A stretch of DNA of 37,711 nucleotides, from positions 1-37,711 of the forward strand of contig CADCAK010000026.1 of the NCBI GenBank assembly GCA_902799385.1, given 5' to 3'. The stretch is from an uncultured bacterium (GTDB taxonomy: Bacteria > Verrucomicrobiota > Kiritimatiellia > RFP12 > UBA1067). The notes below the pieces were generated by a model. That model had not been told where the DNA came from and did no database searches. It saw nothing but the letters and a program-made list of their open reading frames with translations. Shown piece after piece: positions 1-37,711 of the stretch. Position 1 is the stretch's first letter. Each line of letters begins with the position of its first letter. Position numbers and translations under genes: made by a program.

Positions 1-1
1 A

Positions 2-2272
2 AACCTGAAGCTCGTCGTTAAAGCCGGCTCGTCGTTCCAGAACGCGGCGACGCTTGCAAGCCGCGTCGCGGGTGAGTCGCTCACGTTCGAGGACGGCGCG
101 AAGCTCGTTGTAGAGCCGAAGGCAAACCAGATCGCCGTCTCTGCGCCCGCGATCGACGTGCAGGGCGTTTTGACCGTCTCTTCGTCTCCCGCCCTCCCGC
201 CGCTGGGCGTATACACCCTTATGCAGATAACGGGCAGCGGCACATTCGCCGCCGACGTCCTCTCCCGCATTACTTTTGAGAACGCGACTGCGAACTTCAC
301 TGTTTCGTTGAGCGCCGACGGCAAGACAATAAGCATGGTTCCAAACACGACTGTGCCAGTGTACGCCAAGATGGTGAAGGGCGAAGGCGACGTGTACGCT
401 TGGCGGTTCTACAACTATTATTGGAATGATATTACTGATGCTTGCGGCCTTTCCGTCCCTGACTCCACAATCAAGGTCTATGTGACATCAACGGAGGAGG
501 TTGCGCCCATTCTCGCGAATCCCGGGACGCCGGACGGTTACCGCATCGGCAACCTTTCTGCCGACGCCGACCTCACGTCGCTTTCCCCGCTCGTGATCGA
601 GACTGGTTCCGAAATCGACCTCAACGGCCATGCGCTCACAGTGTCCGGTTCGGTTGTCGATGCACTGAAAGCATCGACGAGGGATCTTGTCGTTAACGGA
701 AACTTCGAGGCGAAGTCCCTTTCCGACGGCGCGTACGACACGTCTGCGATAAGCGGCTGGTCGAAGAGCGGCACTGTGGCGCTGATCAAAAACAACAACA
801 GCTACGCCTACAAACAGTCATCTTCCGGGTCGGGTGAAAAGCAGAACACAACCGTGATGTGCTATATCGCGAAGAACGGCTACATTACCCAGACGATCAA
901 CGTGCCGGAGCAGGTGTTGTGTACTCTTTCGTTGAACAAGACCAACAAGAACTACTACAATAGCGGAAACAAGTACAATGACTCAAATGGCAGCGTCCAG
1001 ATTGACGGCTCGTCGAAGACCTCTCTGGCTTCCAATGCCGGCAATCAGGCGTCGATTTCAACGAAATTTGAACTGGCGGCCGGGTCGCACACGCTGAAGA
1101 TTGCCTGTACGAGCGGCACAGGATTTTCGGTGGACAACGTGAAATTGACCTGTACACCCTCGACGGCGACGATCACATCTTCGGCTGCAGGCGGCGAACT
1201 GCATGTCAATGTGCAGGAAAACACTGCCGTGACAAACTCCGCCGTGAACATCACCGGGCATGTCAAGTTCGTGAAGGAGGGCGCGGGTACGTTCGTCTCA
1301 AAGCGGACTGAGCTCTATTACGATGGCGGCAACGAGATCGTGGAAGGCAAGCTTATCACCGCCGAAGGCAGCGGGTCGAACAGAGACTGGTCGGCGGCAT
1401 ACCGCACGCTCGGCGCGACTGGCAAGACGATGACCGTGCGCAAGAACGGCACTCTGGACATCGCCGGCAACTACGAATACGGCAACTACCTTATCGTGCT
1501 CGACGGCGGCACACTCCGCAGCGGCAAGGTGATCGACACAAGCCCGATCAACCAGACGACGAACACCTCTTGGAACGGCATCGGCAAGTTGTCCCTGACG
1601 ACGAATTCCACCTTCTACCTGAGAAGCGACACGCTCTTCAGCGGCTGGGACGACACGCCAATCAATTTGAACGGCCATGAACTCCTGTTTCAGATGCACA
1701 TCGATTCTAAGAACGTATGGATGGCGAAGGACATGACGAACGGCACGATCCGACTCACGCCGGACAATGCCGGCAAGAGAAAATTCGCCATCTTCAAGCG
1801 AAATGTCGATGCGCGTACCGTCGATGTGATCGACGAGGCCGGTTGCATCAGTCCACTAACGACTTTCAGCGTCCGAAGCTACACTTCCAAGGCATCGACC
1901 GGAAACGATTTTTGGAACGGTACGGCACGCATGTACGTTTACGGCACATTTACGCCAGTGACGGACTATTTCTACGGCTGCACGATGATGGACGGCTCGA
2001 CAATCGATCTCTCCGGAAGGAGCGGCACATTGTCACTGACAAGCGCGGCGAACTGCGGCAGACGGACTGTGGATTTCGCCGACAACGCGACGATTTACGT
2101 CAAGTTGGGCGACCGCCGCGGGTTTTCCAGCAGAACGCCAGTAATCGGTTGGACGACGCGCCCCTCGAACTTGGACGGACTCACGTTCAAGCGCGCCGAG
2201 GGCAACGTCAATATGATCAAGAAGGACGACGGCGTCTATCTGGCGCCTGGACTAAGCTGCGTCATCAGGTAA
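2..2272 (+). CDS. Secreted surface protein with autotransporter-type beta-strand repeats and a jelly-roll-like domain (5' partial)
   Basis: The frame is open from base 2, so the start lies upstream; the GTG at 158 is only an internal codon. About 756 residues are visible. Around 670-1160 the protein reads VNGNFEA..., then a GW, and closes with SVDNVKL. This layout is typical of DUF642/carbohydrate-binding jelly-roll domains. It then continues as beta-rich Gly/Asn/Thr sequence with FVKEGAGTF followed by a YDGGNEIVEGKL-like turn, the pattern of autotransporter-associated beta-strand repeats. The protein ends without an aromatic-terminated beta-barrel and without a PEP-CTERM or sortase signal, so how it is anchored is unknown. 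The next gene starts 35 bases later on the same strand. Large proteins of this kind are frequent in Kiritimatiellota and Lentisphaerae genomes (family knowledge). Its ligand is unknown. Confidence 0.7.
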   Translation, partial: NLKLVVKAGSSFQNAATLASRVAGESLTFEDGAKLVVEPKANQIAVSAPAIDVQGVLTVSSSPALPPLGVYTLMQITGSGTFAADVLSRITFENATANFTVSLSADGKTISMVPNTTVPVYAKMVKGEGDVYAWRFYNYYWNDITDACGLSVPDSTIKVYVTSTEEVAPILANPGTPDGYRIGNLSADADLTSLSPLVIETGSEIDLNGHALTVSGSVVDALKASTRDLVVNGNFEAKSLSDGAYDTSAISGWSKSGTVALIKNNNSYAYKQSSSGSGEKQNTTVMCYIAKNGYITQTINVPEQVLCTLSLNKTNKNYYNSGNKYNDSNGSVQIDGSSKTSLASNAGNQASISTKFELAAGSHTLKIACTSGTGFSVDNVKLTCTPSTATITSSAAGGELHVNVQENTAVTNSAVNITGHVKFVKEGAGTFVSKRTELYYDGGNEIVEGKLITAEGSGSNRDWSAAYRTLGATGKTMTVRKNGTLDIAGNYEYGNYLIVLDGGTLRSGKVIDTSPINQTTNTSWNGIGKLSLTTNSTFYLRSDTLFSGWDDTPINLNGHELLFQMHIDSKNVWMAKDMTNGTIRLTPDNAGKRKFAIFKRNVDARTVDVIDEAGCISPLTTFSVRSYTSKASTGNDFWNGTARMYVYGTFTPVTDYFYGCTMMDGSTIDLSGRSGTLSLTSAANCGRRTVDFADNATIYVKLGDRRGFSSRTPVIGWTTRPSNLDGLTFKRAEGNVNMIKKDDGVYLAPGLSCVIR

Positions 2273-2307
2273 GGGCAAAGAAAATGAACACGAGGAGGTT
2301 GAAAGTC

Positions 2308-3405
2308 ATGTTCGCACGTCATTTGTCATTTGCCGGCTCTTTGCTTGTTCTTGCGTCAGCCTATTCGTCGTCTGCGGCTCCGGCGAATATAATCTTCGAC
2401 ACGGACATGATCGGCGACTTCGACGACGTGGGCGCGCTCGCGTGCCTGCACGCGCTCGCGGACGCGGGCGAATGCGAGATACTCGCCACGATCAGCTCCA
2501 CGCGCGGCAACGCCTCCGTGGGCGCGGTGGAGGTGATCAACCACTACTACGGGCGGGGCGACCTTCCCGTCGGCGCGCCGAAGGGGATGGGCGTCATAGG
2601 CGCAACGACCGATTCGAAGAAGAAAGTCGATCCAAAGTCCCCGCTCGACGCGTCCAAGGATCGCTACCACTTCAAGTACCGCAAGTTGCTTGTGGACTAC
2701 CCCGGCTGGTACCGCCATGCCGACGCCGACGACGCGCCCGACGCGAACGAGACGTACCGCCGCGTCCTCGCCGCGCAGCCGGACGGAAGCGTGACGATCT
2801 GCTCCGTCGGCTTTCTCACGAACATGCGCCGCCTCCTTGAGACGAAGCCGGACGCCATCTCGCCGCTCGACGGCAAGGCGCTTGTCGCGAAGAAGGTTAA
2901 GCTCTGGGTGGCAATGGCCTGTCAATATCCCTCCGGACAGGAGTTCAACTCGCAGTGGGACGCCAAGTCTTCGCGCATTGCGCTCGAAAACTGGCCGACG
3001 CCAATCGTGTTTTCCGACTGGCAGTACGGGCGCGACTGCTTCGCAGGACGCGCCGTCGCCGAGATGGAAGGGCCGCGCAATCCCGTGAAGGACGTCTTCG
3101 CGGGCAACCTCCCGTCCCGCGACGAGATTCGCAAGGACTCGCACAAGTGGCTCATGCGCTGCTTCGGCATGGGCGGGCGCTCCGCGTGGGACGAGACGGC
3201 GGTGCTTGTCGCCGTGCGCGGCATAGAGCCGTACTTCAACGCCGAGCGCGGCACCTACCGCATGGTCGGCAACAAAGGCGACAACACATGGTCGCCCGAC
3301 GCCGAGAAGGGGCCTCACCTTCGCATCACCGAGAAGGTTTCCAAGGCCGAAGTCGGCCGCGTCATCGACGAGCTGATCTGCCGCAAGCCGCAGGGCAAAC
3401 TGTGA
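2308..3405 (+). CDS. Secreted nucleoside-hydrolase-like protein (IUNH superfamily)
   Basis: The family cleaves the N-glycosidic bond of nucleosides using a Ca-binding aspartate cluster. The mature N-terminus shows IIFDTDMIGDFDDVGAL, a variant of the family's DTDxxxDxD signature. I chose ATG 2308 over the in-frame ATG 2284 because a strong Shine-Dalgarno GAGGAGG (2292-2298) lies 9 bases before it. The resulting N-terminus (MFARHLSFAGSLLVLASAYSSSAA) is a clean signal peptide. The product is 365 residues, slightly longer than the roughly 310-residue cytosolic enzymes. The middle has SVTICSVGFLTNM, matching the family strand that follows the metal site. Secretion and its place among glycosidases suggest extracellular nucleoside or glycoside scavenging (inference). 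Substrate is unknown, and PVC genomes contain many divergent members of this fold. Confidence 0.8.
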   Translation: MFARHLSFAGSLLVLASAYSSSAAPANIIFDTDMIGDFDDVGALACLHALADAGECEILATISSTRGNASVGAVEVINHYYGRGDLPVGAPKGMGVIGATTDSKKKVDPKSPLDASKDRYHFKYRKLLVDYPGWYRHADADDAPDANETYRRVLAAQPDGSVTICSVGFLTNMRRLLETKPDAISPLDGKALVAKKVKLWVAMACQYPSGQEFNSQWDAKSSRIALENWPTPIVFSDWQYGRDCFAGRAVAEMEGPRNPVKDVFAGNLPSRDEIRKDSHKWLMRCFGMGGRSAWDETAVLVAVRGIEPYFNAERGTYRMVGNKGDNTWSPDAEKGPHLRITEKVSKAEVGRVIDELICRKPQGKL

Positions 3406-3434
3406 ATTGATGTCCCCATATTAGCCTCAAAAGT

Positions 3435-4520
3435 GTGCATGCCATAAATAAAACCCTGAGTTATTTGCTGGCGGTGTCAGCGGCTGCGCTTGCGGCATTC
3501 CCTGCCGTGGCGGGATTCGCAAATTCCATTGCGCTTCCAACGAATGTGGTCTCGGCGCTCCGCAAGAGTGCGCCGATTCTCGTCTCGCCGATGCCCGCCG
3601 CGAAGGTTGAGAGGATATGCCCCGTAATGTCCGATGTTCAGCTTTCGCCGGACAAGTCGCTCGCAGTGGTGCTTGTTGACGGGCCGTTTTGCCTGACGGC
3701 GGTCTCAAAGAACGGCAAGGCGGTGGAACTTTCCGTCCCCGTGAAGCCAGGGGGGAAGGAATGCGTCAAACGCTGGTTCGCTGCGGAGGACGTGTTCGGC
3801 AATGTCAAGTGGAATTTGCGGAACTACAAGACCAAGACGCAGAACCTGCTGTATTTTGCCAGGGGCAGGGAACCTGTCGAGCTGACGGGACGCGTTGCCG
3901 GCAATCGCGACTGCATGCAGCTTGGCACCGCTACGGTCGGCAAGACAGGCTACAAGGTCATCCTGCGGGACGTGTTGAGGCCGATGGCAGAACGGCATGC
4001 CCTGGCCAACAAGCGCTGCGTGGTGTTGGCGCGCGAGGCGCCGCCCGTCAATACGATGGAGGGATACCATAAGCGCGTCGGCGAACTCTATGGCGAATAT
4101 GTCTACCGCTCGGGTGCGCCATGGGGTTCGGGGCATTTCCCCATCATCTCCTGGCATCCCAAGCATCGCCGATTTGCATGCGCCGCCTTTGCCAACGACT
4201 TCTCGATGTATGTGTTTGGAAAGCCGTATGACAGAGGCTCGACTCGGTTTACCGACCCTGAGGAGATACGTACGGGCGACTTCATTCGCCTAAGTGGCAA
4301 CGGGCACAAGGTCATCGTGGCGTATCGTGACGGCGAAAAACTGTACACGATAGAGGGCAACCTCAACAAAACCATGCAGATGTCAACGACACGCCACCGC
4401 ATCAAGGGCGGGAAGTTGTTCAGAAATGGCTCCAAGCGCAAGATATCGGCCGGTTTCCACCTTTGGAATCCACCGAAAGACGATAAGGACCTCAAGCACA
4501 TGAGGCCTTTGGGAAAATGA
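3435..4520 (+). CDS. Secreted cysteine hydrolase, CHAP/NlpC-P60-like
   Basis: 361 residues from a GTG start. The N-terminus has a signal peptide ending near AVAGFA. There is no clear Shine-Dalgarno, so the start is approximate. The first 200 residues match nothing I recognise. The C-terminal part has the order expected of a papain-like CHAP/NlpC domain: Cys249 in RFACAAFANDF, then GDFIRL at 281-286, then His291 in NGHKVIVAYRDG, then an acidic/Asn candidate in IEGN (307-309). This resembles peptidoglycan amidases and endopeptidases. The gene sits between a nucleoside hydrolase and a rhamnosidase, and its stop overlaps an upstream in-frame ATG of the latter, so co-transcription is likely. The function is inferred from motif order only; a different cysteine-peptidase-fold role is possible. 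Confidence 0.55.
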   Translation: MHAINKTLSYLLAVSAAALAAFPAVAGFANSIALPTNVVSALRKSAPILVSPMPAAKVERICPVMSDVQLSPDKSLAVVLVDGPFCLTAVSKNGKAVELSVPVKPGGKECVKRWFAAEDVFGNVKWNLRNYKTKTQNLLYFARGREPVELTGRVAGNRDCMQLGTATVGKTGYKVILRDVLRPMAERHALANKRCVVLAREAPPVNTMEGYHKRVGELYGEYVYRSGAPWGSGHFPIISWHPKHRRFACAAFANDFSMYVFGKPYDRGSTRFTDPEEIRTGDFIRLSGNGHKVIVAYRDGEKLYTIEGNLNKTMQMSTTRHRIKGGKLFRNGSKRKISAGFHLWNPPKDDKDLKHMRPLGK

Positions 4521-4534
4521 AAGGAGAGTTGTTC

Positions 4535-6754
4535 ATGTGCTTGAAGCTTGTGATGACACTGGCGGGGGCTTTTTTCGCCTGCGCCGCTTTTGCGGTTCGG
4601 TTTGACGCAGCCGAGCCGATTTGGACTGCGGCGGAGCGGGGCGAGATAAACTCGACCATTGCCTTTACGACGCATTTCGAGTGGGACGGCAAGGCGCCGC
4701 TTCAATTGCGGTTGGCGGGCTGTTCGATATTCAAGGTCTTCGTGAACGGCAAGTTCGCCGCATACGGTCCCGCGCGCGGTCCGCATGGATGGTTTAGGAT
4801 GGACGAGTGGGATATTTCCCGTGTCGCGCGGAAGGGCGACAACAGGCTGAACATCGTAGGCGTTGCCTACAACACCACGACCTACTACATTGTCGAGCAT
4901 GAGCCGTTTCTCCAGGCCGAGGTGCTTTCGGGCGGGAAGGTCGTGCGGGCGACAGGTGATGGAAAGTGGGATGCCAATTTCACCGGGCGTGTCCGCAAGA
5001 CGCAGCGTTACAGCCTACAGCGGGCGCAAAGCGAAGTCTACGAAGTGTCGCGGCACGACTATTGGGAATGGTGGAAGCGCGACGGGTTCAAGGACAAGTC
5101 GCTGGTCATTGCCAATGCGCCGGCCGTGAGGCTTCTCGAGCGAGGAGCGCCGTATCCTAAGTTTGAGATCGACGGCACCTACCGTCCGACCGACGTCCTC
5201 GCGGTCGGTCTCCGCAAGGGCGATCTCGGCAAGGCGCCGCATCTCTGGGACGAGAAGTCGAGCTTCTTGGGACGGACTTATCCGACCGACGCGCTGCAAT
5301 ACCGTCCCTCGGTCGAATGGTGGAAGCGGACCATAGTGCCGCAGGCGAAGCTTGAAGGAGAAGTGGCGAAGGTCGATATGGCGCACGGTGTCCGCTACGA
5401 GGGTGCAATAAACGACACCGGTTTTCTGCGGCTCAAGGTGAAAGTGACGAAGCCGGGCCGACTGCTCGTCGGGTTCGACGAGATTCTCGTAGACGGCAAG
5501 CTCGATTTCCTAAAGCGGTTCAGGTGCAACAACATCGTCATGTGGGATGTGAAGGAGCCCGGCGACTACGATTTCGAGTCGTTCGAGCCGTATACCTTCA
5601 AGTTCGCCGAGGTGATAATGCTGGAGGGTGAGGCCATCGTCGAGAAGCTGGAGATGAGGACCTACAAGAACCCGAACGCGACGCGGATATGCTCGCTGAA
5701 CGATCCGGCGGGCCGCAAGATCTTCGAGGCGGCGCGAGAGACTTTCGCGCAGAACGCGGTCGACGTATTTACGGACTGCCCGAGCCGCGAGCGCGCCGGC
5801 TGGCTTTGCGACAGCTACTTCACCGGCCCTGCCGAGCATTTCTTTACGGGGAGGAACGAAATCGAGCGCACGTTCCTGCGCAACTTCGCGCTTGCCGACA
5901 GGTTCCCGCATCTCCCCGATGGGATGGTGCCGATGTGCTATCCTGGCGACCACATCAACAAGAACTACATACCGAACTGGTCTATGTGGCTCATTCTCGA
6001 GCTTGCAAACTATTTCGAGCGGACGGGAGATCGCGAAACCGTAGACCTGCTTCGGCCTCGCGTTGAGGGGCTCATGAAATTCTACGCGCAGTACTTGAAC
6101 GCGGACGGTGCGCTTGCAAACCTGCCTGGCTGGGTGTTTGTGGAGTGGAGCCACGCCAACGACGCAAAGCTTGTCAAGGACGGTGTCAATTGGCCATCGA
6201 ACATGACATACTCGGATGTCCTTGCCAAAGTGGCTCGGCTTTACAACCGTCCCGAGCTCGCCGAACAGTCTGAGAAGCTAAAAGGGCTAATTCGCGAACG
6301 TTCGTATGACGGCATCTGGTTCAGGGACAACGCGAAGCATCCCGATGTAACCGAGACATGCCAGTACTATGCGTTTTTCCACGGTGTCGCCACGCCGAAT
6401 ACGCATCCGGAGCTGTGGAAACGGCTGACAGACGAGTTCGGGCCGGAGCGGAAGGCAAAGGGGCTCTACAAGGAGGTCTGGCCGTCAAACGCCTTTATCG
6501 GGAGTCTGATGCGGCTAATCGTATTGAAGCGCGAGGGCTGCGACGCACAGGTTTCCCGCGAGATTCGAGGGTACTATCTCAAGATGGCTGAGGCGACAGG
6601 AACGCTGTGGGAACACGACCGCCCGAAGGCAAGCTGCAATCATGGATTCGCCTCCTATCTGGCAATTCTCCTTGACGAGACGAATATGTGCGCTAAAAGT
6701 CTTAGCCGTGTAGAACATGTAGAACGTGTAGATCTTTGCCAAGGCTACTATTGA
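4535..6754 (+). CDS. Secreted alpha-L-rhamnosidase-like glycosidase (GH78 type)
   Basis: 739 residues. ATG 4535 is preferred over ATG 4517 because AAGGAG (4521-4526) lies 8 bases upstream and the N-terminus MCLKLVMTLAGAFFACAAFA is a signal peptide. An N-terminal beta-sandwich carries FKVFVNGKFAAYGPARGP, typical of the rhamnosidase N domain. The (alpha/alpha)6 domain has DCPSRERAGWLCD with D414, E419 and D426. The spacing of +5 and +12 matches the catalytic cluster of characterised GH78 enzymes (D567/E572/D579 in Bacillus RhaB). TLWEH followed by CNHGFASY near the C-terminus is the usual end of the barrel. No large C-terminal domain follows; the last ~15 residues are encoded by a 9-bp repeat and look like a replaced tail. 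The likely role is removing terminal rhamnose from plant or microbial glycans in the periplasm or outside. Confidence 0.85.
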   Translation: MCLKLVMTLAGAFFACAAFAVRFDAAEPIWTAAERGEINSTIAFTTHFEWDGKAPLQLRLAGCSIFKVFVNGKFAAYGPARGPHGWFRMDEWDISRVARKGDNRLNIVGVAYNTTTYYIVEHEPFLQAEVLSGGKVVRATGDGKWDANFTGRVRKTQRYSLQRAQSEVYEVSRHDYWEWWKRDGFKDKSLVIANAPAVRLLERGAPYPKFEIDGTYRPTDVLAVGLRKGDLGKAPHLWDEKSSFLGRTYPTDALQYRPSVEWWKRTIVPQAKLEGEVAKVDMAHGVRYEGAINDTGFLRLKVKVTKPGRLLVGFDEILVDGKLDFLKRFRCNNIVMWDVKEPGDYDFESFEPYTFKFAEVIMLEGEAIVEKLEMRTYKNPNATRICSLNDPAGRKIFEAARETFAQNAVDVFTDCPSRERAGWLCDSYFTGPAEHFFTGRNEIERTFLRNFALADRFPHLPDGMVPMCYPGDHINKNYIPNWSMWLILELANYFERTGDRETVDLLRPRVEGLMKFYAQYLNADGALANLPGWVFVEWSHANDAKLVKDGVNWPSNMTYSDVLAKVARLYNRPELAEQSEKLKGLIRERSYDGIWFRDNAKHPDVTETCQYYAFFHGVATPNTHPELWKRLTDEFGPERKAKGLYKEVWPSNAFIGSLMRLIVLKREGCDAQVSREIRGYYLKMAEATGTLWEHDRPKASCNHGFASYLAILLDETNMCAKSLSRVEHVERVDLCQGYY
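6711..6732 (+). repeat. 9-bp imperfect tandem repeat at the 3' end of the rhamnosidase gene
   Basis: Units TAGAACATG, TAGAACGTG and a partial TAGATC follow in phase (6711, 6720, 6729). They encode the unusual HVERVDL tail of the rhamnosidase. They look like a short dispersed or slipped repeat that replaced the original C-terminus, since the sequence afterwards stops within 25 bases. Confidence 0.6.
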
Positions 6755-6851
6755 GGGATTAGTCGTTATATGATGCAAAGAACAACGCTGATATGTCGCC
6801 AGAAGGTGCAAGGCATGGGCAAGATTCATCCGTATAAAGTGCAAATCGGCA

Positions 6852-6880
6852 TTGACAATAGTCGGGAAATAGGGTATGCT
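6852..6880 (+). promoter_or_regulatory. Sigma70-type promoter of the AAA/DUF4143 ATPase gene
   Basis: A perfect TTGACA (6852-6857), a 17-base spacer and TATGCT (6875-6880) lie 31 bases before ATG 6912. It is the only promoter in the window with a perfect -35 and no TGG extension at its -10, which fits a gene of foreign origin. Confidence 0.6.
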
Positions 6881-6911
6881 ATGCGTCGTCAGATTATGAA
6901 AGGCGACTGAA

Positions 6912-8219
6912 ATGAGGCGATTTGCACTTGAAAAACTAAAGAACTGGCGAAATAGGCCAGACAGAAAGCCTCTTGTCTTTAATGGTGCGCGTCAAGTTGG
7001 CAAGACATGGTTGCTGAAAGAGTTCGGCAGAACTGAATTCAGGAATTGTGCATATGTGGCTTTTGACGGCAACCCTGCAATGCGGGAGTTCTTCAAGGCA
7101 GGATACTCTGATGTCAAGCGTCTCATTACTGGTATTCAAGCGGATACCGGTGTCACGGTGATGCCGCAAGATACCCTCATTGTCCTAGATGAAATACAAC
7201 TTTGCCCAGAAGCATTGACATCGCTGAAATACTGGCAGGAAAACGCTCCTGAATATGCGGTTGTGGCGGCTGGCTCGCTATTGGGGTTGGAATTGCAGTC
7301 TGGTACCGGTTATCCTGTTGGCAAGACCCTGTCAATGCACTTGTATCCAATGAGTTTCGGAGAATTCCTTTGCGCCATCGGCGAGGAAAAGATATGGGAA
7401 TTGGTATGCTCTGGCGATTGGACAATGATAGGCCCGTTTGCTATACGCTTGAAAGAAATGTTGTGTCTGTATTTCTATGTTGGTGGGATGCCGGCGGCGG
7501 TGGATGCATTTGTGAAATCACGCAATCCGGCAGATGCCAGGGATGTGCAATCTCAAATACTGCTTGACTACGACAGGGATTTCGCCAAGCATGTTCCGAA
7601 GAATCACTTGCCTCGGATTCGTGCATTGTGGCGATCCCTGTCTAAGCATTTGGCCAAGCAAGACAAGCGTTTTGTGGCGACAGAAGTGGATGGCGTGAAA
7701 CAGGCCCGCGACTTGCGCGACTCGTTCGCGTGGCTTGAAGGCGCAGGACTTGGATATCGTATTTGGAATGTGACCAAGCCAAATATTCCTCTCGCCTCCT
7801 ATCAAAATCACCTTTTTAAGTTTTTTGGAGTTGATGTCGGGTTGCTTGCCGCGCAATCGGGCATATCGGCTCGTGCGATTCTGGAAGGGGACAGGGTTTT
7901 CACCGAGTTTAATGGGGCTTTGACGGAGCAGTATGTTCAACAAGAGCTTCGTGCCTCATGTGGCATGTCGCCATATTTTTGGGCAAGGCCTGATTCACAG
8001 GCGGAGATAGATTTCCTTGTGGAATGCGAGGCGGGAATCGTTCCGATCGAGGCGAAAGCAAGGTGCAATCTCAAAGCCAAGAGTCTTTCTTTGTTCAGGA
8101 ATAGATTTAGTCCGCAACTTGCCGTCCGAACATCCCTCGCCGATTATCGTAAGGCGGACGGATTGCTAGACTTGCCGCTTTATGCGTTGGCTACATTGCC
8201 CTCTGAATTTGAAAAATGA
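6912..8219 (+). CDS. AAA-family ATPase with DUF4143 domain
   Basis: 435 residues. The Walker A motif GARQVGKT is at residues 25-32, Walker B is LIVLDEIQ near 90-97, and a sensor-like VVAAGSLLG follows. The second half has the DUF4143 pattern: a winged-helix region, GLGYRIWNV, then FTEFNGALTEQYVQQEL and FWARPDSQAEIDFLVE. The last resembles a PD-(D/E)XK nuclease-like core (D-x-E-x-D-F, then PIEAKA). These multi-copy ATPases are common in gut bacteria; their biological role is not established. Base composition is visibly more AT-rich than the neighbours, and it has its own consensus promoter. It sits between a rhamnosidase with an altered tail and a convergent glycosidase gene. I infer a laterally acquired insertion. 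Confidence 0.9.
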   Translation: MRRFALEKLKNWRNRPDRKPLVFNGARQVGKTWLLKEFGRTEFRNCAYVAFDGNPAMREFFKAGYSDVKRLITGIQADTGVTVMPQDTLIVLDEIQLCPEALTSLKYWQENAPEYAVVAAGSLLGLELQSGTGYPVGKTLSMHLYPMSFGEFLCAIGEEKIWELVCSGDWTMIGPFAIRLKEMLCLYFYVGGMPAAVDAFVKSRNPADARDVQSQILLDYDRDFAKHVPKNHLPRIRALWRSLSKHLAKQDKRFVATEVDGVKQARDLRDSFAWLEGAGLGYRIWNVTKPNIPLASYQNHLFKFFGVDVGLLAAQSGISARAILEGDRVFTEFNGALTEQYVQQELRASCGMSPYFWARPDSQAEIDFLVECEAGIVPIEAKARCNLKAKSLSLFRNRFSPQLAVRTSLADYRKADGLLDLPLYALATLPSEFEK

Positions 8220-8225
8220 AAATCT

Positions 8226-8256
8226 CTCGCATAACCGCTGCTATAATGGTTGCGAG
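8226..8256. other. Inverted repeat between convergent genes (possible terminator)
   Basis: CTCGC-AT-AACC (8226-8236) pairs with GGTTGCGAG (8248-8256), a 9-bp stem with a 2-base bulge. Its loop contains TATAAT (8242-8247). It lies just after the ATPase stop and just beyond the 3' end of the opposite-strand glycosidase, so a bidirectional terminator is possible. There is no T-run. Confidence 0.35.
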
Positions 8257-8295
8257 GGGCTACAGGGTCAGAGAGCCACGAAGTGCGGCCGGGCG

Positions 8296-9654
8296 TCAGA
8301 AACCGAGGTCTTCCGGCAGGCAGATCGGCGCCAGCGCGCCCCAGCCGCAGAAGTCCTTGCCGGACTTGATCTTCGGATGGTCGCACTGCATCGAGGAAAG
8401 GTTCTCCCAGATCGTGCCCGTGGCCTTCCAAAGCTCGAAGGTCGCGTTGTAGTAACGCCGTCCAAGCTCCTTAGCCTCCTTCTCGAAACCGAGCGTCAGC
8501 AGTCCGCGAATCGCAATATACGCCGTCGGCGGCCATACCTGCCCGCACCAGTACCTCCCTTCGCTGTCGAAGTCGGGATCGCACGCCGCGAGCGCCGGGA
8601 ACGGAACGGGCGTGCCGAAGATCTTCGGATCCTTGAACGCCTTCACCATCCGCTTCGCGCGTTCGGGCGTCGGGATCTTCGCGACCATGACCCAGAACGA
8701 TCCGCCGTGGTAACGAGGGATTATGCCGCCTTCCCAGCGGTCGAAGTAGTATCCGCGGTCCTCGTCCCAGCAGAGCTCGTTGACCGCCTTCGCGATCTCC
8801 GCGTGCTCTGCGCGCCATGCAGCCGCATCGACCTTCTTGCCGATCTCGTCCGCGATTGACGCGAGGTTAAGGCAGTCGAAGGCCATCTGGGCCGTTATGT
8901 CTATCCATCCCATCTGGCGGTTCCACGAACTGTCGGCCGCGCGGTGCTCGAGCCAGTACTTCCTGAATCTGTCAAGGGAGGGAAGCATGAGCCCCGGGCC
9001 AAACTTCGTCTCGTCAAACAGGATTCCGCCCTTTCGCTTGTCCTCGGCGGACATTCCGTAGGGAGAACGCACGATGTCGTCCATGCCGCATCCGAGCTGG
9101 TCGCCGAAGTAGAGCCCGTCCGCGCGGCGGTAGCGACGCTTAACGGACTCGTGGAACTTCACGAGCTTCGGGTACACCCTCGCGAGCCTCGCCTTGTCCG
9201 AGGCGCCGTTTCTGTACACCTCGATCTCGCCCCATGAGATGATCGGCGGATTGAGTGCAATCGGATGGTCGGGATTCCAGCAGTAGATTCCGCGCGAGGA
9301 ATACTCGCGCGCGATGAACCCGTCCTCGAGCTGGAGCATGTAGAAGTTGTCGAGGCTGGAGAGGACGGGATACTTTCGCTCCTTGACGCGCGAAGCCCAG
9401 ACGGCCTGGAACGTGGAGTCCCACATGAAGAACCCGCCGAAATCGCCTCCGGACGAAAGGCGCCTTCCGAGGCCTTCTATCGGATTCTCCTTCGCAAGCG
9501 CGTCGTCGACCTCCTTCAGCTTGAAATCAGCGATCTTTACAGTCGCCTCGCGGTACGCCCTGACATTCTCGGGATTCGCCGCGTAGTCCTCTTTCGGAGC
9601 GGCCGCATGCACGTTGAATGCGGCGGCGACAGCAGCAACCATCAGTTTTTTCAT
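8296..9654 (-). CDS. Secreted six-hairpin glycosidase (GH63/GH37 trehalase-like)
   Basis: 452 residues, and the only clear gene on the minus strand. It starts at ATG 9654 after AGAGGA with a 7-base spacing. The N-terminus MKKLMVAAVAAAFNVHAAA is a signal peptide. The catalytic domain shows GGFFMWDSTFQAVWASR near residues 70-90, YYFDRW in the middle, and GRYWCGQVWPPTAYIAIRGL followed by ATGTIWEN near the C-terminus. This is the order in GH63 and GH37 (alpha/alpha)6 enzymes, where a WDS/WDF acidic residue and a late E/D act in hydrolysis. It resembles bacterial mannosylglycerate/mannosyl-oligosaccharide glucosidase-like proteins more than true trehalases. The exact substrate is unknown. It adds to the glycosidase set of this region. 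Confidence 0.8.
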   Translation of the reverse strand: MKKLMVAAVAAAFNVHAAAPKEDYAANPENVRAYREATVKIADFKLKEVDDALAKENPIEGLGRRLSSGGDFGGFFMWDSTFQAVWASRVKERKYPVLSSLDNFYMLQLEDGFIAREYSSRGIYCWNPDHPIALNPPIISWGEIEVYRNGASDKARLARVYPKLVKFHESVKRRYRRADGLYFGDQLGCGMDDIVRSPYGMSAEDKRKGGILFDETKFGPGLMLPSLDRFRKYWLEHRAADSSWNRQMGWIDITAQMAFDCLNLASIADEIGKKVDAAAWRAEHAEIAKAVNELCWDEDRGYYFDRWEGGIIPRYHGGSFWVMVAKIPTPERAKRMVKAFKDPKIFGTPVPFPALAACDPDFDSEGRYWCGQVWPPTAYIAIRGLLTLGFEKEAKELGRRYYNATFELWKATGTIWENLSSMQCDHPKIKSGKDFCGWGALAPICLPEDLGF

Positions 9655-9706
9655 TACGATTTCCTCTAGTTAGATTTGTCTGTCTCCATATGGAAATAAC
9701 GCCAAT

Positions 9707-9720
9707 ATTCTACCAAAAAT
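9707..9720 (-). promoter_or_regulatory. Extended -10 promoter of the GH63-like gene
   Basis: Read on the minus strand this is ATTTTTGGTAGAAT: an A/T run, TGG, then TAGAAT (complement of 9707-9712), about 52 bases before the start codon. It belongs to the window's recurrent extended -10 class. Confidence 0.65.
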
Positions 9721-9824
9721 CGCCGAAATTATCACCTGCGCAGCACCCTCGGTTTGCAAGCCAGAGGCCGAAGAAACGGTCGTAGTCGCGTAAGTCTGTC
9801 TCCGCGCACACTCACAGAGAACTT

Positions 9825-9841
9825 GGCGCGGCAAATGCGCC
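9825..9841 (+). repeat. Dispersed 17-bp hairpin repeat, copy 1
   Basis: GGCGCGGCAAATGCGCC forms a 5-bp GC stem plus one wobble pair around a GCAAA loop. The identical 17-mer occurs twice more, inside the 3' end of folK (27819-27835 and 27858-27874), 18 kb away. This copy lies in the 255-bp gap between the GH63-like gene and the etfB scar. Confidence 0.7.
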
Positions 9842-9909
9842 GTGGTGACTTGCCTTGCCGTGGCTGGCGGGCGGGTCGCGAATGGCTTCGGCGCACGGGC
9901 ATACCAGCG

Positions 9910-10131
9910 ATGAAAATACTAGTCTGCATAAAACAGGTGCCGGGCACGACGCAGGTCGAGATCGACGAGACCACCGGAACGCTCAAGCGCGACGGGGTGC
10001 CGGCAAAGATGAATCCGTTCGACCTCTATGCGCTGGAGACGCTTTCGCCAGAGGTCCGCGCGCTGATGCGCGGCATCAAGGCGGCGTTCGACCCGAAGAA
10101 CATCCTCAATCCCGGCAAGGTAGTGGCCTGA
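9910..10131 (+). pseudogene. EtfB N-terminus fused to GlcD/LctD C-terminus: deletion scar of an Etf-linked FAD oxidase operon
   Basis: From ATG 9910 an intact 73-codon frame begins [19 protein letters not shown] and runs through [11 protein letters not shown]. That is the conserved first ~45 residues of electron-transfer flavoprotein beta. It switches at about base 10042 to [17 protein letters not shown] and ILNPGK, the conserved C-terminal tail of FAD-linked oxidases of the GlcD/LctD family. In many anaerobes etfB, etfA and lctD/glcD lie in that order in one operon forming an Etf-lactate or glycolate dehydrogenase complex (family knowledge). The simplest reading is an in-frame deletion of more than 2 kb from etfB to the end of the oxidase gene. 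The peptide lacks every flavin site and has no visible Shine-Dalgarno, so function is unlikely. A misassembly is the alternative. Confidence 0.75.
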
Positions 10132-10186
10132 GGCATTGGACTGAAGTAGCCGTGTCAGATTTCCCCCTTTGCGGCGAGTATATGGC

Positions 10187-12340
10187 GTGAAGAGGAAAAT
10201 CGTTGTTCTTGCCCGCATCATCGCCGCGCTCGCGGCGGTGTTCCTCGCCGCGTCGTGGTTCTTCATCGACTGGAACGACGAAGGTGCGGACGAATATCCC
10301 GGCGGCACGATACTGCGCGACTCGTCGGGCAGGGTGCTGCGCGTGACGCTCGGCCCGGGCGACGTGGACTGCCGCCCGTCATATGTCGCCACCCCCGACG
10401 ACTGGATTGTGAAGGCGCTCGTCGCCGCCGAGGACGGCACGTTCTGGTCGCATTGCGGCGTGAGGCCCATGAGCGTTCTCCGCGCGACATGGCAGAATGT
10501 CTGCTGCAGGCGGCGCATATCTGGCGCATCGACGATCACGATGCAGACGGTGCGGCTGCTCAGGCCACATCCAAAGAGCCTCTGGTGGAAGTGGAAGGAG
10601 GCGGTCAAGGCCGTCAAGATGGAACGCGCGAAGTCGAAGGAGTGGATTCTCTCGCAGTACCTCAACCGCGCGCCCTTCGGATCGAACTACATAGGCATCG
10701 AGGCGGCTTCGCAGGGCTGGTTCGGCAAGGGCGCGAAGGAACTCGGACTTGGCGAGGCGGCGATGCTCGCCGGGATGGTGCAGGCGCCCACGAGGTTCCG
10801 TCCCGACAGGTGGGGCAGCCCCGAGCGCCGCGAGCGCGCGTTCAAGCGGCGCGACTATGTGCTTGAGAGGATGCGGGCGCTTGGGTACATAACCGACGGG
10901 CAGCTTGAGGGTGCGCGTTCGGTCGAGCCGGAGGTCCGCCGTTCGCCGAGGCCGTTCCTCGCGCCGCACTTCTGCGACTGGTACGTTTCGGAGCACGGGC
11001 TTTGCGAAGGGCGCGGCGGGGCGGACGTGACGACGGCGCTCGACGCCGACATCCAGCTTTTGTGCGAGCACGCGGCTTCGGCTGCGGCCGAGAAGGGCGG
11101 CTTTTCGGCTGCCGTCGTAGTGATGAAGGCGGCGACGGGCGACGTCGTGGCGATGGCCGCGAGCGGCGACTATTTCGACGGCAGGGACGGGCAGGTCAAC
11201 ACCGCGACTTCGCCCCGTCCGGCGGGCTCTACCCTTAAGCCGTTCCTCGTCGCGCTTGCGATGGAGCGGGGGCTCGCGACTCCTGAGCGGCGCCTTGCCG
11301 ACTCGCCAGTCTCGTTCAAGGGCTACAGGCCCGCGAACTTCGACGGCAGGTATCGCGGCCTCGTCACCGTGCGCGACGCGCTCGTCCTTTCCCTCAACGT
11401 CCCGTTTGTCAGGCTGCTCGACGAAGTCGGCGTCGAGTCGTTCGCCGAGGGACTTCGCTCGCTCGGCTTCGGGCGAATCCCCGAAGACACCTCGTCGCTC
11501 GGCCTTGGAATGGCCATTGGGAACGTGGAAGTGTCGCTCCTTGAGCTTGTCCGCGCATACGGCGTTCTCGCGCGCGGCGGCGACGGGCTGTTCGCCCCGG
11601 CATGCGCCTACCTCGTCTCCGACATGCTCTCCGGCGACGAGCGCTCGCATGCGGCGCTCGGGCATGTCGCAGACGTCGCCGCGCCCCGGTTCGCGTGGAA
11701 GACCGGCACGTCGAGCGCCTACCGCGACGCATGGACGGTCGCGTGGAACCCGGAGTACGTCGTCGGCGTCTGGTGCGGGCACAAGACAGGCGGTTTCGGC
11801 GACAGGAGCGTCGTTGGTGCGAAGGCCGCCGCGCCCGTGGCGTGGAGCGTCATGCGCCAGCTCTATCCGGGCGGAACGGGTCCATGGTTTGAAGAGCCCG
11901 ACGGCGTGGTCAAGTGCGTCGTCTGCAAAAAAACTGGGCTTCCCGCCTCACCCGACTGCCCCGAGACGGAGGAGGGAAGGGCGGTAAGGGGCCGTAGCTC
12001 GCCTCGCCTTTGCAATGTCCATCGGCGCGGGCCAGATGGAAAGCCGATTGTGGAGAGCCGACCTGCCCTCGCTCTTGTGAAGCCCGAGGACGGTGCGCTG
12101 TTCCATCTCGTCGCCGGTTCGCTTGAGCAGCGCATAGTCTGCCAGGTCGGCGAAGTGCCGCCCGATGTTCGCCTTTGGTGGTTCATTGACGGCACCCCCG
12201 CAGGCGAAACGTCGGGGCGCGGCGCATTTGCAGCAGAGATGTCCTTGGGCAAGCACGTCATAACCTGCGCCACCGAGTCTGGCGACGCAGCCTCGGTCAC
12301 CGTCACCGTTGTCGCCGAGAGGCCCCCGTCTGACGATTGA
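10187..12340 (+). CDS. pbpC: Penicillin-binding protein 1C (bifunctional transglycosylase/transpeptidase)
   Basis: 717 residues from GTG 10187, chosen because it gives a short basic N-terminus (MKRKIVV) followed by one transmembrane anchor; TTG 10169 is the alternative. The GT51 domain has the catalytic E82 in AEDGTFWSHCGV, then GASTITMQTVRL and GKGAKELGLGEAAMLAGM. The transpeptidase domain has S348-T-L-K351, SLNVPFVR (SxN-type motif) and K505-T-G-T-S-S. The tail has CVVCKKTGLPASPDC and a final beta domain (LVKPEDGALFHL..., LWWFIDG), which are hallmarks of the PBP1C family (BiPBP_C). It builds peptidoglycan strands at the inner membrane. The gene stands alone between the etfB scar and the feo operon. 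No convincing promoter was found. Confidence 0.92.
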   Translation: MKRKIVVLARIIAALAAVFLAASWFFIDWNDEGADEYPGGTILRDSSGRVLRVTLGPGDVDCRPSYVATPDDWIVKALVAAEDGTFWSHCGVRPMSVLRATWQNVCCRRRISGASTITMQTVRLLRPHPKSLWWKWKEAVKAVKMERAKSKEWILSQYLNRAPFGSNYIGIEAASQGWFGKGAKELGLGEAAMLAGMVQAPTRFRPDRWGSPERRERAFKRRDYVLERMRALGYITDGQLEGARSVEPEVRRSPRPFLAPHFCDWYVSEHGLCEGRGGADVTTALDADIQLLCEHAASAAAEKGGFSAAVVVMKAATGDVVAMAASGDYFDGRDGQVNTATSPRPAGSTLKPFLVALAMERGLATPERRLADSPVSFKGYRPANFDGRYRGLVTVRDALVLSLNVPFVRLLDEVGVESFAEGLRSLGFGRIPEDTSSLGLGMAIGNVEVSLLELVRAYGVLARGGDGLFAPACAYLVSDMLSGDERSHAALGHVADVAAPRFAWKTGTSSAYRDAWTVAWNPEYVVGVWCGHKTGGFGDRSVVGAKAAAPVAWSVMRQLYPGGTGPWFEEPDGVVKCVVCKKTGLPASPDCPETEEGRAVRGRSSPRLCNVHRRGPDGKPIVESRPALALVKPEDGALFHLVAGSLEQRIVCQVGEVPPDVRLWWFIDGTPAGETSGRGAFAAEMSLGKHVITCATESGDAASVTVTVVAERPPSDD

Positions 12341-12381
12341 ATAGCCGCTTTTGTAGGCCAGAATTATTTTCGCCCGCACTG

Positions 12382-12411
12382 TTGACACCGTCGAGTTAGA
12401 TTTGGTAAACT
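12382..12411 (+). promoter_or_regulatory. Promoter of the feo operon
   Basis: TTGACA (12382-12387), an 18-base spacer and TAAACT (12406-12411), extended by TGG (12403-12405). A perfect palindrome begins 9 bases after the -10 box, at the predicted transcription start. Confidence 0.65.
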
Positions 12412-12419
12412 ATGCGTCA

Positions 12420-12434
12420 TCTAACAAAGTTAGA
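12420..12434 (+). promoter_or_regulatory. Perfect palindrome, candidate metal-regulator operator of feo
   Basis: TCTAACAAAGTTAGA is a perfect 6+3+6 inverted repeat at the predicted transcription start and just before the feoA Shine-Dalgarno. A further half-site, GTTAGAT (12395-12401), lies between the -35 and -10 boxes. Ferrous-iron operons are usually repressed by Fur- or DtxR-type proteins. This site matches neither consensus well, so the regulator is open. Confidence 0.5.
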
Positions 12435-12444
12435 AGGAGTGAAG

Positions 12445-12663
12445 ATGCCGTTGGCAATGGTAAAGGTTGGCGATAAGGTTCGCGTTCTGCGCGTCTCTGG
12501 CTCGGAGACGGCGAAGAAGCATCTTGGCGCGCTTGGGTTTGTCCCCGGTGCGCTCGTCACCGTGATGACCGCTACTGGCGACAACCAGATCGTGGCGATT
12601 CACGACAGCCGCATCGCCGTAAACGGCGACGTCTCGCGGCATGTGTTCATCGAGCCGCTGTGA
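12445..12663 (+). CDS. feoA: FeoA domain protein (first copy)
   Basis: 72 residues. Start ATG 12445 follows AAGGAG (12434-12439) with 5-base spacing; the upstream in-frame ATG 12412 abuts the -10 box and is not credible. It is a small SH3-like beta-barrel: KVGDKVRVLRVSG, a helix with KKHLGALGFVPGALVTV, then IVAIHDSRIAVNGDVS. This is the FeoA pattern (lGl.pG..v.v). FeoA proteins act in the cytoplasm with FeoB during Fe(II) uptake. It is the first gene of the operon and is followed 19 bases later by a second FeoA. Confidence 0.9.
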   Translation: MPLAMVKVGDKVRVLRVSGSETAKKHLGALGFVPGALVTVMTATGDNQIVAIHDSRIAVNGDVSRHVFIEPL

Positions 12664-12682
12664 ATTTTAGAAAGGGATGAAT

Positions 12683-12901
12683 ATGACACTGAACGAACTC
12701 AAGATTGGCGAAACCGCGAAGGTCGTGCGACTCAACGGGGAGGGCGCGGTCAAGCGCCGCATCATGGACATGGGGCTCACGAAGGGCACCGAGGTGACCG
12801 TCCGCAAGGTCGCGCCGCTCGGCGACCCGATCGAGCTCACGGTACGCGGCTACGAGCTTTCGATCCGCAAGGACGAGGCGGCCAAGGTCGAAGTCGGCTG
12901 A
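12683..12901 (+). CDS. feoA: FeoA domain protein (second copy)
   Basis: 72 residues from ATG 12683, with AAAGGG six bases before it; ATG 12677 would leave no room for a ribosome site. MTLNELKIGETAKVVRLNG, then RRIMDMGLTKGTEVTV, then APLGDPIELTVRGYELSIR is the canonical FeoA sequence and closer to consensus than the first copy. Two FeoA genes before feoB is a known arrangement in anaerobes. The two copies are clearly diverged and may have different jobs, for example binding different parts of FeoB (inference). Confidence 0.93.
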   Translation: MTLNELKIGETAKVVRLNGEGAVKRRIMDMGLTKGTEVTVRKVAPLGDPIELTVRGYELSIRKDEAAKVEVG

Positions 12902-12943
12902 GGTGCCGCCGCAACTGAATTTTTTTTGGAGAAGAGGTTAGTT

Positions 12944-15370
12944 ATGGCTAATATCAAGATCGCCCTTGCGGGCAACCCTAACAGCGGCAAGACGACGCTG
13001 TTCAACGCGCTCACCGGTTCCGACCAATACGTCGGCAACTGGCCTGGCGTCACGGTCGAGAAGAAGGACGGCGTGCTGAAGGGAAGAAAGGACGTCGTCA
13101 TCCAGGACCTTCCGGGCATCTACTCGCTTTCGCCTTATTCCCTTGAGGAGAAGGTTTCGAGGAAGTTCCTCGTCGAGGAGAACCCCGACGCGATCCTCAA
13201 CATCGTAGACGGCACGAACATCGAGCGCAATCTGTACCTTTCGACGCAGCTTGCGGAGCTTGGCATTCCGATGGTGATGGCCGTCAACATGATGGACGTC
13301 GTGAAGAGGAACGGCGACAAGATTGACTTCGGCAAGATCGCGAAGGCGCTTCGCTGCGAGGTGGTCGGCATATCGGCCTTGAAGAACGAGGGTGGGCTTG
13401 AGGCCGCCGAGAAGACTGTCGATATGGCGCGGAGCGCGGAGCATGATGCGGAGAGCGGGAACCGGAAGGTCGCCGAAGTGCCGCATGTATTCTCCGGCTC
13501 CGTCGAACACGCGATAGCGCACATCGAGGAGTCCATACAGGGCAAGGTGCCGAAGCGCGCCATACGCTGGTATGCAATCAAGATCTTCGAGCGCGACCGC
13601 GACGTGATCAAAGACCTTGACATCGGCGTCGGGCTAATGAAGCACCTTGAGGAGCACATCCGCGACTGCGAGAAGGAGCTTGATGACGACGCGGAGTCGA
13701 TCATCACCAATCAGCGCTACGACTTCATCAAGAGTCTGATGGACAAGTCGCTCACGAAGAACGAAAAGCGCAGGAACAAGGCGACGCTTTCGGACAGGAT
13801 CGACAAGGTGGTCACGAACAGGTGGCTCGCGATTCCGATATTCGTCCTTGCAATTAGCCTGATGGGATGGCTCGCTGTCGTTCCCGGCGGAGACGTCACT
13901 GACTGGGCGAACGACGGCTTCCTCGGCGACGGCTGGCATATCCCGTTCACGACGCACGAAGTGGACGGAAATGACTGGGAGACCGCCCAGGCGGACTTCG
14001 CGAAGGCCGAGGCAACTGTCGCCGCTTGGGAGGCCGGCGAGAAGAAGGCGTCCATCGAGGACGAGGAGACGGGCGAGATTGCCGAGGAGTGGGACATCGA
14101 CGAGGCTGCGTACAATGCCGCGAAGAAGGCAAAGGAGCCAGATCCAAGGCAGTTCGGTGTGTGGGTGCCCGGCATAGGAGCCATGATAGGCGCGGGACTG
14201 GAAAAGCTCGGTGTCAGCGAAACCGTCTCTTCGCTCGTAAAAGACGGCGCGTGGGGCGGCGTTTCCACGGTCCTCGGGTTCGTGCCGGTAATCGTCCTCG
14301 TGTTCCTATTCCTCGCGTTCCTCGAAGACTGCGGGTATATGGCCCGCGTCGCGTTCGTGATGGACCGCATCTGCCGCAAGTTCGGCCTTTCCGGCAAGTC
14401 GTTCATTCCGATGATCGTCGGCATGGGATGCGGAGTTCCCGCCGTGATGGCGGCGCGGACGATCGAGAACAAGCGCGACCAGCGCATGACGATTATTCTC
14501 TCTACTTTCATCCCCTGCGGCGCGAAGCTTGCGATAATAACGATGTTCTCCGTGCTGTTCTTCAGAAGCCAGTGGTGGGTGTTCCCCCTGATGTACTTCA
14601 TCGGAATCGCGATCATAGTCTTCGGCGGAATCGCGCTCAAGAAGTCGAAGGCGTTCGCGGGCGAGCCCGCGCCGTTCGTGATGGAGCTGCCGGCATATCA
14701 CATGCCGACCTTGTCCGGAGTCTGGCGTCACACGTGGATTCGGACGAAGGGGTATATCCTCAAGGCCGGACTAATCATCTTTCCCGCATGCGTGTTCCTT
14801 TGGTTCGTCATGCACTTCAACTGGTCGCTGACGCTTCTCTCGGACGAACAGCTCGACCAGTCGATCCTTCATGACGTCGGCAGCTGGCTCGCATGGCTCC
14901 TCAAGCCGCTCGGCTTCGGCAGCTGGCAGGGCGCGGCAGCGGCGGTGTCAGCCGAGATTGCAAAGGAACAGGCGACTGCGACCTTGAAGATTGTGTCCAT
15001 CGGCATGGAGGGCGCGACTGGCGGAGCACGTGTGCAGAACCTGTTTGCGTCCATGAGCGACTTCCCGAAACTCGCGGCGCTTTCGTTCATGGTCTTCAAC
15101 CTGTTCATCCCCCCGTGCATGGTGGCGATCGCCGTGACGTTCCGCGAGATGGGCTCGAAGGCGTGGGGCTGGATTGCGGTCGGCTTCCAGCTGTTCGTCG
15201 GCTACGCGATCGCGATGTCGATCTACCAGCTCGGCATGCTCGCGATGGGATGCGGCTTCGGCTTCTGGACTGCGGCCGCGATCATCGTCGACCTCTTCTG
15301 CCTGTGGGCGGTGTTCAGGCCGGGAAAAAAGTTTAAAGTTGTAAGTTGTAAGTTGAAGGGGGAAAGTTGA
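12944..15370 (+). CDS. feoB: Ferrous iron transport protein B, with enlarged periplasmic loop
   Basis: 808 residues. ATG 12944 follows AGAGG with 6-base spacing, after a run of eight T's. The cytoplasmic G domain has G1 GNPNSGKTT (10-18), G3 DLPG and G4 NMMD; a helical GDI-like region follows to about residue 290. The membrane part has the two Gate regions (FLAFLEDCGYMARVAFVMD with MGCGVPAVMAARTI, and the later NLFIPPCMVAIA) with the Cys residues usual in FeoB. Between the first and second membrane segments (residues ~315-407) there is a long charged insert rich in Glu, Lys and Ala, absent from typical FeoB. The C-terminus ends in KKFKVVSCKLKGES, encoded partly by 7-bp repeats. It imports Fe(II) across the inner membrane. 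Confidence 0.95.
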   Translation: MANIKIALAGNPNSGKTTLFNALTGSDQYVGNWPGVTVEKKDGVLKGRKDVVIQDLPGIYSLSPYSLEEKVSRKFLVEENPDAILNIVDGTNIERNLYLSTQLAELGIPMVMAVNMMDVVKRNGDKIDFGKIAKALRCEVVGISALKNEGGLEAAEKTVDMARSAEHDAESGNRKVAEVPHVFSGSVEHAIAHIEESIQGKVPKRAIRWYAIKIFERDRDVIKDLDIGVGLMKHLEEHIRDCEKELDDDAESIITNQRYDFIKSLMDKSLTKNEKRRNKATLSDRIDKVVTNRWLAIPIFVLAISLMGWLAVVPGGDVTDWANDGFLGDGWHIPFTTHEVDGNDWETAQADFAKAEATVAAWEAGEKKASIEDEETGEIAEEWDIDEAAYNAAKKAKEPDPRQFGVWVPGIGAMIGAGLEKLGVSETVSSLVKDGAWGGVSTVLGFVPVIVLVFLFLAFLEDCGYMARVAFVMDRICRKFGLSGKSFIPMIVGMGCGVPAVMAARTIENKRDQRMTIILSTFIPCGAKLAIITMFSVLFFRSQWWVFPLMYFIGIAIIVFGGIALKKSKAFAGEPAPFVMELPAYHMPTLSGVWRHTWIRTKGYILKAGLIIFPACVFLWFVMHFNWSLTLLSDEQLDQSILHDVGSWLAWLLKPLGFGSWQGAAAAVSAEIAKEQATATLKIVSIGMEGATGGARVQNLFASMSDFPKLAALSFMVFNLFIPPCMVAIAVTFREMGSKAWGWIAVGFQLFVGYAIAMSIYQLGMLAMGCGFGFWTAAAIIVDLFCLWAVFRPGKKFKVVSCKLKGES
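15336..15356 (+). repeat. 7-bp tandem repeat at the 3' end of feoB
   Basis: AAGTTGT, AAGTTGT and AAGTTGA follow directly, with a further AAAGTTGA at 15363-15370. They encode the last residues of FeoB, and the feoB stop codon lies in the last unit. The array may have been created by slippage or carried in as a small dispersed repeat. Confidence 0.6.
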
Positions 15371-15371
15371 G

Positions 15372-15533
15372 ATGAATGCTTCTTCTTATGTTGTCCTCGC
15401 CGTTGTCGGAATCTTCTTCGCGCTCGCCCTCTGGCGGGTCGCGAAGAAGGGCGCGCCCTGCGAATGCGGCGGTTCGCGCAAGGCCTGCTCGCGCAAAGGC
15501 GGCCACTCCTGCTGCGACTGCTGCGGAGAGTGA
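15372..15533 (+). CDS. FeoB-associated Cys-rich membrane protein
   Basis: 53 residues starting one base after the feoB stop codon, so translationally linked to it. The sequence is MNASSYVVLAVVGIFFALAL, then WRVAKKG, then a cytoplasmic Cys cluster CECGGSRKAC and HSCCDCCGE. One N-terminal membrane helix followed by a short Cys-rich tail is the layout of the FeoB-associated family (Pfam FeoB_associated). Its role is not established; metal binding or delivery of Fe(II) at the FeoB exit is plausible. The eight cysteines could bind iron or an Fe-S cluster (inference). Confidence 0.85.
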   Translation: MNASSYVVLAVVGIFFALALWRVAKKGAPCECGGSRKACSRKGGHSCCDCCGE

Positions 15534-15620
15534 TTTGCCCAATCCTGTAAATCCCGTCTAAAACAGGCGTGAACGTATAGATCAATTCAGAAACCAACCC
15601 AGTACAAGAAAGGAAAAACA

Positions 15621-16493
15621 ATGAACATCAAGAAAATGGCATGCGCCGCCGCGGTCCTCGGATGCGTTGCGGCTGCAACGGCGGCCGACGAAGTCGCCGA
15701 AGCAGAGAAGGGCGAAGTCGAGGAGGCACCGATAGTCTCCGCCGAGTTCGGCTTGCAGCTCGACTCGAAGTATATGACATACGGTGTAATCGACGGCAAG
15801 GATCCGATCCTCACGCCGAGCGCGAAAGTCACGTTCTTCGACTGGGCGTATGTCGGCGTCAAGTCGATCTTCGACCTGACGAAGGGCAACGGCAAGCGCG
15901 GCGACTACGGCAACCGCGCCGGAAGGTGGACGACGCTCGACATGACAGTTGGCCTTGCACACGAATTCGACCTCGGCGATACGCTGGGGAAGCTTTCGGT
16001 TGACGCCAACTACATCTACGAATACCTGCGCCGCCACCATAGCGACATGGGCGACACTCAGTACGTTAACCTCGAACTGTCGCTCGGCGACCTCTGGTTC
16101 GAGCCGACGCTTGCAATCGAGCGCGACCTGATGGCGGACGATGGCACATACGTTAATCTCGAGGTCGGCCATACCTTCGCGCTTGTCGGCGACGAGAAAG
16201 AGCCGACGCTGACTTTCAAGCCATCCATCGGCCAGGGTTTCGGCGACAAGCACCGCACGCGCGGATACGACCTTGCCGACGACCACGGCGGAGTGATGGA
16301 CACGACGATCAAGGGCGAGCTCGAATGGGCGGTCTGCGAGCACGTCAAGGCCAAGGCGTACATCGCATACGCCGACTATTGGCTTGATTCGAAGCTCCGC
16401 GACGGCGCGCGTGCCTACAACGGCGCGTGGGGCTCAAGCTGCGACCATTCGTGGACCTTCTACGGCGGTGTCGGCGTTACCGTCTCGTTCTGA
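15621..16493 (+). CDS. Outer-membrane beta-barrel protein
   Basis: 290 residues after AAAGGA (15609-15614). A signal peptide (ending ATAAD) is followed by a short acidic linker. Alternating amphipathic strands with aromatic belts then run to the end: AEFGLQLDSKYMTYGV, WTTLDMTVGLAHEFDL, LSVDANYIYEYLR, VKAKAYIAYADYWL. The protein ends GVGVTVSF; a C-terminal Phe is the insertion signal of outer-membrane barrels. About 10-12 strands would fit. The first strands resemble the small TorF/Gcw_chp porin group, but I cannot assign a substrate. A weak -10-like TATAGAT (15576) lies upstream. The position after feo might suggest metal uptake, but the gap and separate signals make this only a guess. Confidence 0.7.
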   Translation: MNIKKMACAAAVLGCVAAATAADEVAEAEKGEVEEAPIVSAEFGLQLDSKYMTYGVIDGKDPILTPSAKVTFFDWAYVGVKSIFDLTKGNGKRGDYGNRAGRWTTLDMTVGLAHEFDLGDTLGKLSVDANYIYEYLRRHHSDMGDTQYVNLELSLGDLWFEPTLAIERDLMADDGTYVNLEVGHTFALVGDEKEPTLTFKPSIGQGFGDKHRTRGYDLADDHGGVMDTTIKGELEWAVCEHVKAKAYIAYADYWLDSKLRDGARAYNGAWGSSCDHSWTFYGGVGVTVSF

Positions 16494-16515
16494 GCGCACG
16501 TTCCATTGGGCTGGC

Positions 16516-17091
16516 ATGCAGTCTGGCAAGGACGTGATTCGGCGCGAGATGCGCGCTCGGCGAAAGGCGGTGTCCCCTGCCGGGCGCGCAGAGGCGTCTG
16601 CCGTCATCTGCGCAAAGCTTGCGCGGCGCGGGGATATCGGCGATGTGGCTGATCCGCTCGCAATCGGCTCGCCTGTCGCCGTCTATCTCGCCTCGCCGGA
16701 CGAAATCGACCTTCGTGCCTACATCGAGCGGATGCTGCGGCTTGGCTGCAAGGTCGTAGCCCCCCGCTGGAACGGCGAGACTTACGAGCTCGCCGTCCTG
16801 AAGGGGCTCGATTCGCGGCACCTGCGCCGTGGCCCGATGGGCGTCATGGAGCCCGTCGACGCCGAGATCGTGGCGGCGAAGGAAGTCTACGGCTGGATCG
16901 TGCCGGGGCTCGCCTTTACGCGGGACGGGCGGAGGCTCGGCTACGGCGGCGGCTGGTACGACCGGCTCCTTGCCGACGCGCCGAAGGACGCCGTGAAGCT
17001 CGGCGTCGCCCATTCGTTCCAGATCGTCGAAGACCTTCCCGCCGAACCGCACGACATCGCGCTTACCGCCGTCATCGACGACTCGCCATGA
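16516..17091 (+). CDS. fau: 5-formyltetrahydrofolate cyclo-ligase
   Basis: 191 residues from ATG 16516, 22 bases after the porin stop. It converts 5-formyl-THF plus ATP to 5,10-methenyl-THF. The family features are the N-terminal KDVIRREMRARRKAVSP (basic, Arg-rich), VAVYLASPDEIDL, and the ATP/folate motif GRRLGYGGGWYDRLL near residues 137-151, ending with DIALTAVID. Length is standard. It is one of three folate- or pterin-related genes scattered in this window (with folK and the PTR1-like SDR), but they are not in one operon. Confidence 0.93.
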   Translation: MQSGKDVIRREMRARRKAVSPAGRAEASAVICAKLARRGDIGDVADPLAIGSPVAVYLASPDEIDLRAYIERMLRLGCKVVAPRWNGETYELAVLKGLDSRHLRRGPMGVMEPVDAEIVAAKEVYGWIVPGLAFTRDGRRLGYGGGWYDRLLADAPKDAVKLGVAHSFQIVEDLPAEPHDIALTAVIDDSP

Positions 17092-17150
17092 CTGGCGGGA
17101 CGGTGCATGGGGTGCGGCAACTAGGTGTGACCATTTCTGCTTCGGAAATA

Positions 17151-17159
17151 TGGTATAAT
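17151..17159 (+). promoter_or_regulatory. Extended -10 promoter of the fucosidase gene
   Basis: TGGTATAAT preceded by GGAAATA; the -10 hexamer is a perfect TATAAT (17154-17159). It leaves a leader of about 30 bases with AAGGGGAG before the start codon. Confidence 0.75.
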
Positions 17160-17197
17160 AGCACACACGCATTGCAATAACTTGAAAAGGGGAGCAG

Positions 17198-19003
17198 ATG
17201 ACGATGAGACGATCAATTGGCTTGGCGTTGGCGGTGGGCGTTGCCGCGCTTTCGTGCAGAGGCGGAGTTGCGCACATCGGCGATCCCGACGCATCCGTCC
17301 TGCCGTCCGAGGCCCATCTACAGTATCAGGGCAGGGAGATAATGGCCCTCGTCCACTGGGGCCTCAACCCCTACGTCGGGATGGAGTGGGGCTTCGGGAA
17401 CACGCCGCCGTCGAAGCTCACGCCGTCGAAGCTCGACCCCGCCCAGTGGGTGCGGGCGATGAAGGCCGCCGAGGTGAAGAGCGTAGTCCTCGTCGCGAAG
17501 CACCACGACGGGTTCTGCCTCTGGCCGTCGAAGTACAACAAGGACTACTCGATGGCGGCCGTGCCCGCGCCGAACACGGGCCGCGACATCGTGCGCGAGA
17601 TGTCCGACGCCTGCCGCCGCGAGGGGCTTAAGTTCGGCGTGTACCTCTCGCCGTGGGACCGCCACCAGAGGTCGTATGCGACGCCCGAGTACGTTGACTA
17701 TTTCTTCTCGCAGTGGAACGAGATATTCGACAACTACGGCGAGATATGCGAAATCTGGCTCGACGGCGCGAACGGTGGCACCGGCTGGTACGGCGGCGTC
17801 AACGGCGACAAGGGCGAGCGGCGTTCGATTTCGAAGGACTATTACAGGAAGCCCGATCTTCTTGCCTTGATGCACCGGAAGCATCCGAATGCAGTAGCGT
17901 TCGGCGGCAACGGCGAATGGTCGACCACGTGGTGTGGAAACGAATCCGGCATCAGCCCGGAGACGTGGTGGTGTCCGCACAGGGGCAGGGCCGGCAATCT
18001 CTACTGGATGCCGTCGGAGGTCGACTTTCCGCTTAGGCGCGGATGGTTCTTCCACGCGAACGAAAGCCCGAAGTCGCTCGCGCGGCTCATCAAGATCTAC
18101 TTCGAGTCGGTCGGACGCGGCGCCGTGATGAACATCGGAGTCGCGCCCGACACGGACGGACAGGTCTGCGAAGCGGACGTCAAGCGCCTCGCGGAGTTCG
18201 GCGAATGGGTGAGGGACTTCAACTCCGTTGACCTTGCGAAGGGCGCGAAGGCGACCGAGCGCCGCGAGGGGGACAGGCTTGTCGTCGAACTTGAGCTTGC
18301 CGCCTCTGTTGAGTTCAACTGCGTTGACATGAAGGAGCGTATCGCCGGCGGACAGCGCGTCAAGGCGTTTGAAATCGCAGTGCCAGGCGAGTCGTCGGGG
18401 TGGCGCATCGTGGCGAAGGGAACCACTGTCGGGCACAGGCGCCTCGCACGGACTTCTTCTCAGAAAGCCAGCCGCGTGCGCGTGACGCTTGAGGGCATAG
18501 CGGCTCCGCAAATGTTCCCGATAGCGCTCAGGATGGCGAAGGGGGTTGCAGAAAACGACATTTCCGCGCCGGACGTCTATGCCAAGCAGGACTGGAAGAT
18601 TGTCTTCGAGTCATGTCCAGAGACTTGCAACGCGAAATCCGCGATTGACGGGAACTACGGCACGCTCTGGCACACGCATCCGACAAAGGAGGGGCCTCAG
18701 AAGCCGCCGCAGAGCTTCGCCGTGGATTGCGGACATGAGCTTCTAATGCACGGCTTCGACTATGTGCCTCGGCTTGACGGATGCAAGCGCGGCGTTGTCG
18801 ATGCCTACGAGTTCCACGTCTCCAATGACGGCAATACGTGGACCGAGGTGTCAAAGGGAGAGTTCGGCAACATCGAGGCTAACACGTCCAAGCAGCGCGT
18901 GACGTTCGACAAGCCCGTAAAGGCTCGCTATTTCAAGTTCACGGGCGTTCATTCCATCGGGGTGAACGACCACGTCGCTCTTGCGGAAATCGACATCTGG
19001 TAG
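17198..19003 (+). CDS. Secreted alpha-L-fucosidase (GH29) with C-terminal F5/8-type (CBM32-like) domain
   Basis: 601 residues from ATG 17198. The in-frame ATG 17204 has better spacing (9 bases) to AAGGGGAG and may be the true start. A signal peptide ends near SCRGG. The GH29 barrel shows ALVHWGLNPYVGMEWG, VVLVAKHHDGFCLWPS, GVYLSPWDRH and the nucleophile D189 in CEIWLDGANGG, followed by ETWWCPHRG and AVMNIGVAPDTDG. The last ~150 residues form a discoidin-like sandwich (CNAKSAIDGNYGTLWHT ... ARYFKFTGVHS ... VALAEIDIW), a usual sugar-binding partner. It removes fucose from host mucin or plant glycans, probably in the periplasm or outside. Confidence 0.93.
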   Translation: MTMRRSIGLALAVGVAALSCRGGVAHIGDPDASVLPSEAHLQYQGREIMALVHWGLNPYVGMEWGFGNTPPSKLTPSKLDPAQWVRAMKAAEVKSVVLVAKHHDGFCLWPSKYNKDYSMAAVPAPNTGRDIVREMSDACRREGLKFGVYLSPWDRHQRSYATPEYVDYFFSQWNEIFDNYGEICEIWLDGANGGTGWYGGVNGDKGERRSISKDYYRKPDLLALMHRKHPNAVAFGGNGEWSTTWCGNESGISPETWWCPHRGRAGNLYWMPSEVDFPLRRGWFFHANESPKSLARLIKIYFESVGRGAVMNIGVAPDTDGQVCEADVKRLAEFGEWVRDFNSVDLAKGAKATERREGDRLVVELELAASVEFNCVDMKERIAGGQRVKAFEIAVPGESSGWRIVAKGTTVGHRRLARTSSQKASRVRVTLEGIAAPQMFPIALRMAKGVAENDISAPDVYAKQDWKIVFESCPETCNAKSAIDGNYGTLWHTHPTKEGPQKPPQSFAVDCGHELLMHGFDYVPRLDGCKRGVVDAYEFHVSNDGNTWTEVSKGEFGNIEANTSKQRVTFDKPVKARYFKFTGVHSIGVNDHVALAEIDIW

Positions 19004-19073
19004 CCTGTAGTTCTCAGCGGGCTCCTTCCCGCAACACTCCAATCCCCCTCTTTGTAGAACCCCATGGGCATGC

Positions 19074-19103
19074 TGGACACTGTGGCAACAATTATGGTAG
19101 AAT
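19074..19103 (+). promoter_or_regulatory. Promoter of the cobalamin-riboswitch operon
   Basis: TGGACA (19074-19079, one mismatch to TTGACA), an 18-base spacer, and TAGAAT (19098-19103) extended by TGG. The predicted start is about base 19110, directly before the riboswitch core. Confidence 0.6.
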
Positions 19104-19111
19104 TTGCCAAG

Positions 19112-19192
19112 ACATTGGGCGGGAGCCGGAAAGACCTGTGGAAATCAGGCACTGTCGCGCAGCCGTTATAGCCGGAATGCGGAGCTCGTCCA
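19112..19192 (+). ncRNA. Probable cobalamin (B12) riboswitch
   Basis: After GGGAGCCGG comes the stem CCTG-TGGAAAT-CAGG, equivalent to the conserved GGTGAAAATCC element. CACTGTCGCGCAGCCGTTA follows, equivalent to the conserved CTGTCCCGCAACTGTA core. AGCCGGAATGCGGAGC then resembles the closing B12 box (AGYCMGgA...). The order and spacing of these blocks are those of a compact cobalamin aptamer. The element lies between a promoter and the first gene of an operon whose main product looks B12-related, which supports the call. The exact fold and class (adenosyl- or aquo-cobalamin) cannot be decided by eye. Confidence 0.7.
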
Positions 19193-19209
19193 CAAACATA
19201 AATCAAGTA

Positions 19210-19233
19210 CCCTCGCATGAGGGGGAAAGAGGA
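19210..19233 (+). promoter_or_regulatory. Hairpin and ribosome site: likely riboswitch expression platform
   Basis: CCCTC (19210-19214), loop GCAT and GAGGG (19219-19223) form a perfect 5-bp hairpin directly before the ribosome site AGAGGA (19228-19233) of the next gene. The right arm is itself SD-like. There is no T-run, so control of translation rather than termination is the more likely mechanism (inference). Confidence 0.5.
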
Positions 19234-19235
19234 AA

Positions 19236-19622
19236 ATGAACGGGAAAACTGTTGCCGCCGCAATGGCGGGAATTGGTTTTGTTGTATGTGGTGCAGCACT
19301 TTTCGGCTGCGGCGTGTTGGTTGGAAGGGCCTCTGGGCGCAATAAGCCCCAGGCGCCCGCTGTCGAGGCGCCTCCGGCGATTGCTGCAACGGCGATCGGT
19401 CGAGTTGAGGCCAAGGGCCGCCAGGCAGAAGTGCCCAGCAAAGAGGTTCAGAGCCCCGAAGAATCAACGGCAGACGCCTGCGAAAGGCTGGGCGTAACAG
19501 AATCTGAGCTTCAGGAGCTGTGGCAGATAGCCCGCAACCGAGGCGAGACGACGCTCCCATCCCGCGACTGGGTGGAACACGTGTACCGCCCGATGAAGAA
19601 GGCGAGAAAAGCCTCCCTCTGA
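19236..19622 (+). CDS. Small single-span membrane protein in the B12-riboswitch operon
   Basis: 128 residues; I do not recognise a family. An N-terminal hydrophobic helix (residues ~5-30, with two Cys near its end) acts as membrane anchor or signal. A low-complexity Pro/Ala/Glu linker (PQAPAVEAPPAIAATA) follows, then a short helical domain with LGVTESELQELWQIAR and a basic C-terminus. The sequence around ERLGVTESELQELW looks like a small helix-turn-helix or recruiting motif, but this is weak. It is the first gene after the riboswitch and lies 47 bases before the secreted protein, so it is probably co-regulated by B12. A role in export or assembly of the downstream proteins is a guess. Confidence 0.6.
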   Translation: MNGKTVAAAMAGIGFVVCGAALFGCGVLVGRASGRNKPQAPAVEAPPAIAATAIGRVEAKGRQAEVPSKEVQSPEESTADACERLGVTESELQELWQIARNRGETTLPSRDWVEHVYRPMKKARKASL

Positions 19623-19669
19623 CAAAACAAGTTCGACAAGAAAAACCAACAAGCCAAACAAGAAAAACC

Positions 19670-21451
19670 ATGAAGTATCTATTTGCCGCGCTGGCCATTT
19701 GCGCCAGCTCCCTTTCGACACATGCCTTCGAGAAGGCCGATCCGCATTTCGTGGTCGGCGAAGGCGACTTACAATGCTATTTCGTCGTCGACTGGTACGG
19801 CACGCAGAAGTGCTGGGCCTTCCGCTGGCGGAGTTCCGGCTACGCGCCGAACGTGTTCGAGGCGTTGGTAAAGATCGACCACGAGGATCCGCGCCTCAAG
19901 GTCGCATACCAAAAGATGACCGAGGCATACGTCGATGTCTACTTCATGGGCTACGACGTGGATGACTGCGCCTGCCAGTGGGACGTCGAGAACTGTGGCT
20001 CGTCAAGCCCCAACGCCCTGATTGGCATGGAAGACCGGCTCTACTACTCCCAGTGGTGGGTGTTCTACCAGGCAGGTGCCAGGTCCGCTTACGGAACAAC
20101 TCCGATAACATCGTCTTGGGAAGCCTGCAACTCAGTCATCGTCGCCGATGAACAGGTCTATTATTTCATGATAGGCTATCCCGAATATGATTCAAGCTGG
20201 AACGAGTCCCCGATAACGCTGGACGAGTCCCTGCTCGCCTTTGCGGAGAGCCCCTTCGGGTGGCGTGTCGCCGAGTCGCACATTACGACGACTGATGCCA
20301 AATACAAGGACACCGCCAATGTGCTCCATCGTCCTACGTGCTACATGGAGGGGCAGTGGGGCGGAGTTGTAAGCCCCTACAATCCCGCCTGGATGGCCGG
20401 CGAGCTTCTCACTCTCAATGGCGAAGGCGACTATGTTACAATTGAGTTCGACCACAAGGTAGTTGACGACCCAAAGAATCCGTGGGGATTGGACTTTATC
20501 GTGTTTGGAAACGCCCTGATCGCCGGAACGAAAAAGACATACTACGAGGAAACCTCCGATCCCGGTAACTGGCAGTACACCGGATCCCTCGCAGACGAAA
20601 AGGCGCTTGTCGAGGTCTCCGCAGATGGCGAGACCTGGTTCAGTTACGACGACGGCCCATACTGCGACTCCTGGGCGCCAACTCAGGGATACATCTACGA
20701 CAAGGCCAATGCCGACACCAATCTCTACAGCGGAAACCTCTGGTGGTCGGTCACGACCGACGCCACATGGCCGGTCCATCCCGACATGGAGGCAAGTGAT
20801 GCCGTCGGTCTTACGATCGAAACGCTTTCCTATCGCTACGACGGCTCTGCGGGCGGCGCGGCGTTCGACATAGGCAAGTTCAACCTTCCTGTCGACGAGA
20901 AGGGGCGCAAGTACATAAAGTTCGTCAGGATATCCGCCTACTACGATGAAGAAGAGGAAGAGTGGACCGTGCCGGAGGTCGATGCCGTCGCCGACGTGCG
21001 CCCATGCTCCGCGTACGAGGCATGGAAGCTGGCCAACTACATGGACTGGAACACCGCCTGGAACACGAACCTGACCGGCAAGGCCAAGATCGCCGCCAAC
21101 GGACTTCCCAACGTGGTCAACCAGGTGATCGGCCTTGGCGCGAACGAGTCGCCGATTATCTCGAAGGGCGGCGCGGAGCCACTTGCGCCGGGAGCGGCGG
21201 CGGACCAGTACAAGTTCGAGCTAAGAGGGGTCGTGCCATACGAACTCTACACCGACCTTATCTTCCGTTCAAAGGTTCCTCTTGCCGCGAACTCGGGCCT
21301 CTTCATCAAGCAGGCGTCCGACCCGAAAGGTCCCTGGATTGACGAGATTCCGTCCATCCGGTCTTCCTCGGCAGACGACGACGGCTGCATTCTCAACGTG
21401 CTCCGTGTTTCAAACCAGGGCAACTTCTTCAAAGTCGCAGTCGAGGACTGA
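19670..21451 (+). CDS. Secreted protein of a B12-locus-associated type
   Basis: 593 residues from ATG 19670, with a signal peptide ending THAF. Residues ~25-65 read VGEGDLQCYFVVDWYGTQ, then CWAFRWRSSGYAPNVFEAL, then DPRLKV. This resembles the 'VVDF..yaWGYRWDG..DprL' segment that I associate with B12-riboswitch-controlled proteins. Residues ~245-440 read LNGEGDYVTIEFDHKVV, GLDFIVFGNAL, VEVSADGETWFSY, then AFDIGKFNL, IKFVRIS and VDAVADVRP. This matches the 'GG.itl.FD.pi..gpG.DF.VFeN', 'VeVS.DG..F', 'FDl...VdAV' beta-domain found in surface proteins of B12 uptake loci (from memory of those families; no search was run). It ends FFKVAVED, with no visible anchor. I infer capture or handling of corrinoids outside the inner membrane. 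Confidence 0.65.
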   Translation: MKYLFAALAICASSLSTHAFEKADPHFVVGEGDLQCYFVVDWYGTQKCWAFRWRSSGYAPNVFEALVKIDHEDPRLKVAYQKMTEAYVDVYFMGYDVDDCACQWDVENCGSSSPNALIGMEDRLYYSQWWVFYQAGARSAYGTTPITSSWEACNSVIVADEQVYYFMIGYPEYDSSWNESPITLDESLLAFAESPFGWRVAESHITTTDAKYKDTANVLHRPTCYMEGQWGGVVSPYNPAWMAGELLTLNGEGDYVTIEFDHKVVDDPKNPWGLDFIVFGNALIAGTKKTYYEETSDPGNWQYTGSLADEKALVEVSADGETWFSYDDGPYCDSWAPTQGYIYDKANADTNLYSGNLWWSVTTDATWPVHPDMEASDAVGLTIETLSYRYDGSAGGAAFDIGKFNLPVDEKGRKYIKFVRISAYYDEEEEEWTVPEVDAVADVRPCSAYEAWKLANYMDWNTAWNTNLTGKAKIAANGLPNVVNQVIGLGANESPIISKGGAEPLAPGAAADQYKFELRGVVPYELYTDLIFRSKVPLAANSGLFIKQASDPKGPWIDEIPSIRSSSADDDGCILNVLRVSNQGNFFKVAVED

Positions 21452-21458
21452 CTGATAG

Positions 21459-22331
21459 ATGGACAGGGGGTTCACGGTTTTTGAACTGTTGGTCACCACG
21501 GGGGTTGCCGGGTTGCTTCTGGTATTCCTCGTGCCTGCCGCATCCAACGCCATGGGCGCGGCACGTGATGCGAAGTGCAAGGCAAACCTCCGCACTCTCG
21601 CCTTGCTGGCCCATGAGTACGCGATGGACAAGGGGCGCTTTCCCTGGGGAATGATCGACCCCATGTCCCATGACGAGAACTACTGCAAGAGGTACGGTGC
21701 AAACAACGAGTTCATGATGTACCCGGAGGAGTCCCCAGCCCTCGTTGACGCCAAGTCGTGGATGGAGTTTGAGTCCTATTGCTGGGACTTTACCAAAAGG
21801 AAGGGGGAGCTCGGCCACAAGCCTGGCAGGATGTTCCCGCCCGGCATGGTCACGGTTCAGGGCTGTCCATGCTGTGCGGATTCCGACAATTGGGATGGCG
21901 AGCGAATCACGGGATACAACTACAACGTCTGCTACATCGGCCTTTGCGAGAATGACGCCACTATTCGCAAGCTTCCCGCGAGATGGGACAGCCTCAAGTA
22001 TCCCGAGCGCGTCGTCATCTTCGGCGACGGCGGCTATTCGGGCGGCGCGAACAAGTTCATGCGGGCTCCCAGGCAGTCGTCCAGCGACAAGTCCTCAGCC
22101 TCTCTGCGCAAGGCAGGCACCCAGGCCTTCAGGCACGGCAATGGACGGGGCCGCCATTGCAATATGGCCTTTGCAGACGGTCACGTGGAATCTTTCTACA
22201 CGCCGTACAAGACCAACGGCAAGGATGGCTGGGTTGACGAGAAGACCCACTCTGCCTTCATTTCCAGCGGGAACGGCATCTATGGCCCCAGGGCCTGGGG
22301 CGAACCCGACGATTTCACGGAAAACAAATAA
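21459..22331 (+). CDS. Type II secretion/type IV pilus-like pseudopilin with H-X9-DG motif
   Basis: 290 residues starting 7 bases after the preceding stop. The N-terminus MDRG|FTVFELLVTTGVAGLLLVFL is a prepilin signal: Gly-Phe cleavage site and Glu at +5, then a hydrophobic helix. CKANLRTLALLAHEYAMDKGRFPW is the alpha-spine continuation typical of PVC pseudopilins. Near the C-terminus FRHGNGRGRHCNMAFADGHVESF contains the H-X9-DG motif of this expanded PVC group. A Cys pair lies in GCPCC. Such genes are abundant in PVC genomes and their roles are mostly unknown. Tight linkage to the B12-type secreted protein suggests it helps export or display it, or is a surface part of the same system (inference). 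Confidence 0.85.
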   Translation: MDRGFTVFELLVTTGVAGLLLVFLVPAASNAMGAARDAKCKANLRTLALLAHEYAMDKGRFPWGMIDPMSHDENYCKRYGANNEFMMYPEESPALVDAKSWMEFESYCWDFTKRKGELGHKPGRMFPPGMVTVQGCPCCADSDNWDGERITGYNYNVCYIGLCENDATIRKLPARWDSLKYPERVVIFGDGGYSGGANKFMRAPRQSSSDKSSASLRKAGTQAFRHGNGRGRHCNMAFADGHVESFYTPYKTNGKDGWVDEKTHSAFISSGNGIYGPRAWGEPDDFTENK

Positions 22332-22402
22332 AGGATGCGTCGGCGCGCCATCCTTCACCACTGCCGCCGTGTCGGGATTCGCCGGACGGTTTGCGGAAAA
22401 TG

Positions 22403-22411
22403 TGGTATAAT
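22403..22411 (+). promoter_or_regulatory. Extended -10 promoter close to a start codon
   Basis: TGGTATAAT with a perfect TATAAT at 22406-22411, preceded by GGAAAATG. Seven bases separate it from ATG 22419, which predicts a leaderless message if that ATG is used. Confidence 0.7.
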
Positions 22412-22418
22412 ATGCCGC

Positions 22419-22937
22419 ATGAAGAAATCACTTACGACATTTCGGGAAGGGCGGATGCGGCGCAGGCTGCTTCCCCTTGTCGGCGTCACTGCGGCGCTGA
22501 TTGCAGGCGCCACTGGTTGCGCCTCGGTCTATAGCTCTTCGCAGGGCTCGCTTGACGGCCTTGCGTACAAGGGCGCGGACGGCGTGTCGGCTGAGCACGT
22601 GTATATAAAGACGACGGGCTACTACTTCTTCTGGACGGTCCCGCTCGCATCCGGCGACCTACGCTGGAACGACGAGACGAAGTCCATCAACGGCGGCACG
22701 CGCCTCTTCAACGACATGGTGGGGGCGACCGAGCTGCAGGACGCGATGTTCAAGATCGCCGAGACCCGCAACTGCGACGTGGTAGACGTCTCGTTCTTCG
22801 ATTCCGACACTTCTTTCGCCGGGATTAGCACGGGCGGGTTGATCGGGGCGATGTTCGGGTCTTCGCAAATGGGGATTTCCGGCGTGCTCGTGCCGAGGAA
22901 GGAAAAGGCGACAGTTCGGGAAGAAGGTGCGAAATGA
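22419..22937 (+). CDS. Lipoprotein of unknown function (first of a tandem pair)
   Basis: 172 residues from ATG 22419, the position where the promoter predicts transcription to begin. ATG 22455 is an alternative with a weak GGGAAGG site and gives a more usual lipoprotein signal (MRRRLLPLVGVTAALIAGATGC). The lipobox ATG-C places the lipidated Cys before ASVYSSSQGSL. The mature part has GYYFFWTVPLASG, LFNDMVGATELQDAMFKIAE and CDVVDVSFFDSD, then a Gly-rich hydrophobic stretch (GISTGGLIGAMFGSS) that may embed in membrane. The family is not recognised. Its stop overlaps the start of the next lipoprotein gene (ATGA), and the two proteins share a common pattern. Confidence 0.7.
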   Translation: MKKSLTTFREGRMRRRLLPLVGVTAALIAGATGCASVYSSSQGSLDGLAYKGADGVSAEHVYIKTTGYYFFWTVPLASGDLRWNDETKSINGGTRLFNDMVGATELQDAMFKIAETRNCDVVDVSFFDSDTSFAGISTGGLIGAMFGSSQMGISGVLVPRKEKATVREEGAK

Positions 22938-23338
22938 GGAAACTTATACATGCGATGGCCATCCTCGCGCTTGCGGGGTGCAGTTCCTACAGCGAAATCG
23001 CGCGGTGGAACACCGACGCCGTCACCAATGACGGCGAAAAGCCGATTGCGTCGTTCATGACGCAGAACTTCTCCTACCAGCTCCTCGGGGTGATACCCCT
23101 CTGCACCGGCCTGCCGTGGACCGAGGGCGACGAGGACATTGTGGACGAATTCAACGTGCGGTTCTTTGCGGACGAGGCGACGGTTGACAACAACCTCGTT
23201 TCGCTCAAGTATGCGCTCGACCGCGTGGGTTCGCACCGCATCGCGCATCTTCGCACGACGGTTGACAACGACTTCCTCTGGAGCTTTTTCATCCTGAACC
23301 GCCACGAAGTGCGCACGCAGTGCCTGATACTGCCGTAA
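22934..23338 (+). CDS. Lipoprotein of unknown function (second of a tandem pair)
   Basis: 134 residues. ATG 22934 overlaps the previous stop by 4 bases, so translation is coupled. The lipoprotein signal is MRKLIHAMAILALAGC. The mature part has SYQLLGVIPLCTG, RFFADEATVDNNLVSLKYA and LDRVGSHRIAHL. It aligns by eye with the first lipoprotein (GYYFFWTVPLASG; LFNDMVGATELQDAMFKIAE) with nearly the same spacing, which suggests an old duplication. The addB gene starts inside its 3' end at GTG 23320. Function is unknown. Confidence 0.75.
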   Translation: MRKLIHAMAILALAGCSSYSEIARWNTDAVTNDGEKPIASFMTQNFSYQLLGVIPLCTGLPWTEGDEDIVDEFNVRFFADEATVDNNLVSLKYALDRVGSHRIAHLRTTVDNDFLWSFFILNRHEVRTQCLILP

Positions 23339-26028
23339 GAGCCCGCTTAGGAAAAGTCGAGGCCTTTGACTCGCGCCGCAAGGCCGTTGACGCCGTAGCT
23401 GACTTTCTCGCGGCGAGTGCGCGGGCCGATGCGGCAGGCGCCGCGTCCCTCGCGCACGTCCTCGTCGTCGTGCCGACGGCGCAGAGCGGCCGCCGCCTGC
23501 GGCACGCACTCGCGCGGCGCTTCCCGTCGGGCGTCGTGCCCCCGCTCGTCAGGACTCCTGCGCACCTCGTGGACCTCTCCGCCCCCGACGTCGCCGGTCG
23601 AGCTGACGAGTTGATTGCGTTCAGGGAGGCGAACGGCGGCAAGGGCGGCTTCGACGTCGCCGCGGAGCTTGCCGACATTCGCCGCATCCTCGGCGCGAAC
23701 GCGCTTTCCTTCGCCGACGTCGCCGGGAAGGTCGGCTCGGTACTCGTCGGCGACCTTGCAGATGTCGAGATAGAGCGCTGGCAAAAGCTCGCGGAACTGG
23801 AGTCGCGCTACTTCGCCGCGCTTCGCCTGCGCGGCAAGCGCGACCGCATAGCCGCGCTAAAGGACGCGCTCGAAAGGCCGGTTGGGTTCCCTGGCGTCGA
23901 GGAGGCCGTCGTCGCGTGCGTGCTTGATCCGGTTCCCGTGATGAACCTCGTACTCGGGAAGTCGGGCCTTCCGGTGACGGAACTCGTCCCCGACGTCTCG
24001 TCCGCCCCAGAGCTCAAGGCATCGCAGATCGCCGCCTCGGGGACTGCTACGAGCGAGGCCGCGAAGATTGCGTCGCACTTCGCGTCCGTGAAGCCTGACG
24101 AGGCCCTGCCCGCGCTCTGCCTCGCCGACCCCGAGACCTTTCCGGAGATACAGGGGGCGCTCCGCGCGAAGGGGCTGAGGGTGCACAATCCCTCTGCGAT
24201 GGCGCTTTCGACCTCTTCCCTCGGCCATCTCGCCCGCCAGCTCGCCGCTCTCGCGCGGACGTCCTCGTATTCCGTGTTCTCCGCGTTCGTGCGCGGCGGG
24301 GACGTGCGCCGCTGGCTGAAGGCGGAGCTTGGCATCGACGACGCGAAGCTCACTGCGGCGCTCGTCGATCTCGACAACCGCCAGCGGCAGCTTATCCCCG
24401 AGAAGGTCGACGACATCGCGCCGAAGACGGACCATGCGCTGCGTGCGGTATTCGAGTTTGTGAAGGTTCAGCTTAGGAAGCGCGGCATGCGGCAGATCCT
24501 CGCCTCGATATTCTCGACGCTCGCCCTCGACGAGCGCGACGAGCGCTCGCGCGAGTTCGCGGCGGCCGCCGAGGCGCTGAACGGCCTTGTGGACGAGTGC
24601 TTCGCAAAGGACGTGCCGCGCGACCTCGCGCTTGAGCTGTTCGAGCGCCGCCTCGGCGAGGCGACGTACGAGCTTGAGCCGGACGAGGGCGATGCGATAC
24701 TTACCGACGGCTGGCTTGAGCTACCGTTCCTCGACGCGGACGAAGTCGTCGTCTCCGGCTTCGCCGAGGGCAAGGTCCCAGAGTCCGTCGTCGGCCACGC
24801 CTTCCTGCCAGACTCCCTCCGTCGCGGCCTTGGCCTTGCGGACAACGCGTCGCGCACGGTGCGCGACAGGACGATCCTTGCGATGGCGCTCGCCTGCCGC
24901 GATACGGCGGCGGTGACTGTGCATTTCCACTCCGTGGACGGAAAGGGCGACGTCATGAAGCCGTCGCGCCTACTTTTCGACTGCAGGGACGACGGCGAGC
25001 TCGTGCGTCGCGTGGCCCTGCTCTACGCGACGCGCGCCGGCACGGGCGAGACGCCGCCCGCCGACCTTCCCGACCGCTGGAAGATACGCCTGCCCGTGCC
25101 GCCGGAGCATGCGGAACTCCGCAAGACCTCCCCGTCGAGCCTCGACCTCTACATGCACTGCCCGTTCACGTACTTTCTACGCAAGACGTTCGGCGAAAGC
25201 GAGGACTACCGCGCCGAGGAGCTTGACGCGTCGGAATTTGGCAACCTCGCGCACGACGCGCTTGAGGCGTGGGGCCGGGGCGGGCTCAGGGACTCGACCG
25301 ACGCCGACGCGATCGCCGCCGCGCTCGAGGAGAAGGTCGATGCGCTTCTCGCGGAGCGCTTCGGGCTTGAGATCCCCGCGATAGTCGCACTTCAGGGCGA
25401 GAGCGTGAAGCGGCGGCTTCGCCGCTTTGCCGCGCTCCAGGCCGCGCGCGCGGCGGACGGGTGGCGCGTCATGGCGACGGAGCGCAAGATGAAGGTCGCC
25501 TACGGCCACACGGTCGTCGCTGGGCGGTGCGACCGCATCGACTTCAACGGGCGCACGGGCGAGTGGTGCGTCGTGGACTACAAGACGTGGGACAGCGCGG
25601 CGCGCGCCGCCGCGTTCGAGACGAAGAAGGACGGCACCCGCGTCTGGAAGAGTTTGCAACTTCCGCTGTACTGCGCGATGCTCGACGCGGACCCAGACTT
25701 CCCCGAAGCGAAGCGCGAGCGCATCACGGCATGCTACTGCGTCCTTGCCAAGACCGCCGCCGACACCTGCTATTCCGAGCCGTTCACGGGCGCGGACGTT
25801 CCGGACGCGGAAGCGAAGGTGAAGGAGCTCGTCCTTGGCATGGAGCGCGGCGTGTTCTGGCCTGCGGCCGACACGTCCGAGTGGCGGTGGGATTTCGCCG
25901 ACTGGATATTCAACTCCCCCGGGGAAAGCGTCGATCCAGCATGGGTCGCCGACCAGCTCCGCCGACTGAAATGCAATCCGCAGGAGAGCGGGAATATGGT
26001 ACAATACGCATACACTCCTTCAACATAA
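23320..26028 (+). CDS. addB: AddB-like subunit of a helicase-nuclease (PD-(D/E)XK nuclease)
   Basis: 902 residues from GTG 23320, overlapping the preceding lipoprotein gene by 19 bases. The N-terminus HVLVVVPTAQSGRRLRHAL has the AddB/RexB look: a helicase-like fold without a usable Walker A. The C-terminus has LRKTSPSSLDLYMHCPFTYFL, then the nuclease core GRCDRIDF ... VVDYKTW (D753, K755) and QLPLYCAML, as in RecB-family nucleases. Known AddB enzymes carry a four-Cys Fe-S site with a CxxCxxxxxC tail; I do not see it here. The protein is shorter than the usual 1,000-1,170 residues. With the AddA-like gene at 30652 it would process double-strand ends for recombination. The two genes are 4.6 kb apart, which is unusual for addAB. 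Confidence 0.75.
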   Translation: MPDTAVRARLGKVEAFDSRRKAVDAVADFLAASARADAAGAASLAHVLVVVPTAQSGRRLRHALARRFPSGVVPPLVRTPAHLVDLSAPDVAGRADELIAFREANGGKGGFDVAAELADIRRILGANALSFADVAGKVGSVLVGDLADVEIERWQKLAELESRYFAALRLRGKRDRIAALKDALERPVGFPGVEEAVVACVLDPVPVMNLVLGKSGLPVTELVPDVSSAPELKASQIAASGTATSEAAKIASHFASVKPDEALPALCLADPETFPEIQGALRAKGLRVHNPSAMALSTSSLGHLARQLAALARTSSYSVFSAFVRGGDVRRWLKAELGIDDAKLTAALVDLDNRQRQLIPEKVDDIAPKTDHALRAVFEFVKVQLRKRGMRQILASIFSTLALDERDERSREFAAAAEALNGLVDECFAKDVPRDLALELFERRLGEATYELEPDEGDAILTDGWLELPFLDADEVVVSGFAEGKVPESVVGHAFLPDSLRRGLGLADNASRTVRDRTILAMALACRDTAAVTVHFHSVDGKGDVMKPSRLLFDCRDDGELVRRVALLYATRAGTGETPPADLPDRWKIRLPVPPEHAELRKTSPSSLDLYMHCPFTYFLRKTFGESEDYRAEELDASEFGNLAHDALEAWGRGGLRDSTDADAIAAALEEKVDALLAERFGLEIPAIVALQGESVKRRLRRFAALQAARAADGWRVMATERKMKVAYGHTVVAGRCDRIDFNGRTGEWCVVDYKTWDSAARAAAFETKKDGTRVWKSLQLPLYCAMLDADPDFPEAKRERITACYCVLAKTAADTCYSEPFTGADVPDAEAKVKELVLGMERGVFWPAADTSEWRWDFADWIFNSPGESVDPAWVADQLRRLKCNPQESGNMVQYAYTPST
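25997..26005 (+). promoter_or_regulatory. Extended -10 promoter of the serine hydrolase gene, inside addB
   Basis: TGGTACAAT preceded by GGAATA, within the last 35 bases of addB. It leaves a 45-base leader with GAGGA (26041-26045) before ATG 26051. Confidence 0.65.
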
Positions 26029-26050
26029 ACACCGAAACACGAGGATACGA

Positions 26051-27280
26051 ATGAAAAGACTGATGATCGCACTCGTCGCCGCAGTGGCGATGGCCGGCTG
26101 CTGCACGCAGCCCTGCAACGGAATCAAGGACTCCGGCACGACATACGTCGCCGACGCCCTCGCCCCGTACGTCGAAAGCGGCGAGCTTCCGGGCGCGGTG
26201 AGCATGCTCTACAAGGACGGAGTGACCGAGACTGCGTGCGTCGGCTACGCAGACGTCGCCGCGAAGCGCAAGATCACCGCAGACGACGTCTACATGCAGT
26301 GCTCGCAGACGAAGGGCTTCTGCGGTGTGACTGTCGCGAAGCTCGTCGAGGAAGGCAAGCTCAACCTCGACGATCCGGTCTCCAAGTACCTCCCCGAGTT
26401 CGCCACGCTTTGGGTGAACGGCGGCGAGGCGAACGGCGTAAGGAAGCTCGTCAAGGCCAAGAACGTCCTCACCGTGCGCATGGTGCTGAATCACACGGGC
26501 GGCTTCCCGTTCGAGATCTGCGCTAAGCAGGGCAACATCAAGGGCGGCGGCTGGTCGGGCGGCGCGCCCCTACGCCAGACTGCGGCCATCGCGGCCGCTT
26601 CGCCGCTTCTCTTCGAGCCCGGCACGAAGGTGCAGTACTCCAACACCGGCATCGACATCGGCGCGGCGGTCGTCGAGGTCGTGACCGGAATGAAGTGGGA
26701 GGACTACCTCAGGAAGGAGGTCCTCGACCCCCTCGGCATGACAAGCACCTGGTTCTGGCCGACCGACGAGCAGCTCAAGACGCAGGTCGAGATGTACGAC
26801 TGCCAGAAGGGCGCGCCGGCGAAGTGGCGGCTCCAGAACAACATGCAGCAGCGCCCCTACAACGACAGCCATGTATTCGCGTCTGCAGGCGCTGGCCTAT
26901 GGACGACGGCGCACGACCAGTACAAGTTCTACAAGATGCTGATGAATCTCGGCGTCGGCGACAACGGCGCTCGCATCCTCAAGGAGGAGACGGTAAAGTC
27001 GATTCTCGCCGTCTCGACGCGCCCGAAGGGGCTCGGCGGCTATTCTCTCGGCCTTTCCGCACCCGAGGTTGACGGCGATGACCAGTGGTTCGGCCATGGC
27101 GGCGCATGGGGCACGAACTGCTCCGTCAACTGGCACAAGAAGCAGCTCAAGCTATGGGCGGTGCAGCTCAACGGCCAGCCGAGGCCGTGGGAGAAGGCAA
27201 GGGACAAGGCCGCCGAGGAGTTCTTCAAGGCCGCCGTTGACGCAAGCGGCGTCGATGAGTACACCGGCCGCGTCAAGTGA
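26051..27280 (+). CDS. Serine hydrolase lipoprotein, class C beta-lactamase fold
   Basis: 409 residues. The lipoprotein signal ends AMAG-C17. Catalytic motifs of the beta-lactamase/D-Ala-D-Ala carboxypeptidase superfamily are complete: S85-Q-T-K88, Y196-S-N198 and H349-G-G in WFGHGGAWG. The third motif is HGG rather than KTG, as in esterases and peptidases of this fold (EstB, DAP types). True AmpC enzymes have KTG, so calling it an antibiotic-resistance gene would be wrong on this evidence. It probably acts on an ester or peptide in the periplasm or at the cell surface; substrate unknown. It has its own promoter in the end of addB. Confidence 0.88.
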   Translation: MKRLMIALVAAVAMAGCCTQPCNGIKDSGTTYVADALAPYVESGELPGAVSMLYKDGVTETACVGYADVAAKRKITADDVYMQCSQTKGFCGVTVAKLVEEGKLNLDDPVSKYLPEFATLWVNGGEANGVRKLVKAKNVLTVRMVLNHTGGFPFEICAKQGNIKGGGWSGGAPLRQTAAIAAASPLLFEPGTKVQYSNTGIDIGAAVVEVVTGMKWEDYLRKEVLDPLGMTSTWFWPTDEQLKTQVEMYDCQKGAPAKWRLQNNMQQRPYNDSHVFASAGAGLWTTAHDQYKFYKMLMNLGVGDNGARILKEETVKSILAVSTRPKGLGGYSLGLSAPEVDGDDQWFGHGGAWGTNCSVNWHKKQLKLWAVQLNGQPRPWEKARDKAAEEFFKAAVDASGVDEYTGRVK

Positions 27281-27347
27281 AGCCCAGCTGACCTGTTTTC
27301 CACTACTTTCCCATTTAGTGGGAACAGAGTCAAGTGCGGCGGATTTT

Positions 27348-27356
27348 TGGTATACT
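27348..27356 (+). promoter_or_regulatory. Extended -10 promoter of folK, at leaderless spacing
   Basis: ATTTTT runs into TGG and TATACT (27351-27356). Only six bases (27357-27362) separate the hexamer from ATG 27363, and no ribosome site precedes that ATG. Confidence 0.75.
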
Positions 27357-27362
27357 GTGCGC

Positions 27363-27890
27363 ATGGAGGTTGAGGAGGGGAGAGTCAGGGCGATTGTCTC
27401 GCTTGGGTCTAACATTGAGCCGCGCACGGAATACCTGTCACGCGCGGTCGATGCGCTTGCGGCGTTTCCGGAGACTAAGCTCGTCGCAGCGAGCGGCGTC
27501 GTCGAGACGGAGCCGGTTGACGTCCCGCCCGAATTCGCAGCCATGAAGTTCATGAACCAGGTCGCGGTGTTCGAGACGGCGCTCTCCGCGCGGGAGTTTT
27601 CGCGGCGGATGCATGCCGTCGAAGATGCCCTCGTTCGGCGGCGCACAGTTCGCAACGGGCCGCGCACCATCGACATAGACCTCGTGGACTTCGGCGGCAT
27701 GGTTTCGGACGATCCCGAACTGACGCTTCCTCATCCGCGTGCGCGGATGCGCGATTTCGTAATGGGTCCGCTTGCAGAGCTGGGGCTTGCGGACTGTCTT
27801 GGGTGTTCCGGCGACAGCGGCGCGGCAAATGCGCCGGGAAAGGGGACCGGCGACAGCGGCGCGGCAAATGCGCCGGGAAAGGGGAGATGA
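27363..27890 (+). CDS. folK: 2-amino-4-hydroxy-6-hydroxymethyldihydropteridine pyrophosphokinase
   Basis: 175 residues from ATG 27363. HPPK transfers pyrophosphate from ATP to hydroxymethyl-dihydropterin in folate synthesis. VSLGSNIEPRTEYLSRAV opens the protein, followed by FMNQVAVFET and the signature VRNGPRTIDIDLVDFG, then LPHPRARMRDFV. After the normal end (LAELGLADCL) there is an extra tail of two 13-residue repeats, GDSGAANAPGKGT and GDSGAANAPGKG, encoded by a perfect 39-bp tandem repeat. The tail contains the 17-bp hairpin repeat seen at 9825. The extension is probably non-essential. trxA starts two bases after the stop, so the two are co-transcribed. Confidence 0.93.
   Translation: MEVEEGRVRAIVSLGSNIEPRTEYLSRAVDALAAFPETKLVAASGVVETEPVDVPPEFAAMKFMNQVAVFETALSAREFSRRMHAVEDALVRRRTVRNGPRTIDIDLVDFGGMVSDDPELTLPHPRARMRDFVMGPLAELGLADCLGCSGDSGAANAPGKGTGDSGAANAPGKGR
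27808..27885 (+). repeat. Perfect 39-bp tandem repeat in the folK 3' end
   Basis: Two identical 39-bp units (27808-27846 and 27847-27885), in frame (13 codons). Each contains GGCGCGGCAAATGCGCC, identical to 9825-9841. A small hairpin element appears to have entered the folK tail and then duplicated. Confidence 0.85.
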
Positions 27891-27891
27891 A

Positions 27892-28200
27892 ATGGAGGTC
27901 AATGTAAACGGCGGCAATTTCGAGGAAGAGGTGCTTCGTTCCGATGTCCCGGTTCTCGTCGACTTCTGGGCCGAGTGGTGCGGGCCTTGCATGATGCTTG
28001 GTCCTGTCGTCGCGGAAGTCGCGAAGGAGAAGGAAGGCGCGCTTAAGGTCTGCAAGGTGAACGTGGACGAGAGCCCCGACCTCGCGGCGAAGTTCGGAAT
28101 CATGTCTATCCCGGCGCTTCTTCTATTCAAGGGCGGCGAGCTTGCCGCGCAGAGGGTCGGCTACGCAGGCAAGGACGAGGTCCTTGCGTTCGTGTCCTGA
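27892..28200 (+). CDS. trxA: Thioredoxin
   Basis: 102 residues from ATG 27892, two bases after the folK stop, with GGGAGA four bases upstream. VLVDFWAEWCGPCMMLGP holds the redox pair C30/C33, and the cis-Pro loop is SIPALLLFKGG. The length and order are those of a standard cytoplasmic thioredoxin. It reduces protein disulfides using thioredoxin reductase, which is not in this window. Confidence 0.96.
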   Translation: MEVNVNGGNFEEEVLRSDVPVLVDFWAEWCGPCMMLGPVVAEVAKEKEGALKVCKVNVDESPDLAAKFGIMSIPALLLFKGGELAAQRVGYAGKDEVLAFVS

Positions 28201-28214
28201 CCGCCCGCGCATTT

Positions 28215-28223
28215 TGGTATAAT
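28215..28223 (+). promoter_or_regulatory. Extended -10 promoter at leaderless spacing
   Basis: GCATTTTGGTATAAT: TGG (28215-28217) and a perfect TATAAT (28218-28223). Seven bases follow before ATG 28231, with no ribosome site for that gene. Confidence 0.78.
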
Positions 28224-28230
28224 AGGCGGC

Positions 28231-28590
28231 ATGGAAGAAATCGACTTCGAGGCAGACACTTTTGAAGACATCGTTGCGAAGGACGACCGCTACGACGGTC
28301 GCGCCTATGCGCTTTTGATGGATGTCGTCCACTATCTCACGAAGGACGGCGCCCACGCCAACGCGGAAGACATAATGGACGAGTTCCGCGAGACTGCGCT
28401 CGACCAGTTCGGGCCTCTCGCCTACCGCGTTCTGACGGAATGGGGTCTTAAGTCATGCGAGGACATAGGCGAGATGATGTTCAACCTCGCGGAATCGCGC
28501 CGCATAGGCAAGGACGAAAACGACACACACGAGAGCTTTATCGGCGGGTACGACTTCGAGGAGGCCTTCCTCGGCCCGTACGAAGTCTGA
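28231..28590 (+). CDS. Minf_1886 family protein (Planctomycetes/Verrucomicrobia-restricted)
   Basis: 119 residues. It follows the family pattern: DDRYDGRAYALLMDVVHYL, then AHANAEDIMDEFRETALDQF, GPLAYRVLTEWGLKSCEDIG, MMFNLAES and GYDFEEAF. These small acidic proteins are known mainly from Verrucomicrobia and Planctomycetes (the TIGR04138 family) and have no assigned function. It is therefore a lineage marker for the window. Its promoter's -10 box ends seven bases before the ATG, so the transcript is probably leaderless. The DEAD-box gene follows after 27 bases and may be in the same transcript. Confidence 0.85.
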   Translation: MEEIDFEADTFEDIVAKDDRYDGRAYALLMDVVHYLTKDGAHANAEDIMDEFRETALDQFGPLAYRVLTEWGLKSCEDIGEMMFNLAESRRIGKDENDTHESFIGGYDFEEAFLGPYEV

Positions 28591-28617
28591 CGGAGCGACG
28601 CGCAAACAGAGGCGAAT

Positions 28618-29913
28618 ATGTTTGAGAACACGGTATTCGGGCGGCTTGACCAGAAGCTGCAGCACGCGATAAAGGACGCCGGCTACGAGACGCCGACTCC
28701 CATACAGGAAAAGGCGATTCCATATCTCCTCGACGGGCGCGACCTGATCGGCTGCGCGCAGACGGGGACCGGCAAGACGGCGGCGTTCATGCTGCCGATC
28801 CTGAACCACCTCGTGAGGGAACGGAAGCCGCGCCGCATCGGCCACCCGCGTGCGCTCGTCCTGTCGCCTACGCGCGAGCTCGCCGTGCAGACCGCCGAGA
28901 ATGTGAAGCGCTACTCGAAGTACGCGCAGCTGCCGTTCGCGTGCCTCATCGGCGGCGTGAGCCAGCACGGGCAGGTCAAAGACGTCAAGAAGGGCGCGGA
29001 GACCGTCGTCGCGTGCCCTGGGCGGCTCATCGACCTAATGAACCAGGGCATTCTCTATCTCGACCAGGTTGAGTGCTTCGTCCTCGATGAGGCGGACCGC
29101 ATGCTCGACATGGGCTTCCTGCCCGACATCAAGCGCATAATCTCGAAGCTCCCGAAGTCCAGGCAGTCGCTTTTCTTCTCCGCGACGATGCCGCCGCCAG
29201 TCCTCAAGCTCGCTGGCGAACTCGTCCACGACCCCGCGTCGGTCACAATCTCGCCCGAGACGCCGACGGTCGAGAAGATCAACCAGAAGGTGATGTTCGT
29301 CGCGAAGAGCCAGAAGGACGCGCTTCTCGCGCATCTTCTTGAACAGCATCCCGAGTGGAACAGGGTAATTGTCTTCACCAAGATGCGCCACGGCGCGGAC
29401 CGCGTCGTGAAGAAGCTTTCCCGCGCCGGCATAAACTGCGCGGCAATCCATTCCGACAAGACGCAGGGCCAGCGCACCCGCGCACTCGATGGCTTCAGGC
29501 GTGGCGACGTTCGCGTTCTCGTCGCGACTGACATCGCCTCGCGCGGAATCGACGTCCCCGACATTTCGTGCGTCGTCAACATGGAGCTGCCGCTTGAGAC
29601 CGAGTCGTACGTCCACCGCATCGGCCGGACGGCGCGCGCGGGCGAGTCGGGCGCGGCAATATCGTTCGTGACGTACGAGGAGCGCGGCCAGCTGAAGGCG
29701 ATAGAGCGGCTCATCAGGAAGTCGATTCCAGTAGACCGCGACCATCCCTTCGAGGCGCAGCCGGACCTGCCGCAGCCTGCGTGGGTCGCCCCTGCGCGTA
29801 GCGGGCAGAACAACAAGGGCGGCGGGCACGGGCCGCACGGCAAGCGCCGCCGCAAGTCGTTTGCCGGACGCCGCCAGGTTGACTTCGGGCAGAAGGGGGG
29901 CGGTCGCAGATGA
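28618..29913 (+). CDS. rhlE: DEAD-box ATP-dependent RNA helicase, RhlE-like
   Basis: 431 residues; AGAGG lies 5 bases before ATG 28618. The order of helicase motifs is complete: Q motif (PTPIQEKAI), motif I AQTGTGKT (47-54), PTRELA, motif II DEAD in VLDEADRMLDMGF, SAT (SATMP), and the C-terminal VATDIASRGIDVPD and HRIGRTARAG. A short basic, Gly-rich tail (GPHGKRRRKSFAGRR) would bind RNA. RhlE-type helicases act in ribosome assembly and RNA decay. Its stop overlaps the ATG of the following nucleotidyltransferase gene by 4 bases. Confidence 0.95.
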   Translation: MFENTVFGRLDQKLQHAIKDAGYETPTPIQEKAIPYLLDGRDLIGCAQTGTGKTAAFMLPILNHLVRERKPRRIGHPRALVLSPTRELAVQTAENVKRYSKYAQLPFACLIGGVSQHGQVKDVKKGAETVVACPGRLIDLMNQGILYLDQVECFVLDEADRMLDMGFLPDIKRIISKLPKSRQSLFFSATMPPPVLKLAGELVHDPASVTISPETPTVEKINQKVMFVAKSQKDALLAHLLEQHPEWNRVIVFTKMRHGADRVVKKLSRAGINCAAIHSDKTQGQRTRALDGFRRGDVRVLVATDIASRGIDVPDISCVVNMELPLETESYVHRIGRTARAGESGAAISFVTYEERGQLKAIERLIRKSIPVDRDHPFEAQPDLPQPAWVAPARSGQNNKGGGHGPHGKRRRKSFAGRRQVDFGQKGGGRR

Positions 29914-30623
29914 AGGCGATAATTCCAGCAGCTGGGCTTGGCACGCGCTTTCTCCCCGTGACGCGCGTCGTGCCGAAGGAGATGCTTCCTATTGGCGCGA
30001 AACCGGCGCTTGAGCTCATCGTCGACGAGGCGCGGGCGGCGGGCGCGGACGAGATCGTAATCGTTATCTCCGAGGGCAAGGAGCTGATCAGGAAGTATTT
30101 CGAGGGAACGGCCGACGTCCGCTTCGTCTACCAGAAGGAGCAGAAAGGGCTTGGTCATGCCGTATTGCAGGCAGAGATCGACGACGACGCGCTTATACTC
30201 CTTGGCGACGCGCTTGTGATCGGGTGCTGCGCAGCGAAGGAGATGGTGGAGGTTTCAAAGCGCCACGGCGGCGCGGCGGTCATTGGTTGCGAGCGCGTTC
30301 CGAAGGAGAAAGTCTCGCGCTACGGCATAATGAAGCTCGAGGGCGACCGCATCGTTGACATGGTCGAGAAGCCCGCGCCGGAGGAAGCACCGAGCGACAT
30401 TGCGGTTGCGGGGCGCTATTTGCTCCCTGCCGCTATCTTCGGCTACCTCAAGACGCAGACGCCGGGGAAGGGCGGCGAGATACAGCTCACCGACGCTATC
30501 AAGCGCATGCTCGCCGAGCGCGACGCATACGCATACGTCTATCCCGGCAAGCGGCAGGACATCGGCAATCCAGACGGCTACTTCGCCGCGCTGGAGGCAT
30601 ATCGCGCAGATGGGCGCGTATAG
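29910..30623 (+). CDS. galU: UTP-glucose-1-phosphate uridylyltransferase-like nucleotidyltransferase (short)
   Basis: 237 residues. The nucleotide-binding start MKAIIPAAGLGTRFLPVTRV and PKEMLPI are GalU-like, followed by QKEQKGLGHAVLQAE, RYGIMKLEGDRI, DMVEKPAPEEAPSD, GRYLL and GGEIQLTDAI. It is about 50 residues shorter than typical GalU. The main missing piece is the stretch between KYFEG and QKEQKGLGHA, where GalU has a long helical region. The product would be UDP-glucose or another NDP-sugar for envelope glycans. Given the shortening, a different NTP or sugar preference is possible. It is translationally coupled to the DEAD-box gene. Confidence 0.85.
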   Translation: MKAIIPAAGLGTRFLPVTRVVPKEMLPIGAKPALELIVDEARAAGADEIVIVISEGKELIRKYFEGTADVRFVYQKEQKGLGHAVLQAEIDDDALILLGDALVIGCCAAKEMVEVSKRHGGAAVIGCERVPKEKVSRYGIMKLEGDRIVDMVEKPAPEEAPSDIAVAGRYLLPAAIFGYLKTQTPGKGGEIQLTDAIKRMLAERDAYAYVYPGKRQDIGNPDGYFAALEAYRADGRV

Positions 30624-30651
30624 GACGCGGCCGGGGAATGCAGGGGCCTAC

Positions 30652-33591
30652 ATGAATGCGAACGTCCTTATCGAGGCATCGGCAGGAACCGGCAAGACCC
30701 AGGCGCTTGCCGAGCGGCTTATCGCGCTCGTCAGGGGCGGCCTTGAGCCGCACGAGATAGTCGCGCTTACCTTTTCCCGCGCTGCGGCGGGCGAGATATT
30801 CGAGCGCTTCGTCTCGCTGCTCGCGGAGCGCGCGAAGGACGACCCGTCGTGCGCGGCGCTTCTCCGCAAGGTTATCGCGACGCAGCACCTCTCGCAGATA
30901 GGGACCCTCGACAGCTTCCTCATGCGCATCGTAAGGAGCTTTCCACTCGAACTTGGGCTTGGCGGCGCCGTCGAGATGATGGACGGCTACCGCGCGGGGC
31001 ATGAGCTGGACCGGATTTCGTTCTCGATCCTCCGGCGGACGGATGCGTCCGCACGCCGCGCGTTCACAGACGCGTTCTCACTCGCGATGAACGGAGAGGA
31101 CGTGAGGAGCTTCATCGGCTCATACCGCGACTTCGTCAGGAAGTGGCAGTCGCTCGTCCGCGCCAATCCGTTGGAACGCGCATGGGGCGACGCGTCGTCG
31201 ATATGGGGCGAGTCTCCGGAATGGGCCGCGACCGACGAGGAGCAGCTTTCGCGCCTTGCCGACGGCCTCGTCGGGATATGCGACTCGGATGCGTGGGCCG
31301 AGTTCGTCGAATGGGTGCGGAACTTTCGCGGTAGCTTCGACGGCCTCAAGGGGTTCGCGAAGAAGTTCTTCGAGATGGACGGCTTCTTCTCCGGCGCGAC
31401 AGTTGACGTGACGTTCAACCGGAAGGCGTATTCCTTCGGCGGTGCGCAGGCGCGGGCGGTGCGCGCCGCCGTACTTGGAGTATGCGGCTTCGTCGTGCGC
31501 CGTCGGCTTGAGTTCGCCCGCGGCGTCTACCGGCTCATATCTGAATACGAGAAGGACTACGATGCCAAGGTCCGCAGCAGGGGGCTTCTCGTCTTCGACG
31601 ACGTGCCGCGCCTCGTCGCGTCCCTCCCGGACGACGTCCGCCTCGCGCTCGAATACCGCCTCGACGCGAAGATACGCGCATGGGCGCTCGACGAGTTCCA
31701 GGACACGAGCCGCGAACAGTGGGCCGCGCTCTCGCCGCTCGTGGAAGAGGCGAAGTCGTCGGACGGCGAAAAGTCGGTCTTTATCGTCGGTGACAGAAAG
31801 CAGGCGATCTACGGCTGGCGCAACGGCGATGTAGGGATATTCCGCCGCGAGGGGCAAAGCGGGGCGTACGAGCCAATGAAGCTGAACGAGACATACCGCT
31901 CGTCGCCCGCCGTCGTCGAGGCGGTGAACCGCGTATTCGTGCGCGGGCGGCTGCGTGGCGACTTCCCCAGCTGGGACGCGAGCGAGCATATCTCGGCGAA
32001 GCCGAATATGCCCGGGTTCGTCCAAGCGGTCGTCGCTGCAAGTCCGAAGTTTGACGACTGCCTGGAGCCGGTGTTCAACGCGCTCGCCGCCGTCGATCCA
32101 GTGAGGCGCTCGATTGCCGCCGCCGTCCTCGTGAGGAACAACGCGTCGGGCGAGAAGATAGCCGCGTACCTGAAGCAAAGGGGAATCGGGGGCGTCGTGT
32201 GGGAGGGCGAAAGCGCGATTCTCGACACGCCCGCCCTGCAGGGCTTCGTCGATCTCGTGAAGCTCGCCGATCACCCGGGCTACCAGCAGGCATACCGCCA
32301 CTTCTCTTCTACGCCTCTCGCGGCGGCGCTCTATCCCGACGGCGTCCCGTCCGCAGCCGACGTGTCGCAGCTCGCCTCGCAGTCGTTCACGGCGAAGGGG
32401 CTCGTGCGCACGTTCCGCGACCTGCGGGCGCGCCTTCCAGAGAGCCCAGCCGAGGCGTGGAGCGAATTTACCGAGTCGCGCTTCACCGACATGCTGCATG
32501 CGGCGGCCGAGTTCGAGCTTGGGCTTGAGCCGGGGACACGCCTTTCCGACTTCGCCGACTTCCTCGCTGCGAAGAGGAAGCGCAACCTCGCAGAACCCGG
32601 CAAGATCAAGATAATGACGATACACCGTTCGAAGGGCCTCGGCTTCGAATATGTCGTCCTTCCGCTGTACGAGCCAGACGCCCTCAACGCGTCGTCGGAC
32701 GGCGCGCTCGTCGCCGACGGCTGGGTTCTGCCCGACCCCGGTACGCGTGTGTCGAAGATGGTGCCGGGGCTTTCCGGCGCGCGCGCGGCCCGGCAGGAGC
32801 GCGTCGAGGAAGAGGCGCTTTGCACCTACTACGTTGCGATGACTCGCGCGAAGAACGCGATGACGATAGTCTGCCGCCCGCCGGCGAAGAGCGATGCTCC
32901 GCGCTACATTTCCGATTTCGTGCGCGAGGCGCTGCCGGAGCCGGTCGGCGACCCCAAGTGGTACGAGAAGCTCGCCGCAGGCGACGGGAAGCGCCACGTC
33001 GCGGCGGATGTTCCGCGCGAGTTCGCGCGCGGGAAGCGCGAGAGCGTCCGCCGCCGCCTTCCGTCGCTCGCGTTCCGCTCGGGGATGTCGGCTGGCGAGC
33101 TTTTCGCCGACGGCTCCGCGCGCCAGGCGGCGCGGCAGAGGGGAACGGACGTCCACGCGCAGCTTGAGGCGATTGAGTGGATCGACCCCTCGGCACCGAA
33201 GAGTGACCTTGAGCGGCAGGTTCTCGCGAACGGCTGGACGGACGCGTTCGTGAAGGGCGAAGACGCGACGGCGCTGTGGCGCGAGCGCGGCTACGAGCGG
33301 CTCGTCGGCGCGGAGTGGGAGTCGGGCCAGTTCGATCGCGTCGTGTTTCGCGGCGAAGGCGCCGCGCGGCGCGCGTGCGTGTACGATTTCAAGACGAATG
33401 CGCCGCGTCGCGGCGAGACGGCGGACGAGTTCGCCGCGAGGATGCGCGAGGCGTACTCCGGCCAGATGGCGTCCTACCGCGCGGCAGTCGCGTCGCTTGC
33501 GGGCCTTCCGCCAGGGCGCGTCTCGGCCGTCCTGCTCCTTGTCTCGACCGGAGCCGAGGTCGGCTTCGCCCATGCGGCAAATATGCTATAA
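30652..33591 (+). CDS. addA: AddA-like UvrD/RecB-family helicase with C-terminal nuclease
   Basis: 979 residues from ATG 30652, with AGGGG five bases upstream; it begins 28 bases after galU. Superfamily I motifs: I ASAGTGKT (9-16), Ia LTFSRAAAGEI, II LDEFQDTS, III FIVGDRKQAIYGWR, IV LNETYRSS, V IMTIHRSKGLGFEYVVLP, VI YVAMTRAKNAM. The C-terminal nuclease has GTDVHAQLEAI, FDRVVFRG and VYDFKTN (D912, K914), then GQMASYRAAV. The pair with the AddB-like gene (23320) would resect double-strand breaks. It is shorter than typical AddA (~1,200). The promoter of the flavodiiron gene lies in its 3' end. Confidence 0.88.
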   Translation: MNANVLIEASAGTGKTQALAERLIALVRGGLEPHEIVALTFSRAAAGEIFERFVSLLAERAKDDPSCAALLRKVIATQHLSQIGTLDSFLMRIVRSFPLELGLGGAVEMMDGYRAGHELDRISFSILRRTDASARRAFTDAFSLAMNGEDVRSFIGSYRDFVRKWQSLVRANPLERAWGDASSIWGESPEWAATDEEQLSRLADGLVGICDSDAWAEFVEWVRNFRGSFDGLKGFAKKFFEMDGFFSGATVDVTFNRKAYSFGGAQARAVRAAVLGVCGFVVRRRLEFARGVYRLISEYEKDYDAKVRSRGLLVFDDVPRLVASLPDDVRLALEYRLDAKIRAWALDEFQDTSREQWAALSPLVEEAKSSDGEKSVFIVGDRKQAIYGWRNGDVGIFRREGQSGAYEPMKLNETYRSSPAVVEAVNRVFVRGRLRGDFPSWDASEHISAKPNMPGFVQAVVAASPKFDDCLEPVFNALAAVDPVRRSIAAAVLVRNNASGEKIAAYLKQRGIGGVVWEGESAILDTPALQGFVDLVKLADHPGYQQAYRHFSSTPLAAALYPDGVPSAADVSQLASQSFTAKGLVRTFRDLRARLPESPAEAWSEFTESRFTDMLHAAAEFELGLEPGTRLSDFADFLAAKRKRNLAEPGKIKIMTIHRSKGLGFEYVVLPLYEPDALNASSDGALVADGWVLPDPGTRVSKMVPGLSGARAARQERVEEEALCTYYVAMTRAKNAMTIVCRPPAKSDAPRYISDFVREALPEPVGDPKWYEKLAAGDGKRHVAADVPREFARGKRESVRRRLPSLAFRSGMSAGELFADGSARQAARQRGTDVHAQLEAIEWIDPSAPKSDLERQVLANGWTDAFVKGEDATALWRERGYERLVGAEWESGQFDRVVFRGEGAARRACVYDFKTNAPRRGETADEFAARMREAYSGQMASYRAAVASLAGLPPGRVSAVLLLVSTGAEVGFAHAANML

Positions 33592-33592
33592 T
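33584..33592 (+). promoter_or_regulatory. Extended -10 promoter of the flavodiiron gene, inside addA
   Basis: TGCTATAAT preceded by CAAATA; TATAAT is at 33587-33592, eight bases before ATG 33601, and overlaps the addA stop. The message could be leaderless or have a one-base leader. Confidence 0.68.
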
Positions 33593-33600
33593 ACCCAACT

Positions 33601-34761
33601 ATGAAGATTACAGACGATATCGTGTACGTCGGTGTCAACGATCATGACATCGACCTTTTCGAGGGCCAGTTCGAAGTTCCGCTCGGCATGGCCTACAATT
33701 CATACGTCGTCAAGGGCGAGAAGGTCGCCGTGATGGACACGGTCGATGCGCGCTTCGGCGACGAATGGCTTAAGAACGTCGCAGCCGCGACCGACAAGGT
33801 CGACTATCTAGTCGTCCACCACATGGAGCCCGACCACTCCTCGAACATCGCGCGCTTTGCAGAGGCGTATCCGAATGCGAAGATCGTCTCTTCCATGCCG
33901 GCGTTCTCGATCATGAAGAACTACTTCGGCACCGATTTCGCCGACCGTCGCGTCGTCGTCAAGGAGGGCGACACGCTCGACCTCGGCGGGCACACGCTTG
34001 CGTTCGTCGGCGCGCCGATGGTGCACTGGCCCGAAGTCGTAGTCAGCTACGACTCGGCGACGAAGACGCTTTTCTCCGCCGACGGCTTCGGCAAGTTCGG
34101 CGCGAACGACAAGGTCGATCCCGAGGGGTGGGACTGCGAGGCGCGTCGCTACTACTTCGGCATCGTCGGCAAGTTCGGCATGCAGGTGCAGGCGCTTCTC
34201 AAGAAGGCGGCGACACTTGACATCGCGCGCATCTGCCCGCTTCACGGCCCCGTGCTCCAGACGCCCGAGGAAATCGCCCATGTCCTCAAGCAGTACCAGA
34301 CCTGGAGCTCCTACGGCGTCGAGACCGAGGGCGTCTGCGTCGCCTACACTTCGGTCTACGGCCACACCAAGGCCGTCGTCGAGAAGTTCTGCGAGATCCT
34401 TAAGGCGAAGGGCTGCCCCAAGGTCGCCTGCGCCGACCTCGCTCGCGACGACATGTACGAGACGATCGAGGACGGCTTCCGCTACGGGCGGCTCGTCCTC
34501 GCGACGACGACTTACAACACCGGAGTATTCCCGAAGATGGAGGAATACATCCGCCATCTCCTTCGTCGCAACTACCAGAACCGCAAGGTCGGCTTCATCG
34601 AGAACGGCTCGTGGGGCCCGATGGCCGCGAAGGGCATGAAGGACCTTCTCTCCGCCGCGAAGGGGCTCTCGTTCTGCGAGGCGACAGTCACGGTGAAGGG
34701 CGCGATGACGGACGACACCGTCGCGCAGCTCGAGAAGCTTGCCGGCGAAATACTGAAGTAG
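33601..34761 (+). CDS. fprA: Flavodiiron protein (A-type flavoprotein)
   Basis: 386 residues. The metallo-beta-lactamase-like diiron domain has VHHMEPDHSS (H74, E76, D78, H79), MVHWPE and FSADGFGKFG, and LHGPVL supplies the last His. The C-terminal flavodoxin domain has VAYTSVYGHTKAV for FMN phosphate and TTTYNTGVFPKM. The family reduces O2 to water (or NO to N2O) in the cytoplasm of anaerobes, using electrons from rubredoxin or F420. No rubredoxin domain is fused here. Its presence points to an anaerobe that meets some oxygen. An aminotransferase follows 14 bases later. Confidence 0.95.
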   Translation: MKITDDIVYVGVNDHDIDLFEGQFEVPLGMAYNSYVVKGEKVAVMDTVDARFGDEWLKNVAAATDKVDYLVVHHMEPDHSSNIARFAEAYPNAKIVSSMPAFSIMKNYFGTDFADRRVVVKEGDTLDLGGHTLAFVGAPMVHWPEVVVSYDSATKTLFSADGFGKFGANDKVDPEGWDCEARRYYFGIVGKFGMQVQALLKKAATLDIARICPLHGPVLQTPEEIAHVLKQYQTWSSYGVETEGVCVAYTSVYGHTKAVVEKFCEILKAKGCPKVACADLARDDMYETIEDGFRYGRLVLATTTYNTGVFPKMEEYIRHLLRRNYQNRKVGFIENGSWGPMAAKGMKDLLSAAKGLSFCEATVTVKGAMTDDTVAQLEKLAGEILK

Positions 34762-34775
34762 CCGCAGCACGCGAG

Positions 34776-36002
34776 ATGAGAAACAGGGTCGCAGAGCACG
34801 TCGCAGCGCTGCCGAAGAGCGGAATAAGGAAGTTCTTCGACATCGTCGCCCAGTCGAAGGACATCGTGTCCCTCGGCGTCGGCGAGCCTGACTTTGACAC
34901 GCCCTGGCACATTTCGCGCGCCGCAGTCACCTGTCTCGAAAATGGCGGCACTCACTACACCTCAAATCTCGGAACGCCCGAGCTGAGGCAGGCGATATGT
35001 CGCTATCTCGACCGCCGCTTTTGCGCGAAGTTCGACTGGAAGTGCGAGGTGCTTGCGACGGTGGGCGTTTCCGAGGCGATAGACCTCGCGATACGCGCCA
35101 TCTGCTCGCCAGGCGACGAAGTGCTCTACCATGAACCGTGCTTCGTGTCGTATGCGCCGACGATCCGCCTCGCCCATGCCGTCCCCGTGTGCGTCGAGAC
35201 GCGCGTGGAGGACGAGTTCCGCCTTACAGTCGATGCGATAGAGAAGAAGGTCACGCCGAAGACGAAGGCGGTGCTTTTGAACTTTCCGTGCAACCCGACT
35301 GGCGCGACGCTTTCGCATGGCGACATGGCGGCGATCCTCGGCTTCTGCGAAAGGCACGACATAATTCTTCTCGCGGACGAGGTCTACTCGGAGCTTAACT
35401 ACGAGATCTTGGGGGAAGAGAATTCTCGCGCAGAGGCGCCGAGTCGCGGAGAAGCAGGGGGTAGAGGGGGCAATGTGCTCCCGTCGTTTGCGGCGTTTCC
35501 TGAATACCGCGAGCGCGTGATTTTGCTGAACGGCTTTTCGAAGTCGTGGGCGATGACCGGCTACCGTCTCGGCTATGCGTGCGGGCCTACCGATGTCATC
35601 GATGCGATGATGAAGATCCACCAGTACGGCATAATGTCCGCGCCGACGCTCGCGCAGGCGGCGGGAGTCGAGGCGATGGACTTCGGCGACAAGGACGTTG
35701 ATCGCATGCGCCGCGAATACAAGAAGCGCCGCGACTGGCTCGTTCCCGCATTGAACGACATGGGGCTCAAGACGCTTATGCCGAAGGGTGCTTTCTATCT
35801 TTTCGTCGACGTGCGCTCCACGGGGCTTACCGACGAGGAATTTGCTTTGAAGCTCCTCAAGGAGTTTGGCGTCGCCTGCGTTCCGGGCACGGCGTTCGGC
35901 GCGTGCGGCGCAGGGTTTGTCCGCATGTCCTACGCGACGTCGCTCGACAAGATCAAGCTTGCGGCGTCACGCATCGCGAAGATGCAGAAGTCGATTTCGT
36001 AG
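34776..36002 (+). CDS. PLP-dependent aminotransferase, class I/II
   Basis: 408 residues from ATG 34776. Fold type I landmarks: VSLGVGEPDFDTPWHI, THYTSNLGTPELR, NFPCNPTGATL, LADEVYSEL and the PLP lysine in LNGFSKSWAMTGYRLGY. FVRMSYATS near the end supplies the carboxylate-binding Arg. It belongs to the aspartate/aromatic aminotransferase-like group (Lrp-linked and PatA-like types are near), and the amino acid is not certain. Between ELNYE and FPEYRER there is an insertion of about 25 residues (ENSRAEAPSRGEAGGRGG) that family members lack. It is encoded by a repeat-like DNA stretch. The SDR gene follows 8 bases later. Confidence 0.9.
   Translation: MRNRVAEHVAALPKSGIRKFFDIVAQSKDIVSLGVGEPDFDTPWHISRAAVTCLENGGTHYTSNLGTPELRQAICRYLDRRFCAKFDWKCEVLATVGVSEAIDLAIRAICSPGDEVLYHEPCFVSYAPTIRLAHAVPVCVETRVEDEFRLTVDAIEKKVTPKTKAVLLNFPCNPTGATLSHGDMAAILGFCERHDIILLADEVYSELNYEILGEENSRAEAPSRGEAGGRGGNVLPSFAAFPEYRERVILLNGFSKSWAMTGYRLGYACGPTDVIDAMMKIHQYGIMSAPTLAQAAGVEAMDFGDKDVDRMRREYKKRRDWLVPALNDMGLKTLMPKGAFYLFVDVRSTGLTDEEFALKLLKEFGVACVPGTAFGACGAGFVRMSYATSLDKIKLAASRIAKMQKSIS
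35411..35479 (+). repeat. Repeat-like insertion inside the aminotransferase gene
   Basis: The stretch contains CGCAGAGGCGCCGAGTCGCG and purine-rich G runs. CGCAGAGGCGCAGAG-type sequence is a common dispersed intergenic repeat in PVC and some other genomes (memory, not checked). Here it is in frame and adds Gly/Arg/Glu-rich sequence to a surface loop. Boundaries are approximate. Confidence 0.5.
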
Positions 36003-36010
36003 GTGACGGC

Positions 36011-36661
36011 ATGCGCGGCGAACGGACAGTGCTTGTGACTGGCGGTACGAAGCGCATCGGCAAGGCGATAGCCGACGCCTTGCGCGCCGACGGATGGCGC
36101 GTCATAACGAGTTCCCACCGGGCAGACTCGGGCGCCGACATTGTCGCCGACCTTGCCGAGCCCCTTGGCGCGGCAAAGCTCTACGCCGCGTGCCTGCGGA
36201 TGCTTGGCGGCAACCCACCTGACGCGCTCGTAAACAACGCGGCGCTTTTCGTTGGCGATGATGCGACGCTTGAGACCGTTAATTTCGTCTCGCCGCACAA
36301 GCTCACGACCTTGATGGCGGGGCGGGAGACCGGCCGTGGCGTCGTCGTGAACATTCTCGACTGCCGCGTGCTTGGCGGAATCGAGCCGCGCGATGCATAC
36401 GAAAGGTCGAAGCGCGAGCTTCTTGAGGACACCGCGAAATCCGCTGCGCTTTTTGCCGACACGGTTCGCGTCAATGCCGTAGCCCCCGGCCCTGTGCTTG
36501 CGCCGGAGGGTGTGAGCGAAAAGGCGGGCGAGATGCCGCTTGGTAGGCCCCGGCCCGAAGACGTCGCCCGCGCAGTCGCCTTTCTGCTTGATGCGGAGGC
36601 CACGACCGGCTGCGTCGTGCCCGTGGACGGCGGGCAGTCGGCCATGCGCGGCCGGTGGTGA
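36011..36661 (+). CDS. Short-chain dehydrogenase resembling pteridine reductase (PTR1/FolM type)
   Basis: 216 residues, starting 8 bases after the aminotransferase stop. The NADP-binding motif is TGGTKRIGKAIA (10-21); the Arg at the TGxxxRxG position is typical of pteridine reductases. NNAA follows at 75-78. The usual SDR catalytic Ser is replaced by D117 (VVNILD), with Y130 and K134 after it. The spacing D-13-Y-4-K equals that of Leishmania PTR1 (D181, Y194, K198). This supports reduction of dihydropterin or dihydrofolate, or a FolM-like role. VNAVAPGPV and PVDGGQS close the fold. No classical dihydrofolate reductase gene is in the window, so this could fill that need (inference). Confidence 0.75.
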   Translation: MRGERTVLVTGGTKRIGKAIADALRADGWRVITSSHRADSGADIVADLAEPLGAAKLYAACLRMLGGNPPDALVNNAALFVGDDATLETVNFVSPHKLTTLMAGRETGRGVVVNILDCRVLGGIEPRDAYERSKRELLEDTAKSAALFADTVRVNAVAPGPVLAPEGVSEKAGEMPLGRPRPEDVARAVAFLLDAEATTGCVVPVDGGQSAMRGRW

Positions 36662-36682
36662 TTGCATTCTCCGGCGCATTTT

Positions 36683-36691
36683 TGGTATACT
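36683..36691 (+). promoter_or_regulatory. Extended -10 promoter of rpsA
   Basis: GCGCATTTTTGGTATACT: TGG (36683-36685) and TATACT (36686-36691). It is nearly identical to the folK promoter but has a leader of about 70 bases. Confidence 0.72.
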
Positions 36692-36721
36692 ATCCGCTTC
36701 CGCGCCCAAAGACGGGGCGGA

Positions 36722-36738
36722 CGCGGCTGAAAACCGCG
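36722..36738 (+). promoter_or_regulatory. Hairpin in the rpsA leader
   Basis: CGCGG (36722-36726), loop CTGAAAA, CCGCG (36734-36738): a perfect 5-bp GC stem followed by an A-rich single strand up to the start codon. S1 autoregulates its own mRNA in other bacteria, so this could be a control site. That is inference. Confidence 0.4.
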
Positions 36739-36766
36739 ATCAAAAACAAACAGAAGAAAAGCAAAA

Positions 36767-37711
36767 ATGGCAATCAGAAAGCCGACTCCCCAGGGAGAAA
36801 AATCCGCCGCGATGGCGGAGCTTCTCGCCCAGGCCGGGCAGGAGTCGAAGTTCAAGAACGGCAGCCTCGTCGAAGGCACCGTTAGCGCAATCAAGGGCGA
36901 CGACGTATTCATCGACATCGGATATAAGTCCGAGGGGTCGATCGACGTCTCCGAGTTCGGCGAAGGCGCCGGAGTCAAGCCCGGCGACAAGGTAACCGTG
37001 ATGCTCCGCGAGCTCGAGAACGACAAGACCGGCATGGTCGTCCTCTCCAAGCGCGCCGCAGACGAAAAGATCCGCTGGGAGAAGATCCTCGAGCGCTACG
37101 TCGAAGGGTGCGTCGTCACCGGCACGATCAAGAGCGCGGTCAGGGGCGGTCTACTCGTCCAGATCGACGACGTGGAGGCGTTCCTCCCCGGCAGCCAGAT
37201 CGAAGTCGCCCCCGTCAAGGACCTCGAGCCCTACGTCGGGCAGACATACGACTTCAAGGTCATCAAGATTTCCAACGAGAGGCGCAACCTCATCGTTTCC
37301 CGCCGCGAGCTCATCGAGGGCGTCCAGGCCGAGAAGAAGGCCGAGGGCGCAACCTCATCGTTTCCCGCCGCGAGCTCATCGAGGGCGTCCAGGCCGAGAA
37401 GAAGGCCGAGCTCCTCGCCTCGCTCCAGAAGGGCGAGATCCGCAAGGGCCGCGTGAAGAACATCACCGACTTCGGCGCGTTCGTCTCCATCGAGGACGCG
37501 ATCGACGGTCTCCTCCACATCACCGACATGAGCTGGGGACGCATCAAGCATCCGAGCGAGCTCATCAAGGTCGGCCAGGAGCTCGACGTCATGGTGCTCG
37601 ACGTGGACCGCGAGCGCGAGCGCGTTTCGCTCGGCCTCAAGCAGACAATGCCCAATCCGTGGGACGCCCTCCAGGACCAGTTCCCGGTCGGCGCGCGCGT
37701 GCAGGGCAAGG
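36767..37711 (+). CDS. rpsA: Ribosomal protein S1 (3' partial; frame broken by a 65-bp duplication)
   Basis: ATG 36767. S1 (OB-fold) domain 1 is GSLVEGTVSAIKGDDVFIDI with SEGSIDVSEF; domain 2 is GCVVTGTIKSAVRGGLLVQI with FLPGSQIE. After RRELIEGVQAEKKAE the DNA repeats the previous 65 bases exactly, shifting the frame by +2 and giving a stop at 37454-37456 after 229 codons. In the other frame the protein continues perfectly: LASLQKGEIRKGRVKNI, then TDFGAFVSIEDAIDGLLHI (domain 3, the best conserved) and NPWDALQDQFPVGARVQGK (domain 4 start) at the window end. Removing one repeat copy restores S1. S1 brings mRNA to the ribosome and is normally essential, so the break is probably a sequence or assembly error, or a very recent mutation. 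Confidence 0.93.
37281..37410 (+). repeat. Perfect 65-bp tandem duplication inside rpsA
   Basis: Bases 37281-37345 and 37346-37410 are identical over all 65 positions. 65 is not a multiple of 3, so the duplication frameshifts the gene. Zero divergence means the event is very recent or artefactual. Confidence 0.95.

Follow-up and report, generated by a model that had tools for sequence, protein, structure and literature searches.

Known leaderless genes preceded by a −10 element

TA-led leaderless genes have been reported across bacteria (Zheng 2011, PMC3160421). As in the genome studied here, they carry a TANNNT motif ~12 bp before the start codon, an arrangement interpreted as leaderless, and its authors point out that an extended TG may be part of the box; Verrucomicrobia are absent from the main text of that study, and the uncultured Kiritimatiellae apparently fall outside its sample. 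In Deinococcus-Thermus, where the promoter function of −10-motif genes was shown experimentally (Zhong 2025, PMC12340547), the hexamer lies mostly 6–7 bp before the ORF and SD-led genes coexist, as they do here, but the motif is a TANNNT (most often TACACT) found at ~30% of ORFs, whereas our genome uses a TG-extended TGGTATAAT at ~10% of called genes. In M. tuberculosis, leaderless genes make up about a quarter of those whose primary start has been mapped (Cortes 2013, PMC3898074). There too, a −35 element is missing and the mapped start is usually a purine between a C (−1) and a T (+2), i.e., C|AT; in contrast, TGN precedes only 7% of the TANNNT motifs, versus nearly all the boxes counted here, a share that partly results from our search criterion, TGGTATAAT with no more than one mismatch. 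The GeneMarkS-2 survey of leaderless transcription, as cited in PMC9581028, stays at the survey level and apparently does not name this order. Regarding the Kiritimatiellae themselves, one paper treats SD usage, the class appearing in its anti-SD table, while no earlier report of leaderless genes was found among the open-licence papers searched. Based on these comparisons, the mechanism considered below appears to be the same in kind as that of known −10-led leaderless genes, from which it would differ by its strong TGG extension and its lineage.

The Minf_1886 locus and its companions

The window, i.e., the whole stretch of DNA that was analysed, is 37,711 nt long (contig CADCAK010000026.1 of assembly GCA_902799385.1, from an uncultured bacterium of the Kiritimatiellia). 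A first, sequence-only reading had reported a perfect box 7 bases before the ATG of a Minf_1886 family gene devoid of SD, which we confirm, with the box at 28215–28223 and the start codon at 28231. The locus is organised as follows:

27892–28200, + strand: thioredoxin gene, 30 nt before the Minf_1886 ATG (family match)
28215–28223, + strand: extended −10 element TGGTATAAT (sequence match; motif profile of 60 sites)
28224–28230, + strand: discriminator/gap AGGCGGC, 7 nt, last base C (read from the sequence)
28231, + strand: A of the ATG, predicted transcription start (from the gap and the C|A context)
28231–28590, + strand: Minf_1886 family gene (TIGR04138), 119 aa (profile match, E 1.5e-27; conserved N-terminus)
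28618–29913, + strand: DEAD-box RNA helicase gene, 27 nt after the Minf_1886 gene, with GAGG before its start (family match)

The T at 28213 fits a TRTG-like extension of the box, and the first T of the TANNNT hexamer stands at 28218 for an ATG at 28231, in line with the ~12–13 nt used to recognise −10-led leaderless genes. Upstream of this ATG, GGAG, GAGG and AGGA are all absent at SD distance. The start codon itself (ATG, 28231–28233) is well supported by comparison with other genomes, because the protein begins with MEEIDF or a close variant at the same point in most of the 41 named Minf_1886 relatives. Folding of the first 60 nt of the RNA yielded nothing out of the ordinary. Separately, the 19-mer TGGTATAATAGGCGGCATG of window positions 28215–28233 recurs before an unrelated gene on contig C4 (stretch L024, 1501–1519).

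Three companion candidates had been proposed elsewhere in the window, and all proved to be real, with gaps of 6 nt (folK), 7 nt (the gene at 22419) and 8 nt (the flavodiiron protein gene). They are listed below, along with a contrasting promoter:

17151–17159, + strand: leadered promoter containing the same box, its downstream ATG preceded by GGGGAG (contrast case; sequence match)
22403–22411, + strand: TGGTATAAT, gap of 7 nt to the ATG at 22419 (sequence match; gap of 7–8 nt in three relatives)
22419–22937, + strand: gene termed lipoprotein in the sequence-only reading (family search without match)
27348–27356, + strand: TGGTATACT, gap of 6 nt to the folK ATG at 27363 (sequence match; gap of 6 nt kept in relatives)
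27363–27890, + strand: folK (HPPK), leaderless type (Pfam HPPK match)
33584–33592, + strand: TGCTATAAT, gap of 8 nt to the ATG at 33601 (sequence match)
33601–34761, + strand: flavodiiron protein gene, of leaderless type in this genome but with a leader in many relatives (family match)

Altogether, TGGTATAAT is matched with no more than one mismatch at 10 sites of the window, versus 1.0 expected by chance, and none of 100 shuffles reached 10. As a side observation, the 3′ end of folK contains a 39-bp perfect tandem duplication (window 27808–27885), which adds a repeated GDSGAANAPGKG tail; the alignments of the closest relatives reach only ~residue 168 and include a stop.

Genome-wide distances between box and start codon

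At 2.7 Mb and 77.5% completeness, the host genome (G000) is a draft, as are all the genomes compared to it. G000 contains 153 occurrences of the pattern TGGTATAATN{3,12}ATG and none of the reversed pattern; since the latter control preserves composition only, antisense, permuted-box and shifted-gap controls were added. On contigs C1–C16, 53 gaps fall at 6–9 nt, versus ~3.2 per position at 13–42 nt (Poisson P 6e-17). Genes were then called by codon usage over 838 kb (the window and 40 further stretches of the genome), using a simple, home-made caller that misplaced the starts of folK and of the 22419 gene by a few codons, and gaps were counted only to plausible starts of called genes. With at most one mismatch allowed, this set has no gap of 1–5 nt, then 12, 15, 11, 9 and 6 gaps of 6, 7, 8, 9 and 10 nt, respectively, some genes having gaps of up to 10–12 nt. 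After this abrupt onset at 6 nt, the histogram is near zero at 12–18 nt and climbs again from 19 nt. Leaderless-type genes amount to 60 of the 614 called genes (~10%); as the count is restricted to boxes with zero or one mismatch to TGGTATAAT, such percentages are lower bounds for −10-led starts generally. Against these 60 genes, the antisense box yielded none, and permuted boxes averaged 0.87 (maximum 6).

SD-like motifs (GGAG, GAGG or AGGA at −15 to −5) were found in 0/60 leaderless-type genes, while an SD accompanies 1/20 sites at 13–18 nt and 40/64 sites at 19–36 nt. Taken together, the gap peaks and the SD distribution point to two promoter populations in this genome, one of leaderless type and the other SD-led. 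The 16S 3′ end reads GGATCACCTCC and the gene ends GGATCACCTCCTTT, which indicates that the anti-SD and the SD route are intact, and ~41% of called genes have an SD according to a crude test.

The sequence-only reading had held leaderless translation to be a regular route in this lineage beside SD-led genes, and had named the genome-wide box-to-ATG distances as the test that could refute it. Once run, this test gave a peak at 6–9 nt and the claim was not refuted. Its first part stands in sequence terms, given ~10% of genes of leaderless type, a larger SD class and an intact anti-SD; as for the lineage, the Minf_1886 arrangement turned out to be conserved only in close relatives, while recurring in some others (see below).

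When the products of leaderless-type genes with gaps of 6–7 nt were scanned, 16/20 had a Pfam match, many of them to housekeeping families: imidazoleglycerol-phosphate dehydratase, glycerol-3-phosphate acyltransferase, RsfS, cyclophilin, cytidylyltransferase, dihydrodipicolinate synthase, NAD synthase and ArgJ. In many of these products, the Pfam domain begins near residue 1–13, which supports the chosen start codons.

Start-site signature and promoter type

At gaps of 6–7 nt, the base before the ATG is a C in 27/27 called ATG genes, versus 50/192 (26%) in SD-led genes (P 1.6e-14), and in 28/32 cases in the raw genome-wide list compiled without gene filter. At a gap of 8 nt, the −1 base is mostly A or T, with a C at −2 in about half of the cases. 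Such a C|ATG pattern would be expected if the polymerase started 7–8 nt past the box with a pyrimidine–purine preference. The 60 aligned sites, which were chosen for the box, carry no information at the −35 element; a T is strongly favoured two positions ahead of the TG. Within the limits of that selection, they conform to the sigma70 extended −10 type (TGG + TATAAT), in which TGN directly precedes the hexamer and the −35 element is dispensable. ATG starts are also more frequent in leaderless-type genes (55/60) than in SD-led genes (194/250; P 0.01), a soft difference given that TTG was disallowed in the leaderless class. We also noticed divergent pairs of leaderless-type genes (L033, 5796–5852; L085, 13369–13423; L046, 15547–15617), whose start codons are only ~50–70 bp apart, so that the two divergent promoters nearly overlap.

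Conservation and spread within Kiritimatiellae

Proteins closely related to that of Minf_1886 (identity of up to 97%) are encoded in MAGs of uncultured Kiritimatiellae/Verrucomicrobia, and many of these MAGs originate from the gut of cow, goat, sheep and yak. Among the 41 named relatives, 19 have the box 6–12 nt before the start without SD (6 of these being near-identical, while the others differ in their flanks); most of the remaining ones show an SD-like motif or lie within ~20 nt of the upstream gene. At this gene, the arrangement is thus not fixed: it is conserved in close relatives only and recurs in some others. For folK, the gap of 6 nt is kept in five close and two distant relatives. 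The flavodiiron protein gene has gaps of 7–9 nt in five genomes, including that of the window, versus gaps of 25–27 nt and a leader in three others. From these differences between orthologues, single genes appear to switch mode within one genus.

The share of leaderless-type genes reaches 31/258 (12%) in G254, a genome of the same genus, 6/123 (5%) in G283, from another genus of the family, and 0/136 in G101, from a third one. In the large genomes G101 and G210, which represent one genus of the same family, the exact box is absent 5–9 nt before ATG codons; the trait seems to have been lost, or to be spelled differently, in that genus. At the phylum scale, enrichment of the exact pattern is seen in some genera of the family of the window and, weakly, in a sister family. 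A matched test at the class level, in which TATAAT boxes with a C-preceded ATG were counted at gaps of 6–8 nt versus control gaps of 14–16 nt, gave 190 vs. 14 for the family of the window (two genomes), 170 vs. 5 for the sister family (six genomes) and 765 vs. 688 for the remainder of the class (88 genomes). Judging from the second ratio, the sister family also uses the arrangement, with less TGG. By these counts, two families of a single order show the trait strongly, and the class otherwise has essentially none of it. On balance, we lean towards one order of Kiritimatiellae having expanded −10-box leaderless expression (strongly TGG-extended in the family of the window), with almost none in the rest of the class, and single genes shifting between leaderless and SD-led expression via promoter position. 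In G166, TATAATATTTACATG is repeated several times, a pattern more suggestive of a mobile element than of promoters.

Proposed mechanism and alternative explanations

The box, the gap, the absence of SD, the start codon, the genome-wide peak, the C|ATG context and the intact anti-SD are directly seen, whereas the use of the box for transcription, the exact position of the 5′ end and the route of the ribosome are inferred. On this basis, it is very likely that sigma70 extended −10 promoters yield leaderless mRNAs in this organism. The box would serve as the −10 element of a TG-extended housekeeping (sigma70-type) promoter lacking a recognisable −35, from which the RNA polymerase would start ~7–8 nt downstream, i.e., at the A of the ATG in the case of Minf_1886. 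The 5′ end of the resulting mRNA would then be the start codon, the leader being absent, and translation would follow the leaderless route, in which the ribosome and the initiator tRNA bind the 5′-terminal AUG. Located at least 19 nt upstream, the same type of promoter would give ordinary SD-led mRNAs in the same genome.

An unlikely variant is that initiation occurs 1–6 nt before the ATG, and that the mRNAs have very short leaders instead of being strictly leaderless. Bacterial start sites do shift by a few nt, and gaps of 8–12 nt, of which some genes reach 10–12, would give leaders of ~1–5 nt, not zero. However, the C that is invariant before the ATG at gaps of 6–7 nt and displaced at a gap of 8 nt fits initiation at the A itself or at an adjacent base. 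Moreover, the functional claim would be little altered, since mRNAs with leaders of a few nt are usually classed with leaderless mRNAs.

The second alternative concerns Minf_1886 itself, whose box might be little used, the gene relying on read-through transcripts of the thioredoxin gene and on SD-independent translation, e.g., by reinitiation across the 30-nt gap. The two genes do lie on the same strand with this spacing, and read-through RNA may also carry Minf_1886; about half of the relatives of the genus are devoid of the box at this gene, and in many relatives Minf_1886 stands 3–20 nt from the upstream gene, sometimes without box. Yet an exact extended −10 element at the modal gap of the genome, with a C before the ATG, and the recurrence of box and gap in relatives with other upstream sequences make this explanation quite improbable. 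Finally, that the boxes are chance AT-rich words or that start codons are misassigned can be dismissed, even though most bacteria are AT-rich upstream of genes and our gene caller is simple, as the antisense, permuted-box and shifted-gap controls reject chance AT-richness (~1 for scrambled and 0 for antisense boxes vs. 60, 0 reversed vs. 153) and the start codon is conserved in relatives.

Significance

If leaderless expression from extended −10 promoters is true of this lineage, it would be extended to common uncultured bacteria of the ruminant gut, in which gene-start annotation, usually SD-based, would gain a second signal. Furthermore, as two families show the trait strongly while their neighbours lack it, and as orthologues differ in mode, the group would offer natural pairs for studying the switch between SD-led and leaderless translation.
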